Shown: piece by piece, positions 1 through 64,000 of the stretch
Layout: every line of letters begins with the position of its first letter
Numbering within the stretch: the first letter of the stretch is position 1
DNA from: Bacteroidales bacterium
Lineage (GTDB): Bacteria > Bacteroidota > Bacteroidia > Bacteroidales > P3
Direction of reading: 5' to 3'
DNA: 64,000 nt
Assembly: GCA_017522105.1 (NCBI GenBank)
Contig: JAFXAA010000013.1
Location: 161,804-225,803, forward strand
Position numbers and translations under genes: made by a program
Notes under the pieces: generated by a model
What the model saw: the letters and a program-made list of their open reading frames with translations, nothing else
Told to the model about the DNA's origin: nothing
Databases searched by the model: none

Positions 1-2
1 TG

Positions 3-260
3 CTCTACCTCGTCGAAGTGCTCGGCGCAGCGCTGATGTGGAACCTGCGGGCTTCGGGCTTCCACTGCTACACCTTGGCACGCCTGCTGCTGATAATCAT
101 GCCCCTACTCTTCCTCGGACGAGGGTTCGTGGGCATCGGCGACATCATGTTCGCCGTGCTCTTCATCTTCGTCTACTGGTCGCTGATGCGCCAGCTGGGA
201 GCCTTCGGCAAGAAAGACGGGGAAGACACCGCAGCCACGGACAACACCGCAGAAGAGTGA
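3..260 (+). CDS. C-terminal part of an unidentified membrane protein (5' end outside window)
   Basis: The reading frame is open from the first complete codon, so the gene begins upstream of the window. The visible 85 residues hold two or three hydrophobic segments (around LARLLLIIMPLLFLG and DIMFAVLFIFVYWSLM) and end in a charged, Thr/Asp/Glu-rich tail, as expected for the C-terminus of an inner-membrane protein with a cytoplasmic end. No family is recognisable from this fragment. Its TGA overlaps the GTG start of the following dihydrouridine synthase, so the two genes are probably translationally coupled. Confidence 0.6.
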   Translation, partial: LYLVEVLGAALMWNLRASGFHCYTLARLLLIIMPLLFLGRGFVGIGDIMFAVLFIFVYWSLMRQLGAFGKKDGEDTAATDNTAEE

Positions 261-1231
261 ACGCGCCGTTCCTGCCGCAGAAAGACTGCATCGTCGGCCT
301 CTCGCCCATGGACGACATCACCGACATGCCTTTCCGCCAACTCTGCAAGGAGATGGGGGCCGACCTGCTGATCACCGAGTTCATAGCCAGCGAAGCCCTC
401 AACCGCGACGCCGAGAAGAGCCTGCGCAAGATGCGCTTCACGGCAGGACAGCGCCCCATAGGCATACAGATATTCGGCGCCAACGAGGAGGAGCTGCTGC
501 GCTGCCTCGACGTGGTGGAGCAGGCCGAGCCCGACTTCATAGACATCAACTGGGGCTGCCCGGTGCGCAAGGTGGCCGGCAAAGGGGCTGGTAGCGGCAT
601 CTTGCAAGACATCCCCAAGATGCTCGCCATCACGGCAGCCATGGTGAAGCGCAGCCGTCTGCCGGTGACGGTGAAGACACGCTTGGGCTACAGTCATGAT
701 TCCATGATGATTACAGACTTCTGCGAAGCCCTGCAGGACACCGGCATAGCAGCCCTCAGCATCCACGGACGCACCAAGGCGCAGATGTACAGCGGCGTGG
801 CCGACTGGACGATGATAGGGGCCGTGAAGAACAACCCCCGCATGCACATACCCATCTTCGGCAACGGCGACATCACCACCGCAGCACAAGCCGTTGAGAA
901 CAAGCAGCGTTATGGCGTCGACGGCATCCTCATTGGGCGTGCCGCCATCGGCAACCCCTGGATTTTCGAGCAGTGCCAGAGAGCCTTTGCCGGACTGCCC
1001 GAGCGGGAGATAACGGTGGCAGAACGCGTGGCCGTGTGCCGGCGCCACCTGCAGGCGGCCATTGACTTCAAAGGTGAGCGCACCGCCATCTTCGAGATGC
1101 GCAAGCACTATGGCAACTATTTCAAGGGATTGTATAACTTCAAGCCCTACCGGCTGGCCCTTGTGGCCACCCCTACGGCCGAGGCCACCTTTGACACCCT
1201 CGACAGGATAGAAGAGCACTACAGCACCTGA
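257..1231 (+). CDS. tRNA-dihydrouridine synthase (Dus family)
   Basis: FMN-dependent enzyme that reduces uridine to dihydrouridine in the D-loop of tRNA. The 324-residue product starts with the FMN-site motif GLSPMDD, then shows INWGCPVRKV with the catalytic Cys near residue 101, KTRLG, the IHGRT motif, GNGDI and GRAAIGNPWIF, in the normal order for Dus enzymes of about 320 residues. I chose the GTG at 257, which overlaps the preceding TGA as GTGA. A longer in-frame extension to base 38 lies inside the upstream gene and has no family character. Which uridine is modified cannot be told from sequence alone. It is co-transcribed with the membrane protein in front. Confidence 0.9.
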   Translation: MNAPFLPQKDCIVGLSPMDDITDMPFRQLCKEMGADLLITEFIASEALNRDAEKSLRKMRFTAGQRPIGIQIFGANEEELLRCLDVVEQAEPDFIDINWGCPVRKVAGKGAGSGILQDIPKMLAITAAMVKRSRLPVTVKTRLGYSHDSMMITDFCEALQDTGIAALSIHGRTKAQMYSGVADWTMIGAVKNNPRMHIPIFGNGDITTAAQAVENKQRYGVDGILIGRAAIGNPWIFEQCQRAFAGLPEREITVAERVAVCRRHLQAAIDFKGERTAIFEMRKHYGNYFKGLYNFKPYRLALVATPTAEATFDTLDRIEEHYST

Positions 1232-1448
1232 CGGAAGCATGTCCTATGCGGCCGTCACAGGAGACCTTGCGCCTGCCACTGTATTATTGACTACGGTGTC
1301 CACAAGGAGACCGCAGCAACTGCCAGACACGGGCTAAAAAAGTCGCGCAAGGACATGCTGAGCACCGCTTTGCCACACCCCACAATGACGTAAGAAACGT
1401 TAAAAAAGTGTTAATGTCCCAAGGACAAACAGCGATTTTGGCGCAAAG

Positions 1449-1464
1449 GTTACCTGATGGTAAC
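1449..1464. promoter_or_regulatory. Perfect inverted repeat upstream of the cupin promoter
   Basis: GTTACC, TGAT, GGTAAC form a perfect 6-bp-arm palindrome 22 bp upstream of the -33 TTG of the cupin gene. It could be an operator. The left arm also overlaps a minus-strand TAACCTTTG sequence resembling a -7 box. The rest of the 323-base gap between the dihydrouridine synthase and the cupin holds no gene that I can support. Confidence 0.3.
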
Positions 1465-1486
1465 TGACTTCCGCCGGGGTGCCTTC

Positions 1487-1519
1487 TTGCCGGAACGGAG
1501 GAATGGTTGTACTTTTGCA
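1487..1519 (+). promoter_or_regulatory. Bacteroidetes-type promoter of the cupin gene
   Basis: TTG at 1487-1489, a 20-bp spacer and TACTTTTGCA at 1510-1519 fit the TTTG / TAnnTTTG pattern used by the main sigma factor of Bacteroidetes. The start codon at 1555 would have a leader of about 30 nt. Confidence 0.65.
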
Positions 1520-1554
1520 GCCGAAAAACAAACAACAATTAACACCATACAAAA

Positions 1555-2007
1555 ATGAGAACAATTGAAACAATCAAGAGTGGCCGCAACTACAAGGCCG
1601 TGAGCGTCGGAAACATCAACCAGATCATCGAGCACGAGCTGCCGATGGGCCCCAACGTCATCAAGGGCAAGGTCTTCGTGGGCCAGGCCGTGGGCGCCAC
1701 GGGCAGCGAGCTGTCGTTCCAGACCCTCGTCCCCGGTCAGGACAGCGGCTTCCTCCACACCCACAAGACGCACGAGGAGCTGTACATCATCCTCCGCGGC
1801 GAAGGCACCTACCAAGTCGACGGCGAGCAGTTCCCCGTCAGCGAGGGCACCATTGTCCGCGTCAGCCCCGACGGCCGCCGCGCCCTGAAGAACACCGGAA
1901 GCGAGAACCTGACGATGCTCTGCATCCAGTACCGTGCCAACAACTTCACCGAGGCCGACAGCCCCATGACCGACGGCAACATCCTCGCCGACCCGCTGGT
2001 GTGGTAA
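1555..2007 (+). CDS. Cupin domain protein
   Basis: Small 150-residue single-domain cupin, probably cytoplasmic. Cupin motif 1 is clear: GFLHTHKTHEELYIILRG supplies two His and one Glu of the usual metal site near residues 66-72. In motif 2 the expected His is replaced (SPDGRRALKNTG), so the metal site is at best three-residue or altered. Such proteins include isomerases, dioxygenases and small-molecule binders, and the substrate cannot be inferred. The gene has its own promoter and no operon partner. It precedes an HxlR regulator 113 bp downstream that has its own promoter, so a functional link is only possible, not shown. Confidence 0.8.
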   Translation: MRTIETIKSGRNYKAVSVGNINQIIEHELPMGPNVIKGKVFVGQAVGATGSELSFQTLVPGQDSGFLHTHKTHEELYIILRGEGTYQVDGEQFPVSEGTIVRVSPDGRRALKNTGSENLTMLCIQYRANNFTEADSPMTDGNILADPLVW

Positions 2008-2076
2008 TCAGCCCGCAACATCATGTCGAGACAGGCAGGTCGTAGAATTGCGCCTGCCTGTTTTCAAAAAAAGTCG

Positions 2077-2086
2077 TATCTTTGCA
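2077..2086 (+). promoter_or_regulatory. -7 box of the HxlR/macrodomain/sirtuin operon promoter
   Basis: TATCTTTGCA is a perfect -7 element. Transcription would begin near 2091-2093. An ATG at 2082 lies inside the box and therefore cannot be the translation start. No clear -33 TTG at the usual 19-20 bp spacing is visible. Confidence 0.6.
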
Positions 2087-2092
2087 TCGTCA

Positions 2093-2116
2093 TATCAACT
2101 TATCAACCTATCAACA
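2093..2116 (+). repeat. Three tandem TATCAACN octamers at the operon start
   Basis: TATCAACT, TATCAACC and TATCAACA follow one another directly, starting at the predicted transcription start and ending 4 bp before the HxlR start codon. The position suits a repressor or autoregulator binding site, but HxlR operators are usually palindromic, so this remains tentative. Confidence 0.4.
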
Positions 2117-2120
2117 ACTG

Positions 2121-2495
2121 ATGTCCAAAGATTTCATACAAGACCCCGTCTTCCCAGAGTGTCCCATCCGCAACGTGCTGGTGCGCCTCAGCAGCAAATG
2201 GGCGCTGGCCGTAATCTACACCCTCAGCGGCTCGGACACTCCTATGCGTTTCCGCGACCTGGCGGAGAAGAACCCCGACTGCTCGCAGAAGGTGCTCACC
2301 AGCACCCTGCGGGGGTTGGAGGCCGACGGCCTCGTCAGCCGCAAGGTCTACCCCGAGGTGCCGCCGCGCGTGGAGTACGCCCTCACCGACCGCGGCCGCA
2401 GCTTCATGCCCGTCATGCAGCAGCTCATGGATTGGGCCTACAACAACCTCCACGACATCGTGACCGACCGCGAAAGATACTATGGACAGGATTGA
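2121..2495 (+). CDS. HxlR-family winged-helix transcriptional regulator
   Basis: A 124-residue one-domain DNA-binding protein. The HxlR signature is complete: CPIRNVLVRLSSKWALAVI near the N-terminus (its Cys is the usual redox- or aldehyde-sensitive residue of the family), a recognition-helix region KVLTSTLRGLEADGLVSR, and a wing with PPRVEYALTDRGRSF. I chose the ATG at 2121 because an upstream in-frame ATG at 2082 lies in the promoter -7 box. Its last 14 bases overlap the start of the macrodomain gene, so it is the first gene of a four-gene operon and the likely regulator of it, perhaps sensing oxidative or electrophile stress. Confidence 0.88.
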   Translation: MSKDFIQDPVFPECPIRNVLVRLSSKWALAVIYTLSGSDTPMRFRDLAEKNPDCSQKVLTSTLRGLEADGLVSRKVYPEVPPRVEYALTDRGRSFMPVMQQLMDWAYNNLHDIVTDRERYYGQD

Positions 2496-3345
2496 AAACA
2501 TCGACTACTGCATCCGTTACCTGCTGGAGCAGAACCGCATACAGGCCGACATTCCGGCCTCACTGCCTGAGAAGCAACGCCTGCTGCGGGCGTTGATGAA
2601 CGTTACGGAAGTCGAGAGCAGAGCAAACTCGTCTGCTCTGCCGAGATGCAGTAACGTCACCGAAGGTAACGTCTGGGAACCGCAGCCGTTGAGCGAGGAG
2701 TTCCTACATGCGCAGGACGCCGAGTTGCAGGCACAGCTGCAGGAAAAGGGCATTATTGATTGCGATAATGCGACAATGCTTGAATGTGAGAGTAAAATGT
2801 CGCTCTGGCAGGGGGATATCACGCGACTGAAGGTGGATGCCATCGTCAACGCCGCCAACAGCCAGGGGCTGGGGTGCTGGCATCCTCTGCATGCCTGCAT
2901 CGACAACGCTATCCACTCGGCGGCAGGGTTGCAACTGCGGCTGGAGTGCGACAACGTACTGCGTGGCGGCGAGATAGCCACTGGCGAGGCCATTATCACA
3001 CGGGGCTACAACCTGCCCGCCAAGTATGTGATACACACCGTGGGCCCCATCATCCCCGATGGCGTGCCCACCCGCAAGCAAGAAGAACAGCTGGCCGACT
3101 GCTACCGCAACTGTCTCGGCCTTGCCGAGGCCAACGGCTGCCGCAGCATCGCCTTCTGCTGCATCTCTACAGGCGAGTTCCACTTCCCCAACCGTCGCGC
3201 CGCCGAAATCGCCGTCGCGACGGTTAAGGAATACACCACCTCTTACGCATTAACGCACTCACACAATAACGCACTCACTGTGGTCTTCAACGTCTTCAAA
3301 GACATCGACTATGACATCTACCGGGAACTTCTCGCAGCGCGTTGA
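2482..3345 (+). CDS. Zinc-dependent macrodomain protein (predicted ADP-ribosyl hydrolase)
   Basis: 287 residues: a helical N-terminal region (1-105) and a macrodomain (106-285). The domain shows GDIT, IVNAAN (121-126), GCWHPLHACIDNAIHSAAG with the Cys132-His137-Cys139 pattern of zinc-dependent macrodomains, GEAIITRGYNLPAKYVIHTV and the catalytic loop STGEFHFPN. Known relatives next to SirTM sirtuins remove ADP-ribose from proteins, so this is probably the eraser paired with the sirtuin writer encoded next. It overlaps HxlR by 14 bp and the sirtuin by 35 bp. Residues of about 41-66 look like an in-frame insertion derived from a palindromic repeat, in a part of the protein outside the macrodomain core. 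Confidence 0.88.
   Translation: MDRIENIDYCIRYLLEQNRIQADIPASLPEKQRLLRALMNVTEVESRANSSALPRCSNVTEGNVWEPQPLSEEFLHAQDAELQAQLQEKGIIDCDNATMLECESKMSLWQGDITRLKVDAIVNAANSQGLGCWHPLHACIDNAIHSAAGLQLRLECDNVLRGGEIATGEAIITRGYNLPAKYVIHTVGPIIPDGVPTRKQEEQLADCYRNCLGLAEANGCRSIAFCCISTGEFHFPNRRAAEIAVATVKEYTTSYALTHSHNNALTVVFNVFKDIDYDIYRELLAAR
2618..2641. repeat. Palindromic repeat inside the macrodomain coding sequence
   Basis: GCAGAGCA and TGCTCTGC arms enclose a short centre within a stretch (about 2602-2679) that encodes a low-complexity segment between two otherwise normal parts of the N-terminal helical region. The reading frame is preserved. This looks like a REP-type intergenic element that landed in a gene. 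Confidence 0.5.
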
Positions 3346-4159
3346 CGCCCTGCGCAAGCTGATTGCGGAGACCGACGCCATCATCATCGGTGCCGGCAGC
3401 GGACTGAGCACCGCGGCGGGGCTGGACTATGCCGGCGAGGACTTCCGCCGCGAGTTCGCGCCCTGGATTGAGCGCTACGGCTTCACCGACCTCTACACCT
3501 CCGCCTTCTACCCTTTCGAGACCGAAGAGGAGCGCTGGGCCTACTGGGCTCGCCACATCTGGTTCTCGCGGTTCCGCACCGGCGGCACGGAACTCTACCG
3601 CAGACTGCTGCCACTTGTCGAAGGGAAAGAGTGGTTCGTAATCACCACCAACACCGACGGCCAGTTCGAACAGAGTGGCTTTGCGCGCGACCGCATCTTC
3701 GCCACACAGGGCGACTACGCCTACCTGCAGAGCCGCAGCGGCGAGGACAAGGAGCTTGTCTACTGCAAAGACTGGGTCTTCCGGGCGATGGCCGCCACCG
3801 AGGACTGCCGCATACCCGCCAGCCTCGTGCCGCGCCATCCGCGTACAGGCGAACTGTTGGCGCCCAACCTGCGCTGCGACGACACCTTCGTCGAGGACGA
3901 CCGCTGGCACCGCCAGGCCGAGCGCTACCATGACTTCGTGCGCCGGCACTGCCAAGGACGTCTGCTCCTGCTGGAGTTCGGCATCGGATTCAACACCCCC
4001 GCCATCATCCGCTTCCCCTTCGAGCACATGGCCCTCAACTTCCCGCAGACGGCCCTCGTGCGCTTCAACCGCGACTACCCCGACGCCTCGCTCGAAGGCA
4101 TCGAGGGGCACTTCATGGCCTTCACCGAAGATATATCCACAATACTCAACGAACTATGA
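3311..4159 (+). CDS. SirTM-class (macrodomain-linked) sirtuin, predicted protein ADP-ribosyltransferase
   Basis: 282 residues with an NAD-binding start AIIIGAGSGLSTAAGLDY (25-41) and TTNTDGQFEQSGF (near 109-121), in which Gln sits where deacetylase sirtuins have Asn/His-rich catalytic residues, as in class M sirtuins. Members of that class ADP-ribosylate a lipoylated carrier protein and are encoded with a macrodomain that reverses it. Here the paired Cys of the structural zinc ribbon are not seen: the segment runs LVPRHPRTGELLAPNLRCD. No GcvH-like or lipoate ligase gene is adjacent, so the substrate is unknown. The gene starts inside the macrodomain gene and shares ATGA with the next one. Confidence 0.85.
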   Translation: MTSTGNFSQRVDALRKLIAETDAIIIGAGSGLSTAAGLDYAGEDFRREFAPWIERYGFTDLYTSAFYPFETEEERWAYWARHIWFSRFRTGGTELYRRLLPLVEGKEWFVITTNTDGQFEQSGFARDRIFATQGDYAYLQSRSGEDKELVYCKDWVFRAMAATEDCRIPASLVPRHPRTGELLAPNLRCDDTFVEDDRWHRQAERYHDFVRRHCQGRLLLLEFGIGFNTPAIIRFPFEHMALNFPQTALVRFNRDYPDASLEGIEGHFMAFTEDISTILNEL

Positions 4160-4605
4160 TAGAACAAGCATTCCAATTCCTGCGCCAACACAACGAGGGC
4201 GTGCTGGCCACCGTCAGCGGCGACCGCCCCCAGACGCGTGCCTTCCAGGCCATGAAGGTCGAGGGCACGACGCTCTACTTCGCCACATCGGCCAAAAAAG
4301 CAGTCTACAGCCAGCTGCAGACGAACCCCAACGCGGAGTTTATCGTGCTGGCCGACAAAGTGAGCGTACGCTGCGGCGGTACGGTGGCATTCGACGTCGA
4401 CGACGACACACAGCGCTGGATTTACGACCACAACGAGGTCCTGCGTCGCCTCTACGACGACTACCGCCAGATGGTCTACTTCCGTTTGCCCGTCGAACAG
4501 CTGGAATACTACGACCTGCGTCCCACGCCGCCCATCGTGCTGCATGCCAACCTCAACGATGGCACCGTGCGCGAAGGATTCAAAGGCAGCAAGTACAGCA
4601 AATAA
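4156..4605 (+). CDS. Pyridoxamine 5'-phosphate oxidase-like FMN-binding protein
   Basis: 149-residue split-barrel flavin-binding protein. The start (FLRQHNEGVLATVSGDRPQ) and RAFQAMKVEGTTLYFATSAKKAVYSQLQTNPNAEF match small PPOX-family proteins that bind FMN or F420 and reduce small molecules; true pyridoxamine oxidase activity is not implied. Its ATG overlaps the sirtuin TGA (ATGA, 4156-4159), so it is the last gene of the operon with HxlR, macrodomain and sirtuin. A flavoprotein beside an ADP-ribosylation pair fits the redox-stress theme known for SirTM operons elsewhere, though the usual partners there are different oxidoreductases. Confidence 0.85.
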   Translation: MIEQAFQFLRQHNEGVLATVSGDRPQTRAFQAMKVEGTTLYFATSAKKAVYSQLQTNPNAEFIVLADKVSVRCGGTVAFDVDDDTQRWIYDHNEVLRRLYDDYRQMVYFRLPVEQLEYYDLRPTPPIVLHANLNDGTVREGFKGSKYSK

Positions 4606-4614
4606 ACAAAGATA

Positions 4615-4862
4615 ACTTCTATAAATCCAGAATTCTCCTGTTCGCTACGCTCACGAAATCTATAAATCTTGTAGATTATTCAGCCTTCGGCGTTGCCACG
4701 CAGGTTGTTGCGTCAGCAGATAATTTATAAGATCTATAGATTTCTGCCCGCAGGGCAAGGCGTTTTGAAGCAGCCCGATGTAGTATTCCCTCTGAAGGCG
4801 GAACAATCTACCAGATTTACAAGACCTCGCGATGCACGCAGTGCGAGCATTATAAGATTTTC
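4615..4862. repeat. Mosaic of short GC palindromes separated by AT-rich spacers
   Basis: Between two convergent genes, short palindromic GC blocks (TTCGCTACGCTCACGAA, GCCTTCGGCG, CTGCCCGCAGGGCA, CCTCTGAAGG, CTCGCGATGCACGCAGTGCGAG) alternate with related AT-rich stretches such as ATAAATCTTGTAGATTAT and TTATAAGATCTATAGATTT. The part at about 4681-4763 is repeated in inverted orientation at 10678-10757. It has the look of a REP-like intergenic element family. The last bases overlap the end of the exonuclease gene. Confidence 0.6.
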
Positions 4863-5341
4863 AGCGCTATCGCCGCGCAGGCCTCGGCGTCGGCTAGGGC
4901 GTGGTGGTGGTTCTCCAGGCAGTAGCCGCAGGCCTCGCTGACGGTGTGCAGCTGGTGGTTGGGCAGGCCCTTGAGCTTGCGGCGCGAGGCCCGCAGGGTG
5001 TCGTAGAAGACATACCCCGGCCAGTCCATCCGGTACACCTGCATCACCGCCCGCAGGCAGCCCTCGTCGAACATGGCGTTGTGGGCCACCAAGGGCAACC
5101 CCTCGATGAGCGGCTCTATCTTGTGCCACACCGTCGGGAACACCTCGGCACCGTCGGTGTCCTCATGGCAGAGCCCGTGCACCCGCTGGCAGAACCAGGC
5201 GTAGTAGTTCGGCTCCGGCTGTATGAGGCTGTAGAACCTGTCCACCACCTCGCCCCCGCGCACCACTACCACCCCCACGCTGCACACACTGGAGCGCTCC
5301 CCGTTGGCCGTCTCAAAATCTATCGCCGCAAAGTCATTCAT
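4850..5341 (-). CDS. DnaQ-like 3'-5' exonuclease (DEDDh family)
   Basis: 163 residues, a single exonuclease domain. The three DEDDh motifs are present: AIDFETANG (ExoI, residues 6-14), LVAHNAMFDEGCLRA (ExoII) and HHALADAEACAAIAL (ExoIII with the catalytic His). Proteins of this size act as stand-alone proofreading-type or RNA/DNA trimming exonucleases; it is too short to be a full polymerase subunit and lacks a polymerase-binding tail. Its start overlaps the end of the WYL regulator by 8 bp, so both are transcribed together on the minus strand, possibly as a DNA-damage or defence-linked pair. Confidence 0.88.
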   Translation of the reverse strand: MNDFAAIDFETANGERSSVCSVGVVVVRGGEVVDRFYSLIQPEPNYYAWFCQRVHGLCHEDTDGAEVFPTVWHKIEPLIEGLPLVAHNAMFDEGCLRAVMQVYRMDWPGYVFYDTLRASRRKLKGLPNHQLHTVSEACGYCLENHHHALADAEACAAIALKIL

Positions 5342-6236
5342 CGTTGTCTTGGTATTTGTTCATCATCTCCTGTATCTCGCCGCGCATGTCTGCACGGAGA
5401 CTTTCGGGTTGGAGCACCTCCACAGTACTGCCAAGTGAGAGCAGCTTCTGCTTGAAGTCAAAGGTGGGACGTACACGCAGCGAGAAAATGGAATACTCCT
5501 CGGTACGCTTCAGCTCATGCTGGCTGCTGTGCAGGGGCAACGAGCGCAGGTAGTTGGCCTGATATGCGTTGACCTTCAGGCGTATGGACTCTATTGGCGT
5601 ATCATCCACAATGATGCCGTAGGCACCCTCGAACATCTCCTTCAGGTCGAACTTCGGGTCGCGCTTGTAGGTTTCCTCCTGCAGTTCCACCTTAGACATG
5701 CGGTCGAGGGCGAAGATGCGGTAGTCGCCGTCGCGGCGGGCGATGAGGTACCACCGCCGTTCGAACATCTTGAGGGCATAGGGCTGCACGCCGCTGTAGT
5801 CGTAGGGTGCTTCGCTCCAATAGGGTGCATACGTGAATTTCAGCGTGCGCCGCTCCTTCAACGCCTCCAAGAGCGCCGGAAGCATTCGGCTGTCCGTGGC
5901 TTCCACCATGATATACTGTGCCGCTTCGCGACTGTCGGCCACGACATGATGCACCGCTATGGAGTCCATCATCCACTGGCGGAAATACTCCCTACCGCCA
6001 TCGTCAGCCAAACGGTAGCGGTACTGACCACCATCCACGTAGCACTCAATCTCGATGCCGAAAAGGTCCATAATCTCGCTGCGGTGACGGTGAAAGGAGC
6101 ACCGTGCGAAAGCGCCCTCCTCATGCAGCTCCTCCGTAGCGTTCCATCGGTCGCCAATCTGCTCCAGCGTCAAGCCCTTGTCGCCCGCACGCATCAGCGT
6201 CCCCACCAGCCAGGTGTATTTCTTCAGTACGTTCAT
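5334..6236 (-). CDS. WYL-domain transcriptional regulator
   Basis: 300 residues: N-terminal helix-turn-helix region (about 1-80, LTLEQIGDRWNA...FHRHRSEIMDLFGIEI), a WYL domain (about 125-220, with ALKERRTLKFTYAPY, QPYALKMFERRWYLIARR, FALDRM) and a C-terminal WCX-like region. WYL proteins bind nucleic-acid or nucleotide ligands and control DNA-damage and phage-defence genes. It leads a two-gene unit with a DnaQ-like exonuclease, so control of that nuclease, or autoregulation, is the simplest idea. No operator is evident in the 44-bp gap upstream. Confidence 0.87.
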   Translation of the reverse strand: MNVLKKYTWLVGTLMRAGDKGLTLEQIGDRWNATEELHEEGAFARCSFHRHRSEIMDLFGIEIECYVDGGQYRYRLADDGGREYFRQWMMDSIAVHHVVADSREAAQYIMVEATDSRMLPALLEALKERRTLKFTYAPYWSEAPYDYSGVQPYALKMFERRWYLIARRDGDYRIFALDRMSKVELQEETYKRDPKFDLKEMFEGAYGIIVDDTPIESIRLKVNAYQANYLRSLPLHSSQHELKRTEEYSIFSLRVRPTFDFKQKLLSLGSTVEVLQPESLRADMRGEIQEMMNKYQDNDE

Positions 6237-6279
6237 AGGTTGTTCTTGTTTATGTTTCCCATACTATTACGGCAAATAG

Positions 6280-7401
6280 TTATAAAATGTCCATATAATT
6301 CTCTCGCGTGATGGTCTTGACTTCTACGTCGGGATATGCTCCGAGAAAAGTTTTACTGATTTTAGCCTTTTTCGTGGGGCTCCACTTGAATTCGTATGCT
6401 TTCATCCGCCCGTCACACTCTTCAATATAGTCAACTTCCTGTTGTTGCGTGGTACGCCAGAAATAGGGCTTTGCATAGGTGAGATCGTAGCTGTTCTTCT
6501 TAAGCATCTCACTTACCATATAGTTCTCCCACAAAATACCTATGTCGGCACGCATGTCTATCGGCGACAGGTTGCCGATAAGTGCATTGCGGATGCCGTT
6601 GTCGTAGAAATAGATTTTGCGCCCCGACTTGATTTCTGTGCGCAAATTACGGCTGAACGCACCGAGTCGGAAAATGACCTGAGCCTGCTCCAGCAGGGTG
6701 ATATACTTTTCCACGGTGGCACGGTCGAGTTCCACCATTCGGCTCAGCTCGTTGGCCGACACCTCGCTGCCCACCTGGAACGCCAAAGCCTGCAACAACC
6801 TGACCACTTTGTCGGGCCGCTTGATACGTTCCCAAACAAGGACGTCTTTGTATAGATAACTTTCGGTGAGATTGTTCAGCACCTCGCGTTCGTTGCCTGG
6901 ATTGCATACTACGTCGGGATAACTGCCAAACACCAGCCGAAGGGGGAGTTTCTGCCACTCCTGCATAGCTCCGTAGTGTGCCGCCAACTCGCCATACGAC
7001 AAGGGGAATAAACGGTATTCCCACTTGCGTCCCGTCAAAGGCTCGTTGACCTTGTTGGCCAGGTCAAGCGACGAACTGCCCGTAATGATAAGCTGTACAT
7101 CCGGAAAATTGTCCGTCAGCAATTTGCTCTTGAGCCCGATATCTTCGATGCGCTGGGCCTCGTCGATAACGACAATATCGTTTTTTCCAAGCATACTCCG
7201 ATAGCGCTCCACCGTAATGTTCGCCATCAGCGTACGGGTATCCAGATTGTCGCCGTTCATCCAAAGCACATTTTCCTGCCCCTTCAGACATTCTTTCAGC
7301 AGGGTGGTTTTGCCCACCTGACGGGCTCCAATCAGCACAATAGCTTTCCCAAGATGCATCTTTTGGGCGACTACATCGCTCATTATCCGACTGATATGCA
7401 T
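6280..7401 (-). CDS. AAA+ ATPase of the DUF4143 type
   Basis: 373 residues with Walker A IGARQVGKTTLLKE, Walker B DIVVIDEAQRIED, sensor-like LIITGSSSLDLA, then a C-terminal DUF4143-type nuclease-fold region (YFYDNGIRNALIGN, FWRTTQQQEVDYIEE, AYEFKWS). This family is common and highly mobile in Bacteroidetes and its cellular role is not settled. A TTG at 7428 would extend the frame by nine codons, but it lies inside the -7 box, so ATG 7401 is the start. It stands alone on the minus strand and borders the AT-rich island on its other side. Confidence 0.88.
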   Translation of the reverse strand: MHISRIMSDVVAQKMHLGKAIVLIGARQVGKTTLLKECLKGQENVLWMNGDNLDTRTLMANITVERYRSMLGKNDIVVIDEAQRIEDIGLKSKLLTDNFPDVQLIITGSSSLDLANKVNEPLTGRKWEYRLFPLSYGELAAHYGAMQEWQKLPLRLVFGSYPDVVCNPGNEREVLNNLTESYLYKDVLVWERIKRPDKVVRLLQALAFQVGSEVSANELSRMVELDRATVEKYITLLEQAQVIFRLGAFSRNLRTEIKSGRKIYFYDNGIRNALIGNLSPIDMRADIGILWENYMVSEMLKKNSYDLTYAKPYFWRTTQQQEVDYIEECDGRMKAYEFKWSPTKKAKISKTFLGAYPDVEVKTITRENYMDIL

Positions 7402-7425
7402 TGTTTCTGTATTAATATTACAATG

Positions 7426-7433
7426 CAAATATA
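7426..7433 (-). promoter_or_regulatory. -7 box of the DUF4143 ATPase gene
   Basis: TATATTTG (followed by CA) on the minus strand, 24 bp upstream of the ATG at 7401. This excludes the TTG at 7428 as a start codon. Confidence 0.6.
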
Positions 7434-7860
7434 CTAATTTCTGTGAATATAATCATCAAAATATTATAATTTTTTGATGAATACACTCTCAGAACATGTG
7501 CATTTTTGCATGTTATTCGTAGTGGTATGTGCATAATTTGCGCCTGACACAGTATAGTGGCTATCACAAATCTTGCGACAACCACCTAACCGCCTAATAT
7601 AATAACTTGTGCATTTTTTGCACAAGTGATATCCCAACTATCAAGTTTCCCTTGAAATATCAGCCATTACATAGCAATCTGCAAAATCTGCCTATAACTT
7701 CTGACACCCTTTAAAATTGTCCTTGGGTTTTACTCCCTTTTTACTCAAATTCTAATCAAATACTATGGTCATCCAACGAAACAATATGATAAAAAGCCCG
7801 TTCCTTCTTTCCCTTTCTGCGCGATTGTCGGCCAAACCAACGGTATACCGCGGAACTATC
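7434..7860. other. AT-rich non-coding left edge of the foreign-looking island
   Basis: No supported gene. The base composition falls abruptly to AT-rich. Small perfect or near-perfect palindromes are present: CATCAAAA with TTTTGATG, ACATGTGCA with TGCATGT, and CTTGTGCA-TTTTT-TGCACAAG at 7606-7626. An open frame from 7765 joins the pth fragment but its first 32 residues resemble nothing I recognise. Confidence 0.5.
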
Positions 7861-8100
7861 ATGGCAGATGTTTTATATCCGAGCCAGGATACAACCCATG
7901 TCTCAATTTCATTGATTGTGGGATTGGGAAATCCTGGGTCGGAATATGCGTTAACGCGTCACAATATTGGTTTTATGGCGGTGGATGCAATTGCGGGCGA
8001 GGGACAATTGTGGAAGTCTGAAAAAAAAGTATTGGCTACGCGGACCGATGTTGCGGGGCGTGTGGCATTTTTGATAACGACTGGCACAAGTGGCGGTTAA
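7861..8100 (+). pseudogene. Truncated peptidyl-tRNA hydrolase (pth) fragment
   Basis: From ATG 7861 the frame encodes about 70 residues of a Pth N-terminus: [20 protein letters not shown] carries the family motif with the catalytic His, followed by FMAVDAIA. Homology stops around VAFLI, before the next conserved Pth motif, and a stop follows after seven unrelated residues. A normal Pth has about 190 residues, so the active domain is incomplete. The sequence looks more proteobacterial than Bacteroidales to me, and the DNA is AT-rich. The break, near 8075-8090, joins directly to a cysteine-rich reading frame on the other strand, so this is a rearrangement scar, a transferred fragment or an assembly chimera. 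Confidence 0.6.
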
Positions 8101-8709
8101 ATATGTGCGACCGGCGTATGCACAGTTGCCGTGTTCCGGACATGAAACACATTGATTGTTGTTGATGCCGCCCATATAATATTGGGCTTCGCACTGGCAA
8201 TCGGTTATACTGGTTGAACCACTGGCGTTGGTAAACGAGTGTGTTGGGCACGATTTACATATGTATTCGCCATTATTTTGTGTCAGGTATTTGTTTTGTT
8301 CGCATTAACATTGCGTTGGCGCGGTAGAGCCAGCGGGACTGGTTGCACCAGTTGGACATATTTCACATGAGTCACCTGATTTATAATAATTCGCATCACA
8401 CATCCATGGACATTCTGATTGGCCATCGTCGTATGCGTCTGGGTTAGGGATTTTACCTGCTTCAGATACACTATAAGAGGTCGGGCATTGTGTGCAAGTA
8501 TTGGTTATACCTAGTGAATTAGAATTATAATAACCTGCTGGGCATAAATTGCACCGTAGGCCATTAAGTGTTTGTTCTAAATAACAACCGTCAAATGAGA
8601 TGCAAGAATCATTTTGTATGTCGCAAAGTCCATAAGCATATAGTGGGGTTAAAATAATTATAGATAAGATGGTTAATATTTTGTATAATATAAAATTTCT
8701 CCCTGACAC
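8085..8709 (-). pseudogene. Broken cysteine-rich secreted protein
   Basis: An N-terminal signal peptide (ILYKILTILSIIILTPLYAYG) is followed by repeated cysteine motifs such as CNLCPAGYYN, CTQCPTSYS, CEICPTGATSPAGS. A TAA at 8305-8307 ends the first frame after APTQC, but the same frame resumes at once with CEQNKYLTQNNGEYICKSC and further CPTHS and CVSCPEHGNCAYAG units until the pth junction near 8085. So the gene is both interrupted by an in-frame stop and truncated at its 3' end. Proteins of this sort (serial C-x2-C plus CPxGxxS modules) are known in gut bacteria outside Bacteroidales; I cannot name the family. Only the first 134 residues could be made. Confidence 0.6.
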
Positions 8710-8741
8710 AGGAGATTTTAACTAAATTAAAAGTTAATTGC

Positions 8742-8771
8742 AAAAAAAGACGGTATTAAACCGTCTTTTTT
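8742..8771 (-). terminator. Intrinsic terminator of the small lipoprotein gene
   Basis: AAAAAAGACGG, a 7-nt loop and CCGTCTTTTTT form an 11-bp stem with T-runs in both directions, starting at the lipoprotein stop codon. It would stop transcription before the cysteine-rich frame. Confidence 0.8.
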
Positions 8772-9174
8772 ATCTTGTTTTTATATTGTAACCAAAACTT
8801 TTTAAAAATGCTATATCATCAGAATTAGCATAATGCAACTCCATATCGCCTTTACCGTAAGTTTTAGGGTTGTAGTTGCGACAATTTTGTAAATGGTTTC
8901 TTAATCCGTGAACATCTTGTTCGGGCCATGTTGCGAACAAATCTGTTCTGATTGGAACTACAAAAAAGGAATCTACATTTGTGTGTGCTTTTACTGTATC
9001 AGTTGGAATGCCCATTGCATCATAGTAATATGTATATGTTTTTGGTTGGTTGTTATTATTGTCGTTGTTGGGTTTTACGGGGTCTTTTTCACAGCCGCCA
9101 AATGCAAATGGTAATGCAGCCAACATTGTGCCGGCCAAAACTTTTTTAATATTATAAGAAACTGTTTTTGTCAT
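8770..9174 (-). CDS. Small predicted lipoprotein, unknown family
   Basis: 134 residues. MTKTVSYNIKKVLAGTMLAA leads into a lipobox-like FAFGGCEKD, then an Asn-rich linker and a C-terminal domain of about 85 residues ending in SFGYNIKTR. I do not recognise the domain. ATG 9174 is chosen because it is preceded by AAAGGAG at 6-7 nt, an unusually good Shine-Dalgarno sequence for this genome, and because it places a signal peptide at the N-terminus; an upstream in-frame ATG at 9243 gives a non-signal extension. The gene has a Bacteroidetes-type -7 box (9273-9282) and its own terminator, so it may be expressed even though it lies in the AT-rich island. Confidence 0.7.
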   Translation of the reverse strand: MTKTVSYNIKKVLAGTMLAALPFAFGGCEKDPVKPNNDNNNNQPKTYTYYYDAMGIPTDTVKAHTNVDSFFVVPIRTDLFATWPEQDVHGLRNHLQNCRNYNPKTYGKGDMELHYANSDDIAFLKSFGYNIKTR

Positions 9175-9272
9175 GGAATACTCCTTTGTGTTACGGTTGC
9201 TTTTTTGGAGGCATTTGTAATCAGATTCAGTTGGTTTAATCATATTGATACTTTTTTGATTTAAAATATGGT

Positions 9273-9282
9273 TGCAAAGTTA
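9273..9282 (-). promoter_or_regulatory. -7 box of the small lipoprotein gene
   Basis: TAACTTTGCA on the minus strand, about 100 bp upstream of ATG 9174. No good -33 TTG at 19-20 bp was found. Confidence 0.5.
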
Positions 9283-9299
9283 CGGACATAATTTCAATT

Positions 9300-9343
9300 A
9301 AGGTATGGCGGATATTGCCATGTGACAATATCCGCCATACCTT
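9300..9343 (-). terminator. Long perfect hairpin after the small HTH gene
   Basis: An 18-bp perfect stem (arms 9300-9317 and 9326-9343) with an 8-nt loop begins at the stop codon of the HTH gene. There is no strong T-run, so it is either a terminator of reduced strength or an mRNA-stabilising hairpin. Confidence 0.55.
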
Positions 9344-9545
9344 ATAGCATGTTGGAATAATGAGCAAAGAGATCTTTTCCAAGTATTCGGCTAATGCGGA
9401 AGAGTTGCTGCGTGTCGATGGAAGGCTTGTTGTACAGACGCTGAAGTGTGCGTCGGTCAATGTCGAGTTGGTCGGCGAGCCATTGGTTGGTGCGTCCTTG
9501 GCGGCGGAGTTCGTCGCGGATAAGGTTGCCTATGTGTATCTGCAT
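9342..9545 (-). CDS. Small XRE-type helix-turn-helix protein
   Basis: 67 residues, essentially only a DNA-binding domain: IGNLIRDELRRQGRTNQWLA, then QLDIDRRTLQRLYNKPSID as turn and recognition helix, then QQLFRISRILGKDLFAHYSN. Very similar short proteins are common in Bacteroidales and are of unknown regulon. The gene has no clear promoter directly upstream, so it may be read through from the structured RNA encoded just upstream on the same strand, or that RNA may be its leader. It marks the right edge of the AT-rich island. Confidence 0.82.
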   Translation of the reverse strand: MQIHIGNLIRDELRRQGRTNQWLADQLDIDRRTLQRLYNKPSIDTQQLFRISRILGKDLFAHYSNML

Positions 9546-9606
9546 AGCGGTTGCTGTTTGCGCGCTTGGCTACCGATTCCTTATATGCATTCCGACGACC
9601 ACAGAC

Positions 9607-9751
9607 AAAAAAAGAAGGCGAGCAATCTCGTCTCCAATGTGCGGTCGTGGAAAATACCTCTCTAAGGAAAGACTAAATACTCGCCTATCAGCGAGCACTT
9701 ACCTTTGTTTCCCTTAGAGACTTAGATGAAATTTTCCACGTTTCACATTGG
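9607..9751 (-). ncRNA. Candidate structured RNA (rod-like, 6S-like shape) ending in an intrinsic terminator
   Basis: On the minus strand the sequence folds into a long rod: an outer stem from CCAATGTG (9744-9751) with CACATTGG (9634-9641), then CGTGGAAAAT with ATTTTCCACG, then TCTCTAAGG with CCTTAGAGA, and an apical CTCGC-TGATAG-GCGAG loop, separated by internal bubbles. A second hairpin (GGAGACGAG with CTCGCCTTC) followed by TTCTTTTTTT ends at 9607. The shape, one long bulged rod plus terminator, recalls 6S RNA. The alternative is a leader or attenuator of the HTH gene downstream. A -7 box lies at 9829-9838. Confidence 0.6.
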
Positions 9752-9828
9752 TCGGAACAAATAGCAAACGCAATTACTATATGTCGTTTTTTTCTGTTTT
9801 CTATTTCATGTTTACTTTATTTTCACGC

Positions 9829-9838
9829 TGCAAAGATA
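9829..9838 (-). promoter_or_regulatory. -7 box upstream of the structured RNA
   Basis: TATCTTTGCA on the minus strand. Transcription would start near 9822, about 70 nt before the outer stem of the RNA. It is divergent from the rubrerythrin promoter at 9881-9890. Confidence 0.55.
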
Positions 9839-9880
9839 CACATTTTTTTATAAACAGGCTGTCATTTCATTCTTTTTTTG

Positions 9881-9890
9881 TATTTTTGCA
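9881..9890 (+). promoter_or_regulatory. -7 box of the rubrerythrin gene
   Basis: TATTTTTGCA, 54 bp upstream of ATG 9944. At the -33 position only CTG is present in place of TTG. Confidence 0.6.
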
Positions 9891-9943
9891 CTTTCGTCAG
9901 ACGTAACGAATAGATGATTATTAACCCTAAAACATATAGAGAC

Positions 9944-10651
9944 ATGAAGAAGTACCAATGCACCGTATGCAAGTATGAGTATGACCCGGCCAAGGGCGAC
10001 CCGACGCAGGGTATAGCCCCCGGCACGCCTTTCGAGGCGCTGCCCGCCGACTGGAAATGCCCCCGCTGCAAGCAGGGCAAGGAGAAGTTCGCCCCGATGG
10101 AGGAGGCTCCCAAGGCCAACCCCTACGCCGGCACGCAGACCGAGAAGAACCTCATGGAGGCCTTCGCCGGCGAGAGCCAGGCCCGCAACAAGTACACCTA
10201 CTTCGCCTCGAAGGCCAAGAAGGAAGGCTACGAGCAGATTGCCGCCCTTTTCCTGCAGACCGCCGAGAACGAGAAGGAGCATGCCAAGCTGTGGTTCAAG
10301 GAGCTGAACGGCATCGGCACCACCGCCGAGAACCTGCTGGCCGCCGCCGAGGGTGAGAACCACGAGTGGACGGACATGTACGAGGGCTTCGCCCGCACCG
10401 CCGAGGCCGAGGGCTTCCCGGAGCTGGCCGCCCGTTTCCGTGGCGTGGCCGCCATCGAGAAGCACCACGAGGAGCGCTACCGCGCCCTGCTCCACAACGT
10501 GGAGGCCAAGGAGGTCTTCGCCAAGAGCGAGGTGAAGGTATGGGAGTGCCGCAACTGCGGCCACATCGTGGTGGGCACCCAGGCCCCGGAAGTCTGCCCC
10601 GTGTGCAACCATCCGCAGTCCTACTTCGAAATCAACAAGCAGAACTACTAA
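9944..10651 (+). CDS. Rubrerythrin with rubredoxin domains at both ends
   Basis: 235-residue non-haem iron peroxidase that reduces hydrogen peroxide in anaerobes. Order: N-terminal rubredoxin ([11 protein letters not shown]...WKCPRCK, residues 1-50), ferritin-like diiron domain (about 65-190, with [34 protein letters not shown]) and a C-terminal rubredoxin-like knuckle ([12 protein letters not shown]...EVCPVCNHP). Ordinary rubrerythrins carry only one rubredoxin end. Start: ATG 9944 directly before the rubredoxin fold; an upstream ATG at 9914 adds ten residues without homology. It is monocistronic with its own promoter. Confidence 0.9.
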
Positions 10652-10677
10652 AGGACTCTTCTATAGATCAGTAAACT

Positions 10678-10757
10678 CCTTGCCCTACGGGCAGAAATCC
10701 ATAAATCTTATAAATCATCTGCTGACGCAACAAACTGTGAAGCAACGCCGAAGGCGA
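10678..10757. repeat. Second, inverted copy of the 4.7-kb palindromic repeat
   Basis: This stretch matches the reverse complement of about 4681-4763: CCTTGCCCTACGGGCAGAAA, ATAAATCTTATAAAT, CATCTGCTGACGCAACAA and GCAACGCCGAAGGCG occur in the same order. The two copies are intergenic and roughly 6 kb apart, which indicates a dispersed repeat family. Confidence 0.75.
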
Positions 10758-10783
10758 AAGAACAAAAGAACAGTAATCAAACC

Positions 10784-11689
10784 ATGCTCAAGATACAGGA
10801 AATAGAGGTGAAGTCGGTGATGTCGAAGTCGAACTTGCCGGTGGCCGACTTCTCGGTGAACCCCTACGTGGGTTGCCTGCACGCCTGCAAGTACTGCTAT
10901 GCCTCGTTCATGAAGCGTTTCACCGACCACCCCGAGCCGTGGGGCGAGTTCCTCGACGTGAAGAACTGGCCCACCATCCGCGACCGCGGGCAGTTCCGCG
11001 GCAAGGAGGCCTTCTTCAGCTCCGTCACCGACCCCTACCAGCCCCACGAGGCCAAATACCAGCGCACCCGCCGCGTGCTGGAGCAGCTGCAGGGCACGGG
11101 CATCCGTATCAGCATCTCGACCAAGAGCGACCTCATCCTGCGCGACCTCGACCTGATAAGGAGCTTCCCCGGCTCGCGCGTCAGCTGGAGCATCAACACC
11201 CTCGACGAGGAGTTCCGCAAAGAGATGGACCTCGGCGTGAGCATCGAGCGCCGCCTGGAGGCCATGCGCCAGTTCTACGAGGCGGGCATCGACACCACCT
11301 GTTTCATCTCGCCCATCTTCCCCGGCATCACCGACGTGGAGGCCATCATCCGCCGCGCCAAAGGGCAATGCAACCTCGTGTGGCTGGAGAACCTCAACCT
11401 GCGCGGCGACTACCGCGGCCGCATCCTGACGTGGATCCACGAACACCACCCCGAGCTGGACACCCTCTACCGCGACATCTACACCCGCAAGGACCGCACC
11501 TACTGGAGCGAGCTGGACGCCGATATGCGCCACTTCTGCGCCGACGAGGGGCTGCGCTACGTCCGCAACGACGACAGCATCCGTGCCCGCCACGGCGAGC
11601 CGCCCGTGGTGGTCAACTACTTCTATCACGAGGAAATCATCCCCTCGGCCCGCAAAGAGCAGCTGCGCCAGACCAGGACCTGCTGCTGA
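10784..11689 (+). CDS. Radical SAM protein, spore-photoproduct-lyase-like (SPL) family
   Basis: 301 residues. The 4Fe-4S-binding motif lies in NPYVGCLHACKYCYASFM (Cys spacing C-x3-C-x2-C near residues 31-38). This is followed by TIM-barrel landmarks FSSVTDPYQPHEAKYQRTR, ISISTKSDLILRDLDLI and WSINTLDEEFRKEMD. Members of this group in organisms that do not sporulate are of unknown function, so DNA-photoproduct repair should not be assumed. The gene lies between a repeat element and a convergent small gene, and no partner gene suggests a substrate. Confidence 0.83.
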   Translation: MLKIQEIEVKSVMSKSNLPVADFSVNPYVGCLHACKYCYASFMKRFTDHPEPWGEFLDVKNWPTIRDRGQFRGKEAFFSSVTDPYQPHEAKYQRTRRVLEQLQGTGIRISISTKSDLILRDLDLIRSFPGSRVSWSINTLDEEFRKEMDLGVSIERRLEAMRQFYEAGIDTTCFISPIFPGITDVEAIIRRAKGQCNLVWLENLNLRGDYRGRILTWIHEHHPELDTLYRDIYTRKDRTYWSELDADMRHFCADEGLRYVRNDDSIRARHGEPPVVVNYFYHEEIIPSARKEQLRQTRTCC

Positions 11690-11701
11690 CGCCCTCCACG
11701 C

Positions 11702-12034
11702 CTACCGCCACAGGCACCGCAGCCAGTCGAAGGCCATGGTGCGCCAACGCAAGTCGGTACGCCCTTCGAGGCGGTAGGCGGAACGCTCGAAGGGGATATT
11801 GCGGTAGGCCCGGTCGTGATTGCGGTAGCGCAACAGGCCCACCAGCCAGAAGAGCAGATACAGCACATAGAACGGCACCACCAACAGGCAGAGCTGCTGG
11901 TAGAGGTGCACGGTCTCGTGGCACAAGGCACGGCCGGAGAGCGTGTCATCATTATGGAACACAAAGGGAAACAGCGTTATAGCGCTGTAGTCCCGTGGCG
12001 GGAAATGCCGTGTATGTACGAGCAGGGGTTTCAT
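11702..12034 (-). CDS. Small HExxH-containing membrane-associated protein, unknown function
   Basis: 110 residues. The zinc-metalloprotease-like motif ALCHETVHLYQQ is followed by a hydrophobic segment LCLLVVPFYVLYLLFWLVGLL and a downstream IPFERSAYRLE whose Glu could be a third metal ligand. Similar small proteins occur in Bacteroidetes without assigned function; a peptidase role is only inferred from the motif. ATG 12034 is about 7 nt from the expected transcription start of the promoter at 12046-12055, so the mRNA would be almost leaderless. It is convergent with the radical SAM gene. Confidence 0.68.
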   Translation of the reverse strand: MKPLLVHTRHFPPRDYSAITLFPFVFHNDDTLSGRALCHETVHLYQQLCLLVVPFYVLYLLFWLVGLLRYRNHDRAYRNIPFERSAYRLEGRTDLRWRTMAFDWLRCLWR

Positions 12035-12045
12035 CGTTTTCCGAC

Positions 12046-12055
12046 TGCAAAGATA
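12046..12055 (-). promoter_or_regulatory. -7 box of the HExxH gene
   Basis: TATCTTTGCA on the minus strand, placed so that the 5' untranslated region is only a few nucleotides long. Confidence 0.6.
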
Positions 12056-12106
12056 CGCATTTTTTTGTTGCGCGCAATATTTTGCGTCGCTTCTCGTTGT
12101 AAAGGC

Positions 12107-12559
12107 ATGGAAGAGAAGAATATCATCGAGATAAAGAACAAGCGCGCCGCCTACGAGTACTTCCTGATGGACGAGTACCAGGCAGGACTCGTGCTGATGG
12201 GCAGCGAGATAAAAAGCATCCGCGAGGGCAAGGCCAACCTCAGCGACGCCTGGTGCACTTTCATCGGCAACGAGCTCTTCGTAAGGGACATGCACATCTC
12301 GGAGTACAAGTTCGGCAGCTACTGGGGCCACCAAGCCAAGCGCGACCGCAAGCTGCTACTCACCCGCCGCGAGCTGCGCAAGCTGCAGAACAAGATCAAG
12401 GAGCGTGGCTACACCATAGTGCCCGAGCTGCTGTATGTCGACTCCCGCGGCTACGCCAAGCTCACCATCGCCCTGGCCAAGGGCAAGCACCACTACGACA
12501 AACGCGAGAGCATCAAGGCCAAAGACTCGCGTCGCGACATGGAACGCGAACTGGCGTGA
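12107..12559 (+). CDS. smpB: SsrA-binding protein SmpB
   Basis: 150 residues, normal for SmpB, which binds tmRNA and brings it to stalled ribosomes. Family motifs are present: EIKNKRAAYEYFLMDEYQAG, VLMGSEIKSIREGKANLSD, a YKFGSYWGHQAKRDRKLL loop and the C-terminal basic tail VDSRGYAKLTIALAKGKHHYDKRESIK. The start at ATG 12107 gives the usual N-terminus; the frame extends further upstream only into the divergent HExxH gene. The tmRNA gene is not in the window. Confidence 0.95.
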   Translation: MEEKNIIEIKNKRAAYEYFLMDEYQAGLVLMGSEIKSIREGKANLSDAWCTFIGNELFVRDMHISEYKFGSYWGHQAKRDRKLLLTRRELRKLQNKIKERGYTIVPELLYVDSRGYAKLTIALAKGKHHYDKRESIKAKDSRRDMERELA

Positions 12560-12563
12560 TAAG

Positions 12564-12612
12564 GGTTAAAGTTTAAAGTTTAAGGTTTAAGGTTTAAAGC
12601 TTAAGGTTTAAG
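12564..12612. repeat. Degenerate heptamer tandem repeat (GTTTAAR)
   Basis: Seven or so copies of GTTTAAG / GTTTAAA run one after another between smpB and the aspartate kinase gene. The array is AT-rich and only slightly diverged. Such simple repeats vary in copy number, so it could tune expression of the kinase gene 43 bp further on. Confidence 0.7.
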
Positions 12613-12654
12613 GGGGTAAGGTCAAAGCGTGATAATTGTGAAAAAAAGGACTCA

Positions 12655-13929
12655 ATGAAAGTATTTAAGTTCGGCGGCGCGTCGGTGAACAGCGCCGAGG
12701 CGGTGCGCAACATGGCGCACATTGTGCAAACACACATGGAACCAGAGCCTTTGGTGGTCGTTGTGTCGGCCATGGGCAAGACCACCAACCTACTGGAGAA
12801 GCTGGTGCCCGGCGCACCGACCGACGACACCGCAGCCTTGCGGCGGCAGCTGGAAGACTACCACACGGGCATAGCCAACATCCTGATACCAAACGACAAG
12901 GAACTCGCCGCCAAGGTGCAGGACCTTCTGCGGCAGCTCGACGGCACCATAGCCTCCCTCTCCCCCACCCCCGAGAGCTACAGCTACAACTACGACCAGG
13001 TGGTCTCCTACGGCGAGCTCATCTCCACAACCATCCTGGCGCACTACCTCAACCACCTTGGAACAAAGACCTTATGGGCCGACGCCCGCCAGCTGATATG
13101 CACAGACAACCACTACCGCGAGGGGCGTGTGGATTGGGCAGCCACCGGTGAGAGAACCCGGGGCCTCGTCGCGGCGACAGACAAATCCTTCCAGGTCATC
13201 CTGACGCAGGGCTTCATCGGCGGCACCCCCGACGGCCACACCACCACCCTGGGGCGCGAGGGCTCCGACTACTCGGCCAGCATCCTTGCCTATTGCCTTG
13301 GCGCCGAAAGCATCACCATCTGGAAAGACGTGCCGGGCTTCCTCAACGCCGACCCCAAGTTCTTCAGCGACACGGTGAAGATCAACGAGATACCCTATGA
13401 CGAAGCAATAGAGCTTGCCTACTACGGTGCCTCGGTCATCCATCCCAAAACCGTCAAGCCCATACAGAACATGGGCATACCGCTCTACATACGCTCGTTC
13501 ATCACCCCTGACGCAGCAGGCTCCTCCATCGGCAACTACCATACTATCAGCCCAGAGACCCCCCTCTACATCTTCCGCAACAACCAGATACTCCTCTCCA
13601 TCTATCCGCGCGACTACTCCTTCATCGCCGAAGACAACCTGCAGGTCATCTTCGGGATGCTCAACGACCTTGGTATCAGAGTGAACCTCATGCAAAACTC
13701 GGCCCTGAGCTTCTCCATCTGCGTAGACAACAACCCGCAGCTCACCAGCCGCCTCATCGAGCGCTTAAAAGACATGTTCCGTGTGCGTTACAACGACAAC
13801 CTGCAGCTCATCACCATCCGCTACTACACGCAGCCGGTCATCGACAGCATCGTCGCCGGCCGCCCCATACTCCTTGAGCAGCGCAGCCGCCTCACGGAGC
13901 AACTCATAGTGCCGGAAAGCACGAGGTAG
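12655..13929 (+). CDS. lysC: Aspartate kinase (monofunctional)
   Basis: 424 residues. Phosphorylates aspartate, the first step towards lysine, threonine and methionine. The amino-acid kinase domain shows VFKFGGASVNSAEAVRNM, VVVSAMGKTTNLLEK, YGELIST, TLGREGSDYSASILA and WKDVPGFLNADPKF; the C-terminal part (about 300-420) has the length of the ACT regulatory region. The usual KFGGTSV is KFGGASV here. There is no homoserine dehydrogenase fused to it, so it is the stand-alone type. The next gene, 41 bp downstream, is an unrelated membrane protein. Confidence 0.93.
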   Translation: MKVFKFGGASVNSAEAVRNMAHIVQTHMEPEPLVVVVSAMGKTTNLLEKLVPGAPTDDTAALRRQLEDYHTGIANILIPNDKELAAKVQDLLRQLDGTIASLSPTPESYSYNYDQVVSYGELISTTILAHYLNHLGTKTLWADARQLICTDNHYREGRVDWAATGERTRGLVAATDKSFQVILTQGFIGGTPDGHTTTLGREGSDYSASILAYCLGAESITIWKDVPGFLNADPKFFSDTVKINEIPYDEAIELAYYGASVIHPKTVKPIQNMGIPLYIRSFITPDAAGSSIGNYHTISPETPLYIFRNNQILLSIYPRDYSFIAEDNLQVIFGMLNDLGIRVNLMQNSALSFSICVDNNPQLTSRLIERLKDMFRVRYNDNLQLITIRYYTQPVIDSIVAGRPILLEQRSRLTEQLIVPESTR

Positions 13930-13970
13930 GCGGCGCTATTTTCAGTGGAACCAATTAATAAACACACACA

Positions 13971-15245
13971 ATGAGTACCCTATTACGACAGTTGACAAGC
14001 CGCTACCTCAATTCCAAAGCATCGAGCTACACCGTCCCCGTATTCCTTGGTGCCTGTTTTCTGGTGGCAATCATCAAGTGCTTCTCCACGCCACGCCTCC
14101 TCTCAATGCCTGCCATCAACTACTTCGTTGGCTACGAAACGGGCTTCGGCGGGCGAAAACTGATAGGAACCATCTTCGGCTGGATGCTGCCTGACTACAC
14201 CACTGCTGCCGACCTGCTTCCCATAGTACTGACTGCCAACATTCTGCTTGCCATTCTGTTCATCCTTCTGGTGTGGAAGGCCGCGCCGTCAATCAATCGC
14301 TCCACGCTGCCTTTCCTTGCCGTCACGGCGGTCTACCTTGTCTCGCCATACGGCTTCACCAAATGGTTTATCCCAGAACTCTCGCCCCTCTTCATGGAGA
14401 CCTATCAGATGCTCCTCGTGCTGGCATGGGCGCTGCTGTTCGTATGCTGCCGCCATAAATGGTTCTACTATCCGGCAACGGTCCTTGTGGCCCTCATGGG
14501 ATGCCTCATACATCACACGTTCTGCTGCACCATGTTCCCGCTGATGGCCGCACTTTTTGTCTACGACATCCTCGACGGCGACCGCCCCCACTGGGGCAAG
14601 GCAGCCTTCTACGGAGGCCTGTGCGCCATCATGCTGGCCCTGTTTGTAGCCATCTGGCGTTTCGGAGGCATGAATGTTGACATGGAGACACTCTGTCACC
14701 GCCTGTCTCAACGCATAGACCCCGCCATCATCGGCGGCTGGGTGGAAGGAGGCCTGGGATGGAAGACGGCCGACTTCTTCTACTACATGACAAACGACGA
14801 AAACCGCGCCATGAACGTCGAGATATTCCGCCAACGGTATGTAGACCTGATATTCTCGTTGTTGCTCATGTCTCCCATGCTGGCCATGTTCTGGTACCCC
14901 TGGCTGTCGGCAGCCCGCCGCGCATCCTCGTCGTGGGCGCGCTGGCGCTACCTGCTGGTTTTCCTGGCAGCCACTCTGCTCACCATCCCCATCTTCTTCA
15001 TGGCCACCGACTACGGACGCTGGTGGTTCTGCTATTTCCTGTGCCAGTTCATATTGCTTGCCGTCATGGCTGCCATCGGCGACAGACCTGTCACAGAGGC
15101 CATGGGACGCTTGTGGGCCTTCGCCAGGCGCTTCTGGCTTCTTGCCATTGCCATCGTTATATTCCTCGCCTTCTTTCTACACAACGAGGCATGGTACGGC
15201 CTGCACGAAGCAATGGGTATCTGGTGGAGGTACTTCAACAAGTAG
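13971..15245 (+). CDS. Polytopic inner-membrane protein, unknown function
   Basis: 424 residues with about nine or ten hydrophobic helices spread over the whole length (for example VPVFLGACFLVAIIKCF, LTANILLAILFILLVW, YLLVFLAATLLTIPIFFMA, LLAIAIVIFLAFFL) and a larger soluble loop near residues 225-290. The conserved-looking loop NYFVGYETGFGGRKLIGTIF follows the first helix. The general layout recalls membrane glycosyltransferases or polysaccharide polymerases, but I see no diagnostic motif and do not assign one. It follows lysC on the same strand and is convergent with the rhamnosidase. Confidence 0.75.
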   Translation: MSTLLRQLTSRYLNSKASSYTVPVFLGACFLVAIIKCFSTPRLLSMPAINYFVGYETGFGGRKLIGTIFGWMLPDYTTAADLLPIVLTANILLAILFILLVWKAAPSINRSTLPFLAVTAVYLVSPYGFTKWFIPELSPLFMETYQMLLVLAWALLFVCCRHKWFYYPATVLVALMGCLIHHTFCCTMFPLMAALFVYDILDGDRPHWGKAAFYGGLCAIMLALFVAIWRFGGMNVDMETLCHRLSQRIDPAIIGGWVEGGLGWKTADFFYYMTNDENRAMNVEIFRQRYVDLIFSLLLMSPMLAMFWYPWLSAARRASSSWARWRYLLVFLAATLLTIPIFFMATDYGRWWFCYFLCQFILLAVMAAIGDRPVTEAMGRLWAFARRFWLLAIAIVIFLAFFLHNEAWYGLHEAMGIWWRYFNK

Positions 15246-15290
15246 ACGCTGACCTCCCGATCCCCAACCTTGCGCTCACATCATTGCTTG

Positions 15291-17573
15291 CTACCGCTTC
15301 CTGATGGCAGAAAGCGGTATCTGCCATTCGCCACTCTCCACTACACGTTCCTGTTCACTGCCGGGAAAGACGGTGGCGGTGGTGCCGTCGGGAACAGTTA
15401 GCTTTAACGTATCGCCCTCAATCTGCACTGTAATATTGCCATACGGCGTCGGCTTGGAAGCCCGAACCCATTCTAAACCACCGCAGGACTGCGGGTCGAT
15501 GAAAAAGTGGCGGTAGCCAGGTTGCCCGGGGTCGGGGCGGATGCCTGCCAGCGCCTGGTAGAACCATGTGCCGATACCGTTGTAGCAGTTGTGCACACGG
15601 CTGCGGTCCTCCTTGCCGGGCATGCCGCAGCCCCACGACTCCCAAGTGGTAGTAGCACCATTGTCAATCATATACAAGTAGCCGGGGTAGTCTTCCTGGC
15701 GGAGCATGGTGGCCATGATGTCGGCCTCACGTTCCTGCACACACCATTCCGTGAAGACGGGCACTCCCATGAGGCCGAAGGCCACGTGGTCGCGGTAGCG
15801 GCCGTGGATGTCTTTTATCAGCCGTGCCTTAACCAGTGCAGCGGTGGCGCTGTCGGGCGGCACGCCCATCAACAGGGCGTAGGCCATATCAAGCGGTGTG
15901 CCTTTGGCGTAAGTATGTGTCTCGGTGTGGTAGAAGTGGCGGTGAATGGCATCGACAACAATCTCCCGCCGTGCGGCGAAGTATTCTGCGTCAGCCTGAT
16001 GGCCGGTCATGCGGGCCATCCGCTCTATGTCGGCCAGACATTCGGCCACTAAGCAGCTGCTGGCGTGCAGCACGCTCTCGCCGCCCTTGTCGACACCGTC
16101 GGGGACGGCCCAGTCGCCGAGGAACCAGCCATGCCGCTCGGTGTCGCCCCACGGCTGCAGTATGCCGTCCACGCTGTGCCGCTCGATGTAATCCATCCAG
16201 CGCTTCATATCGTCGTAGTGGCGGTAGACGAGTGTGGGGTCGCCGTAGTTGAGGTAGGTGCGCCACGGGGCCTTGACGATGAAGCCCTGCCAGTAGGGGC
16301 CGCCGCCGGTGCGGAAGGCGGGCGCCACGTAGGGCAGGTCGCCGGTGCTGTCAAGCGCGTCGTGCCAGGCCTGCATCCAGTTGGCATAGACGTCGCGCAC
16401 ATCCCAGAGGGTCTGCAGGGTGTTGGTCGACGAGTTGCCGTCGCCGCCGTAGCCCATGCGCTCTATGTGCGGACAGTCAACCATGTAGCCGCTGAAGGTG
16501 AGGCAGCTGAGGGTGTACTTCACCATGTCGTGGATGGCGTTCAAGCGCGGGTCGCTGCACTCGAAGGTGGCGCCGCCCGCGGGGTCTACGGCGCTGACTT
16601 GCAGGGCACGGGCATAGCTCACACTTGCACCTTTGACACGGACGTAGCGGAACGAGTGGGTGTGGAAGCGGTTGCGGAAGAGATCCTTGCCCTTTCCGTC
16701 GGACACAAAGATATCTGTCTCGATGTGCGGAGGCTTGGCATCGCGGTGGTCAAGATACTCTATAGACACTTCTGTACCGGCAGGCAAAGCCGCGGGGGCA
16801 TCGTCTATCGTGTCTGTGTGCCAAGGCACAAAGAAAGCCGCGAAGCATCCAGTGACCACACGGCCGAAGTCGAGCAAAATGCCACCGTCGGGCAGCACCT
16901 CGAAAGCCTGAAATTTCACTGTATCGACGATGCGGTTGCCCTCGAACTGCTGCCGCGATACGGCGATGTCCTCAGCCTCATAGACCGAAGCCGGACGCCA
17001 GCTTTCCTTGATCCTCGCGTCGTAGCGCTCGCCGCCGAACTGCATGGGCTGCCAATTGCCGGTGTAGCTGTAGGGGCTGGCTGAGGCCTCCCAGGTGCTG
17101 TCGGTTTTGAGTATTTTGTATATCAGTCCGCATTCACCGTCGGAGACGCTCTTCCTCACCGTAGCCTGCACCGCAGCTGGGGTACCGTATATGCGGCCCC
17201 AGCCTTGCCCTATCCAGAGGAGCAACTCATTGTTGCCTTCGTGCAGATAAGGCGTGATGTCGTATTCCACCCACAGCGCCCGTTTGTCGAGCTGCGACAC
17301 TGCTGGCTGCATCACATAGTCGCCCACCTTGGTGCCGTTGACATACACCTCGTGGTAGCCCAATGAAGTGACCACAAGGCCGTAATAGCAGGAGCGGAAG
17401 GCCGTCTCCGTCAAGTCGCCCGCATCCACATGGAACGTCGTGCGCAGCATCGGCGTCTCCGCCCACCCGCTGTCGGCGCGGAAGCCGATGAACTGCTGCG
17501 AAACGGCCTGCGACGATGCCGACAGCAGAGCCAACGCCAGCGTCAAACATCTTATTATATGTATTTTACGCAT
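15291..17573 (-). CDS. Alpha-L-rhamnosidase (GH78 family), secreted
   Basis: 760 residues from ATG 17573, whose product begins with a signal peptide (MRKIHIIRCLTLALALLSAS, cleavage after AVSQ). Beta-sandwich domains (YHEVYVNGTKVGDYVMQPAV, GNNELLLWIGQGWGRIYG) precede an (alpha/alpha)6 barrel with DCPHIERMGYGGDG, the GH78 region holding the general acid, and ATTTWESWGCG. It removes terminal rhamnose from plant or bacterial glycans, probably in the periplasm. A longer frame to 17723 overlaps aroB and lacks a signal peptide. It follows aroB by 43 bp on the same strand. No SusC/SusD pair is nearby, which is atypical for a polysaccharide-use locus. Confidence 0.88.
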   Translation of the reverse strand: MRKIHIIRCLTLALALLSASSQAVSQQFIGFRADSGWAETPMLRTTFHVDAGDLTETAFRSCYYGLVVTSLGYHEVYVNGTKVGDYVMQPAVSQLDKRALWVEYDITPYLHEGNNELLLWIGQGWGRIYGTPAAVQATVRKSVSDGECGLIYKILKTDSTWEASASPYSYTGNWQPMQFGGERYDARIKESWRPASVYEAEDIAVSRQQFEGNRIVDTVKFQAFEVLPDGGILLDFGRVVTGCFAAFFVPWHTDTIDDAPAALPAGTEVSIEYLDHRDAKPPHIETDIFVSDGKGKDLFRNRFHTHSFRYVRVKGASVSYARALQVSAVDPAGGATFECSDPRLNAIHDMVKYTLSCLTFSGYMVDCPHIERMGYGGDGNSSTNTLQTLWDVRDVYANWMQAWHDALDSTGDLPYVAPAFRTGGGPYWQGFIVKAPWRTYLNYGDPTLVYRHYDDMKRWMDYIERHSVDGILQPWGDTERHGWFLGDWAVPDGVDKGGESVLHASSCLVAECLADIERMARMTGHQADAEYFAARREIVVDAIHRHFYHTETHTYAKGTPLDMAYALLMGVPPDSATAALVKARLIKDIHGRYRDHVAFGLMGVPVFTEWCVQEREADIMATMLRQEDYPGYLYMIDNGATTTWESWGCGMPGKEDRSRVHNCYNGIGTWFYQALAGIRPDPGQPGYRHFFIDPQSCGGLEWVRASKPTPYGNITVQIEGDTLKLTVPDGTTATVFPGSEQERVVESGEWQIPLSAIRKR

Positions 17574-17616
17574 AACGGGCAGCATTGTTACATTCACGAC
17601 ACTGAAGGCCGAACGG

Positions 17617-18663
17617 TTACAGGTGCAGCATAGCGTCGCGCACCTCGTTGTCGCTGACACTGACATCAATAACCGCCGCCCCAAGCTCCTGCAACAGTAC
17701 ACAACGCACCTCGCCACCGGCACACTTCTTGTCCTGGTGCATCAAGGGGAGCATCTGCTCGATATCCTTCAGTGTGAAGGTGGCACGAGGGATGCCAAAT
17801 GCCGAGAGAGTCGACGCAAGCCACTGGGAGTATGCGTTGTACACTTCGTCAACGAGTCCCGTTTTCTTCACCGAGAGGTACATCGCCACGCGCATGCCGA
17901 GGGCCACAGCTACACCGTGCGGCACGCCGCGGTACACCTCAATGGCATGGCCAAAGGTGTGGCCGAAGTTAAGTATCTTCCTGATTCCATGGTCGTAGGG
18001 GTCGGCCTTGACAACACTGTCCTTTATGCGTGCCACACGTTTCAACAACATTGGCTGCATAGAGAACTGCGCATCGGGGGCCGTGAGGCTTCGGAACAGC
18101 TCGCCGTCGGCAACGGCGGCGGTCTTCACCATCTCGGCCATGCCGTTGAACAGCTCCTGCTGTGGTAGCGTGGCCAAGAACGACGGTTCGAGAACCGTGA
18201 GCACGGCGGGGTAGAAATGGCCGATGCTGTTCTTCACGCCGCCGAAGTCAATGGCCGTCTTGCCACCTATGGCGGCGTCGGCCATGGCCAAGAGCGTGGT
18301 GGGCACGTTGACATGGCGTATGCCGCGCTTGTAGCCCGCCGCCACAAAGCCGCCGAGGTCGCACACCGCCCCGCCACCGAGGCACACCAGAACAGCCTGG
18401 CGGTCGGCACCGCCTTCAAGCAGCGTCTGCCAAACCTGCGCGGCCACCTCAAGGCTCTTGCACTCCTCGCCCACTGGCACCTCGATGAACTCGGCCTCCT
18501 GCAGCGCATCCACGCGCGACACAAGCGCCGGCAGACAATGGGTAAAGGTATTCTCGTCGAGCAACACCGTGTAGCGGGCACCGCTCCATGCCTCCTTTTC
18601 CAGCTCGCGGGCCAGCGACGCCAACCCACCGTACATAATTTTCCCCTGTTTAACCATGTCCAC
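17617..18663 (-). CDS. aroB: 3-dehydroquinate synthase
   Basis: 348 residues. NAD-dependent second enzyme of the shikimate pathway. Motifs: LVCLGGGAVCDLGGFVAAGY (nucleotide binding), RHVNVPTTLLAMADAAIGGK, GVKNSIGHFYP, FNGMAEMVKTA and the metal-binding ILNFGHTFGHAIE. Length and order are normal. Start ATG 18663 or the Met two codons on. It has its own promoter (18769-18778) and is followed on the same strand by the rhamnosidase, an unrelated function. Confidence 0.95.
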   Translation of the reverse strand: MDMVKQGKIMYGGLASLARELEKEAWSGARYTVLLDENTFTHCLPALVSRVDALQEAEFIEVPVGEECKSLEVAAQVWQTLLEGGADRQAVLVCLGGGAVCDLGGFVAAGYKRGIRHVNVPTTLLAMADAAIGGKTAIDFGGVKNSIGHFYPAVLTVLEPSFLATLPQQELFNGMAEMVKTAAVADGELFRSLTAPDAQFSMQPMLLKRVARIKDSVVKADPYDHGIRKILNFGHTFGHAIEVYRGVPHGVAVALGMRVAMYLSVKKTGLVDEVYNAYSQWLASTLSAFGIPRATFTLKDIEQMLPLMHQDKKCAGGEVRCVLLQELGAAVIDVSVSDNEVRDAMLHL

Positions 18664-18768
18664 AACAACGGAAAAAGAGCGGTTTTATTGTACCATATAG
18701 AAGAGAACAAGAGGAACGGAAAAGGAAGCAGCAACGTACCAAAACATATTCTTCGTTTATTCAACACT

Positions 18769-18778
18769 TGCAAAAGTA
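18769..18778 (-). promoter_or_regulatory. -7 box of aroB
   Basis: TACTTTTGCA on the minus strand, 106 bp upstream of the aroB start. Confidence 0.6.
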
Positions 18779-19050
18779 CGTGTTAGGTATTCGTTGATAT
18801 ACAATTGGTAAAGTGTTGGTAAAGCGTTGGGAAGAACATAGAGCGTATACACTGCTGACCAAGTGCATGTTACGACAGCAGGAAATTGCCTCTGCACTGC
18901 AATCTGAAAACTGCGGTTCATGGCCCTCCTTGCCAAAACACAAGGACGTGTGGCGGAGGGGATTGGAAGCTCTATCTTCTTCTATGCCTCTTCTTTTTCT
19001 CTTCTATAATTTTTTTCCAATTTGCACAATAAAAGTATGCACACCTCGTT
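18779..19050. other. Intergenic region between aroB and the DUF6266 gene
   Basis: No gene supported. Near the right end CCAATTTGCA (about 19018) is a weak -7 match that could serve the DUF6266 gene. Otherwise I see nothing. Confidence 0.5.
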
Positions 19051-19878
19051 ATGGGGAAAAGACAAAAGAAGACGAAAATGGGCAAAATGTATCAGGGAGT
19101 GCTGGGCGGATTCAGCGGAAAAGTGGGCACCGTGGTGGGCTATATGTGGCGCAACCGCCCCTGCCTCCGCGCCTACCGTCGGACGATAAACTACCCCAAC
19201 ACGGAGCAGCAGCAAAAGCAGCGCGACTGGTTCGTGAGCATGGTGCGTTTCGCCGCGCAGGCCAACGGGGCTCTGAGGATGGGCTTCCATCAACAGTCGC
19301 TCGATGCGCAGATGACCGAAGGCAACTACTTCGTGATGAAAAACAAGCAGCACTTCCACCGCGAAGGCGGGGAGGTGAAGGTGGACTATGCCCGGCTGAA
19401 GATTGCCGCCGGCACGGCAGCCGACGTCTACTTCAAGGATGCCCGTTTCGGACAGGACGAGACGGTGGCCGTTGACTTCGACAAGAACACAATGTCGCTG
19501 CGCGCCTCGGGCGACGACAGCGTCTACCTCTATATCTACGCTCCGGCGCTGGGAGCAGGCATGCTGTCCGCCGCAGCCCAGCGACGCAGCAAACAAGTGG
19601 CCCTGCGGCTCCCCTCGGCATGGGCGGGCCACGAGGTGCACATATACGGCTTTGTGGTTGACAAAGAGGGACGTGCCTCAGGTTCCACCTACATAGGCAT
19701 GGGGCGCGTGAGCCACCAGGAAGAGCGCGGGCGCTACATGCCTGTCGACAGCAAATGGCAGGAGTTCGTCAATCTGGCCAATGGCAACAGCGAAACAGCG
19801 CACGAAAATGCCCCTGCCACCACAACAACGACAGGCTGGCACACCGACGAAGCGGCCGAACCGCCCGGAATGCCATGA
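19051..19878 (+). CDS. DUF6266 family protein
   Basis: 275 residues. The N-terminus MYQGVLGGFSGKVGTVVGYM followed by YRRTINYPNTEQQQKQR is the hallmark of DUF6266, a family found in many copies in Bacteroidetes and of unknown role. The middle is beta-rich and the last 40 residues are a Thr/Ala/Glu-rich tail (PATTTTTGWHTDE). There is no signal peptide. The glycine-rich start resembles proteins that assemble or bind surfaces, but that is a guess. The gene stands alone, followed by the tRNA-Lys. Confidence 0.8.
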   Translation: MGKRQKKTKMGKMYQGVLGGFSGKVGTVVGYMWRNRPCLRAYRRTINYPNTEQQQKQRDWFVSMVRFAAQANGALRMGFHQQSLDAQMTEGNYFVMKNKQHFHREGGEVKVDYARLKIAAGTAADVYFKDARFGQDETVAVDFDKNTMSLRASGDDSVYLYIYAPALGAGMLSAAAQRRSKQVALRLPSAWAGHEVHIYGFVVDKEGRASGSTYIGMGRVSHQEERGRYMPVDSKWQEFVNLANGNSETAHENAPATTTTTGWHTDEAAEPPGMP

Positions 19879-20027
19879 CAAGAGGTGCCAAAAAAAGTTT
19901 GGCGACCGCTGAAGGAACAATAAATGGGGCTGCGGAGAGAGCTTGGAGAAAGATTATTGCAATGCTGCTATAGCACTGTATTTATGGCATATACAGTGTA
20001 GGGCTGAAAGTTTTTTTACATTTTTCT

Positions 20028-20059
20028 TTGCCATATCGGAAAAAAGTAGTACTTTTGCA
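20028..20059 (+). promoter_or_regulatory. Promoter of tRNA-Lys
   Basis: TTG (in TTTG) at 20028-20030, a 19-bp spacer and TACTTTTGCA at 20050-20059, a complete Bacteroidetes promoter 36 bp upstream of the tRNA. Confidence 0.75.
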
Positions 20060-20095
20060 AACTCTTTTGAAGGAAAAGAACAGTGTTGAAAGACT

Positions 20096-20171
20096 GACTC
20101 AGTAGCTCAGCAGGTAGAGCACAACACTTTTAATGTTGGGGTCCTGGGTTCGAGCCCCAGCTGGGTCACCA
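20096..20171 (+). tRNA. tRNA-Lys (anticodon TTT)
   Basis: 76 nt, complete cloverleaf: acceptor GACTCAG with CTGGGTC (one G-T pair), D-arm AGCTCAGCAGGTAGAGCA, anticodon stem CAACA/TGTTG around loop CTTTTAA (anticodon TTT), T-arm with GGTTCGAGCC, discriminator A and encoded CCA at 20169-20171. Confidence 0.97.
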
Positions 20172-20180
20172 AACAAGAAG

Positions 20181-20206
20181 AACCGGATGCAAAATTCCGG
20201 TTTTTT
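20181..20206 (+). terminator. Intrinsic terminator after tRNA-Lys
   Basis: AACCGGA and TCCGGTT form the stem around an 8-nt loop, followed by a T-run. It ends four bases before the ATG of the TPR gene. Confidence 0.75.
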
Positions 20207-20209
20207 CGT

Positions 20210-22033
20210 ATGAATACGGGTCGCAAAATACTGGTAGCATGGTTGATGACATCGTGTATCGGTGTCGCTGCAGCCTTTGCACAGCCAAGCCAGGAACAGA
20301 CAGCGGCCTACTACTACGACCACGGTGAATACGAGCAGGCAGCGCAGCTCTACGAAGGGCTCTACAAGCGCACGTCGCAGAAATACTATTATCAGCGTCT
20401 GCTTGCAACCTACATGGAATTAGGTCAGTACCGCGATGCCATGAGACTCGTGGAGCGGCGGCGCAAACAGAACCCCAAAGACCTCTGCCTGTATGTAGAC
20501 GAGGGAGTGGTGCACCTGCGCCAGAAGCAAGAAAAGAAAGCACTGAAGAGCTTCGACGAAGCAATAGAAAAGATTACCTCCAACCTGCAGCCTGTGCCCG
20601 ACCTGGCCATGGCCTTCATCAACGCCGGACATGCGGACTATGCGGCACGAACCTACCTCGCAGCACGGCAAAAGACAGGCAACAGAATGTTGTATTTCAA
20701 CGAGCTGGTGGGCGTATACCAAGCCATGGGCGACTATGCGGCGATGACCGGCGAGTACTTTGACCTGCTGGATCACCAGCCGGGGATGATGAACTCGGTG
20801 CAGGTGTCGATGCAGCGTGCACTGCAGGAAGCGCCAGACAACAAGCTGGCCGACGGCGTGAAAAAAGCATTGGTGGAGCACGTGAGACGGCACCCCGAGA
20901 ACAGGACGTACCTGGAGATGATGATATGGTTCGCCCTGCAGCAGAAAGACTACGCCTTTGCCATGGAGCAGGCCGAGGCTGTCGACGCGCGATTTCCGGA
21001 GAAAGGCGGGGAGCAGGTGCTGCGGGTGGCCAAGATTGCACAGAGCAACGACGCCCTCGATGTGGCGGCCGAGGGCTACAGGCAGCTGCAAGCCCGTGGC
21101 AAAGAGGCTCGCCATTACCTCGACGGACGCATAGGCGAGCTGGAGGTGGAGTTTGCACGAATCAACAAAAACTACCACATCGACGCCAAGGAAATGGCTG
21201 CGTTGAAGCAAAAATACACCGCCACGTTCGAGGAGCTGGGCAAGAACGAGCGCACCATCACCCTGATGCGAAACTACGCTACCCTGATGGGATACCACGG
21301 GGGCGATGCACAGGCGGCAGCAGATATTCTGGACGACATCCTCGAGATGCCACGCCTGAAGAAGCAACTGCGCGACGAGGTGAAGCTCGAACTGGGCGAC
21401 CTGCTGCTCTTCGCCGGCGAGGTGTGGGATGCGTCACTGTTGTACATGCAAGTGGAGAAAGCCAACGCAAACGATGTGCTCGGCGCAATGGCCAAATACA
21501 AAAATGCAAAACTATCTTACTATAACCACGACTTCGAGTGGGCCAACTCGCAGCTGAAGGTGCTCAGGGCATCGACAAGCAAGCTGGTGGCCAACGACGC
21601 CATGGAGCTGTCGCTCCTGATTTCGGACAACATGGAAGACGACAGCACATACAGCGCGCTGGAGGTGTTCGCCGACGCCGATTTGATGCTCTACCGCGGC
21701 ATGCTCGACTCGGCCTGGGCAGGCTTCACCAATGTAGAGACGCACAACCTTTCGCACCCGCTGCTCGACGAGGTGCTGATGCGCAAAGCACAGATATGCA
21801 TGAAACAAGCACGCTACACGGAGGCCGACTCGTTGCTGCAGAAGGTGGTGGATTTCTACCCATACGACATAACCGCCGACGACGCACTGATGACAATGGG
21901 CATGCTGAACGAGGAGCGACTGAACAACAAAGCCAAAGCCATGGAGTGCTACGAGAAACTGCTGCTCGACTACCCGAACAGCCTGTATGCCGACAACGCA
22001 CGGAAAAGATATAACGCACTGAAGACAAGATGA
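20210..22033 (+). CDS. Secreted tetratricopeptide-repeat protein
   Basis: 607 residues: signal peptide (ILVAWLMTSCIGVAAAFA, cleaved before QPSQEQ) followed by helical hairpins of TPR type over the whole length, e.g. AAYYYDHGEYEQAAQLYEGL, YYYQRLLATYMELGQYRDAM and, at the end, KAKAMECYEKLLLDYPNSLY. It is probably periplasmic or outer-membrane attached and works as a protein-binding scaffold. Its stop overlaps the rsmA start (ATGA, 22030-22033). The ATG lies just after the tRNA terminator and no separate promoter is visible, so expression may depend on readthrough from the tRNA promoter. Confidence 0.85.
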   Translation: MNTGRKILVAWLMTSCIGVAAAFAQPSQEQTAAYYYDHGEYEQAAQLYEGLYKRTSQKYYYQRLLATYMELGQYRDAMRLVERRRKQNPKDLCLYVDEGVVHLRQKQEKKALKSFDEAIEKITSNLQPVPDLAMAFINAGHADYAARTYLAARQKTGNRMLYFNELVGVYQAMGDYAAMTGEYFDLLDHQPGMMNSVQVSMQRALQEAPDNKLADGVKKALVEHVRRHPENRTYLEMMIWFALQQKDYAFAMEQAEAVDARFPEKGGEQVLRVAKIAQSNDALDVAAEGYRQLQARGKEARHYLDGRIGELEVEFARINKNYHIDAKEMAALKQKYTATFEELGKNERTITLMRNYATLMGYHGGDAQAAADILDDILEMPRLKKQLRDEVKLELGDLLLFAGEVWDASLLYMQVEKANANDVLGAMAKYKNAKLSYYNHDFEWANSQLKVLRASTSKLVANDAMELSLLISDNMEDDSTYSALEVFADADLMLYRGMLDSAWAGFTNVETHNLSHPLLDEVLMRKAQICMKQARYTEADSLLQKVVDFYPYDITADDALMTMGMLNEERLNNKAKAMECYEKLLLDYPNSLYADNARKRYNALKTR

Positions 22034-22797
22034 CTGAAGTAAAAGCAAAAAAGTTTCTCGGACAGCATTTCCTGACCGACGAAAATATAGCCGAAAGGAT
22101 TGTGGAGAGCCTTTCACCAGACGCACAGCGTTTGCTGGAGATAGGACCCGGCATGGGCGTGCTGACGAAATACCTGATAAAAAAAGACGGACTTGATTTC
22201 CATGTGGTAGAGATAGACCGCGAGAGTGTGGCCTACCTGCACGACCACTACCCCACCCTTGACGTGATTGAGGGCGACTTCCTCCGCATGGATCTAACAG
22301 CCTTGTTCCATGGATGTTTCAGCATAATAGGCAACTTCCCATATAACATATCGTCCCAGATTTTGTTCAAAGTGTACGACAACCGCGACAACGTGACAGA
22401 GGTGGTCGGAATGTTTCAGAAAGAGGTGGCGGAGCGTGTCGCCGCCAAGCCTGGGAACAAGACATACGGTATCCTTTCAGTCTTGCTGTCAGCTTTTTAC
22501 GATATAGAATATCTCTTCACCGTCAACGAGCACGTCTTCAACCCGCCACCAAAAGTGAAATCGGCCGTAATAAGGCTACGACGCAATGACGTAAAGGGCT
22601 TGGAATGTGACGAAAAGCTATTTGTCCAGGTGGTGAAAGCAGGCTTCAACCAAAGGCGCAAGACACTGCGCAACGCATTGAGGCAACTTAATCTGCCACT
22701 CGACCGTATAAGCGAAGAGATACTGGCAAAACGAGCAGAACAACTCACCGTAACACAATTCATTGAAATCACAAAAACCATAGAACCATGTCTATAG
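22030..22797 (+). CDS. rsmA: 16S rRNA (adenine1518-N6/adenine1519-N6)-dimethyltransferase
   Basis: 255 residues. Dimethylates two adenines near the 3' end of 16S rRNA using S-adenosylmethionine. Motifs: KKFLGQHFLTDENIAERIV, the SAM-binding LLEIGPGMGVLTKYL, VVEIDRESVAYL, and the catalytic IIGNFPYNISSQILFK; VFNPPPKVKSAVIRL and FNQRRKTLRNALRQ complete the family pattern. Overlaps the TPR gene by 4 bp and the MntP-like gene by 10 bp, so the three form an operon. Confidence 0.96.
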   Translation: MTEVKAKKFLGQHFLTDENIAERIVESLSPDAQRLLEIGPGMGVLTKYLIKKDGLDFHVVEIDRESVAYLHDHYPTLDVIEGDFLRMDLTALFHGCFSIIGNFPYNISSQILFKVYDNRDNVTEVVGMFQKEVAERVAAKPGNKTYGILSVLLSAFYDIEYLFTVNEHVFNPPPKVKSAVIRLRRNDVKGLECDEKLFVQVVKAGFNQRRKTLRNALRQLNLPLDRISEEILAKRAEQLTVTQFIEITKTIEPCL

Positions 22798-23366
22798 CAA
22801 CATACATCGTCCTCGCATTGGCATTCGGCATCTCGGCAATGATCCTCATGCGACGTTGCGCTGCCGCCACACCGGTGAAACTATCCAAAGGTCTTGTTAT
22901 CATGCTATTGACCAGCATAGTCCACGCAATACTGTTTGTTCTGGGCATCACTCTGGGCGACCTGCTTCGCATCGAAGGCAAGGATGCGCCGCAACTGTAC
23001 GCACGCACAAATGCATACATATTCCTTGGCCTGACACTTTTTGTCGTTGTGAGGATGCTCCTGCCCTACTTGAAACGCGAGCCGAATCTGGCGATATTTG
23101 ACCTACGCAACTGGAGTACAACGGCTGCAATGGCAATAGCAAGCGGTATCAACGTGCTGCTTGTCGGGTTAGGGCTCGGCTTCGTCATGCCGCTCGCCGG
23201 ACATGTACACAGCGCCATCTGGCCTCTGTTTGCCTTTACATTACTACTTGGTTACATGGGTATTATGTTCGGACGTCAAAAAGTAGAGATGCGCCCACGG
23301 CGCTGGATAATAGTAGCATGTGTCTTGATGCTGGGGTGCGGCATAGCGGCTGTCGTCAACAGCTAA
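22788..23366 (+). CDS. MntP-like membrane protein lacking the usual intramembrane Asp residues
   Basis: 192 residues with six hydrophobic helices in two related halves, the layout of the MntP manganese exporters. The segments LALAFGISAMILMRR and AMAIASGINVLLVGLGLGF align with MntP helices that normally read LAFGMSMDAFA and ATSLDAMAVG, so both membrane Asp residues thought to bind the ion are replaced. The protein may therefore transport something else or be non-transporting. It overlaps rsmA by 10 bp. Family assignment is by eye and moderate. Confidence 0.6.
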   Translation: MSIATYIVLALAFGISAMILMRRCAAATPVKLSKGLVIMLLTSIVHAILFVLGITLGDLLRIEGKDAPQLYARTNAYIFLGLTLFVVVRMLLPYLKREPNLAIFDLRNWSTTAAMAIASGINVLLVGLGLGFVMPLAGHVHSAIWPLFAFTLLLGYMGIMFGRQKVEMRPRRWIIVACVLMLGCGIAAVVNS

Positions 23367-23382
23367 CACATATACCTTACTC

Positions 23383-25206
23383 TCAACCAATAGCATAGAT
23401 ACGCATCTGGCAGGCTTGGCAGTCAAACTCAAGCTGGAAACGGCGAGCGCTGTTTCTTAAAACCAACGTGTCTGCGGAAGAAAGCTTTACCTGCGGCGGC
23501 GTGGTACTCTTGCCCCTCAAGCAGCAGCCAAGTTCATAACGGAGGCAATACTTTGTGGTCATCAATGCCTTGCCGGAATAATTGTGCGTCTGTTCCAGCC
23601 CGCGTTCAATCTCTTTCACCCCGTGACGCCTATAGAACGCCTCTGCTTTGCAATTCACGACATTTGCTCTATAATCCAGCTCCTCTTCATAATACTTGGC
23701 ATCATTGTGGGTCAACGGACTGTCGATAGGATGGAAGTACTTTATTCTATGCTCTATAAGCGAGGCGATAGCGTCCCTGCGCAACTGGTTCAGCGCTGAA
23801 GCCTGCAGGAAAAAAGCACCCTCAGTGGAATCTGTGGCTTCCAACACTGAGAACGGAGTATCTCCAAGTTTGGACAACTGCTTTACAATAAGTGCCGTTG
23901 CTTTGTCGCCATCCCTTGACGGGACGTGATTGAAAGCGATGCTCGCCGATGCAGAAACTCCGTCTTCATCCTTGATATCCAGAGTAAAGCCATTATCATT
24001 GGCGCTGAAATTCATCACTATGCCCACCTTCCGCTCTGCCGTTTTCCCTTGTAACAGCTTCTCAAAGCGTTGGTCGTTGTTGCGCCAGATAGCAGTGCCT
24101 GGAACTATTAGCGGCATACGGTTAGGGACGACCTCGCGTCCATGCACATCGTTTACCAGAAAGCCCTGCAGGCGGCCCTCTGCATCAACAAAACAGAGAC
24201 CGTCGCCATTGGCAAAATCCTCCACACCATCAACGGTCAAACTGTTTTTTCCAACCGCAACAACCTTGCCGATATACTTGCCGCGAGACTTCTGCGTCTC
24301 GAAAGACGCCATTGGTTTTCTATCGACCAAAAAGTAATCAGTATAGCCGCGATTGAAGGTGCGTTCCACATAGGGCACAAAATAGAAACTGCTGACACCC
24401 GACGATGCCCGCACATGACCGTCCATCACAGTGTCAAGAAGTTGCCTGTAATAAGCCGTAATGTTCTTAACATACGACAAATCCTTCAGCCGGCCTTCTA
24501 TCTTGAACGAAGAAACACCGGCATCAATCATGGAACGAATGTGTTGCGACGCGTTGAAGTCGCGGAGAGAAAGCAAATGCCTGTCACCTACGAGCAGCCT
24601 GCCTTCCCCATCCAACAGGTCATACGACGAGCGGCAAGGCTGCGAACAACATCCCCTGTTACCACTCCTATCATTGAGATACTGGCTCATGTAACACTGT
24701 CCACTGTAGCAGACACATAGAGCGCCATGGATAAAAGCCTCAAGTTCCACGGTTGTAGCTTGGCGTATCTGCCGCATTTGCTCCAGGGATGTCTCACGTG
24801 CCAGTATAACACGGCCGAAACCTACTTGTTCCATGAACTTTATGCGCTCCACCGAAGCATTGTGACACTGCGTGCTTGCATGCAGCTCTATCGGGGGAAG
24901 ATCGCACTCCAAAAGCCCAAGATCCTGTATGATCAACGCATCAATACCAATGTTGTACAGCCTTCTAATCATCTCCACAGCAGCATCAATCTCATCGTCA
25001 TACAATAGCGTGTTGACCGTTGCAAAAACCTTGGCCCCATACATATGGGAGTAGCGGACCAATTCGGACAAATCAGACATGGTATTGGTTGCCGCAGCAC
25101 GCGCACCGAAAGAGGGAGCACCCACATACAAGGCATCGGCACCATGATTGACAGCCTCCCTGCCATACTCCAGATTCTTGGCCGGAGCCAGAAGTTCAAG
25201 TCTCAT
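23383..25206 (-). CDS. U32-family protein (RlhA/YegQ type)
   Basis: 607 residues. The N-terminal barrel starts MRLELLAPAKNLEYGREAVN, followed by HGADALYVGAPSFGARA, and contains IELHASTQCHN and the Cys-rich U32 signature region AFIHGALCVCYSGQCYMSQY with NRGCCSQPCRSSYDL. The four-cysteine arrangement is that of U32 proteins, now known mostly as prephenate-dependent RNA hydroxylases (RlhA on 23S rRNA, TrhP on tRNA) and not peptidases. The long C-terminal half has a beta-barrel-like region and a final CxxC (DCQACQM). Convergent with the MntP-like gene. Confidence 0.87.
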   Translation of the reverse strand: MRLELLAPAKNLEYGREAVNHGADALYVGAPSFGARAAATNTMSDLSELVRYSHMYGAKVFATVNTLLYDDEIDAAVEMIRRLYNIGIDALIIQDLGLLECDLPPIELHASTQCHNASVERIKFMEQVGFGRVILARETSLEQMRQIRQATTVELEAFIHGALCVCYSGQCYMSQYLNDRSGNRGCCSQPCRSSYDLLDGEGRLLVGDRHLLSLRDFNASQHIRSMIDAGVSSFKIEGRLKDLSYVKNITAYYRQLLDTVMDGHVRASSGVSSFYFVPYVERTFNRGYTDYFLVDRKPMASFETQKSRGKYIGKVVAVGKNSLTVDGVEDFANGDGLCFVDAEGRLQGFLVNDVHGREVVPNRMPLIVPGTAIWRNNDQRFEKLLQGKTAERKVGIVMNFSANDNGFTLDIKDEDGVSASASIAFNHVPSRDGDKATALIVKQLSKLGDTPFSVLEATDSTEGAFFLQASALNQLRRDAIASLIEHRIKYFHPIDSPLTHNDAKYYEEELDYRANVVNCKAEAFYRRHGVKEIERGLEQTHNYSGKALMTTKYCLRYELGCCLRGKSTTPPQVKLSSADTLVLRNSARRFQLEFDCQACQMRIYAIG

Positions 25207-25252
25207 AACGACGTGTCATTTTACAGAATAACGTACAAAAAAAACAATTATT

Positions 25253-25284
25253 TTGCCGCCTGTGTTTTTATTTGTATCTTTGCA
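25253..25284 (+). promoter_or_regulatory. Promoter of the acidic protein / WbqC operon
   Basis: TTG at 25253-25255, a 19-bp spacer and TATCTTTGCA at 25275-25284. A full match, 17 bp upstream of ATG 25302. Confidence 0.8.
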
Positions 25285-25301
25285 ACCAAAACATATAGAC
25301 A

Positions 25302-25715
25302 ATGGATCTGACAATAAACATCAAACAGGGGCTTGGCGAGATACGCTTTACGATGCCCGTCGAGGAGGTGGTGGCACGCATGGGCAACGCAGACGAAGTG
25401 GAGAACATAGACAACGCTGCCGATGAATCCACGACCGTTCTACGCTACAAAGACCATGGAATCACGCTCTTCTTCGAGGGCGAGAACCCCACTCTGGCCT
25501 GTATTGACCTGGCCAACGAAGACAGCACACTCTTCGGCGAAAACATATTCGACATGACCGAAAGGCAGATTGTTGAGCTCATGGTCGGACACAACTACAC
25601 CGAACAAGATGCCGACGAGGAAGACTGGGGCGAGCGACGCGTGAGCTTCCCAGAAGGCAACATAGACTTCTACTTCGACGACGGCGACCTCATGTCAATC
25701 ATCCTTGGTCAATGA
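25302..25715 (+). CDS. Small acidic protein of unknown function
   Basis: 137 residues, strongly acidic, without signal peptide or membrane segment. It reads as alternating short strands and helices (IKQGLGEIRFTMPVEEVVAR, DHGITLFFEGENPTL, GNIDFYFDDGDLMSIIL). The pattern, repeated FFE/FYFDDGDL strands, is reminiscent of small immunity-type or SMI1-like folds, but I do not recognise a family. It has its own promoter and overlaps the WbqC gene (ATGA, 25712-25715), so they are co-translated. Confidence 0.75.
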   Translation: MDLTINIKQGLGEIRFTMPVEEVVARMGNADEVENIDNAADESTTVLRYKDHGITLFFEGENPTLACIDLANEDSTLFGENIFDMTERQIVELMVGHNYTEQDADEEDWGERRVSFPEGNIDFYFDDGDLMSIILGQ

Positions 25716-26320
25716 AAGCCCTGTTCAGCGCAGCCTATTTCCCACCGATTGCATGGCTCGCCGCAGCACTACGCTACGACACCCTATACATCGAAGCCGT
25801 CGAGACCTATCCCAAACAGACCTACCGCAACCGTATGGAGATAATGACCGCCGGCGGAGTGCGAATGCTGACAGTGCCGGTAGTGCGCAGCAATCATAGC
25901 CGCACCGAAGAAGTCGCTATTGACTGGCGCAACAGATGGAGCACAATACACACGCGCACCATCACCGCCGCCTACAGTGCCTCACCCTACTACCTCTACT
26001 ACAAAGACGGCATAGAACAGCTCCTCGGACAGAGATACGACACCCTGCTGGACCTTGACATCTCTACCATAAAGTGGCTGCTGGCGCAATACAAAATCAA
26101 CACCAAGATAGAAGTCACCACCGAATGGTCGTCACCCAAAAGCGATCCACACGACTACAGGTACACCTTTACACCAAAACGCCCATTCCATACCGAAAGC
26201 TTCAAACCATACTACCAAGTGTTCAGCGACCGCCTGCCGTTTGTGCCAAACCTCAGCGCCATCGACCTGCTGATGAATCTGGGACCAGAGGCAAAAGAAT
26301 ACATTAAAAACATAGGATAA
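25712..26320 (+). CDS. WbqC-family protein
   Basis: 202 residues matching the WbqC-like family, often found in surface-polysaccharide and amino-sugar gene sets: FSAAYFPPIAWLAAALRYD at the start, QTYRNRMEIMTAGGVRMLTV, and the C-terminal YYQVFSDRLPFVPNLSAIDL with LLMNLGPEA. The biochemical activity of the family is not established. It is second in a two-gene operon with an acidic protein and ends at a bidirectional terminator shared with mnmG. Confidence 0.85.
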   Translation: MKALFSAAYFPPIAWLAAALRYDTLYIEAVETYPKQTYRNRMEIMTAGGVRMLTVPVVRSNHSRTEEVAIDWRNRWSTIHTRTITAAYSASPYYLYYKDGIEQLLGQRYDTLLDLDISTIKWLLAQYKINTKIEVTTEWSSPKSDPHDYRYTFTPKRPFHTESFKPYYQVFSDRLPFVPNLSAIDLLMNLGPEAKEYIKNIG

Positions 26321-26340
26321 TCTGTTGCAGGAACAAAAAC

Positions 26341-26372
26341 AGCCCTCTTGTTTCACGCGGAACAAGAGGGCT
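26341..26372. terminator. Bidirectional terminator between WbqC and mnmG
   Basis: AGCCCTCTTGTT and AACAAGAGGGCT form a perfect 12-bp stem with an 8-nt loop between two convergent genes, with a T-rich stretch on the plus side and an A-rich stretch before it. Confidence 0.8.
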
Positions 26373-26382
26373 ATTTCTTTTA

Positions 26383-28248
<1,866 letters not shown>

Positions 28249-28260
28249 ATTCCATGCTAT

Positions 28261-28704
28261 TTACGACTTGCGTTCCTCGTGAAACAAAGCATCCCACAAA
28301 GCGAGGGCTTCATCCTCCTGCCTACGCATCTCGCGTGCTTCGTCGTCGCTCTTGTCACCCTGCCCAAGGAGGTGCAACACACCATGGATTACCACACGGT
28401 GCAATTCGCGCTCAAAGGGCACCCCATACTTTGCGGCATTCTCCCCCACCCTCTCTGTGCTGATCATGATATCGCCCGATATCAACCCTCCGGCCACATA
28501 GTCAAAGGTAATGATATCGGTGTAGGTATCGTGCTGCAGATACTGCCTGTTGACCTGTAGCAAGTATTCGTCGTCACAAAACAGATAGTTGATGTTGCCC
28601 ACCTGCCGATCGCGACGTTTCACCACTTCGGCAACCCATTTCTTCACCTTTTGTGCCTCGGGCACCTCAAAATCTCCAGATTGTGCAGCAAAGCGAACAG
28701 ACAT
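28261..28704 (-). CDS. ybeY: Endoribonuclease YbeY (16S rRNA maturation)
   Basis: 147 residues. The zinc-binding signature HRVVIHGVLHLLGQGDKSDD is the Bacteroidetes variant of the YbeY HGxLHLxGxDH motif, with the third His replaced by Asp. NINYLFCDDEYLLQVNRQYL and DIITFDY precede it as in other YbeY proteins. It is involved in 16S rRNA 3' processing and ribosome quality control. Located directly upstream of mnmG on the same strand. Confidence 0.93.
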   Translation of the reverse strand: MSVRFAAQSGDFEVPEAQKVKKWVAEVVKRRDRQVGNINYLFCDDEYLLQVNRQYLQHDTYTDIITFDYVAGGLISGDIMISTERVGENAAKYGVPFERELHRVVIHGVLHLLGQGDKSDDEAREMRRQEDEALALWDALFHEERKS

Positions 28705-28838
28705 AACTAAACGATTAAACGATTGATTATTAGTAATTTCAGCAATATTTCACCAGATTTATTCCCCAATTTCCCTGCCTCATTCAGCCTTGAGCAGCAC
28801 ACTTGTACTGGCTGCGCGGCGCAAAACGGGGAACCGCA

Positions 28839-29294
28839 TCATGCGGCAACCATGCTGTGGCGGCTCTGCAAGACGGCTATACGACGGAGTGCATCGGTGG
28901 GGTCTATGCCCGCCACCTCGAACTCCATCCTCACGCGGCGTCCACCGTCGTAAAATTCCACACAATCCGCAAGCTGCTTCATCACAAAAATCCCCTCCCC
29001 TTTCTCGCCGTCGGCAACTGGCAACTCGCCGAAACGTTCGTAGTCGAACCCCTGCCCCTCATCGGCCACCTCGGCAAAGATGCCTCCACGGCACAGCCCG
29101 AGAGTGATGGAAACACTTCTGTCAGCCTCGCCACGGTTGCCATGTACAATGGCGTTTTCCACGGCCTGCATCACAGCCACAGATACCGCCGAGTAATAAT
29201 TGCCGACGTTGCATTGGCGACAGAAGTGGAACAATCGTTCCTCCACGGTGGGCATAAAAGCCTTATCGGACTGTATGACAAAGGTTTCTTTCAT
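28839..29294 (-). CDS. RsbW-like serine kinase / anti-sigma factor (HATPase)
   Basis: 151 residues of a single GHKL ATPase domain: AVSVAVMQAVENAIVHGNR (N-box), AEVADEGQGFDY (G1 box) and GEGIFVMKQLADCVEF (G2 box). Proteins like this bind anti-anti-sigma factors or phosphorylate STAS proteins in partner-switching. No STAS protein or sigma factor gene is next to it; the two unusual ECF sigma factors are about 5 kb away and any link is speculative. A TTG at 29321 lies within the -7 box, so ATG 29294 is the start. Confidence 0.85.
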   Translation of the reverse strand: MKETFVIQSDKAFMPTVEERLFHFCRQCNVGNYYSAVSVAVMQAVENAIVHGNRGEADRSVSITLGLCRGGIFAEVADEGQGFDYERFGELPVADGEKGEGIFVMKQLADCVEFYDGGRRVRMEFEVAGIDPTDALRRIAVLQSRHSMVAA

Positions 29295-29316
29295 GACAAA
29301 GTTGTTCTTATCCTGC

Positions 29317-29326
29317 TGCAAATATA
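29317..29326 (-). promoter_or_regulatory. -7 box of the RsbW-like gene
   Basis: TATATTTGCA on the minus strand, 23 bp upstream of ATG 29294. Confidence 0.6.
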
Positions 29327-29463
29327 CTAATTATTTGACAATGGGATACACATAATTTACCAACAATCCACAACACACTCATTAACAATGTACAACACGC
29401 ACACACACCCTCCATTCCTTTCGTCCATTCCGCACACCTCAGCCACCGACCCTCTACGCACTT

Positions 29464-29579
29464 CCTACGGCTGTTCTACGGTTGTTCTACGGTTGTTTAA
29501 CGGTTGTTCTACGGTTTTGACTGAAGAACTACTGAAGAACTACTGAAGAACTACTGAAGAAGTGCCGTACCGGATACGG
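29464..29579. repeat. 11-nt modular repeat, locus 1
   Basis: Four to five modules of the type TACGGTTGTTC are followed by four modules of the type CTGAAGAACTA, each 11 nt long, and end in GCCGTACCGGATACGG. The left half is nearly identical to the left arm of the locus at 54 kb. The two halves here are of different module types, so no full hairpin forms. The rest of the 430-base gap (29330-29762) shows no gene. Confidence 0.8.
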
Positions 29580-29762
29580 CGGGGACGAGGAGAGGATGCA
29601 GCTGGGGGGCGGGCAAAACCTGCGGAATGGGAGATGATGTGGCGAGGAATAAACGCGGGGGTGGTGGGGGGGTGGTGGCAACGGACACGGCAGGAGAGGG
29701 ATGGGTGCGACGGCACCCACGCTTGCGTGGTGGCCAGGAGGTGACGGAATGCCGGCCGACGG

Positions 29763-32700
29763 TTAGCGGAAGAAATAGTCGTTGACTTTCTGGCGATAGT
29801 AGGGCTGCAGGGTGGGGGGCACCGTGCGCAGCTGGTCGGCCGCCGGACGTGCCTGGCGGTCGTATTTTTCAATCTCCGCCGGCGAAGGCTGACTGTAAAG
29901 GTCGGAGGCTTCGTGGCTCTCGCGGCGTTCTTCGCGTTCACGCTGCATCTCGGCCTTCTCGTGTTCCAGCAGACGCGTCATTATCTGCTGCTGGCGGGCG
30001 ATGGTCTGTTTGGTGATGGTGCGGTTGACGAGGTCTGTCTCCGTCTGCTCCATCTGGCGCATCATCTGGTCCACCTCGCGCGCCAGCTTGCCGTTGCCGG
30101 CATCGCCTTCCTTAAGCTCCTGGCCATACTGCTGCATCATGCGGCGTATCATCTCCTGCTGCGCCGCCATCTTGGCGAACTCCTCGCTCATGGACTGCCC
30201 CTGCCCTATCTGATGGCGTCCGCCGGGTTTGTTTCCCTGTTTTTCAAGTTGTTTGCGCAGGGCCTCCATCTGCTTGTTGAGCTCCTGCTGCATCTGGCGC
30301 ATGGACTTGGGCGAGGGCTTGCTGCCGGGATTGCTGCACTGCTGGCTGTTCTTGCCCGGGTTCTTGCACTGCCCGTTGCGTTTCTTCTGGCTGTTCTGGC
30401 GCATCTGGTTCTGCATCTGGTCGAGGCTTTCGGCCAGCACGAGGGCGAGGTTGTTGAGCGACGTCATGCTGTACTGCATGGAGGTGGCAGCGGCGGTGTT
30501 GCGATAGGTGCCGTAGAAGCTTTGGTTCATGTCCAGCAGGCCATTGAGCGAACGGCTGATGCCATTGTTGACTTCGGCGAGGTCTTTGCTGATGGCCGAG
30601 GCCACCTTGACTTGCCTGCGGGCCATGGAGCGAAGCGAGTCCTCAACGCTGCGGAAGTCGTCCTTGATGCGGTTTTGGCGCGCTATTATAGTTTGATAGC
30701 GAGGGTCTTGGATATAAATCTTGGCCAGGTCGGCAATGAGCTCCTCCTGATTGAACGAGAGCGTCACAAGGTTCTTGAGGAGCTGGCGCACTTCGGCGGC
30801 ATCTTCGGCGAGGTCCTGCTGCTCGGCGTCAACCTCGGCCTCGGCCAGGGCTTCGCTGAGCTTGTTCATGTCGTCGGCTGCCTCGCGTTGCTGCGCGGCA
30901 GCATCCTTGTTCTTGCCCTGCTGCAGGTTCTGGCGGGCATCCCGTTGATGCTGCTCCACCTGCTGTTCAAGCTCCTGCGGCACTCGGAAGTCGGTGCTCG
31001 GATCAAGGTTTTTGTAGTCTTGTTTTATCTGTTCGATGTCCTGTTTGAGCTGCTGAAACTTCTCGTCAATTGCATGCTGTTTCTGCATCATCGCCTCTTT
31101 GTCCTTGCCACGCGCCTGCTCTGTTTCACGCGAAACATCGCGCTGTTCCTCGGCCAGTTTGTCCATACGCTGGATGGTCTGCTCCACCTTCTTCTCTATT
31201 TCAAGGCGTTTCATCAGCTCAATGTTCTGGTCGAGCTGTTTTTCAAGCTCTGCATTGTCCATCTTGAGCTGCTCCAACTGTTGCTGCACCTGCTTCTTGT
31301 CCAGCTCCTGCATCATGCGCTCTATCTCCGCCATTGTCTCCTTCATCTTGTCGTCCATCACCTCATTCATGAGGCGGTCCAGTTCGCGCTGCTTCTCCAT
31401 GAGTTGTTCGCTCTGTTCACGGTACTTCTGCTCCAGGCGGTTGTTCTCCTTGATCTGCTGCTGCATCTGCTGCATCATTTGGCGCACTTGCTTTTGCTTC
31501 TCTACCATCTGCTCCAGCTCCTTCTTTTCCTGCCAGCCAAGCTCCTTTTTGTCCACCAGCTTACGCATCATCTCGTTTATTTCCTCCTGCAGTTTTTTCA
31601 GCTCGGACATCTGGTTTTCTGCACTTTGGCGCACATCGGCTGCACTTTGCTGCAGCATGCTGTCAAGCTCGCCGGAGGAGGGCACCTTGATTTCAAACAC
31701 CTGCGAGCGTGCTGTCTTGGGGCCATGGATGGCGTCGTTGTCCGACACCTCGAACCAGTAGGAGAGGACGTCGCCAGGGCCCAAAGGAAGTTCGGCGGCA
31801 TTGAAGGAGAAGTAGAACTCCTGCGACGCACCCTCGCCGAGGGCTATTTCAGCCTCGCTGACGGCCTTTCGGCCCGTGTCCGCAGGATTGTCGGTCTTGT
31901 GTATAAATATGAGCTTAGAGAAGCCGTAATCGTCTTTTATGCGCCCACGGAAGAGCGAGCGGTCAGGGTGGAGAGAGTCGGCAAGCGCGTCGACGGCAAT
32001 CTGCGGCATGGCGTCGGCAATGGCGGATAGGGTGTAGCGCAGAGTGTCGGAGGTGGTGTGTGCACTGCTTGCGCAAAAAGCGTAGTCCGTGGTCTGCATG
32101 ATACGGCGCCCGACCTCGGCGCGCCCGTTGGCGTCGGTGTCAACGCGTGTTTGTGCGCCGTCGCAGATGAACGAGAGGCTGTCGGCATCCTGTGTCTGGA
32201 AGAGCCAGCGCACCTGCGTGCCCTCCGGCACCGCAGCGTCGCCGAGGTTGAGCACCGTCTCGGCCTCACGGCCTGTGTAAGAGGGGTAGGTGAGAAGCAT
32301 GCGGAAGGATAGTACGCTGGGGTTGGGGAGCATGGTGAGGGTATACTGCGGCGAGACGACGCCACCGCCATCGAGGCTGAACGTCTGCGAGCGGGCCACG
32401 TGGCGGAAGGTGTACTCAAAGAGGGTGGGGGAGAGGCGTTCCATTCTGTAGCGGCGCCCGTCGATGTTGATATACGCTTCGGCAGGCAGCGCCTCGCCGT
32501 CCACGCTGACGGCGAGCTGATAATCGTGGCCAGGCCAGACGACAAGGGCCTCGTTCTCAATGGTGAAGCGGAATGGCGCCGGGCGCTCGTAGACTGTAGT
32601 ATAGTTGACGATGCGCTTCGAGGGTTCGGTGACCGTGGCTGGCGCCAGCACCACAAGGGCGAGGATGACCGCCAGCGGCGGCAAAGCATACTTGAGGTAG

Positions 32701-33173
32701 CGGCGGTTGGCGTGGAGGTTGATGGCGTTGAGCATGGGCACCGGCTTCAGCTGCGCGGCTTTTTGTTCCACCGCAGCCAGAAGGAGCGCGCTGTCGCCGC
32801 TTTGGTCGCCGCCCCCCTCCCGCATGAGCTGCAGCAGGTTGAGCAGCTTGTCGCTGACCTCGGGGAAATGGCGTCCTATGATGACGGCAGCCTGCTCGTG
32901 GGTGATGCGTTTGCCGAGGCCATACATCTTGAGCAGCGGACGCATAACGAACCACGCCAGCACAGCGACGACAGCCGCCACACCGCCCCAAAAGACCAAA
33001 GCACGTGCCAGGGGCGGAAGCCAGCCAAAGTATTCAAGCAGCACAACTGCGAGGAAGAGGGCTGCGATGAGACCCACGGCATACAGCACGCCCTTAAGCA
33101 GGAGGTTCTTGTAGTACTTCCTGATGAAGGCGTCGAGGGCGGATAATATGTCCTGCTGTTGCTGCATGGGCAT
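29763..33173 (-). CDS. DUF4175 family large membrane-anchored coiled-coil protein
   Basis: 1,136 residues. Two membrane helices near the N-terminus (about 24-48 and 58-78), a third near 158-180 (LPPLAVILALVVLAPATV), a beta-rich extracytoplasmic region (about 190-530) and then roughly 550 residues of Gln/Glu/Lys-rich coiled coil (QQLEQLKMDNAELEKQLDQ, QMMQQMQQQIKENNRLEQKY) with Met/Gln-rich stretches near the C-terminus. This domain order is that of DUF4175 proteins of Bacteroidetes, with no known function. It probably spans from inner membrane to periplasm. It has its own full promoter and is divergent from the SDR gene. Confidence 0.85.
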   Translation of the reverse strand: MPMQQQQDILSALDAFIRKYYKNLLLKGVLYAVGLIAALFLAVVLLEYFGWLPPLARALVFWGGVAAVVAVLAWFVMRPLLKMYGLGKRITHEQAAVIIGRHFPEVSDKLLNLLQLMREGGGDQSGDSALLLAAVEQKAAQLKPVPMLNAINLHANRRYLKYALPPLAVILALVVLAPATVTEPSKRIVNYTTVYERPAPFRFTIENEALVVWPGHDYQLAVSVDGEALPAEAYINIDGRRYRMERLSPTLFEYTFRHVARSQTFSLDGGGVVSPQYTLTMLPNPSVLSFRMLLTYPSYTGREAETVLNLGDAAVPEGTQVRWLFQTQDADSLSFICDGAQTRVDTDANGRAEVGRRIMQTTDYAFCASSAHTTSDTLRYTLSAIADAMPQIAVDALADSLHPDRSLFRGRIKDDYGFSKLIFIHKTDNPADTGRKAVSEAEIALGEGASQEFYFSFNAAELPLGPGDVLSYWFEVSDNDAIHGPKTARSQVFEIKVPSSGELDSMLQQSAADVRQSAENQMSELKKLQEEINEMMRKLVDKKELGWQEKKELEQMVEKQKQVRQMMQQMQQQIKENNRLEQKYREQSEQLMEKQRELDRLMNEVMDDKMKETMAEIERMMQELDKKQVQQQLEQLKMDNAELEKQLDQNIELMKRLEIEKKVEQTIQRMDKLAEEQRDVSRETEQARGKDKEAMMQKQHAIDEKFQQLKQDIEQIKQDYKNLDPSTDFRVPQELEQQVEQHQRDARQNLQQGKNKDAAAQQREAADDMNKLSEALAEAEVDAEQQDLAEDAAEVRQLLKNLVTLSFNQEELIADLAKIYIQDPRYQTIIARQNRIKDDFRSVEDSLRSMARRQVKVASAISKDLAEVNNGISRSLNGLLDMNQSFYGTYRNTAAATSMQYSMTSLNNLALVLAESLDQMQNQMRQNSQKKRNGQCKNPGKNSQQCSNPGSKPSPKSMRQMQQELNKQMEALRKQLEKQGNKPGGRHQIGQGQSMSEEFAKMAAQQEMIRRMMQQYGQELKEGDAGNGKLAREVDQMMRQMEQTETDLVNRTITKQTIARQQQIMTRLLEHEKAEMQREREERRESHEASDLYSQPSPAEIEKYDRQARPAADQLRTVPPTLQPYYRQKVNDYFFR

Positions 33174-33184
33174 GATTTTGAAGG

Positions 33185-33216
33185 TGCAAAAATACGAACA
33201 TTTTGCGACATGGCAA
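33185..33216 (-). promoter_or_regulatory. Promoter of the DUF4175 gene
   Basis: On the minus strand: TTG (33216-33214), a 19-bp spacer and TATTTTTGCA (33194-33185), a complete match 12 bp upstream of the ATG, so the leader is very short. Confidence 0.75.
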
Positions 33217-33225
33217 AAAAGGATT

Positions 33226-33257
33226 TTGTCATGTCGCTAAACTTTAGTATCTTTGCA
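33226..33257 (+). promoter_or_regulatory. Promoter of the SDR gene
   Basis: TTG at 33226-33228, a 19-bp spacer and TATCTTTGCA at 33248-33257, 20 bp upstream of ATG 33278. Back to back with the DUF4175 promoter. Confidence 0.8.
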
Positions 33258-33277
33258 AAAAAAAAGAGCACACAAAC

Positions 33278-34078
33278 ATGCAACAGATAATAGTCATCAC
33301 CGGCGCATCGTCGGGCTTCGGCAAAGCCGCCGCCGAACTACTGGCCGCCAAGGGAAATACCGTCTACGGCCTCTGCCGCCGCGAGATGCAGGACAGCAAC
33401 ATCCGCTACCGCCAGTGCGACGTGCGCAACCGCGAGCAGATTGCCGCCGTGGTGGCCGATATAGTCAAAGAGCAGGGTAGGGTGGACGTCCTCATCAACA
33501 ACGCCGGCATGGGCATCGGCGGCGCACTGGAGCTGGCCACGGAGGAGGAGATAGACATGCAGATGGGCACCAACTTCATGGGCTGCGTGAACATGTGCCA
33601 GGCCGTATTGCCCTACATGCGCAAGGCACGGCGCGGCAAGATCATCAACCTCAGCTCCATCGGAGGCGTGATGGGATTGCCCTATCAAGGCTTCTACTCG
33701 GCCTCCAAATTCGCCATCGAAGGCTTCACCGAGGCCCTTGCCGCCGAAGTCACAGGCTTCGGCATACGCGTCTGCATGGTTGAGCCTGGAGACTTCGCCA
33801 CAGGCTTCACCGGCAGCCGCAAGAACAGCCAGGCAACCATGAACGACCCGGACTACGGCCCCATCTTCAAACGTAGCCTCGCCATCATTGAGAAAGAGGA
33901 GAATAGCGGCTTACAGCCTGAGGTGCTGGCTCGCCGCATAGTGAAACTTGTGGAGAAAAAGAAACCGCCACTGCGCAACGTCGTCGCCAACCTGGAGCAG
34001 TGGCTCTCGGTGGTCATCAAGCGCGTGCTGACGGGCAACCAAATGGTGGGAATACTGAGGGATTACTACAAGAGCTAA
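33278..34078 (+). CDS. Short-chain dehydrogenase/reductase (SDR)
   Basis: 266 residues of a classical SDR: cofactor motif VITGASSGFGKAAAELLAAK (TGxxxGxG type), DVRNREQ, NNAGMGIGG, catalytic Ser in NLSSIGGVMGLPYQGFYSAS with Tyr and Lys of YSASKFAIEGF. NAD(P)H-dependent oxidoreductase of unknown substrate. The C-terminal region with ARRIVKLVEKKKPPLR is common in SDRs acting on lipid or steroid-like substrates. In sphingolipid-making Bacteroidetes an SDR reduces 3-ketosphinganine, and the serine palmitoyltransferase is 6 kb away, but nothing here proves that role. Confidence 0.9.
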   Translation: MQQIIVITGASSGFGKAAAELLAAKGNTVYGLCRREMQDSNIRYRQCDVRNREQIAAVVADIVKEQGRVDVLINNAGMGIGGALELATEEEIDMQMGTNFMGCVNMCQAVLPYMRKARRGKIINLSSIGGVMGLPYQGFYSASKFAIEGFTEALAAEVTGFGIRVCMVEPGDFATGFTGSRKNSQATMNDPDYGPIFKRSLAIIEKEENSGLQPEVLARRIVKLVEKKKPPLRNVVANLEQWLSVVIKRVLTGNQMVGILRDYYKS

Positions 34079-34788
34079 TCGCCACTATTGTCAGTAGTGT
34101 CTGGCACGACTATTTCCCATGGCACTGTAGGTGCTGGAACAATGGCATCAAGTATGCGGCCGTAGAGTAGCAACGAATTCTTCATTGGGCTGTTGAACCC
34201 ACTGACTGTGAGACCTATGTTATATCGCAAGAACCTGTTGTTGCTTTCCGGGTCAGACACAGCAGCACTGGCGTCACGCGCAGGCGTAGACCACATACCG
34301 TCACGGTAGTTGAAGTCCCACAAACGCGGGTCGTGCGGACTGGTAATTAGTAGCCCCATCTTTTGCAGCATATTCTTCTGGCCGACAACAAGCACGGGCC
34401 GCAGATAACGAAACCATCCGGCGTCATAGTACGGCACATCGCTAAGTTCATCTTCGCTCGGTGGCATCACTACGCTGCGTACCCATGTATCGCGCGACAA
34501 CGTTAAGCCTTTATAATGCATCAACGTGTCGCCAAACTGCAGCACAAGAACAGAATAGGTGCCAGCGGCAATCGGCGGCAGAGTATAGTTGCCGGCATAG
34601 TCGGTCACCGCCATCGCCCGACTCCGCCCGTCCTGCATCAGGTGCACAAAGCAAAAGGGTAGGGGGTTGCCGTCAGCACCATTGATTACAGTACCCGTCA
34701 CCTTAAGCCTTTCGCCACCATCCTGTGCTTTGGCTACAGGAAGCAACGCCAGGGCTATCAACAACAGTATATGTCTCTTGGTCAGCAT
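34075..34788 (-). CDS. Secreted protein with carboxypeptidase-regulatory-like domain
   Basis: 237 residues. Signal peptide (ILLLIALALLPVAKA), then a CarboxypepD_reg-like domain of about 75 residues (LKVTGTVINGADGNPLPFCF ... NYTLPPIAAGTYSVLV), the domain also found at the front of TonB-dependent receptors. The last 120 residues have no recognisable family. It starts 3 nt after the stop of ECF sigma factor 1 and on the same strand, so it is co-expressed with it and may be its periplasmic target or sensor partner. The end overlaps the SDR stop by 4 bp on the opposite strand. Confidence 0.8.
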   Translation of the reverse strand: MLTKRHILLLIALALLPVAKAQDGGERLKVTGTVINGADGNPLPFCFVHLMQDGRSRAMAVTDYAGNYTLPPIAAGTYSVLVLQFGDTLMHYKGLTLSRDTWVRSVVMPPSEDELSDVPYYDAGWFRYLRPVLVVGQKNMLQKMGLLITSPHDPRLWDFNYRDGMWSTPARDASAAVSDPESNNRFLRYNIGLTVSGFNSPMKNSLLLYGRILDAIVPAPTVPWEIVVPDTTDNSGD

Positions 34789-34791
34789 AGT

Positions 34792-35775
34792 CTACAGCGA
34801 CAACATCACTGCCGGACGGCGCCCGACAAGTATGCGATAATCCATGTTGCAGCGAGGGAAAAGGTCGATCACACAGAAGCCGTGGCACACCTGCGACGAC
34901 ACAAGCACGCCGCTCTTTTGGTACACGCTCACCGTCTCGCCGTAGACACCCGTGACAATAAGCCTGTTGCCGCTGACCCATATTGTGGGTTCCGGCGGCA
35001 AAGAGGTCAACACCGACGGCATGGTGTCGCTTTCTTCGTTGATGACAGAGAGGACGGTCAGCGCGTCAGCATCGGGCATGCGATCCTCTGCCAACGACCG
35101 CACAGCAGCAGGCTCGACAACAGGCGCCACGTCCGCATCCTCCACGTTTGGCGGCGTGACATTCCCCCTTGCGGGCTCTTCATGCGGCGGCACGTATTCT
35201 TCCTCGCGATGCTCTGCGCCACCGAATACAATGCTGCGCCACTGCGGCACAACGGCAACGGCCAACCCCGAAGCCAGAAGCACCAACAAGAGCAGCAACA
35301 CAAACCGCCGGGCCTTGGCTATGGCGCGGTGCAGCCTCTGATAGACGGCATCGCGGCTGAGGCTCATAATGGTGGCAATCTCGTCGGCATGGTAGCCATC
35401 GAGGTACAGACGCACAAGCCGTTGGTCGTCGGCCGTGAGGAAGGCCATCAGATGCTCTATTTCCTCCTTCTGCTGCGACGAATTGTCGTCGGCGAGGGTT
35501 TCCTCCATCAAGGCAGTCAAAGGCAGCAGGGAGGGCTTCTGGCGACGGCGCAGCAGGTCGAGCGACGAACGGCACTGCCAATACACCCACGAACGCTCCT
35601 CGCCGGGAGAGGCATCGGCACGCAACGCGTCCATGCGCAGCCACAACACTATAGAGACTTCCTGCACCAGGTCGTTGCAGCGTGCCCGGTCGCCCCTGGC
35701 GGCAAACCAGCACATGCGCCACACCATGGCATGATGGCGTTGCAGCAGCTCTGTGTATGCACTCTGACGGTTCAT
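34792..35775 (-). CDS. Membrane-tethered ECF sigma factor 1 (sigma domains + TM helix + extracytoplasmic domain)
   Basis: 327 residues. Region 2 (about 5-75) has the ECF motif DLVQEV; region 4 (about 105-155) holds a helix-turn-helix GYHADEIATIMSLSRDAVYQ. Directly after it comes one membrane helix (158-177, VLLLLLVLLASGLAVAVV). The remaining 150 residues are predicted periplasmic: an acidic, Pro-rich stretch and a C-terminal strand-rich domain (GNRLIVTGVYGETVSVYQKS) like that of the paralogue. The sigma part would thus sit at the inner face of the membrane. ATG 35775 is supported by the paralogue, whose N-terminus aligns residue for residue (M-x-RQ-x-x-Y). The secreted protein gene follows by 3 nt. 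Confidence 0.83.
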   Translation of the reverse strand: MNRQSAYTELLQRHHAMVWRMCWFAARGDRARCNDLVQEVSIVLWLRMDALRADASPGEERSWVYWQCRSSLDLLRRRQKPSLLPLTALMEETLADDNSSQQKEEIEHLMAFLTADDQRLVRLYLDGYHADEIATIMSLSRDAVYQRLHRAIAKARRFVLLLLLVLLASGLAVAVVPQWRSIVFGGAEHREEEYVPPHEEPARGNVTPPNVEDADVAPVVEPAAVRSLAEDRMPDADALTVLSVINEESDTMPSVLTSLPPEPTIWVSGNRLIVTGVYGETVSVYQKSGVLVSSQVCHGFCVIDLFPRCNMDYRILVGRRPAVMLSL

Positions 35776-35780
35776 AAACA

Positions 35781-35813
35781 TATAATACACCATCGGTGGC
35801 CAAAATCTGACAC
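35781..35813 (-). promoter_or_regulatory. Shared bipartite motif, copy A (upstream of sigma factor 1)
   Basis: On the minus strand: GTGTCAGATTTTG, 10 nt, GTGTATTATA. Same blocks and same 10-nt gap as copies B and C. If read as an ECF promoter, the -10 hexamer TATTAT ends 6 bp before ATG 35775, so the transcript would be leaderless. Confidence 0.7.
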
Positions 35814-35818
35814 CCGGG

Positions 35819-35828
35819 TGCAAAAATA
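35819..35828 (-). promoter_or_regulatory. Possible housekeeping -7 box of sigma factor 1
   Basis: TATTTTTGCA on the minus strand, just upstream of motif copy A. It could provide basal transcription besides autoregulated transcription. Confidence 0.45.
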
Positions 35829-35855
35829 CTGGTTTTTTTGCTTTTTACGCCTTTT

Positions 35856-35888
35856 ATGTCAGATTTTGCCCACCAAATGGGTATTATA
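35856..35888 (+). promoter_or_regulatory. Shared bipartite motif, copy C (upstream of the lipoprotein pair)
   Basis: ATGTCAGATTTTG, 10 nt, GGGTATTATA on the plus strand. It mirrors copy A across the divergent intergenic region. The start would be near 35894, giving a leader of about 26 nt before ATG 35920. Confidence 0.7.
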
Positions 35889-35919
35889 TTGGTAGAACAC
35901 CAACACAAAAAACAACATT

Positions 35920-36336
35920 ATGAAAAAGACACATTTATTTATCACGGTGGCCATAGCCACCATGGCGTTGGCTTTTGCGGCCTGCGAAAAAGAAAAAGTG
36001 ACCGAACCGGCCACAATACCTCCGGCATACAACAATCCCCTCGTCGGTACCAAATGGCTCTATCACCACGACACCAACATAATGGGCATCCGTGTGGTAC
36101 AGGAGCTGCGCCTTGCCTTCCATTCCGACACCACAGGAGAAAGCTACATCGGCAGCGAGGACTCCTACTCGCCATGGTGGGACACCACCTACTCATTCCG
36201 TTACGTCTTTCATTCTGAGCTCAACGGCATTGAGTTATACGAGGATGAGTCGCCTTATCCAGCCTATTTCCGATACCACCCCGAAACCCAGACAATAACA
36301 CAGCGAGAAACAGTGTTTCATTTGGATGAACAATAA
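35920..36336 (+). CDS. Small lipoprotein 1 of the sigma-factor locus
   Basis: 138 residues. Signal peptide MKKTHLFITVAIATMALAFA with lipobox AFAAC, then a soluble beta-rich domain (VGTKWLYHHDTNIMGIRVVQ, LRLAFHSDTTGESY, ELNGIELYEDE). The length, alternating strands and repeated Thr/Trp pattern suggest a lipocalin-like barrel. A relative is encoded 18 bp downstream. It is preceded by motif copy C, so it is probably under control of the membrane-bound sigma factors, maybe as an envelope-stress effector. Confidence 0.82.
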   Translation: MKKTHLFITVAIATMALAFAACEKEKVTEPATIPPAYNNPLVGTKWLYHHDTNIMGIRVVQELRLAFHSDTTGESYIGSEDSYSPWWDTTYSFRYVFHSELNGIELYEDESPYPAYFRYHPETQTITQRETVFHLDEQ

Positions 36337-36354
36337 AAGAATGGAGATAATAAC

Positions 36355-36786
36355 ATGAAAAACACACGTTTATTTACAATGGCAGCCCTGATGGGCGTCC
36401 TGGCCTTCTCTGCCTGCAAAAAAGAGGAGAACACCCCCACTCCGGAAGTCCAACCCAATAACCCACTGAAAGGAACCGTATGGGAAGCTGAGCGCTATGA
36501 AACTCCCGGCGGGGAGTTTCGCTCGTACACCGACCGCCTGCTGTTCAAGACCGGCACAACAGGCGAAATAGTATCCATCTTCAGCACCGTGTACTACAAC
36601 GGTGACAACCCCGGCACCACATGGGACACCACCGTCGCCATGACCTACGAGCTCGACACAGTGAACCATGAACTATACGTTCACTCCGACTACGCTGGAA
36701 ATCCCGGCCGCCTGACATACAACCTCGACGAAGAGACCATGACAGTGGTGGGGGACGAACAGAAGGTCTATATACGCATAATGTAG
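36355..36786 (+). CDS. Small lipoprotein 2 of the sigma-factor locus
   Basis: 143 residues, paralogue of the preceding lipoprotein. Signal peptide MKNTRLFTMAALMGVLAFSAC with lipobox AFSAC, a short Pro/Thr linker, then a beta-rich domain (LKGTVWEAERYE, LLFKTGTTGEIVSIFST, YELDTVNHELYVHSDY). No promoter of its own is visible, so it is transcribed with lipoprotein 1. It ends 4 bp from the end of sigma factor 2 on the other strand. Confidence 0.82.
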   Translation: MKNTRLFTMAALMGVLAFSACKKEENTPTPEVQPNNPLKGTVWEAERYETPGGEFRSYTDRLLFKTGTTGEIVSIFSTVYYNGDNPGTTWDTTVAMTYELDTVNHELYVHSDYAGNPGRLTYNLDEETMTVVGDEQKVYIRIM

Positions 36787-36790
36787 ACTG

Positions 36791-38269
36791 TCAGAAGGAG
36801 AGATCCAGGTCGCGATAGTTTATAAAGATGTTGTTGCTGGCGGGGATGTGTTTTGCCCCAAGCGATACACGCCTGAACGGCCTGGATCCCACCTTCACCC
36901 AAAAGGATCCTGTTGCCGATTTGCTGAAGGTGCGGTCGCCGATGTGATCTGTGTTTATCGGCAACAAACAACGACCCTTGCACTGTGCGGTAGCCACAAG
37001 GCGGCCCTGGGCATCGTAGACTTCTACGGGCTCGTCGTCTGCACCCTCGACCACAATGGTATTGCCCTTGACGATTATTGTCACCTCGGGCAGCGGGACG
37101 TGTTGCGGTTCACAAGGGTCTACAACGTACTCAAAAACATCCCACTGCGGTGCATTGCGATAGGCTGACGAGGTGCCGCAGGGCACCAGCAGACGCACCG
37201 TGTCGGCCATACCGAAAAAGCACCATTCGCCAGCCACAACTGGGGGCTCCGTGGCAAGAACCTCCAATGTGTCGATACCGGCGCACAGGGAGAAAGCATC
37301 TCTGCCCACGCTGGCCAGCGAGGCTGGCATCCTCACGCTGCGGATAGACGAGAGCGAGAAGAACGCACTGTCGGCCAGCGCCGTGACGGCATAGCTATGC
37401 CCGTCACGCTCCACCGTTTCCGGTACAATAACGCGTGCTCCGGCAGCGATACAAGACACCGCCACACTGCGCCTGTCATCCGAGAGGAAGCAGGCCAGCG
37501 TGTCGCCTGCTGCACCAAAGTAAAGAAAATCGTATTTCTGCCGCGGCTGCTGTGTTGGCACCTCGGCAACGGGAGCCGGTTCCGCCTCAGTCGGTGCCGC
37601 CTGCGGAGCGTGTACGGCCTGAACGGTGTCGGCGGAAGGCTCCGGAACCGACTTTGGCTCGTCGGTGGGCGTTCTTTTCTGCGCAGGTTCCTTTTTCTGA
37701 TTATGGCGCACTTTCTCCACAACCGTCTTGCGCCACTGCGGCACCACGGCAATGGCCAGCGTGGTGGTGAACACCAGCAGAAGCAACACCCCCAACAGGC
37801 GTCGCAGCTTCACTGCAATGCGGTGAATGCGCTGGTAGACGGCGTCGTTGCTCAGCCCCATGATGGAAGCAATCTCGTTCGCTCTGAAACCTTCCATCCG
37901 CATCCGCATGATGCGCTGTTCGTCAAGGCTGAGCGACGCCATCATGTCATCTATGTCTTCCCTCTGCGCCTGTCTGTCTTCGGCAGCTATGCTCTCCTCG
38001 TGCATCGGCGTGAGCGGCAGCATCTCCACGCGTCGTTTGCGCGTCTGGTGGTCCAGCGCACTGCGCGTCACCCAGCGCACCCACGCGCGTTCTTCGGCGG
38101 GCGTGACGCCGGGGCGCAGCTCTTCGAGGTGCATCCACAAAGCCACCGACACCTCCTGCACCAAGTCGCGACACTGCTCCCAATCGCCGTGCGCCTTCAG
38201 CCAGCACATGCGCCACACCATGGCTCTGTGGCGGTTCAGCAATGCAATGTATGTTCTTTGCCGTTCCAT
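36791..38269 (-). CDS. Membrane-tethered ECF sigma factor 2 with a BspA-like leucine-rich-repeat ectodomain
   Basis: 492 residues. Region 2 (about 5-75, DLVQEV) and region 4 (about 105-155, GFRANEIASIMGLSNDAVYQ) match sigma factor 1. One membrane helix follows (about 157-176, LGVLLLLVFTTTLAIAVV), then a Pro/Glu/Lys-rich linker (190-245), a BspA-type LRR_5 region (about 250-390, ADSAFFSLSSIRSVRMPASL and GRDAFSLCAGIDTLEVLATE, ending with a VPCGTSSAYRNAP cap) and a C-terminal domain with VEVYDAQGRLVATAQ resembling type IX secretion tails but not at the exact protein end. The ectodomain may sense a surface ligand. Start ATG 38269 aligns with sigma factor 1; another ATG at 38273 is in a different frame. 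Confidence 0.83.
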   Translation of the reverse strand: MERQRTYIALLNRHRAMVWRMCWLKAHGDWEQCRDLVQEVSVALWMHLEELRPGVTPAEERAWVRWVTRSALDHQTRKRRVEMLPLTPMHEESIAAEDRQAQREDIDDMMASLSLDEQRIMRMRMEGFRANEIASIMGLSNDAVYQRIHRIAVKLRRLLGVLLLLVFTTTLAIAVVPQWRKTVVEKVRHNQKKEPAQKRTPTDEPKSVPEPSADTVQAVHAPQAAPTEAEPAPVAEVPTQQPRQKYDFLYFGAAGDTLACFLSDDRRSVAVSCIAAGARVIVPETVERDGHSYAVTALADSAFFSLSSIRSVRMPASLASVGRDAFSLCAGIDTLEVLATEPPVVAGEWCFFGMADTVRLLVPCGTSSAYRNAPQWDVFEYVVDPCEPQHVPLPEVTIIVKGNTIVVEGADDEPVEVYDAQGRLVATAQCKGRCLLPINTDHIGDRTFSKSATGSFWVKVGSRPFRRVSLGAKHIPASNNIFINYRDLDLSF

Positions 38270-38276
38270 CCATAAA

Positions 38277-38309
38277 ACAAATACCCTTCTTTTGCCCGAA
38301 ATCTGACAT
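38277..38309 (-). promoter_or_regulatory. Shared bipartite motif, copy B (upstream of sigma factor 2)
   Basis: On the minus strand: ATGTCAGATTTCG, 10 nt, GGGTATTTGT. The left block is the same as in copies A and C except one base; the right block keeps GGGTATT. The predicted start is within a base or two of the ATG. Confidence 0.65.
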
Positions 38310-38351
38310 CGGTATGCAAAAAAAGGGTATAAAGAGCAGCCTTACGGGCTG

Positions 38352-39467
38352 TCAAATGGCCTTGCCGAAGACGGCGCGCTGCATCAGCGGCGTGGTGTTG
38401 TACTGCGTCTCCCAAATCTTCACAGCCTCGTTGCCGATAATCTGGGGGTTGGTGTAGGCCGTGTGCACGCCGTAGCGTATGGCGGCCTCGTTCATATCGC
38501 TGTAGTAGATGCTGTGCACGCCGCGCTTCTGCCACTCGGGCAGCACACCGTTGAGCAGCAGGTCAATGGTGTCGAAGTGCTTGAGGTCATGCAGTATGTG
38601 GTACCAGCCGAAGGGGAACAGCTTGCCATTGGCCTTCTTGTAGGCCTTGGTGAGGTCGGGGATGCTGAGACCGAAGGCCACCAGCTTGTCGTTCTCGTCA
38701 ACCACAAACTGCACGAAGTCCATGTTCACAAAGGGGAAGTATTCGTCAATGTACACACCTATCTCCTTCTCCGTCATGGGCACGAAGTCATAGAGATCCT
38801 TGAAGCTCTCATTGATGGCGTGGAAGAACTGCCAGGCATAGGGTATCAGCTCCTTGCGGCGTTTCACCTTGACGAGCTTCAGGTGGTACTTCTCCATGAT
38901 GAGCTTGTTGAGGCGGCCCACCTTCTCCGGCACAGGCTGGTTGGCCTGCATGGAGTACTGCTGCCACTTGCATTTAATCTCGTAGCCTGCACGCTCTATG
39001 AAGCGCACATAGTATTCCGGGTTGTAGAGGGTGGAGGAGTTCTGGCGGGCGTCGAAGTTGTCGATGGCCCAGCACTCCTTGTCCATGTCTGTGAACCCAA
39101 ACGGGCCTTCAATCTCCGTCATACCGTTCTTCTTGCCATACTCCACCACCTTGTCCAACAAGGCCATGAAGACGTCGTAGTCCTCCACGAAGTCGAACCA
39201 CCCGAAGCGCACAGCCTTCTTCTGCCAGTGCTCGTTGATGGTGCGATTGATGATTGCCGCCACACGCCCTGCCACCTTGCCGTCCTTATAGGCCAGGAAG
39301 AGCTCCCTTGAGCAGTGCTCCAACGAGGGGTTCTTGTCGGTGAGGAGGTTCACCTCGTCAAAGTCCAACGCCGGAATATAGCTCGGAACATCCTTGAAGA
39401 GCTTGTTGGGGAAAGCAATAAAGCGTCGCAACTCGCGACGGGAGGTAACGGTACGGATTTCTATCAT
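38352..39467 (-). CDS. GNAT-like acyltransferase next to serine palmitoyltransferase
   Basis: 371 residues with an N-terminal half typical of GNAT-fold proteins (LFLAYKDGKVAGRVAAIINR, IEGPFGFTDMDKECW) and a second half of similar style (FVVDENDKLVAFGLSIPDL). It starts with ATGA overlapping the SPT stop (39464-39467), so the two enzymes are co-translated. In Bacteroidetes such proteins accompany SPT, and an N-acyl transfer step in ceramide formation is one attractive idea; the substrate is not shown by sequence. Confidence 0.75.
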   Translation of the reverse strand: MIEIRTVTSRRELRRFIAFPNKLFKDVPSYIPALDFDEVNLLTDKNPSLEHCSRELFLAYKDGKVAGRVAAIINRTINEHWQKKAVRFGWFDFVEDYDVFMALLDKVVEYGKKNGMTEIEGPFGFTDMDKECWAIDNFDARQNSSTLYNPEYYVRFIERAGYEIKCKWQQYSMQANQPVPEKVGRLNKLIMEKYHLKLVKVKRRKELIPYAWQFFHAINESFKDLYDFVPMTEKEIGVYIDEYFPFVNMDFVQFVVDENDKLVAFGLSIPDLTKAYKKANGKLFPFGWYHILHDLKHFDTIDLLLNGVLPEWQKRGVHSIYYSDMNEAAIRYGVHTAYTNPQIIGNEAVKIWETQYNTTPLMQRAVFGKAI

Positions 39468-40654
39468 AAGACTTCTTGTTTCTTGAAGGCTTTGTATATC
39501 TTCTCCACTCCGATATCAATCTGCTCGTGGGTATGTGTGGCCATGAGGGCGAAGCGTATGAGCGTTTCGTCGCTTGGCACCGCGGGGGCGATGACCGGAG
39601 TGACAAAGACACCGTTCACCAGCAATTCATGCGTGATGGTGAAGGTCTTGTTGTTGTCGCGTATAAAGAGCGGTATGATAGGAGTCTGCGTGTTGCCAAC
39701 CTCAAAGCCCAAATCCTTGAAGGCCTTGAATGCATAGCGCTGGTTGTCCCAGAGTTTGGCGTTGCGCTCGGGCTCGCTGCGCATGATATGCAGGGCTTCG
39801 AGCACCGAGGCAGTGCTGGCGGGCGTTATCGAGGCTGTGAAGATATAGGGGCGCACCGAGTGTTTCATCCAGTTGATAGTCTCCTTGTCGGCAGCGATGA
39901 AGCCACCCACCGAGGCAAGACTCTTGCTGAAGGTGCCCATGACAAGCTCCACGTCCTTGAGTTTGCCGAAGTGGTCACAGGTGCCGCGGCCTTCGCGTCC
40001 GAAGACACCGAGACCGTGAGCCTCGTCGACCATGAGTGTGGCATTGTACTTGTTGCAGATGTCTACCAGCTTGTCCACGTGTGCCACGTCGCCCTCCATG
40101 GAGAAGACGCCGTCGGTGACCACCAGCTTGCAGGCTTCCAGCGGAGCCTTGGAAAGGACGCGCTCCAGGTCAGCCATGTCGTTATGCTTGTATTTCTGCG
40201 TGGTGGCGTAAGTGATGAGCTTGCCTTCCATGATGGAAGCATGGTCGCGCTCGTCGTAGAAGAGGTAGTCGCCACGCGATACCACATCGGGTATGACGCC
40301 GCTGTTGGCCAGAAAACCCGCCGAAAAGAGCATCACGCCGTCTTTGCCAAGGAATTCGGCCAGCTCGTCCTGCAGTTGTATGTGTATGTCGAGAGTGCCG
40401 TTGAGGAAAGGCGAACCGGCACAGCCGGTGCCGTATTTGTCGATGGCGCGCTTGGCGGCTTCCTTCAGGCGAGGGTCGTTAGTGAGACCGAGGTAGCTGT
40501 TGGAACCGAACATCAAAACCGGGTGGTCATAACCGGTAACATACACCTCAGTGTTCTGCTCGCTGCAGATGGGAGTGAAATAAGGATAAATTCCTGCGGC
40601 TTTAGCTTCCTGCGGAACTGTGTATTGGGCTAACTTTTGCTGTAGCGGCTTCAT
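39464..40654 (-). CDS. spt: Serine palmitoyltransferase (alpha-oxoamine synthase family)
   Basis: 396 residues. PLP enzyme of the alpha-oxoamine synthase family: MFGSNSYLGLTNDPRLKEAA, YGTGCAGSPFLNGTLDIHIQ, TLMVDEAHGLGVFGREGRG, and the PLP-lysine in GTFSKSLASVGGFI. Family members condense an amino acid with an acyl-CoA; in Bacteroidales this type makes 3-ketosphinganine, the first sphingolipid intermediate. 2-amino-3-ketobutyrate CoA ligase is the main alternative, but the neighbouring acyltransferase gene favours SPT. Start ATG 40654. Confidence 0.82.
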   Translation of the reverse strand: MKPLQQKLAQYTVPQEAKAAGIYPYFTPICSEQNTEVYVTGYDHPVLMFGSNSYLGLTNDPRLKEAAKRAIDKYGTGCAGSPFLNGTLDIHIQLQDELAEFLGKDGVMLFSAGFLANSGVIPDVVSRGDYLFYDERDHASIMEGKLITYATTQKYKHNDMADLERVLSKAPLEACKLVVTDGVFSMEGDVAHVDKLVDICNKYNATLMVDEAHGLGVFGREGRGTCDHFGKLKDVELVMGTFSKSLASVGGFIAADKETINWMKHSVRPYIFTASITPASTASVLEALHIMRSEPERNAKLWDNQRYAFKAFKDLGFEVGNTQTPIIPLFIRDNNKTFTITHELLVNGVFVTPVIAPAVPSDETLIRFALMATHTHEQIDIGVEKIYKAFKKQEVL

Positions 40655-40676
40655 ACAATTTCAATTAATTTTAAAG

Positions 40677-40686
40677 TGCAAAGAAA
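40677..40686 (-). promoter_or_regulatory. Possible -7 box of spt
   Basis: TTTCTTTGCA on the minus strand, one base from the consensus, 23 bp upstream of the spt start. Confidence 0.35.
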
Positions 40687-40712
40687 CAAAATTTTTCCGA
40701 ATTATGGGCAAA

Positions 40713-41468
40713 TTATAATGTTAAAAATGAAAACAACTTGTCCGTAAGGCTGCTTGCGCCTATTCTAAAGGTCTGATTATTAACATAATTATCGCCCATT
40801 AATTTTTTTGCTTCTTCGGCGTAGAGCAATGCCTCCTCAGGCTGACGGATGCCTCCAGCGGCTTTGAAGCCTATCGGTTTTTTGTAAATTTTAACGTAAT
40901 TGGCAACCGCTTCGAGCATCGTGCGCGCCGCCTCGGGGGTTGCACCGCCGGAGCCCTTGCCAGTGGATGTCTTTATGAAGTCGGCTCCACCGTCGATGGC
41001 CAGCTCCGCCGCGCGCTGCAGCAGGGTGGGGGAGGGCAGTTCGCAGCATTCCAGTATAACCTTCAGCGTCCTTCCCTGGCAGGCCTCTTTCATCGCCGCC
41101 ACCTCGTCGCGCATGGCATTCTCTTCGCCGGCCAGCAGAAGCCCTCGGTTGATCACGATGTCCACCTCGTCAGCACCGTCGCCTACAGCTTGCTTCACCT
41201 CCTCTACCTTGAGTCCCAACGGCAGCTGTCCGTGTGGAAAAGCCCCGGCCACCGAGGCCACCTTCACGCCGCTGCCGTCGAGCACACACCGCGCGGCGGC
41301 AACAAAGCGGGGATAGACACACACGGCGGCCACCGTCGTGCCGTCGGCAAGGCGCATGTCGAGCGTGCGGCGGCAGAAGTCGGTGACCGTCTGCTCCGTG
41401 TCGGTACCCGTGAGGGTGGTGTTGTCGATGCAGGCAAAGACCCTGCGGGCCAAGTCGCGGTCCATCAT
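40713..41468 (-). CDS. deoC: Deoxyribose-phosphate aldolase
   Basis: 251 residues. Class I aldolase cleaving deoxyribose 5-phosphate. Motifs: CIDNTTLTGTDTEQTV, AVCVYPRFV, EVDIVINRG, FIKTSTGKGSGGATPEA with the catalytic region and the Schiff-base lysine in PIGFKAAGGIR. Normal length. The start overlaps the rpiB stop by 4 bp, so the two sugar-phosphate genes form an operon. Confidence 0.93.
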   Translation of the reverse strand: MMDRDLARRVFACIDNTTLTGTDTEQTVTDFCRRTLDMRLADGTTVAAVCVYPRFVAAARCVLDGSGVKVASVAGAFPHGQLPLGLKVEEVKQAVGDGADEVDIVINRGLLLAGEENAMRDEVAAMKEACQGRTLKVILECCELPSPTLLQRAAELAIDGGADFIKTSTGKGSGGATPEAARTMLEAVANYVKIYKKPIGFKAAGGIRQPEEALLYAEEAKKLMGDNYVNNQTFRIGASSLTDKLFSFLTL

Positions 41469-41908
41469 TTAAGCAGCTGACTTATCTTTTCCACGCGACG
41501 CTGGTGGCGACCGCCCTCAAACTCGGTGTCGAGGTACTCGTCCACAATCTGCAAGGCCGTCTGTTCGCTGATGAAGCGTGCAGGCATTGAGATACAGTTG
41601 CAGTCGTTGTGCTGGCGGCCAAGGTGGGCTATCTCCGGCGTCCAGCAGAGGGCGCAACGCACGTTGGGATATTTGTTCACCGTCATCTGCACGCCGTTGC
41701 CGCTGCCGCAGATGACGATGCCACGCTTGTAATCACCGCGGTTAAGGGCGGCACCTACCTGATGGGCATAGTCGGGATAATCGCAGCTGTCGGTGCTGTG
41801 GGTTCCGAAGTCGTTGACCTCGAAACCACGGTTTTTCAGGTGCTCAATGACCTTGAGTTTTAGTTCGTAGCCCGCATGATCGCAAGCAATAGGTATTATT
41901 TCGCTCAT
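41465..41908 (-). CDS. rpiB: Ribose-5-phosphate isomerase B
   Basis: 147 residues of an RpiB/LacAB-type sugar-phosphate isomerase: IPIACDHAGYELKLKVIEHL, GTHSTDSCDYPDYAHQVGAA, IVICGSGNGVQMTVNKYPNV with the active-site Cys, and CWTPEIAHLGRQHNDCNCIS. Interconverts ribose and ribulose 5-phosphates. First gene of the rpiB-deoC operon; promoter box at 41942-41951. Confidence 0.95.
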   Translation of the reverse strand: MSEIIPIACDHAGYELKLKVIEHLKNRGFEVNDFGTHSTDSCDYPDYAHQVGAALNRGDYKRGIVICGSGNGVQMTVNKYPNVRCALCWTPEIAHLGRQHNDCNCISMPARFISEQTALQIVDEYLDTEFEGGRHQRRVEKISQLLK

Positions 41909-41921
41909 GGTTTGCTGTTTT

Positions 41922-42410
41922 TGTTGATAACCTTTTCAGCCTGCAAAGTTACAAATAAAACATAAGTCTTTCATCCTCACCGCATGCAAATTATCAACAC
42001 ATTTTCAATACTTCATCCCTACTTTCTGATTGTCAACTGCAAACACCACTTTACAACATCCATTGTCAATCCCTGTGTTCAAAACCATCCTCCTTGCTGT
42101 TGAAAAAAACACTTATGTTGATATCACACTTTTTTTCAATACACATGTCAACAAAATTAACTTTCGCTAACTGCTTTTTTTCATTTTCCACTTTTGCATG
42201 TTTGCTCATAAATCAACACATTGTTTACATTTCGTCGACTCCTTTCATACTTAAACATTTAAACTGTTTATTTCAGTGTTAATTGGTGTTGAGCCAATAT
42301 TTGTATCATGCAATGGTTAGCCACTTATCAACAGAATTAACAGACATAAAAAAAGAAAAAAATTTATTCTTATCCTTATTTTTATTATTATTGTAATACA
42401 AGAGGTTACA
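41922..42410. other. AT-rich intergenic region with DnaA-box-like sites (candidate oriC)
   Basis: TTATCAACA occurs three times without mismatch (41922-41930 on the minus strand, 41991-41999 and 42325-42333 on the plus strand), with near matches ATATCAACA (42116-42124, minus strand), ATGTCAACA (42145-42153) and AAATCAACA (42210-42218). A run of almost pure A/T lies at about 42345-42400 and could unwind. Genes on the left run leftward, genes on the right rightward, as at an origin. dnaA is not here. The gap holds no gene. Confidence 0.4.
41942..41951 (-). promoter_or_regulatory. -7 box of the rpiB-deoC operon
   Basis: TAACTTTGCA on the minus strand, 34 bp upstream of the rpiB start. Confidence 0.55.
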
Positions 42411-42453
42411 GAAGTATATTTCGTCAAAGTCTTTGTGGGGCTGGATTAACACT

Positions 42454-42552
42454 GAGTCCCTACGGAGCCCCTACGGAGTCCCTACGGCCGTTCTTCAGTG
42501 GAAGACCGAAACACAGCCGTAGGGACCCCGTGGGGGCTCCGTACCGGATGCG
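42454..42552. repeat. 11-nt modular repeat, locus 2 (hairpin)
   Basis: Modules GAGTCCCTACG, GAGCCCCTACG and GCCGTTCTTCA are followed by a complementary right side. A 24-bp stem with two mismatches forms between 42464-42487 and 42517-42540. The right end carries the shared tail CCGTACCGGATGCG seen in variant form at 29.5 kb. Confidence 0.8.
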
Positions 42553-42635
42553 TTTATATTCCCTGTCAAGTCTTCTTTAGTGCATTTTTTTATTCATGAA
42601 TAATTGCAGTGTGCCCTCATGTCGCTTTTTTTTCC

Positions 42636-42645
42636 TATCTTTGCA
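42636..42645 (+). promoter_or_regulatory. -7 box of nadA
   Basis: TATCTTTGCA, 26 bp upstream of ATG 42671. A TATCTTTG box inside the longer open frame argues against an upstream start. Confidence 0.6.
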
Positions 42646-42670
42646 CTTCAAATCAAAGGATATACACGCT

Positions 42671-43618
42671 ATGACCAACGAGCAATTAAAGCAGGAAATA
42701 CTGCGATTGAAAAAAGAGAAGAATGCCGTCATCCTCGGCCACTACTATCAGCGCCACGAGATACAAGAGCTGTCCGACTTTGTGGGCGACAGCCTGGCCC
42801 TGGCACAGGAAGCACAGCGCACAGAGGCGGAAATAATAGTGTTCTGTGGAGTCCATTTCATGGCAGAGACGGCCAAAATCCTCAACCCACAGCGCAAAGT
42901 GCTGCTGCCCGACATGAAGGCTTCATGCTCGCTGGCCGAAAGCTGCAAGGCTGACGACTTTGCAAAGTTCAAGGCCGAGCACCCCGACCACATGGTCATC
43001 TCCTACGTCAACTGCTCGGCGGAGATCAAAGCCCTCAGCGACCTTATCTGCACCTCCGGCAATGCCGAGAAACTCGTCCGTTCCCTCCCCGAGGACCAGA
43101 AGATTATCTTCGCCCCCGACCGCAACCTCGGCGGCTACATCAACCAGGTCACCGGCCGCCAGATGGTGCTTTGGAACGGCGTGTGCACCGTGCACGACGC
43201 CATGCAGGCTGAAGCTGTGCTGCAGCTCAAGGCCGAGCATCCCGACGCACCCGTCATTGCGCACCCGGAGTGCAACCCCGCACTCCTCAAGGTGGCCGAC
43301 TTCATCGGCTCAACCAAGGCTATGCTCAACTACATCAAAGCCAGCGAGGCCAAGCAGTTCATCGTGGCCACGGAGACGGGCATCCTCTATGAGATGCAGC
43401 GCGAAAACCCCGACAAGGAGTTCATCACCCTGCGCGACAACAAGCATTGCGCCTGCGACGACTGCGCCTACATGAAGCTCAACACCCTCGACAAGCTCTA
43501 CCGCTGCCTTCGCGACGAGCAGCCGGAGATACTGATGGACGCCGATATGATAGAACGTGCCAAGCGCCCCATCGTCCGCATGCTCGACCTCAGCCGCCAG
43601 CTGGGCATCATCAAGTAG
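42671..43618 (+). CDS. nadA: Quinolinate synthase A
   Basis: 315 residues. 4Fe-4S enzyme making quinolinate from iminoaspartate and dihydroxyacetone phosphate in NAD synthesis. Motifs: AVILGHYYQRHEIQELSDFV, FCGVHFMAETAKILNPQR, MKASCSLAESC, YVNCSAEIKALSDLICTSGN, and CACDDCAYMKLNTLDKLYR with clustered Cys. nadB and nadC are not in the window. It leads a plus-strand series with DUF3267, YbaK-like and pseudouridine synthase genes. Confidence 0.95.
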   Translation: MTNEQLKQEILRLKKEKNAVILGHYYQRHEIQELSDFVGDSLALAQEAQRTEAEIIVFCGVHFMAETAKILNPQRKVLLPDMKASCSLAESCKADDFAKFKAEHPDHMVISYVNCSAEIKALSDLICTSGNAEKLVRSLPEDQKIIFAPDRNLGGYINQVTGRQMVLWNGVCTVHDAMQAEAVLQLKAEHPDAPVIAHPECNPALLKVADFIGSTKAMLNYIKASEAKQFIVATETGILYEMQRENPDKEFITLRDNKHCACDDCAYMKLNTLDKLYRCLRDEQPEILMDADMIERAKRPIVRMLDLSRQLGIIK

Positions 43619-43625
43619 GGTCACA

Positions 43626-44198
43626 ATGAGCAGGAAAAGAGAGGAAGCCTTGCCGCAGATAGAGGGCTACGAGCCCGTGCAGCGCACCATCAGCATGCTG
43701 GCCGCCAACATCTGGGCCGTGGTGCTGATGGTGGTGGCCGGTGGAGCAGGGTGGTGGCTCACCAAATGGATCCAGCCCGACGCAGCCCTCGCAGTTTTCG
43801 ACATGCTGTGGCTCGGAGTGATGCTTGTGGTGGGCATAGTGGTACACGAGTTGATCCACGGGCTCACCTGGATTGCCTTGACCAAAGGGCGCTTCAGCCA
43901 CCTCTCTTTCGGCACCATGCAGGGTGCTGTCTACTGTCATGTCGACGTGCCGATGACCAAGCGGAACTACATCATAATGGCCCTGATGCCAGGTCTGCTG
44001 ACGGGCATGGTGCCCTGGCTGGCTGGCATCGCTGCCGGCAGTCTGCTGTGGATGCTGATTGGTGCCATAATGATAGGCGGCGCCATGGGTGACATTATGA
44101 TCGTCCGGGCCATCCGCGAGGAGACGCCCGATACAATGATTTACGACCATCCCAACCTGGTTGGTTGCTATGTCTACCGTAAAATAGATATTCAATGA
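43626..44198 (+). CDS. DUF3267 membrane metalloprotease-like protein
   Basis: 190 residues with four or five membrane helices and the zinc motif HELIHG in GIVVHELIHGLTWIALTK, characteristic of DUF3267 proteins related to site-2-type membrane peptidases. MQGAVYCHVDVPMTKRNYII and ALMPGLLTGMVPW are further family landmarks. Target protein unknown. Start ATG 43626, 7 bp after the nadA stop; the stop overlaps the next gene (ATGA). Confidence 0.83.
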   Translation: MSRKREEALPQIEGYEPVQRTISMLAANIWAVVLMVVAGGAGWWLTKWIQPDAALAVFDMLWLGVMLVVGIVVHELIHGLTWIALTKGRFSHLSFGTMQGAVYCHVDVPMTKRNYIIMALMPGLLTGMVPWLAGIAAGSLLWMLIGAIMIGGAMGDIMIVRAIREETPDTMIYDHPNLVGCYVYRKIDIQ

Positions 44199-44698
44199 TT
44201 GGACAACCACAGGTATATGAGGCCCTGCAGCGCATGGGCATAGCCTTCGACTACTACGAGCACCCCGAGGCGCCGACCATCGAGATTGCCGCCCAGTTCT
44301 ACCGCGGCGAGGGCACGACGCTCTGCAAAAACCTCTTCTTCCGCAATCATAAGGGCAACCGCCATTACCTGGTCATTATGGACAGCCGCTTCCCCATGGA
44401 TATCCACGATATGGAGCACCGCCTGCACCAGGGCAAACTCTCCTTCGCCAGCCCCGAGCGCATGATGCGCTACCTCGGTGTGCGCCCTGGCAGTGTGTCG
44501 CTCTTCACGCTTGTCAACGACCAGAACCACGAGGTGACACTCTTCGTCGACCGGCAGTTGCTCAGTGCCGAGAAGGTGAGCTTCCATCCCAACGACAACC
44601 GTGCCTCGTTGGTGATAACCCGCGACGACATGTTGAAGTTCATCCATGCCATTGGCAACCCCTACGAGATAGTTGATTTATACGACCCGAATTGTTGA
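44195..44698 (+). CDS. YbaK/ProX-type aminoacyl-tRNA editing protein
   Basis: 167 residues of the YbaK-like deacylase fold: FDYYEHPEAPTIEIAAQFYR at the start, GTTLCKNLFFRNHKGNRHYL with the conserved Lys that binds the tRNA end, RLHQGKLSFASPERMMRYLG and GSVSLFTLVNDQNHEVTLFV. Such proteins free mischarged Ala, Cys or Pro from tRNA-Pro and related tRNAs. Which of these it edits cannot be told here. ATGA overlap with the DUF3267 gene. Confidence 0.87.
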   Translation: MIGQPQVYEALQRMGIAFDYYEHPEAPTIEIAAQFYRGEGTTLCKNLFFRNHKGNRHYLVIMDSRFPMDIHDMEHRLHQGKLSFASPERMMRYLGVRPGSVSLFTLVNDQNHEVTLFVDRQLLSAEKVSFHPNDNRASLVITRDDMLKFIHAIGNPYEIVDLYDPNC

Positions 44699-44731
44699 TA
44701 ACCTACGAAAAACAACGTTTCACGTGAAACA

Positions 44732-45601
44732 ATGAAGAAACAGGAATACACTGTAGGCGAGCCGCAGGAACTGCTCGCTTTTCTTATGGCTCAAATGCCG
44801 GACACAAGCCGCAGCCGTGTCAAAGAGCTGCTGGCGCACAATGTTTATGTTGACGGTCGCCGCACGTCGCAGTTCAACTTCCCTTTGCAGAAAGGCATGA
44901 AGGTGACAATAGAAAAGGCGTCGTTCAAAGACCGCCTGCGCCCGCGCGACCTCGACATCGTCTTCGAGGACCAGCACCTGCTGGTGGTCAACAAGCATGA
45001 GGGCCTCCTCAGCTACAGCAAGAACCCCGCTGACAAGACCGTCATCACGGTGCTCAACCAGTACCTCGACGCCACGCACCAGCGTTGCCACGCCCACATA
45101 GTGCACCGCCTCGACCGCGACACCAGCGGCCTCATGGTGGTCAGCAAGAGCAAGGAGGTGTCGCAGCGCTTCGAGGAGGACTGGAAGGGCATGGTCTTCG
45201 ACCGCCGCTACGTGGCCGTGGCCTGGGGCCACATAGAGCCGCCAAAAGGGGAGATACGCTCGTGGCTCACCGACGGCGAGTACTGTGTGCTCTCGTCGCC
45301 CACCGACAACGGTGGCAAGCTGGCCGTGACGCACTACGAGGTGCGCCAGACATCGCGCCGCTACAGCCTCGTGGACCTCAAGCTCGACACGGGGCGCCGC
45401 AACCAGATACGCGTGCACCTGCGCGAGCTGAAACACCCGGTGGTGCACGACCCCATGTACGGCTACAAGGACGACCTCTCGCCCGTCGCGCGGCTCTGCC
45501 TGCACGCCTACCGCCTGTGCTTCACGCACCCCGTCACGGGCAAGCGCATGAAGTACGAGACCCCGGTGCCTTCGGCGTTCATGAAGCTCATGGAGCTATA
45601 G
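44732..45601 (+). CDS. RluA/RluD-type pseudouridine synthase
   Basis: 289 residues. An S4-like RNA-binding region (about 12-65, SRVKELLAHNVYVDGRRTSQ) precedes the catalytic domain with HRLDRDTSGLMVVSK, which holds the catalytic Asp, and LVDLKLDTGRRNQIRVHLRE. Converts uridine to pseudouridine in 23S rRNA or tRNA. The exact target is not decidable. It follows the YbaK-type gene by 33 bp. Confidence 0.92.
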   Translation: MKKQEYTVGEPQELLAFLMAQMPDTSRSRVKELLAHNVYVDGRRTSQFNFPLQKGMKVTIEKASFKDRLRPRDLDIVFEDQHLLVVNKHEGLLSYSKNPADKTVITVLNQYLDATHQRCHAHIVHRLDRDTSGLMVVSKSKEVSQRFEEDWKGMVFDRRYVAVAWGHIEPPKGEIRSWLTDGEYCVLSSPTDNGGKLAVTHYEVRQTSRRYSLVDLKLDTGRRNQIRVHLRELKHPVVHDPMYGYKDDLSPVARLCLHAYRLCFTHPVTGKRMKYETPVPSAFMKLMEL

Positions 45602-45619
45602 GCAGAGGCTTACAAAAAG

Positions 45620-45659
45620 CGAACAAAAAGAGAGGGCCGCCCAAACGGGCGGCCCTCTC
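45620..45659 (-). terminator. Terminator of the giant secreted protein gene
   Basis: A 13-bp GC-rich perfect stem (arms 45630-45642 and 45647-45659, AGAGGGCCGCC type) is followed on the minus strand by CTTTTTGTTCGCTTTTT. It lies right after the stop of the giant gene. Confidence 0.85.
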
Positions 45660-45682
45660 GGCGTTTATGCCGTTGTGTGGTG

Positions 45683-48600
45683 TTACTTCACAACCAGCTT
45701 GCGGACTGCGGTGGCCTGCTCGCCGACGATGCGGACGAAGTAGGTGCCCTTGGCCAGCGTGCTGACGTCGAAGGTGGCGGTGCCGTCAGCGGTGCGCTGC
45801 GTCATCACAGTGCGGCCGTTGAGGTCTATCACAGTGGCTTCCTTCATGCCCGTGGCGCTCACCGTGAAGGTGCTCGTGGCGGGGTTCGGGAAGAGGCTCA
45901 CGTTGCTCACCTCGGCCTCGTCGATGCCCACGCCGTCATAGCGGAAGGTGCCCACGAGGGTGATGTCGGCGGTGACAGTGAAGGTGTAGGGGTTGTCGTG
46001 GCTCACGGTGTCGCCCGTGGCGTCAACCCAGCCGGTGAAGACGTGGTTGTTTGCCGGGGTGGCCGTGGCGGTCACGCTGGTGCCGGCCTCCACGCTGCCG
46101 CTGGGCGTGCAGCTGGCGGTGCCCATGGTGGCATCGGCGCTGCTGACGCTGACGGTGTACTGCGGTACCGGCACGTTCTGGTTGAGGCTCACTGTGATGT
46201 CGTCAATCCACCACCAGTAGTTGGTGTTGTTGTTCACCTGCTCGATGGCGATGCGTGCGCCGGCGGGAGCACCAGCGAAGGTGGCGCTGTCTAAGGTCAT
46301 GTTGGTGTAGTTGCCAGAGGTGCACTCAAAGCGTGCAGTCTGCACAAATGTTGTGCTGTCTGTCGGGTCGGTGATGTAACCAACACGGATTGCACCGGGG
46401 CTGTTGCTGGTGCCGCTGTAGTCATTGCTGTTCTCAGCGCGCAGGTATAGGGTCATCTTCATGTTAGCAATGTCGGTCTCGAAGGGAGGCAGGATGGCCA
46501 CCAGCGGGGTTGGGGCATAGCCGCTGAAGCGCAAGGTATACGAACCTGTCACAGGATGCAAAGCGGTCACGTAGCAGTATCCATTCGAGGTGTAGGTTGT
46601 CTCACCATGCGGGTGGATGAACGACCAGCAGGATAATGCCGCAGCGGTGTCGCGAACGTTGCTGCCGTAGGTCTCAAAGCTTTCGAACCAGGGCAGGCTG
46701 CTGTATGTAATGTCGCCGCACAGGGTGCGGAAGGTCGTGCTGCGGGTGTTGGTCAGCGTGCCGTCGGGGCAGATGGCTGCCACGGTGACAGTGTAAGAGC
46801 TGGAGGCACTCAGACCGGTGATAGTGTAGGTGTTGGTGGTGATGTCCACGCTGTCGCTATCACCCCACCAGAGGCGGTAGTTGTTTATTTCGGCGGGGTC
46901 GTTGACGGTGACAACGGCCGAGTTGAGGGTGACACTGCTCACCGACACGCTGCCCGGGCGCGGGCAGACGCTGATAGTCGAGAGGGTGATGTCGTCAACG
47001 TAGATTGAGTAGTTGGTGGTCGTGTTGACGCAGTAGGCGCGGAGTGCCACGAAGTGGCCGATGCCGGTGTAGCCGTTGAGATCCACATCAACCTCTTCCC
47101 ATGTGCTGGTGGCCGACGGTGTGAAGGCCTGGATGGGGGTGAAGGTGTTTGCGTTGTTCGGGTCGGTCATCACACCCACCTCTATCTGTGCGTAGCTGTT
47201 GCTGCGGTACATCCAGAAGCGCAGGTTGAGGTTGGCCACGGTGTCGTAGCCGGGCAGCACGAGGTAGTTGGCACGGTTTACGCCGTAGGGGTAGAAGTAC
47301 ATACTGTTGCCAGTGGTGCCGTGGTAATAGCTGCTGGAGGGGTAGGGGTAGTAAGAGGTACCGCTGAGGCTGAACTTGTTCCAGCAGTTGTCGATGGTAC
47401 CAGTGGTGCCGGTGGTATAGCTGTCGAAGGTCTCCACCAAAGGCAGGTCGGCTCTGGTGAGCAGGGCGCAGTTGGCGGTAGTGAACGACATGGTACGCTC
47501 GCGGGTGGCCTCGTTGGTGCAGTTGCTGCTGACGCCGACGGTGTAGGTGGTGGCGTTGGTGAGGCCGGTGAAGGTGTAGAAGGTGTCGGTGACGGTGACG
47601 GGGCTGCCGATGGCGGCGCCGGTGGCGTCGTAGAGGGTCACGTTGTAGGAACCCGCCAAGGTGGCGTCGACCCAGGAGATGGTGGCCTCGTTGTTAGTGA
47701 TGTTGACGGCCTCCACCACAGAGGGACGGCGGCAGTCGGCCAGGACGTCCACGGTGATGTCGTCGATATAGGGGTAGATATAGTTGGCAGAGGTGCCGTA
47801 GACCACGAAGGTGATGCGGCCGCCGTTGCCGGTGTAAGCGCTGAGGTCGGCATCAAACTCCTCCCAGGCGTTCTGCGTGGCGGAGATGGTAGCCAGACGA
47901 GTGAAGGTGCTCGTGTCGGCGGTGGCGCTGTCGCTCACACCAACGGCTACGCGCACCGTGCTGGCATAGCTGCTGCTGTTGGGGTTGAGGAAGAAGGACA
48001 CGCCGAGGGTGTTGAGGTCAGCCTCGAACTCCGGCAGGTAGAACACCGAGTAGTACTGCGAGCTGCTGCCCTGGTAGCAGTAGTTGTACATGTACTTGGT
48101 GCCGCTGTGTGCGCTGCCGCTGCGGACGTAGGGGTAGCTGTCGGTGTATGTGTAGGAACCGCTCGTGTAGAAGTGACTCCAGCAGGGGTGGAAGCCGGCG
48201 TTGCCGGTGCCCCAGCCCTCGAAGTTTTCGCTCCACGGCAGGGTGGCTATCGGGGCGCACTCCGTAAAGAATGTCGTGTTGACGAAGGCTGTGGGGTTGC
48301 CGTCCGAGCAGACAGCGGCCACATTGATGTCGTAGTAGGTGCCGGGCTGCAGGTCGGTGAGCGAGATAATCGTGTCGCTGATGTTAGTCACAGTGTCGCT
48401 GTTGGTGCCATCGGTAAGGATGTACATGTAGCTGCCAACGATGGTGCTGTCGCTGATGGTGACATCGGCCGTGGTGCTGGTGATGTTGCTCACCGTCACG
48501 CCCTGCGGACGAGCGCAGATGGGAGCTATGTGCACGTCGATGTCGTCAATCCACCACCAGTAGTTGTTATTGCCGTTGACCTGCTGGATGGCTATGCGGG

Positions 48601-51600
48601 CTCCTTCGGGAGCACCGGCAAAGGTCACATTCTCCTGCGTATAGGTGGTGTGGTCGGCTCCGTTGAGGAGGGCGGTCAGCACGAAGGTGCTGCTGTCGGT
48701 GACGTCGGTGACGTAGCCGATGCGGAGCACACCGGCTGTGGTGCCGTTCTCTGCCAGAGCCCAGAATGACAACTCAAGGGTGCTGATGTCGTCCGCGAAG
48801 GGGGGCAGGATGGCCATCAGCGGGGTGGTGGCGTAGCCGTTGAAGCGCAGCGAGTTGCTGCCGCCGTGCACGCGAGCGGCATCGTTTATCACGTAAAACT
48901 TGCTGCTGCTGCCTTTGACGGTGTTCCAGCAGTTGAGGTCGGCCTGGATGTCGGTAGTGGCGGTGTAGCCCTCGAAGCCCTCGGTCCAGGGCAACACGGT
49001 GATAAAGGCGCAGTCGGTGCGGAAGCTGGCGACGGCGGCATCAGTCATGCTCCCGTCGGCACAGATGGTACGCACGCTGACAGTGTAGTCCGTTCCGGGG
49101 GTCAGGGTGTCGAAGGTGTAGGTGTTATCGAACAGCTCCACGCTGTCGGTGGTGCCTATGTAGAGCATGTAGTGGCCGGTGTTGTTGGCGTCGGCGATAG
49201 TGATGGTGGCGTTAGCGGAGTCAATGTCGGTGACTGTTACCGATGACGGAGCCACGCAGCTGGGCAGCTCGTCAACCACCATGTTGTCAATATATACTGT
49301 GCCACTTGTGTGGCGCAGGGCTATGAGACCCTCGGTCTGGCCGGCGAACGTGGCCTCGTAGTGCTGCCATACGCTGTAGGTTGTCGGTGCGAAGGAGGTT
49401 ACGGGCACAAATGTCGTGGCATCGTTGGGGTTGGTGATAATGCCAACCTCAACAGTGTTGCCACTGCCACTGACATACAGGTCAAAGGAGAGCATCAGCT
49501 GGTCGGGCGTGTCCTGGAACGGGGGCAGCACCATGACGGGCTTGATGGTGTTGGAGGTATAGCTGTACACGCAGTTGCCGCCGTTGGGGCTGTAGGTGCT
49601 GCTGTTGTTGTAGTAGGGGTAGTTGGAGCCGTAGCGGTCGAGGATGGTCCAGCAATCGGGAGCCATGCGGTTGCTTTCGTCGCTGCTGGTGTTGCCGGTG
49701 TAGCTGTTGAAGTTCTCCGTCCAGGGCAGGCTGTCGTGCTCTATGCCCTCGCAGAGGGTCTTGAAGGTCATCTCAAAGGGATAGGTGGTGTTGCCGTCGT
49801 CGCATACGCTGACCATGCTGACGCTGTACAGCGTGTTGGGCGTCAGGTTGTTGAGCGAGAGGATCGTGTCTGTCACATCCTCGCTGACGGTGTCGTTGCC
49901 GCTGACGATGGTGACCGTATAGTTGTCCACATGGTTGCTGTCGAGGATTATGATGTCGGCCTCGGTGGCGCCAATGTTCTCCGCACGGATACCTTGTGCA
50001 CGGGCGCAGGAGGGGGCGAGGGAGACGTAGATGTCATCGATGAACCAGTACCAGTTGCTGCTTGCTGTGTTGTGGCGGAACGCTATGCGCGAGCCTTCGG
50101 GGGCGTCGGCCGGGAAGGTGACTATCATCTGGCGGTAGGCTCCGTTGAACTCGCTGTAGCTGTAGGTCTCCAGGGCCACAAAGCTGCTGCGGTCTGTGGC
50201 ATTGGTGACGTAGCCCACAGAGAGGCTTCCGGGGCTCGAGCCCGTGCCCTCGGGGCGTGTCCAGAACGCCAGCTGCAGGTTGCCTATCTCTTCCTCGAAT
50301 CCAGGCATAACCACGACAGCCTGCGAGGTGTTCGAGTTGGGGTAGAACTTCAGGCTGTAGCCCTGGGTGCCGAGCTCGTAGTTGTGGCTGTAGCTGCTGG
50401 ACTGGTTGATGAATTGCATGTAGTCGCCGCTGACGGAGGGCAGGAACTCCCAGCAGGGTATCATGCCGCCGGGCATGCTGCCGCTGGAGGTGTAGTAGCT
50501 GCTGTAGCTGTCGAAGTCCTCTGTCCAGGGCAGCTGCTGTATCGGGGCGCAGGCAGTGCGGTAGGGGGGGCTCACGCGCGGCGCCGTGGTGCTGCCGTCG
50601 CTGCACAGCGTATAGACCGTGAAGGTATACACCGTGTAGGGCTGCAGGCCGCTGATGGTGTACACGGTGTCGGTCGCCGTCTCGGTCACGGTGTCTGTGG
50701 CGCTGGAGGCTACGATGACATAGTTGCCCTCCGTGCTCGGGTCGTCGATGTGTATGTCGGCGGTGTAGGCCGTCACGTTGTTCACCGTGAAGCCCTCGAT
50801 GCGCTCGCAGGTGGGAGCCATGTGCACGTTGATGTCGTCGATGTAGGTTGTGCGGGTGCCGGCCGAGGCATTGAGGTTGCGGAAGGCTATGAAGCCCGTG
50901 GTGTGGCCGGGGAAGTGTATCACAAAGTCTTCCCAGGTGCCTGTAGCGCTCGGGGCGCAGGTGTCAACGGGCACAAAGGTCGAGGTGTCGTTGGGGTTGC
51001 TCATCACGCCCACTTCCACGCCGTAGCCCGAAGTGGCCACGCGCACCGAGAAGCTCAGCTCCAGGTTCTCCAGGTCTTCCTCGAAGGCAGGCATGGATAT
51101 GTGCGTCATCTTCGAACTGGAGGTGTAGATGTACAAGCTGTTGGAGCCGCTGTTGTGCTGGCTGGTGCTGACGTAGGGGTAGTAGGTGCCGTAGCGGTCG
51201 ATGACCGTCCAGCAGTCGGGGTTGAAGACGGTGGTGGCGCTGCTGGAAGTGCCGCCGGTGTAGCTGTCGAAGTTCTCCATGAAGGGCAGGTCCTCGGTGG
51301 CGTAGGGCAGGCAGGGTGTGTGGAATCTGGTGACCACGGGCGAGGTCTCGTTGCCGTCGTCGCACAGGGCCACCACTGTCACCGTGTACTGCGCGTTGGG
51401 CTGCAGGTCTTCAAGGGTGTATATGGTGTCGCTGGCCGTCACGCTGAAGGTGCTGTCGCCGCTGACGTCTATGCGGTAGTTGTTCACCTGGTTGCTGTCG
51501 TGGATGACAACGTCGACGGTCGTGCTGGTGAGGTTGGCGACGCTGACGCCCTGGGCGCGTTCGCAGTTCGGGGCCAGCATGACGGTGATGTCGTCAATGT

Positions 51601-53716
51601 AGAAGCTGACCGAGCTGCCGGCGGCGCGGAAGGCTATGTAGCGGCCCGTGTCCGTGTAGTTCGTCAGGCGGCACTCCTTCAGCTCCCAGGTGTTCGTCGT
51701 GCTCACGCCGAAGCTCTCGATGGGGGTGAAGGTGGTGGTGTCGTTGGGGTCGCCCATGACGCCCACCGTCATGCGTGTTGTTGCCGCCGTGCTGCCGCTG
51801 CGCATCTGGAAGACCACCATCAGGTCGTCCACCTCGTCAAACTCAGGCGTCACAGCCCACTGTGTGCCCGACGATGTGGGATAGAAGTACAGGCTGTTTG
51901 GCGTGTTGGGGCCGGCGGTGCTGCTGGGGTAGGGATAGGTGGTGCTGGTGGTGAAGCTGTATTTTGTCCAGCAGGGGTTGATGGACTCGGTGGAGCCGGT
52001 GGCATAGCTCTCGAAGGTCTCCACGTAGGGAAGGCCGTCGGTGTGCGTGATGACGCCGCAGGCCGTGAAGGTGCTGGTGCTGATGGAGAAGCTCGTGTCG
52101 TCGCCGCAGACGGCTGCCACGACGAAGGTGTAGCCCGTGCCGGCGCTCAGGTTGTCGAAGGTATAGGTGGTGTCGCTGACATCCTGCCACTCGCCGTTGT
52201 TGGCGCGCACAATGTAGGCGCTGGCATCGCCGCTCCAGTTGAGGGTGACGCTGGTCTCGGTGGTCAGTGCGGTGTCGACGGTCAGGGCTGTGGGGGCCGA
52301 GCAGTTGATGACGCTGACGCTGATGTTGTCAATGGCTGCTGGGGGCTGTTCGCCCATGCTGCCGTCGTTGTGCCAGTAGAAGACCAGGTAGTAGGTGCCC
52401 GCCGTGGCGCCTATGAGGGGTATCTGCACGGTCTGCCATGTGCTGCTGCCGTTGAGGAGTCCGCTGACATTCTGCCAGCCCGTGGTGCTCACCGACGAGC
52501 CGTCGAAGTTGGCGCTGCCGGGGGCTATGTAGGCGTAGAGGTAGTCGTAGGAGCTCTCGCCGACACCCTTCCAGTCGAAGCTCAGGGCGTAGTCGCCGTC
52601 GTCGGCCAGGGAGAAGGCGCGGTAGGCATATACATCGCACGAGTAGCTGATGTTGTAGCTGTTGGAGGTGCCGTTGTTGTCGCTGATGTAGAGCGAGCGG
52701 CTGCCACCGTTGTTGGTGGCCGAGCCGATGAACCACTTGTTGGTGGCCGAGCCGTTGAACACAGCCCAGCCAGTGTCCTCGTCGGCCTCGAAGCCGCAGG
52801 TGTAGGGCAGCTCGCTGACGGGGTCGACGCGCAGGGTGCGTGCCTGGATGGTGCGCATGGAGGCGAGGTCGCCGCTGCCGCAGTCGGCCTGCACGCCGAT
52901 GGTGTAGGTGGTGTTGGCCGTGAGGCCGCTGAAGGTGTAGGAGGTGTCGGTGGTGGTGCCGTCGAGGGTGGTGTCGTTGCCGTTGATGAGGTAGACGTTG
53001 TAGCTGGCGCCGCTGTTGTTGGTGTCAAGCCAGCTGACGGTCAGCTCCGTTGTGCTGACGGTGCCCGTGACGGCGAGGCTCTTCACAGCATAGCAGCTGA
53101 GATCCGCTTGGGTAATCTCAAGCTGGATGTTGCCATAGTAGTCACGTGTGGTTTTACTGCCGCTGTAAGACCCGATATTGTAAGGATCGGGGTTTGTGCC
53201 GTCGCTATAGAAGCTTATGCACGCAGAGGTTGCGCTGGTATAGGTGAAGTTGCGTGTAGAATAGCCGGCAGTGGATTCGTGCATGGCAACCATCAGGTTG
53301 CTGCTCCCGTCATAGTAGAACGGGTTGTCCAGCTCGATTGTAACCCAGCCGGTGTAGCTGGCCGGGATTGTCCACGAACCGCTGTACACCAAGTCGGATG
53401 TGGTGACAGCCTCATAGTCCGTGTTCGACGAAAACGAGGTCCTGCTGACATTCTTCATGTACAGAGCAATGGTGTTGGTCTGTGCGGAGGAATAGCTCTG
53501 TCCCAAATGGAAACTGATGGAGGTGATGGTTCCTGCCATGTTTATGGCGGCGGCGGGGTAAACCATCTCCGTAAAGGAGTAACCATAGAGAGAGTTGAAC
53601 GGCGTGTAGTAGTTGGTAGACGTACCTGTGCCGATTGTCACTGTCTCTTGTCCACTGGTCGCCCATGGCACTGCCAGACATGCCATTAGCAACACACTTC
53701 GTAGAAACTTTTTCAT
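45683..53716 (-). CDS. Giant type IX secreted protein with repeated FnIII and anchor-J (MAM-like) modules
   Basis: 2,677 residues. Signal peptide (MKKFLRSVLLMACLAVPWAT), an N-terminal beta domain, then about nine rounds of an FnIII module (e.g. LTSTTVDVVIHDSNQVNNYR) followed by a jelly-roll anchor-J module opening with LPW(T/S)E(N/D)F(D/E)SY. Near the end come an InlB-type repeat (TVSVSSADATMGTASCTPSG) and a type A sorting tail (VSLFPNPATSTFTVSA ... KGTYFVRIVGE). It is thus exported across the outer membrane and attached to the surface, probably as an adhesin or glycan binder. It is transcribed alone, with a promoter at 53889-53920 and a long leader. Large open frames on the plus strand in this interval are shadows of the repeats. 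Confidence 0.9.
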   Translation of the reverse strand: MKKFLRSVLLMACLAVPWATSGQETVTIGTGTSTNYYTPFNSLYGYSFTEMVYPAAAINMAGTITSISFHLGQSYSSAQTNTIALYMKNVSRTSFSSNTDYEAVTTSDLVYSGSWTIPASYTGWVTIELDNPFYYDGSSNLMVAMHESTAGYSTRNFTYTSATSACISFYSDGTNPDPYNIGSYSGSKTTRDYYGNIQLEITQADLSCYAVKSLAVTGTVSTTELTVSWLDTNNSGASYNVYLINGNDTTLDGTTTDTSYTFSGLTANTTYTIGVQADCGSGDLASMRTIQARTLRVDPVSELPYTCGFEADEDTGWAVFNGSATNKWFIGSATNNGGSRSLYISDNNGTSNSYNISYSCDVYAYRAFSLADDGDYALSFDWKGVGESSYDYLYAYIAPGSANFDGSSVSTTGWQNVSGLLNGSSTWQTVQIPLIGATAGTYYLVFYWHNDGSMGEQPPAAIDNISVSVINCSAPTALTVDTALTTETSVTLNWSGDASAYIVRANNGEWQDVSDTTYTFDNLSAGTGYTFVVAAVCGDDTSFSISTSTFTACGVITHTDGLPYVETFESYATGSTESINPCWTKYSFTTSTTYPYPSSTAGPNTPNSLYFYPTSSGTQWAVTPEFDEVDDLMVVFQMRSGSTAATTRMTVGVMGDPNDTTTFTPIESFGVSTTNTWELKECRLTNYTDTGRYIAFRAAGSSVSFYIDDITVMLAPNCERAQGVSVANLTSTTVDVVIHDSNQVNNYRIDVSGDSTFSVTASDTIYTLEDLQPNAQYTVTVVALCDDGNETSPVVTRFHTPCLPYATEDLPFMENFDSYTGGTSSSATTVFNPDCWTVIDRYGTYYPYVSTSQHNSGSNSLYIYTSSSKMTHISMPAFEEDLENLELSFSVRVATSGYGVEVGVMSNPNDTSTFVPVDTCAPSATGTWEDFVIHFPGHTTGFIAFRNLNASAGTRTTYIDDINVHMAPTCERIEGFTVNNVTAYTADIHIDDPSTEGNYVIVASSATDTVTETATDTVYTISGLQPYTVYTFTVYTLCSDGSTTAPRVSPPYRTACAPIQQLPWTEDFDSYSSYYTSSGSMPGGMIPCWEFLPSVSGDYMQFINQSSSYSHNYELGTQGYSLKFYPNSNTSQAVVVMPGFEEEIGNLQLAFWTRPEGTGSSPGSLSVGYVTNATDRSSFVALETYSYSEFNGAYRQMIVTFPADAPEGSRIAFRHNTASSNWYWFIDDIYVSLAPSCARAQGIRAENIGATEADIIILDSNHVDNYTVTIVSGNDTVSEDVTDTILSLNNLTPNTLYSVSMVSVCDDGNTTYPFEMTFKTLCEGIEHDSLPWTENFNSYTGNTSSDESNRMAPDCWTILDRYGSNYPYYNNSSTYSPNGGNCVYSYTSNTIKPVMVLPPFQDTPDQLMLSFDLYVSGSGNTVEVGIITNPNDATTFVPVTSFAPTTYSVWQHYEATFAGQTEGLIALRHTSGTVYIDNMVVDELPSCVAPSSVTVTDIDSANATITIADANNTGHYMLYIGTTDSVELFDNTYTFDTLTPGTDYTVSVRTICADGSMTDAAVASFRTDCAFITVLPWTEGFEGYTATTDIQADLNCWNTVKGSSSKFYVINDAARVHGGSNSLRFNGYATTPLMAILPPFADDISTLELSFWALAENGTTAGVLRIGYVTDVTDSSTFVLTALLNGADHTTYTQENVTFAGAPEGARIAIQQVNGNNNYWWWIDDIDVHIAPICARPQGVTVSNITSTTADVTISDSTIVGSYMYILTDGTNSDTVTNISDTIISLTDLQPGTYYDINVAAVCSDGNPTAFVNTTFFTECAPIATLPWSENFEGWGTGNAGFHPCWSHFYTSGSYTYTDSYPYVRSGSAHSGTKYMYNYCYQGSSSQYYSVFYLPEFEADLNTLGVSFFLNPNSSSYASTVRVAVGVSDSATADTSTFTRLATISATQNAWEEFDADLSAYTGNGGRITFVVYGTSANYIYPYIDDITVDVLADCRRPSVVEAVNITNNEATISWVDATLAGSYNVTLYDATGAAIGSPVTVTDTFYTFTGLTNATTYTVGVSSNCTNEATRERTMSFTTANCALLTRADLPLVETFDSYTTGTTGTIDNCWNKFSLSGTSYYPYPSSSYYHGTTGNSMYFYPYGVNRANYLVLPGYDTVANLNLRFWMYRSNSYAQIEVGVMTDPNNANTFTPIQAFTPSATSTWEEVDVDLNGYTGIGHFVALRAYCVNTTTNYSIYVDDITLSTISVCPRPGSVSVSSVTLNSAVVTVNDPAEINNYRLWWGDSDSVDITTNTYTITGLSASSSYTVTVAAICPDGTLTNTRSTTFRTLCGDITYSSLPWFESFETYGSNVRDTAAALSCWSFIHPHGETTYTSNGYCYVTALHPVTGSYTLRFSGYAPTPLVAILPPFETDIANMKMTLYLRAENSNDYSGTSNSPGAIRVGYITDPTDSTTFVQTARFECTSGNYTNMTLDSATFAGAPAGARIAIEQVNNNTNYWWWIDDITVSLNQNVPVPQYTVSVSSADATMGTASCTPSGSVEAGTSVTATATPANNHVFTGWVDATGDTVSHDNPYTFTVTADITLVGTFRYDGVGIDEAEVSNVSLFPNPATSTFTVSATGMKEATVIDLNGRTVMTQRTADGTATFDVSTLAKGTYFVRIVGEQATAVRKLVVK

Positions 53717-53853
53717 AATGTTTTTTGTTTGTTAATAATGTTGTTTATGTTGTTTTTTGTTTTGCTTTTCCTCGTGCGTCTCGTCTTTTTCGCCTGTCGC
53801 CGGTGTCTGTGGGGTAGTGTTTAAAGTGTTGTAGTATATAGTGTTGCAGGTGT

Positions 53854-53880
53854 CCGCCCATGTGCGGGCGGCGTTTTTTT
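53854..53880 (+). terminator. Hairpin with T-run in the leader of the giant gene
   Basis: CCGCCC (53854-53859) and GGGCGG (53866-53871) form a stem; read on the plus strand a run of T follows (53874-53880), which would stop transcription coming from the left. On the minus strand it is a hairpin at the very start of the giant mRNA. Confidence 0.55.
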
Positions 53881-53888
53881 CTTGGGGT

Positions 53889-53920
53889 CAAAGGTATGTA
53901 AAATCTCCGAAAGATGCAAA
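53889..53920 (-). promoter_or_regulatory. Promoter of the giant secreted protein gene
   Basis: Minus strand: TTTG (53920-53917), a 20-bp spacer and TACCTTTG (53896-53889). The leader is about 165 nt. Confidence 0.65.
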
Positions 53921-54039
53921 TTTTTAACATTTCTTCACGTTGGCAGTGTGGCCTCCCGCCGTTTTGTCCTGTGTGGCGGCAACAGGCTTGTTATGAGGAC
54001 AGTAGGTGCATGTGCCCAGCCTAACAGCCTGCAAACCAG

Positions 54040-54172
54040 AGTCCCTACGGCTCCCCTACGGCTGTTCTACGGTTGTTCTACGGTTGTTTAACGGTTGTTC
54101 TACGGTTTTAACCGTTGAACAGTCGTAGAACAACCGTAGAACAACCGTAGAACAGCCGTTGCGGATGCGTTG
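54040..54172. repeat. 11-nt modular repeat, locus 3 (large hairpin)
   Basis: Modules GTCCCTACGG and TACGGTTGTTC lead into a stem of about 50 bp: the left arm 54058-54107 pairs with 54110-54159, the outer 31 bp without mismatch. The left arm is almost the same as at 29.5 kb. The tail is GTTGCGGATGCG. Confidence 0.85.
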
Positions 54173-54202
54173 AGGCGCGAGGGGGGACGAACGGCGCGAT
54201 GG

Positions 54203-54760
54203 AACCCCGACGGGGTTCTGTGACAGGTATTTGGATATGGGATTGGCTATTGACATGCAACGCCTACGGCGTTTTTCGCTTGCACCGACGGTGCCACAGG
54301 GTGAGAACCCCGTCGGGGTTCCATGTCAATGGCATCGCGACAACCACACGCGGCAACACGAACCCCGGCGGGGTTCCATGTCAATAGCACAACGGAAAGA
54401 TACCGCAACAGCATGAACCCCATCGGGGTTCCATGTCAATAGCATCGCAACGACCATGCGCAACAACATGAACCCCGTCGGGGTTCCATGTCAATAGCAT
54501 CGCAACGACCATGCGCAACAACATGAACCCCGTCGGGGTTCCATGTCAATAGCATCGCAACGACCATGCGCGGCAATATGAACCCCGTCGGGGTTCCATG
54601 TCAATAGCATCGCAACGACCATGCGCAACAACATGAACCCCGTCGGGGTTCCATGTCAATAGTATCGCGACGATTATGCGCGGCAGCACGAACCCCGTCG
54701 GGGTTCCATGTCAATAACATCGCGACAACCACGCGCGGCAGCACGAACCCCGTCGGGGTT
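54203..54760. repeat. 55-bp tandem array with a 15-bp palindrome per unit
   Basis: The palindrome AACCCCGTCGGGGTT (or a one-base variant) begins at 54306, 54361, 54416, 54471, 54526, 54581, 54636, 54691 and 54746, always 55 bp apart, and once more at 54203 outside the register. Each unit continues with CCATGTCAATAGCATCGC-like sequence and a more variable GCAACGACCATGCGC part. There is no unique spacer, so it is not CRISPR. Flanks carry similar palindromes (GCACCGACGGTGC). It lies between nadK-linked genes and the giant gene. Confidence 0.95.
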
Positions 54761-54779
54761 CAATGGATGTGGTGGGGTG

Positions 54780-55310
54780 TCAGCGGCGGTAGATGAACCA
54801 CATGAGCCAGACGCCGATGCCCACGATGCCGAGGAGGCCGAGCAGGGGGTGGAGGAGCATGAGCAGCATGGCGCCGCAGAGGAGGTTGACGGTGCGCGTG
54901 GCCAGGCGCTTGTCCGCCGGCAGGGCCTGCATGCGTTCGTTGTAGGCGGCGCGCTGGCGGCGCCACCAGGAGCCTATGCGCTCTGTGAGGCGCTGGCCGT
55001 GGCCCACGCGGCGGCCGCTGTCGTCCACGGTTTCGGCGTGGGTGGTGGGCATGGGGCGCACCCGCACCTTGATGGTTTTGGAGTAGCTCTTGCCGCCGAC
55101 CCAAGCGGTGACGGTGAGGCGTGTCCTGCCTTTGGAGCGGTTGAGGCGGAAGCGTTTGCTGCCTGTGAGGTCAAGGGCTATGGGGGTGGCGCGGAAGCCG
55201 TTGTCGATGGTCAGTTCCACGCGCTCGGCGGCGCTGCAGTCCCAGCTGACGGTTATTATTTCGCCCTCGTCGAGGGTGGTGCGGTCGGTGGTGAAGGTCA
55301 TCTTTTCCAT
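54780..55310 (-). CDS. Small membrane protein with an N-terminal Ig-like domain
   Basis: 176 residues. An N-terminal beta-sandwich-like part of about 90 residues (IITVSWDCSAAERVELTIDN, GRTRLTVTAWVGGKSYSKTI), a basic linker with SWWRRQRAAYNERMQALPAD, and two hydrophobic helices at the end (TVNLLCGAMLLMLLHPLLGL, IVGIGVWLMWFIYRR). No family recognised. The true start may be the Met at 55301. It follows nadK by 37 bp on the same strand and could belong to the same operon. Confidence 0.72.
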   Translation of the reverse strand: MEKMTFTTDRTTLDEGEIITVSWDCSAAERVELTIDNGFRATPIALDLTGSKRFRLNRSKGRTRLTVTAWVGGKSYSKTIKVRVRPMPTTHAETVDDSGRRVGHGQRLTERIGSWWRRQRAAYNERMQALPADKRLATRTVNLLCGAMLLMLLHPLLGLLGIVGIGVWLMWFIYRR

Positions 55311-55347
55311 ACTTTGCCGTGCTGCAAAATGTGTGCCAAAGGGACGG

Positions 55348-56142
55348 TCAGTTGCCCCAGGAGAGTTTGTCGCGTATGGCGGAGAAGAAGCTCTGCGAGC
55401 CTGTGCGCACGAGGCGTATGGTGAATGGGGCGCGTCGCAGGGTGAGGCGCGAGGGGCCTTGGCAGGCTGTGCGTCGCGAGTCGACGCCGAGGGTGTAGCG
55501 GTCGGCGGCCTCTACGCGCAGCTCCACGGTGGCGCTGTCGGGCACTATGATGGGGCGCAGGGTGAGGGTGTGGGCTGAGACGGGTGTGATGGCCAGGCAA
55601 CGCGAGTCGGGGGTCAGGATGGGGCCTCCGCAGGAGAGGGAGTAGGCTGTGGAGCCTGTGGGTGTGGCCACGATGACGCCGTCGCCGGCGTAGGTGGCCA
55701 CGTAGTCGCCGTCCACGCGCACCTCAGTGCGCAGCAGCGAGGCGCTCTCGCTGCGGTGCAGGAAGACCTCGTTGAGGGCGTAGGAGGCGCCGTCCTGCAC
55801 TTCGAGGAGGGTGCGTTCTTCGAGGGTGTAGCGCCCTTGCAGCAGGTCGTCCACGAGGGTGGCGGCGTCCTCTTTGCCGGCGGCGGTGAGGAAGCCCAGG
55901 TGGCCGAAGTTGATGCCCAGGATGGGCGGGAAGGCCGCCGGCGTGCTGCTGTGGACGAACTGCACCGACGAGAGGAGGGTGCCGTCGCCCCCTATGCTCA
56001 GGAGCAGGTCGCAGCCGTCGACGCTGTCGCCGTCGGCCACTTGGCGGGTCTCCACGCCGTGGCTGTGGAGGGTCTCGACGAGGGCTGCCAGGTAGGGGCG
56101 TGCGCTGTCGTCGATGTGGCGTATGTAGAGTGCTGTCTTCAT
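55348..56142 (-). CDS. nadK: NAD kinase
   Basis: 264 residues. Phosphorylates NAD to NADP. Motifs: LLLSIGGDGTLLSSVQFV (GGDGT), LGINFGHLGFLTAAGKED, LNEVFLHRSESASLL and VIVATPTGSTAYSLSCGGPI. ATG 56142 overlaps the stop of the CHU_C protein gene (ATGA). The open frame continues further upstream but only within that gene. Part of the minus-strand operon from DUF4290. Confidence 0.95.
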   Translation of the reverse strand: MKTALYIRHIDDSARPYLAALVETLHSHGVETRQVADGDSVDGCDLLLSIGGDGTLLSSVQFVHSSTPAAFPPILGINFGHLGFLTAAGKEDAATLVDDLLQGRYTLEERTLLEVQDGASYALNEVFLHRSESASLLRTEVRVDGDYVATYAGDGVIVATPTGSTAYSLSCGGPILTPDSRCLAITPVSAHTLTLRPIIVPDSATVELRVEAADRYTLGVDSRRTACQGPSRLTLRRAPFTIRLVRTGSQSFFSAIRDKLSWGN

Positions 56143-57329
56143 TTGATAACTGTTACTGTACCTGTATGTGTTCTCACGCGGTTGTCGATGTAGCGTGCGC
56201 GGAGGGTGTAGGCGTAGGCGCCCTGCGGGGTGTCGGCGTCGGGGCGCCAGCCCTGGGCGGGGTCGGTGGTGCGGAAGACCAGGAGGCCGCTGCGGTCGTA
56301 GACGCTGAGTTCGTAGAGGTCGCCGTTGAGGCCGCTGAGGATGGGCAGGAAGGTGCCGTTGGCGTCGTCGCCGGCCACCACGGCGTTGGGCAGCCACCAC
56401 TGCACCGGCGGCGGCTCGGGGAGCACGGCGCAGCGGGCCGCGCTGTAGCGCGGGTTGAGGCCGCAGCCGTCGACCACCGAGAGCTGGTAGCAGTGCAGCG
56501 AGTCGCGGAAGGGCTGCAGGTCGCGGTCGGTGTAGGTGTAGGCCGGGGTGTGGGGGCTGAAGGAGGCTATGGGGTTCCAGGGGCTGCCGTCGATGCTGCG
56601 CCACAGGGTGTAGCGCCCGCCGTGGAAGGCGGTGTCCACGGGCATGTGCACCAGCACGAGGCTGTGCAGGCTGTCGGCCCGGACGCTGTCTATGCGCACC
56701 CATGCCGCGCTGTCCACGGTGCCGCGTTCCACGCTGACGGTGTTCGAGGTGCTGACGAGGCGGCGGTCTTTGCCCACGGCCTGCACCCTGAGGTGTACGC
56801 GTGTGGCCCATTCGGGCATGACGAAGCTGTAGGCCAGGGGGCCTGCGCTGTCGGTGGTGTAGAGTTCGGCGAAGGCGTCCTGCTGGGGCTCCATGCGTGC
56901 CGTCAGGCTGTAGTGCTCCACGCCGCCGGGCATGCCGGTGTAGGGGGTCCAGCTGACGCTCACCGTGGTGTCGCAGCGCGGTATGTCGGCGCTGACCACT
57001 ATGTTGCCGAAGTGGGGCGTCAGGGCGCTGGGGTTGTAGAGGCTGTCGAAGACGTGCAGGCGGTAGAGGTGGCGCTCGGTGGCGCTGTGGTCGCGGCATG
57101 TGAGGGTGGTGTCGTAGCGGCCGTGGATGACGGCGTAGGGGCGGCAGGTGTCGCCGGTGCAGATGTTGTAGCCAGCGGCGCGCTCGTCGGGCGAGGGGCT
57201 CCAGCGGAGCACTATGTGCTGCGAGTCGTCAACCGTGGCCACCCAGCGCTCGCAGAGCCTCAGGGGTGCCTGCGCCGCCGCGGTGAGGGGCGCCAGCAGG
57301 GGCAGCAGTATGAGCAGGAGGCGCCGCAT
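56139..57329 (-). CDS. Type IX secreted protein with FnIII modules and a type B (CHU_C) tail
   Basis: 396 residues. Signal peptide (LLLILLPLLAPLTAAAQA), FnIII-like modules (VLRWSPSPDERAAGYNICTG, VSVSWTPYTGMPGGVEHYSL) and a gliding-motility-associated C-terminal domain (WLPNAVVAGDDANGTFLPIL, ELSVYDRSGLLVFRTTD, PQGAYAYTLRARY) that serves as a type B sorting signal for T9SS. Likely surface exposed or secreted. It sits, by ATGA overlaps on both sides, between an ABC exporter and nadK, which is an unusual place for a surface protein. Confidence 0.88.
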   Translation of the reverse strand: MRRLLLILLPLLAPLTAAAQAPLRLCERWVATVDDSQHIVLRWSPSPDERAAGYNICTGDTCRPYAVIHGRYDTTLTCRDHSATERHLYRLHVFDSLYNPSALTPHFGNIVVSADIPRCDTTVSVSWTPYTGMPGGVEHYSLTARMEPQQDAFAELYTTDSAGPLAYSFVMPEWATRVHLRVQAVGKDRRLVSTSNTVSVERGTVDSAAWVRIDSVRADSLHSLVLVHMPVDTAFHGGRYTLWRSIDGSPWNPIASFSPHTPAYTYTDRDLQPFRDSLHCYQLSVVDGCGLNPRYSAARCAVLPEPPPVQWWLPNAVVAGDDANGTFLPILSGLNGDLYELSVYDRSGLLVFRTTDPAQGWRPDADTPQGAYAYTLRARYIDNRVRTHTGTVTVIK

Positions 57330-59152
57330 CAGTCGAGGGACTGTAGGAGAATCATCTGTTTGTAGCGCCCGCCGAGGGCCATGAGTTGCTCGTGGGTGCC
57401 TTGTTCTACGATGCGGCCGTGGTCGAGCACCGCTATGTTGTCGGCCCCTGCCACGGTGGAGAGGCGATGGGCGATGACTATGGCTGTGCGCCCGCGCAGC
57501 ACCTCGGCCAGGGTGGCCTGTAGCAGGTGTTCGCTCTCGGTGTCGAGGGCCGAGGTGGCCTCGTCGAGGATCAGCAGCTCCGGCTCGCGCAGCAGGGCGC
57601 GGGCGATGCTGATGCGCTGGCGCTGGCCGCCGCTGAGCATGCCGCCGCCTTCGCCGATGACGGTCTGGTAGCCTTCGGGCATGGCGCTGATGAACTCGTG
57701 GGCCTGCGCCGCCCTGGCGGCGGCGGTGATGTCGTCCATCGTGGCTCCGGGGCGCCCGAAGGCTATGTTGGCGGCCACGGTGTCGTTGAAGAGCAGTGTG
57801 TCCTGCGCCACGACGCCTATGCGCGAGCGCAGTTCTTTCAGCGGCAGGGCGTCGATGGGCGTGCCGTCGAGCATTATCTCGCCGTCGCGGCATTCGTAGA
57901 AGCGGCACAGCAGGTCGGCGATGGTGCTCTTGCCGCTGCCCGAGGCTCCCACGAGGGCCAGGGTGGTGCCGCGGGGCACACGCAGGTTGATGTCGTGCAG
58001 CACCGGCACCCCTTCGTTGTAGCTGAAGTTGACGTGCCGCAGCTCCACAGCGGTCCCGCAGCTGTCAGTGTTCCCTGTCCTCCGCTCCCCGTTCTCCACT
58101 CTCCGCTTTCCACTCTCCACATCCCGCTCCTCCTCTTCGCCGAGGAAGTCTTCTATGCGGTCGGCGCAGGCGCGTCCCTTGCGCATCTGCGAGAGGGCTG
58201 TGGTGAGGTCTTTGGCCGGGGGGATCATGAGCACGAAGAGCATCACGTAGCTGATGAAGAGGTCGGCGGTGAGGCCGTTGTCGCCGTTCATGACGAGCCA
58301 CGAGCCGAAGAGCAGGATGCCTATGACGATGACGCTGCCGAGGAACTCGCTCACCGGCGAAGCGGCGTCGATGCGGCGGTACATGGCGTTGCGGCGGCGC
58401 GTGTAGTCGCGGTTGTACTGGCGGAAGCGCCGGTTGGAGAAGTCTATGGCGTTGTAGCTCTTGATGACCTTCAGGCCGCCCATGGTCTCGTCGGTGAGCG
58501 AGATGAGGCGCGAGTTCATCTCCTGCACCACCTGCGAGTTGCGCTTCAGCCGTCGCGCAATGCCTGCCACCACCACCGCCACCAGAGGCAGCATCAGCAG
58601 AACGAAGAGGGTGAGCTTGACGTTGAGGTAGACGAGCATGGCCATGTACAGCACCATGCTGATGATGGACGACAGGAGCGACTGCAGCGAGCCGAGGACG
58701 CTCTCCTCGTACTCCACCATGTCGCTGCTGAAGCGCGCCATGACGTCGCCCTTGCGGGCCCGGTCGTGGTAGCTCAGCGGCAGGTGCATGGCTTTGCGGA
58801 ACAGCTTGTTGCGCAGGTCGCGCACCACGCTGGCGCGCACCACGGCTATCTGCACGGCGGCGAGGTAGCCGAAGACGTTCTTCAGGCTGTAGAGCACGAA
58901 GATGATGACGGAGAAGAGTATCAGCGCTTCTTTGCGCCCGAAGCCTATCAGCCAGCCGTAGAGGCCGTCGAGGGCTTGCGCCACGAGGTTGACGGACGGC
59001 ATGCCCGCCTCGCCCTCGCCGAAGAGTATCTTGAGGAAGTCCGCGACGCTCAGCGCCGTACACATGGTGAACACGACGCTCAGCACTACCAGCAGCGTGT
59101 ACAGCGCCATGCGTGGGCTGTAGGGCTTCAGGTTGCGGAGCGTAAAGTTCAT
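57329..59152 (-). CDS. ABC exporter, fused membrane and ATPase domains (MsbA-like)
   Basis: 607 residues. Six-helix membrane domain (about 1-320) followed by an ATPase domain with LVGASGSGKSTIADLLCRFY (Walker A), LSGGQRQRISIARALLREPE (signature) and LILDEATSALDTESEHLL (Walker B). Half-transporter that works as a dimer; lipid or lipid-A export is the usual role of the closest family. The linker between domains contains DVESGKRRVENGERRTGN, encoded by a purine-rich simple repeat, which looks like an in-frame insertion. ATGA overlaps with both neighbours. Confidence 0.9.
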   Translation of the reverse strand: MNFTLRNLKPYSPRMALYTLLVVLSVVFTMCTALSVADFLKILFGEGEAGMPSVNLVAQALDGLYGWLIGFGRKEALILFSVIIFVLYSLKNVFGYLAAVQIAVVRASVVRDLRNKLFRKAMHLPLSYHDRARKGDVMARFSSDMVEYEESVLGSLQSLLSSIISMVLYMAMLVYLNVKLTLFVLLMLPLVAVVVAGIARRLKRNSQVVQEMNSRLISLTDETMGGLKVIKSYNAIDFSNRRFRQYNRDYTRRRNAMYRRIDAASPVSEFLGSVIVIGILLFGSWLVMNGDNGLTADLFISYVMLFVLMIPPAKDLTTALSQMRKGRACADRIEDFLGEEEERDVESGKRRVENGERRTGNTDSCGTAVELRHVNFSYNEGVPVLHDINLRVPRGTTLALVGASGSGKSTIADLLCRFYECRDGEIMLDGTPIDALPLKELRSRIGVVAQDTLLFNDTVAANIAFGRPGATMDDITAAARAAQAHEFISAMPEGYQTVIGEGGGMLSGGQRQRISIARALLREPELLILDEATSALDTESEHLLQATLAEVLRGRTAIVIAHRLSTVAGADNIAVLDHGRIVEQGTHEQLMALGGRYKQMILLQSLD

Positions 59153-60498
59153 AGGCTGTAGCCTATATAGTTGTGCGGGGTGAGCTTCTTGAGGCGCTCT
59201 TTGACGTCGGGCGCCACGTCAAGGGTCTCCACGAAGGTCTCTATGGTTGACGCCGTCACCTTTTCGTTGGTGCGCGTCAGCTGCTTCAGCGCCTCGTAGG
59301 GGTTGGGGTAGCCCACCGAGCGCAGGATGGTCTGTATGGCTTCGGCCACCACGGCCCAGTTGTTCTCCAGGTCGCGCTCCAGGGCTTGCTCGTTGAGCAG
59401 CAGTTTGCCGAGGCCTTTCTCCAGCGAGGCGATGGATATCATGGTGTGCGCTATCGGCACACCGATGTTGCGGCTCACCGTGCTGTCCGTCAGGTCGCGC
59501 TGCATGCGGCTGATAGGCAGCTTGTGGCTTAGGTGCTCAAAGATGGCGTTGGCCAGCCCGAGGTTGCCCTCGGCGTTCTCAAAGTCTATGGGGTTCACTT
59601 TGTGCGGCATGGCGCTGCTGCCCACTTCGCCGGCCTTTATCTTCTGCTTGAAGTACTCCATGGAGACGTATGTCCATACGTCGCGGCAGAGGTCTATGAG
59701 GATGACGTTGATGCGCTTGCAGGCGTCAAACCAGGCGGCCATCATGTCGTAGTTCTCTATCTGGGTGGTGAGCTGCTGGCGCTCGAGGCCGAGGTGGTTC
59801 TTCACGAAGTCGTTGCCGAAGGCGCGCCAGTCCACCTCCGGGAAGGCTGCCAGATGGGCGTTGAAGTTACCCGTGGCGCCGCCGAACTTGGCGGTGAATG
59901 GTATGCGCTCCAGCTCCTCTATCTGGCGGCGCAGGCGGTAGGCGAAAACGCCCCACTCCTTGCCCAGCGTGGTGGGCGATGCCGGCTGCCCGTGGGTGTG
60001 GGCCAGCATGGGTATGTCCTTCCACTCCTCGGCGCGCTCGTCGAGCATGGCCTGCAGGCGGCGGTAGGCAGGCAGCAGCACATCGTCGTGGCACTCTTTC
60101 ATGCTCAGCGGCACGCTGGTGTTGTTGATGTCCTGCGACGTCAGGCCGAAGTGTATGAACTCCTTGAGCTCTGCGAGGCCCATCTCGTCAAACTTGCCCT
60201 TCAGGAAGTACTCCACGGCTTTCACGTCGTGGTTGGTCACCTTCTCTATGTCCTTGATGGCCTGCGCATCCTCGTCGGTGAAGGTGCGGTATATGTCGCG
60301 CAGGGCCTCGGCCTTCGAGGCCACGGCGGCCAGCTGCGGGCGCAGCGTCTTCAGCCTCTCGCTGAGGGCTATGAAGTACTCCACTTCCACGCGGACACGG
60401 TATTTTATCAGCGCCCCTTCGCTGAAGTATTTGGCCAGGGGTTCGCATTTGCTGCGGTAGCGCCCGTCGATGGGCGACACGGCATTCAGACTGTTCAT
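59149..60498 (-). CDS. purB: Adenylosuccinate lyase
   Basis: 449 residues. Two steps of purine synthesis (SAICAR and adenylosuccinate cleavage). Motifs: the signature loop GSSAMPHKVNPIDFENAEGN, HTHGQPASPTTLGKEWG and FGLTSQDINNTSVPLSMKEC, in the order for the shorter, bacterial form. Overlaps the ABC exporter gene by 4 bp and follows the PHP phosphatase gene by 3 nt. Confidence 0.95.
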   Translation of the reverse strand: MNSLNAVSPIDGRYRSKCEPLAKYFSEGALIKYRVRVEVEYFIALSERLKTLRPQLAAVASKAEALRDIYRTFTDEDAQAIKDIEKVTNHDVKAVEYFLKGKFDEMGLAELKEFIHFGLTSQDINNTSVPLSMKECHDDVLLPAYRRLQAMLDERAEEWKDIPMLAHTHGQPASPTTLGKEWGVFAYRLRRQIEELERIPFTAKFGGATGNFNAHLAAFPEVDWRAFGNDFVKNHLGLERQQLTTQIENYDMMAAWFDACKRINVILIDLCRDVWTYVSMEYFKQKIKAGEVGSSAMPHKVNPIDFENAEGNLGLANAIFEHLSHKLPISRMQRDLTDSTVSRNIGVPIAHTMISIASLEKGLGKLLLNEQALERDLENNWAVVAEAIQTILRSVGYPNPYEALKQLTRTNEKVTASTIETFVETLDVAPDVKERLKKLTPHNYIGYSL

Positions 60499-60501
60499 TG
60501 C

Positions 60502-61239
60502 TTATAGCGTATTGTTCAAAAACTGGTATTTCTCTATCAGCTTCTCCACCTTGCGGTTGTTGCTCAAGTCGCGCAGAGCCTGGGCGTACATGGTGTTGTG
60601 CGTGTCGGTGCCCATGAACTCCACCCATCCGCGCTCCAGCATCTCGTGGGCGCGGCGCTTGGCTTCTTCGCCGTAGAAGCCGCCGAGCGAGAGGGCGTTT
60701 ATCTGGAAGTACACGCCCTGGTTCTTCAGCTGCTCCATGCGCATGCCGTTGGTGTTCAGGTAGGGGTAGCGCTCCGGGTGGGCCAGGATCACCTCGTAAC
60801 CCTTCATCTGCATGTCGAAAATCAGCTCGTCGCTGCCCATCATCTGCTGATGCAGCGAAAACTCCACGAGCACGTACCTGCCGCCCACCTTGAGGAATCG
60901 GGGGTTCTCCAGGCGTTGGGCGAAGCCGCTGTCGATGCGGTATTCCCCTCCGATGCCGGCAAGCTCAATCTCCAAACCTTCGTCCTTGGCCTGCTTCACC
61001 ACCTCCTCGTAGCGCCGCCTTATGTCGTCTTCGTCGTTGGGGAAGCGTGGATGCTGGAAGTGCGGGGTTATGATTACCTTCTTGTAGCCCACAGCCTGGA
61101 GGGTCTGCAGGCACTCTATCGTCTCTTCTATGCACTTCGAGCCGTCGTCCACACGCGGCACGAGGTGGCAATGCATGTCTGTGACCAGTGGCGCGAAGAT
61201 GGGGCGCGCTTCGTATTTCTTCTTGAAAAGTCTTAGCAT
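60502..61239 (-). CDS. PHP-type tyrosine-protein phosphatase (CpsB/YwqE-like)
   Basis: 245 residues. Metal-dependent PHP phosphatase: TDMHCHLVPRVDDGSKCIEE (first His pair), VIITPHFQHPRFPN, GIGGEYRIDSGF, ILAHPERYPYL and EFMGTDTHN supply the metal-binding residues. In other bacteria such enzymes dephosphorylate tyrosine kinases controlling capsule or exopolysaccharide synthesis; no such kinase is in the window. Operon with murA and purB. Confidence 0.9.
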   Translation of the reverse strand: MLRLFKKKYEARPIFAPLVTDMHCHLVPRVDDGSKCIEETIECLQTLQAVGYKKVIITPHFQHPRFPNDEDDIRRRYEEVVKQAKDEGLEIELAGIGGEYRIDSGFAQRLENPRFLKVGGRYVLVEFSLHQQMMGSDELIFDMQMKGYEVILAHPERYPYLNTNGMRMEQLKNQGVYFQINALSLGGFYGEEAKRRAHEMLERGWVEFMGTDTHNTMYAQALRDLSNNRKVEKLIEKYQFLNNTL

Positions 61240-61252
61240 ATCGGGTAGTTCT

Positions 61253-62569
61253 TTATATTCTTCTGATGTCGGCTCCCAGGCGGCGCAGGCGCTCGTCGAT
61301 GTGTTGGTAGCCGCGGTCTATCTGTTCAATATTGTCTATGCGGCTCTTGCCTTCGGCGCTGAGGGCCGCGATGAGCAGCGCCACGCCGGCGCGGATGTCG
61401 GGCGAGGCCATGCGCACTCCGCGCAACTTGTGCTCGCGGTCGAGGCCTATCACCGTGGCGCGGTGCGGGTCGCAGAGTATTATCTGTGCCCCCATGTCAA
61501 TCAGCTTGTCCACGAAGAACAGGCGGCTCTCAAACATCTTCTGGTGTATCAGTACGCTCCCCTTGGCCTGCGTGGCCACCACGAGGGCTATGCTTATCAA
61601 GTCGGGCGTGAAACCCGGCCACGGCGCGTCGGCCACGGTCATGATGCTGCCGTCCATGAAGCGTTCTATCTCGTAGTGCTCCTGTGCCGGCACGTACAGG
61701 TCGTCGCCCCGCTGCCACACCTCTATGCCCAGCCTGCGGAACACCTGCGGTATCAACCCCAGGTGCTGCACCTGTGCGTTCTTGATGGTCAGGTCGCTCT
61801 GCGTCATGGCTGCCATGCCTATGAACGAGCCCACCTCAATCATGTCGGGCAGCAGGCGGTGTGTGCAGCCGTGCAGTTCCTTGACGCCGCGTATGGTCAG
61901 CAGGTTGCTCCCCACGCCGCTAATCTTCGCCCCCATGCTGTTGAGCATGTTGCACAGTTGGTATACGTACGGTTCGCAGGCGGCATTCATGATGGTCGTT
62001 GTGCCCTTGGCCATGACAGCGGCCATCACGATGTTCGCCGTGCCGGTGACCGAGGCCTCGTCGAGCAGCATGTAGCAGCCCTTGAGGCGCTTGGCCTTCA
62101 CCGTGTAGGCGCCGCGTTTGTAGTCCACCTCGGCACCGAGGCGTTCCATGCCTATGAAGTGGGTGTCCAGCCGGCGGCGTCCTATCTTGTCGCCCCCTGG
62201 CTGCGGCACCACGGCCTGGCCGAAGCGCGCCAGCAGCGGTCCCACAAGCATGATGCTGCCCCTCAGGGTGCCGGCCTGTTCGCGGTACTCGGGGCTCGTC
62301 AGCACGTCGAGGTTCACACGGTCGGCCTCAAACTCAAAGGCCCTCCCGCTCTCGCAGAGTGCCGTGTGGTCTTCCCTCACGCTGACGCCCAGCAGCTTCA
62401 GCAGGTCTATCAACTTGTTGACATCGCGTATGTCGGGCACGTGCTCTATGCGCACCTTCTCGCCGGTGAGCAGCACGGCGCAGAGCACCTGCAGGGCTTC
62501 GTTCTTGGCGCCTTGCGGCACAATCTCGCCCTTCAGGCGGTGTCCGCCAGTGATCTCAAAGCTTGCCAT
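61253..62569 (-). CDS. murA: UDP-N-acetylglucosamine 1-carboxyvinyltransferase, Asp in place of the active-site Cys
   Basis: 438 residues. First committed step of peptidoglycan synthesis. GAKNEALQVLCAVLLTGEKV carries the conserved Lys22; the active-site loop reads VPQPGGDKIGRRRLDTHFIG, so Asp127 stands where most MurA enzymes have the Cys attacked by fosfomycin. Asp at this place is known to make MurA insensitive to that drug. Starts 1 base after the DUF4290 stop. Confidence 0.95.
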   Translation of the reverse strand: MASFEITGGHRLKGEIVPQGAKNEALQVLCAVLLTGEKVRIEHVPDIRDVNKLIDLLKLLGVSVREDHTALCESGRAFEFEADRVNLDVLTSPEYREQAGTLRGSIMLVGPLLARFGQAVVPQPGGDKIGRRRLDTHFIGMERLGAEVDYKRGAYTVKAKRLKGCYMLLDEASVTGTANIVMAAVMAKGTTTIMNAACEPYVYQLCNMLNSMGAKISGVGSNLLTIRGVKELHGCTHRLLPDMIEVGSFIGMAAMTQSDLTIKNAQVQHLGLIPQVFRRLGIEVWQRGDDLYVPAQEHYEIERFMDGSIMTVADAPWPGFTPDLISIALVVATQAKGSVLIHQKMFESRLFFVDKLIDMGAQIILCDPHRATVIGLDREHKLRGVRMASPDIRAGVALLIAALSAEGKSRIDNIEQIDRGYQHIDERLRRLGADIRRI

Positions 62570-63193
62570 TTATTTCTTCTTTTTCTTTTTCTTGCGTTTG
62601 GCCTCGTTGGCCTCCTTCTTCGCCGCTGCGGCCTCCATGGCGTTCAGCAGATCCTGCGACGGCGTGAAGGTGAACCCTTCGGGCAGCCGCAGCCGCCCGT
62701 CGCTGAGCTCGCCCAGCTGCTCGGCTATCAGCGCGTCGTCCACTGTGTTGCGGTTCCACTGCAGATACTGCCGCTTCATGGCGTGGGCTATCTGTCCCGT
62801 CAGCACCGTGCGCTCTTCGCACTCCGGCATCTCGGCCACAGCCTTCACCATGTCCTCCAGCGCACGCCCGTAGTGGCGGTAGCGTATCGACCCCTCGTGG
62901 TACTTGATCCGTTGCGGGCGGATGTTCTCCGTCTCCTCGCGGCTGATCTCGTAGGGGCAGTCCACGTCCAGCCCATAGTCGGCCATCATCATCATGTGGT
63001 CCCACAGGATGTGCTTGTAGTCTGTGCGCTCCTTGATTTTGGGGTTCACGTGGGCCATCACGTCGATGATGGTGTTGGCCATCGCCGTGCGTTCACCGCG
63101 GTCGGCAATGGTCTTGCAGTAGTCCACCATCTTGGCCACGTGGCGCCCGTAGTCGCTAATCTTCAGTTGTTCGCGTTGTGTGTTGTATTCCAT
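62570..63193 (-). CDS. DUF4290 family protein
   Basis: 207 residues, all-helical. MEYNTQREQLKISDYGRHVA and KPKIKERTDYKHILWDHMMM-like sequence (here NPKIKERTDYKHILWDHMMM) mark DUF4290, a conserved Bacteroidetes family of unknown role that usually lies directly before murA, as here. The C-terminus is a lysine-rich tail (KRKKKKKKK) that may bind nucleic acid or membrane. First clearly conserved gene of the murA operon. Confidence 0.9.
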   Translation of the reverse strand: MEYNTQREQLKISDYGRHVAKMVDYCKTIADRGERTAMANTIIDVMAHVNPKIKERTDYKHILWDHMMMMADYGLDVDCPYEISREETENIRPQRIKYHEGSIRYRHYGRALEDMVKAVAEMPECEERTVLTGQIAHAMKRQYLQWNRNTVDDALIAEQLGELSDGRLRLPEGFTFTPSQDLLNAMEAAAAKKEANEAKRKKKKKKK

Positions 63194-63226
63194 TCAGTGT
63201 TTGGTGTTCAGTGTTTAGTGTTCAGT
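63194..63226. repeat. Short TGTTCAGTGTTTAG-type tandem repeat
   Basis: Two and a half units of CAGTGTTTGGTGTT / CAGTGTTTAGTGTT lie between the DUF4290 gene and the outer-membrane-like gene and overlap the latter's stop codon. Confidence 0.6.
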
Positions 63227-63821
63227 ACGGCCAGGGCCCGCTGTATATCTCCCAGTGCGGCGCATAGGGGCCGTACCACGGATGGCCGTAGGGCGGATGC
63301 CACAGGCTGCCGTAGCGGTCGTGCACAAATTGGAAGTGCATCCCTATCATGCTGCCGTTGTCCAGCGCATACTCCATGCCGCCGCTGATGGCAGTGGCCT
63401 CGATGGGCACCGCCCCGTCGAGCCACAAGGGTTGCGCGTAGCCCGACACATGGGCCACCGAGCCCCACAGTGTCAGCCTGTCGTTGGGCCTGTAGGTGGC
63501 GCTGACCCACAGCGCCCCGGCCTTTGTGCCCTCTTTGCGCGGTGCCAGGCTGCGTTCGCCGCGCCCCTGCAGGGTGTAGCCACCTGCAGGCAGCAGGCTC
63601 CCGGCCGCCGCCAGGCCGCCGCTCACCGTCAGCCGCTCGCTGGCGTGGTAGGTGACGCTCGGCGCCGTCCACATGAGCGACTGCGCACGGCCGTAGCCGG
63701 CCTCCGCGGTGACCCCCGTCGACAGGTGGAACCGCCACCGCGACGTGTCAGACTCCTGTCCGTTGGCCAACGGCATCAGGCTCAGGGCCATAAGCAGCAA
63801 TATGTATGCTCTTTTGGTCAT
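63222..63821 (-). CDS. Predicted outer-membrane beta-barrel protein, small
   Basis: 199 residues from ATG 63821. Signal peptide (AYILLLMALSLMPLANG), then alternating amphipathic strands (FHLSTGVTAEAGYGRAQSLM, YHASERLTVSGGLAAAGSLL, GALWVSATYRPNDRLTLWGS, ISGGMEYALDNGSMIGMHFQ) typical of a barrel of eight or so strands, and a Pro/Trp/Tyr-rich C-terminus (HPPYGHPWYGPYAPHWE). Function unknown. Same strand as the murA operon, 28 bp before DUF4290. Confidence 0.75.
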   Translation of the reverse strand: MTKRAYILLLMALSLMPLANGQESDTSRWRFHLSTGVTAEAGYGRAQSLMWTAPSVTYHASERLTVSGGLAAAGSLLPAGGYTLQGRGERSLAPRKEGTKAGALWVSATYRPNDRLTLWGSVAHVSGYAQPLWLDGAVPIEATAISGGMEYALDNGSMIGMHFQFVHDRYGSLWHPPYGHPWYGPYAPHWEIYSGPWPY

Positions 63822-63903
63822 GTAACAAGTATATAACGCCCTCGCGTCTGAAATATTGTATGTCGCCCACAAAAAAACATCGTCACCCCTGCCGCCCTGG
63901 CAC

Positions 63904-64000
63904 GGAGTCCCTACGGAGCCCCTACGGCCGTTCTTCAGTAGTTCTTCAGTAGTTCTTCAGTCAAACACTGAAGAACTACTGAAGAACTACTGAAGAACGG
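63904..64000. repeat. 11-nt modular repeat, locus 4 (perfect hairpin, cut by window end)
   Basis: Two modules of the CCCTACGGAG type are followed by CCGTTCTTCAG and TAGTTCTTCAG modules. Arms 63928-63961 and 63967-64000 form a perfect 34-bp stem with a CAAAC loop. The element probably continues past the window. Confidence 0.9.

Follow-up and report, generated by a model that had tools for sequence, protein, structure and literature searches.

The closest described counterpart of the proteins reported here is IutY of Pseudomonas putida (ECF243), a sigma/anti-sigma hybrid. It is reported to join both ECF sigma regions (2 and 4) to a single transmembrane (TM) segment and a periplasmic regulatory domain on one chain, to be constitutive when truncated at residue 168 (the sigma domain alone), to be activated through Prc and RseP, and to be unique (PMC5411451, PMC9249621). 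Its periplasmic domain is FecR-like and responds to a TonB receptor that carries a signalling domain. Sigma factors with a C-terminal extension of TM helices and extracytoplasmic segments also occur in the actinobacterial groups ECF48, ECF52, and ECF53 (e.g., SCO4117), where the extension is described as comprising a zinc-finger anti-sigma domain and one or two TM helices (PMC8999054). In the PorXY-SigP system of Porphyromonas gingivalis the ECF sigma factor is tied to type IX secretion, influenced by the CTD-bearing surface protein PorA and activated by a two-component system, but SigP is not described there as membrane-fused (PMC7712824). Few sigma factors that span the membrane as one chain are known, and IutY is the one in the consulted texts whose mechanism has been worked out. 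In the literature searched, which was covered in part, we found no published Bacteroidota family of membrane-fused sigma factors.

The locus described here lies in a 64,000-nucleotide stretch of DNA from a Bacteroidales bacterium (the window) and encodes two proteins, sigma 1 and sigma 2, that share with IutY the order of sigma factor, single TM helix and periplasmic domain on one chain (topology predicted). They differ from IutY in having as ectodomain a tail domain (DUF6383-like in the large members of the family), with or without BspA-like leucine-rich repeats (LRRs), and in belonging to a family that has up to several representatives in a genome, includes split relatives and shares a promoter. 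Within one genus, fused members coexist with split ones, the promoter is clear and a regulon can be predicted. The family thereby allows one to ask whether tethering alone can stand in for an anti-sigma domain, by what route an ECF factor and its anti-sigma partner become one protein, and whether a regulator senses via a copy of its own product. The shared promoter, the predicted regulon, the apparent loss of an anti-sigma-like segment and the likeness of ectodomains to regulated proteins all go beyond the initial annotation of the locus.

Architecture of sigma 1, sigma 2 and their neighbors

The likeliest start codon of the sigma 1 gene (34792..35775, minus strand) is the ATG at 35775; with the stop codon at 34794-34792, this gives 327 residues. 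Sigma 2 (36791..38269, minus strand) has 492 residues and runs from 38269 to 36791; the end at 38309 quoted in the initial annotation is the start of another, overlapping ORF. Domain searches and, for sigma 1, an AlphaFold model agreed with that annotation: each protein opens with an ECF sigma domain of ~160 residues that holds regions 2 and 4, with one TM helix directly after it and then an ectodomain. TIGR02937 (sigma70-ECF) matched above its cut-off at residues 9-158 of sigma 2 (E 5.5e-17) and at residues 16-167 of P0001 (E 3.5e-15), the sigma 1 ORF numbered from its opening 10 residues upstream of the chosen start. Pfam sigma region 4_2 was above cut-off in both proteins, and region 2 was above cut-off in sigma 2 and below it in sigma 1. 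The nearest solved relative is Mycobacterium tuberculosis SigL (6dv9, residues 17-168 of 177). As had been noted, the paralogs align through the sigma part into the membrane helix, with 49% identity.

In sigma 1 the sigma regions (residues ~1-155) are followed by the TM helix (~157-176), the conserved juxtamembrane motif AVAVVPQWR, a linker (185-257) and a tail domain (~263-327). The expected ectodomain size of about 150 residues stands, and its makeup is a linker of low confidence in the AlphaFold model, probably disordered, plus a tail domain like that of sigma 2. Sigma 2 has the same sigma-TM arrangement followed by a long Pro-rich linker, a BspA-like LRR part and a tail with a C-terminal extension. 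This is the predicted order, but the LRR part is short and falls below the Pfam cut-off (LRR_5, 22.1 bits vs. 27.7), whereas the large fusions L078 and L085 score far above it.

The possibility that the hydrophobic stretch is a soluble sigma core helix, raised with the initial annotation, was ruled out because split sigma genes lack the stretch and a separate partner carries it, and because in the sigma 1 model an unbroken helix (141-175) emerges from the sigma-4 helix-turn-helix. Unlike the extensions of ECF48, ECF52, and ECF53, the TM helix here directly follows sigma-4 and no anti-sigma domain was found: Pfam scans of the sigma pair and of the fusions scanned gave no match to an additional anti-sigma or zinc-finger domain, nor to a FecR-like domain. 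Among the window ORFs, no anti-sigma-type partner gene adjoins sigma 1 or sigma 2, and their direct neighbors include no TonB receptor with a signalling domain.

Those direct neighbors are two lipoproteins, a CarboxypepD_reg protein, a short-chain dehydrogenase (SDR) and a 371-residue protein with no family assignment. Lipoprotein 1 (35920..36336, plus strand, 138 residues, no Pfam family) and lipoprotein 2 (36355..36786, plus strand, 143 residues, no Pfam family above cut-off) lie between the sigma genes, as annotated, divergent from sigma 1 and convergent with sigma 2; each has a lipobox cysteine, identified by eye. A match of lipoprotein 1 to the PG1828 lipoprotein was rejected, as it spans residues 1-29 only. 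The previously noted secreted protein after sigma 1 is the CarboxypepD_reg protein (34075..34788, minus strand; PF13620, E 5.4e-8), whose gene begins 3 nt past the sigma 1 stop codon and is likely co-transcribed with sigma 1. The SDR gene (33278..34078, plus strand), identified by domain search, is not thought to be part of the mechanism; by eye, a similar SDR gene adjoins sigma loci in relatives (L075, L091, and L183).

Fused and split members of the family

Relatives contributed 45 fused sequences, which represent 43 distinct genes because two are counted twice (L051/L086 and L078/L082). A sequence counted as "fused" only if a strongly hydrophobic window followed its sigma part, so that a TM segment is present in all 45 by construction; its window starts at residue 155-163 in every case. 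By the rule applied here 30 of 70 same-genus genomes have a fusion, so that the proposed union of sensor and sigma factor on one chain recurs, and up to several members occur in one genome of this Bacteroidales genus. One scoring step took at most five first-look candidates per genome. The carriers are related rumen bacteria. The initial annotation had allowed that homologs encoded by separate genes might expose a local fusion or sequencing artefact. Such homologs do exist, but the fusion is widespread among relatives and is therefore neither local nor an artefact of assembly.

At 13 of 17 split loci the sigma gene is followed by a gene for a membrane protein whose cytoplasmic segment is anti-sigma-like, the single-TM partner overlapping or following the sigma gene in the layout of a canonical ECF/membrane anti-sigma pair. 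This layout is also found in the genome under study, where sigma3 has a separate anti-sigma-like partner. In the fusions, by contrast, the TM helix and ectodomain are attached to the sigma factor itself, and the anti-sigma-like motif, as defined from the split partners themselves, occurs in 0 of 45. Sequence comparison identifies the fusions as kin to the split pairs (L072 was left out of all family trees, and long-branch rows out of two). Mean pairwise identity in the fusions is 0.57 for the sigma regions, and the juxtamembrane stretch reaches 0.71 vs. 0.24 for the linker. Conservation is especially high at the end of the TM helix and in the AxAVVPQWR motif, where P177 and W179 are invariant in 38 of 38 rows. 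The ectodomains range widely, from linker plus tail up to full LRR arrays.

Predicted promoter and regulon

A bipartite predicted promoter, TGTCAGATTT-N14-GTATTA, lies upstream of both sigma genes and of the lipoprotein pair. It is exact for sigma 1 (35783..35812, minus strand, 7 nt to the start codon) and for the lipoproteins (35857..35886, plus strand, 33 nt), and for sigma 2 (38279..38308, minus strand, 9 nt) it has one mismatch to the GTATTA form and is exact to GTATT. The other clear sites in this genome are few, two at the sigma3 locus; by eye, two sites elsewhere in it with two mismatches each (C4 and C37) had no convincing target. In the 70 same-genus genomes the promoter matched 96 times vs. 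three for a reversed control, and a site was present in 28 of the 30 genomes with a fusion vs. 11 of the 40 without (Fisher p 2e-8, uncorrected for shared ancestry and with G062, whose fused-looking gene is cut by a contig end, counted as lacking a fusion). Among the best 73 rows of the homolog table (to E 6.6e-38; the G062 gene falls in the weaker rows), compared with all 96 same-genus sites, 32 of 44 fused matches (here, an open frame of at least 230 residues and a match reaching model position 180) had a site within 200 nt, 22 of these at 7-11 nt. Nine of 69 sigma genes had no site scoring 12/16 within 200 nt, and two of the nine (L053 and L083) lie downstream of a lipoprotein gene that has one.

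The conserved -35/-10 motif preceding the sigma genes is matched to clade. Directly ahead of GTATT, all 12 of 12 sigma3-clade promoters have a C, vs. 0 of 48 others (clades were called by best pairwise alignment for loci from L187 onward and by tree for earlier ones), and the fused sigma3-clade member L179 carries a promoter of the sigma3 type. That the -10 element varies with the sigma clade argues that these sigma factors read the promoter.

Of 33 exact sites, we examined 20 not associated with sigma genes, chosen by hand and mostly distant from sigma genes, and so a non-random sample. All 20 precede genes of exported types: eight BspA-like LRR proteins, five carboxypeptidase-regulatory-like proteins, six lipoproteins (one of them a truncated ORF) and one TonB receptor. 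The family appears to control surface proteins that resemble some of its own ectodomains.

Proposed mechanism and alternatives

The architecture, its recurrence, the absence of the anti-sigma-like segment and the clade-matched predicted promoter before sigma and exported-protein genes are apparent at the sequence level. We favor, with reasonable though far from full confidence, the reading that these are one-protein signalling systems, in which a membrane-tethered ECF sigma factor is inhibited by its tether, released by proteolysis, and then transcribes its own gene and those of surface proteins. The helix predicted to run straight from the sigma-4 recognition helix would fix the sigma factor to the inner membrane and hold it away from RNA polymerase, with the linker and tail-type domain, in some members with BspA-like LRRs, in the periplasm. 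An event at the ectodomain, probably tied to how similar surface proteins are trafficked or what state they are in, would let a site-1 protease cut. RseP would then cleave the helix near the AxAVVPQWR motif, and the freed sigma factor would transcribe its own gene as well as those of the lipoproteins and of other surface proteins. Such release by intramembrane proteolysis is suggested by analogy with IutY. Proteolytic release and action from the membrane, both named in the initial annotation, are the appropriate options to weigh. The small number of clear sites in the genome under study, and the sigma genes that lack a site, weigh against the favored reading. The genome encodes an RseP-type protease above cut-off; this protease family also matches 14 of 14 control genomes, in nine above cut-off.

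It is conceivable, if unlikely, that the sigma factor is active while anchored, like the one-component regulators ToxR and CadC, with promoter DNA and RNA polymerase drawn to the membrane. The chain is conserved, and as domain scans and the motif search revealed no extra cytoplasmic inhibitory domain in the fusions, there is no obvious part that must be removed. ToxR-like proteins possess a linker, however, whereas the recognition helix here is predicted to pass straight into the membrane helix without a flexible segment between them, so that RNA polymerase should be crowded at the membrane. IutY is reported to require cleavage (PMC5411451, PMC9249621). Somewhat less probable still, in our view, is that the fused proteins are products of the regulon or decoys, the motif being read by another ECF factor, such as a split member, which the tethered sigma would modulate or compete with. 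The motif in genomes that have no fusion by our rule (e.g., G012, with five exact sites) and the separate partner of sigma3 would fit such a role, but the tracking of the -10 variant with sigma clade, L179 included, and the well conserved sigma regions of the fusions speak against it. We consider it improbable that the fusion reflects evolutionary drift toward a constitutively leaky sigma factor whose ectodomain no longer senses anything: the variability of the ectodomains and the lost anti-sigma-like segment would be compatible with drift, but the conservation of the TM end and of AxAVVPQWR, with its invariant residues, would not be expected.

In the largest fusions (six different genes) the ectodomain corresponds to a secreted LRR protein of the promoter-driven kind, with a signal-peptide-like stretch retained inside the chain. 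One tentative idea, which we would not rate as probable, is that the sensor is a captured copy of a controlled protein, such that the regulator would rely on the chaperones, export route and partners that its products use and would be cut or spared by surface-protein traffic. Feedback would then be direct and need no separate anti-sigma factor. To judge from the sequences, a sensor that copies the regulated product would be, in some members, a twist on the known hybrid layout. An internal promoter of the same type before the internal methionine of the large fusions was rejected in the five checked (best score 8-9/16). The Por secretion tail TIGR04183 gave no match at E ≤ 0.1 in seven proteins (for L078, among the best 25 of 39 families). 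Profile comparison of the tail domain with 16 tails from the same genome gave 93% probability (E 3.3e-7), while none of 40 column-shuffled controls exceeded 4%.

Tethered sigma factors in the window and among relatives

Both sigma 1 (35775-34792, minus strand, 327 aa) and sigma 2 (38269-36791, minus strand, 492 aa) carry ECF sigma regions 2 and 4, one TM helix and an ectodomain in one chain, as the initial annotation had proposed; domain matches to both genes confirmed the sigma part (region 2 of sigma 1 scores under the Pfam cut-off). The sigma regions run without a gap into one hydrophobic helix. After it come the AxAVVPQWR stretch, which is strongly conserved, then a linker and a tail domain; the ectodomain of sigma 2 has an additional short LRR-like stretch. 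The described neighborhood was also borne out, with two lipoproteins on the plus strand between the sigmas and a secreted CarboxypepD_reg protein directly following sigma 1, 3 nt past it. The genome itself (GCA_017522105.1) comprises 2.28 Mb in 38 contigs.

The sigma-TM-ectodomain order recurs in Bacteroidales genomes, so the fusion is not local: the fetched loci yielded 45 fused sequences from 43 distinct genes, together with 17 non-fused sigmas. Of the fused sequences, 39 run to a stop codon (239-800 aa). Protein searches brought up relatives whose records call them uncultured Bacteroidales or Bacteroidetes, many of them sampled from the rumen. The sigma-TM alignment matched 62 of 118 genomes at E ≤ 1e-15, non-fused sigmas included, all within the 71 same-genus genomes, and none of the 47 genomes from the rest of the order at that threshold. 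When 393 genomes were drawn more widely from the order and up to five candidates were scored in each, six had matches: two of this genus, one of them the genome under study, and four of another genus, which were weak and without the extension. Among the 73 strongest rows of the sigma-TM search, 44, spread over 30 genomes, were classed as fused by an open frame of at least 230 aa and a match reaching model position 180.

The layout is like that of IutY; the window's fused sigmas are not members of IutY's FecI/FecR-type group, because the periplasmic domain defining that group was not found in them. Judged by sequence, they represent a tethered ECF family without a recognizable anti-sigma domain and with tail and BspA-type ectodomains.

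Split relatives and the origin of the fusion

Thirteen of the 17 loci with a non-fused sigma carry, within 400 nt of the end of the sigma, a frame bearing the motif M[TSF][DE]G[FL]x(1-2)W. Defined from such split partners, this motif is present in 17 distinct partners and in none of the 45 fusions. The partners read are single-TM proteins, often overlapping the sigma gene, in which a cytoplasmic segment of ~35-50 residues precedes the TM and ectodomain, a layout from which we infer that the cytoplasmic segment binds the sigma. Several share their linker, LRR and tail domains with the fusions, and the TM of the partner at locus L066, LLLLTSTALAMSVVPQWR, is near the fused form. The genome under study also has a split pair, that of sigma3 on contig C25. 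As the fusions lack the partner motif and their TM window begins at residue 155-163, a fusion amounts to a sigma that carries the TM and ectodomain of the partner but lacks its anti-sigma-like segment.

In trees the fusions cluster, with two to three changes of state. A single fusion clade was not rejected (p-AU 0.294 in one tree set, 0.107 in another), and in the tree with p-AU 0.107 well-supported branches demand at least two state changes; one to a few fusion events would fit these data.

A predicted promoter motif and its covariation with sigma clade

The sequence TGTCAGATTT has exactly three exact copies in the window, one before each of three transcription units and all followed by N14-GTATT; allowing one mismatch gives five window matches vs. 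2.6 expected. The whole genome holds three exact sites with GTATT and one 1-mismatch site before sigma3, its clear sites being limited to the two fused sigmas, the lipoprotein pair and the sigma3 locus; its two 2-mismatch sites had no convincing target. In 70 same-genus genomes we found 96 sites (GTATTA form, at most one mismatch) vs. 3 for the backwards pattern, and in 46 other genomes 6 vs. 4. Within the genus, 28 of the 30 fusion-bearing genomes have sites, as do 11 of the 40 that lack a fusion, the latter as expected if split forms also read the motif. A site lies within 200 nt upstream of 32 of 44 fused genes and 9 of 29 other sigma matches. Sites scoring at least 12 of 16 accompany 60 of 69 distinct sigma genes, the other nine having none, and a score of 12 was reached by 52 of 62 upstream regions vs. 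16 of 1240 after shuffling and none of the 62 when reversed. Of the 32 fused genes with a site, 22 have their start codon 7-11 nt past it, and at window sites 35783-35812 and 38279-38308 start codons follow the -10-like element by 7-9 nt; given such short distances, the sigma mRNAs may have almost no leader.

In all 12 sigma3-clade promoters, and in none of the 48 others, a C precedes GTATT; promoter position 4 is A in 10/12 and 2/48, respectively. This covariation with sigma clade, in counts that ignore shared ancestry, speaks for the motif being read by these sigma factors. The fused sigma of L179 groups with sigma3 (99/97 support) and has a sigma3-type promoter. Five sigma3 loci have the variant TGTAAGATTC-N14-GTATTA downstream of the pair, adjoining a CarboxypepD-like gene, and a copy with a single mismatch (15 of 16) lies at the sigma3 locus of the genome under study. 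At relatives' loci L187-L192 and L003 the sigma3 pair adjoins a CarboxypepD-type gene and a second sigma3-type promoter follows the pair, an arrangement that resembles a conventional, separate ECF circuit using a promoter variant of its own.

We read 20 of the 33 exact non-sigma sites. Eight precede BspA LRR_5 proteins, five CarbopepD_reg_2 proteins, six small lipoproteins (one truncated by a stop) and one a TonB-dependent receptor with a CarboxypepD_reg domain; all 20 targets are exported types, signal peptides and lipoboxes being judged by eye. At L142 (contig C29 of genome G005) the motif-driven lipoprotein ORF stops after ~33 residues. By eye, the fused sigma of L184 (contig C24 of genome G036) has as neighbors a motif-driven LRR protein whose secretion tail is of the canonical PNP type and, with its partner, a second ECF sigma of conventional appearance.

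Proposed release, ectodomains and secretion-like tails

The AlphaFold model of sigma 1 (overall pLDDT 71, pTM 0.30) has a continuous helix at 141-175, a low-confidence linker at 185-257 and a beta tail domain (tail block pLDDT 79-89). Its nearest solved relative, M. tuberculosis SigL, aligns to within 9 residues of the SigL C-terminus, where the TM begins here. Since an HTH helix held in the membrane should hinder access to promoter and polymerase, release would be the simplest switch of the tethered sigma. An RseP-type protease is encoded in the genome, and Prc and RseP carry out the release of IutY, which has this layout too (PMC5411451, PMC9249621). As for the signal, the resemblance of some ectodomains to surface proteins suggests, on comparative grounds, that the ectodomain may sense surface-protein traffic.

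This resemblance is seen in six different large-type genes (L048, L051/L086, L061, L078/L082, L085 and the second gene of L076; several cut by locus ends), which share 54-87% identity over 164-523 aa with the motif-driven secreted LRR proteins of L130 or L139. In five of these genes the match takes in the secreted precursor from residue 1 or 2 onward, and in L085 from residue 27; the chains of L048, L061, L076, L078 (residues ~280-303), L085 and L086 contain an internal signal-peptide-like stretch. With one TM ahead of this stretch, the topology is puzzling; it is possible that an internal start in the large fusions makes a free secreted LRR protein. Overall, 21 of 47 ectodomain queries, or 17 of 43 with each gene counted once, had a match (E ≤ 1e-4) among 18 regulon proteins, the proteins compared coming from different loci. 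Sigma 2 matched the protein of L139 (31% identity over 176 aa, E 6e-17), and the sigma 1 ectodomain matched none of the 18 at this threshold.

TIGR04183 was not found at E ≤ 0.1 in seven proteins scanned directly (for one, among the matches listed). In large members the tail is DUF6383-like, slightly under the cut-off in L078 (E 1.5e-4, 22.3 bits). Compared as a profile, the tail matched type IX secretion tails from the genome under study with 93% probability (E 3.3e-7; null ≤ 4%); this genome encodes the SprA translocon and has 38 tail matches at E ≤ 0.01. Elsewhere in the window, a 2677-aa ORF at 45683-53716 (minus strand) has a C-terminal type IX secretion tail that matches TIGR04183 strongly (E 2.1e-15) and is predicted to be a giant secreted or surface protein.
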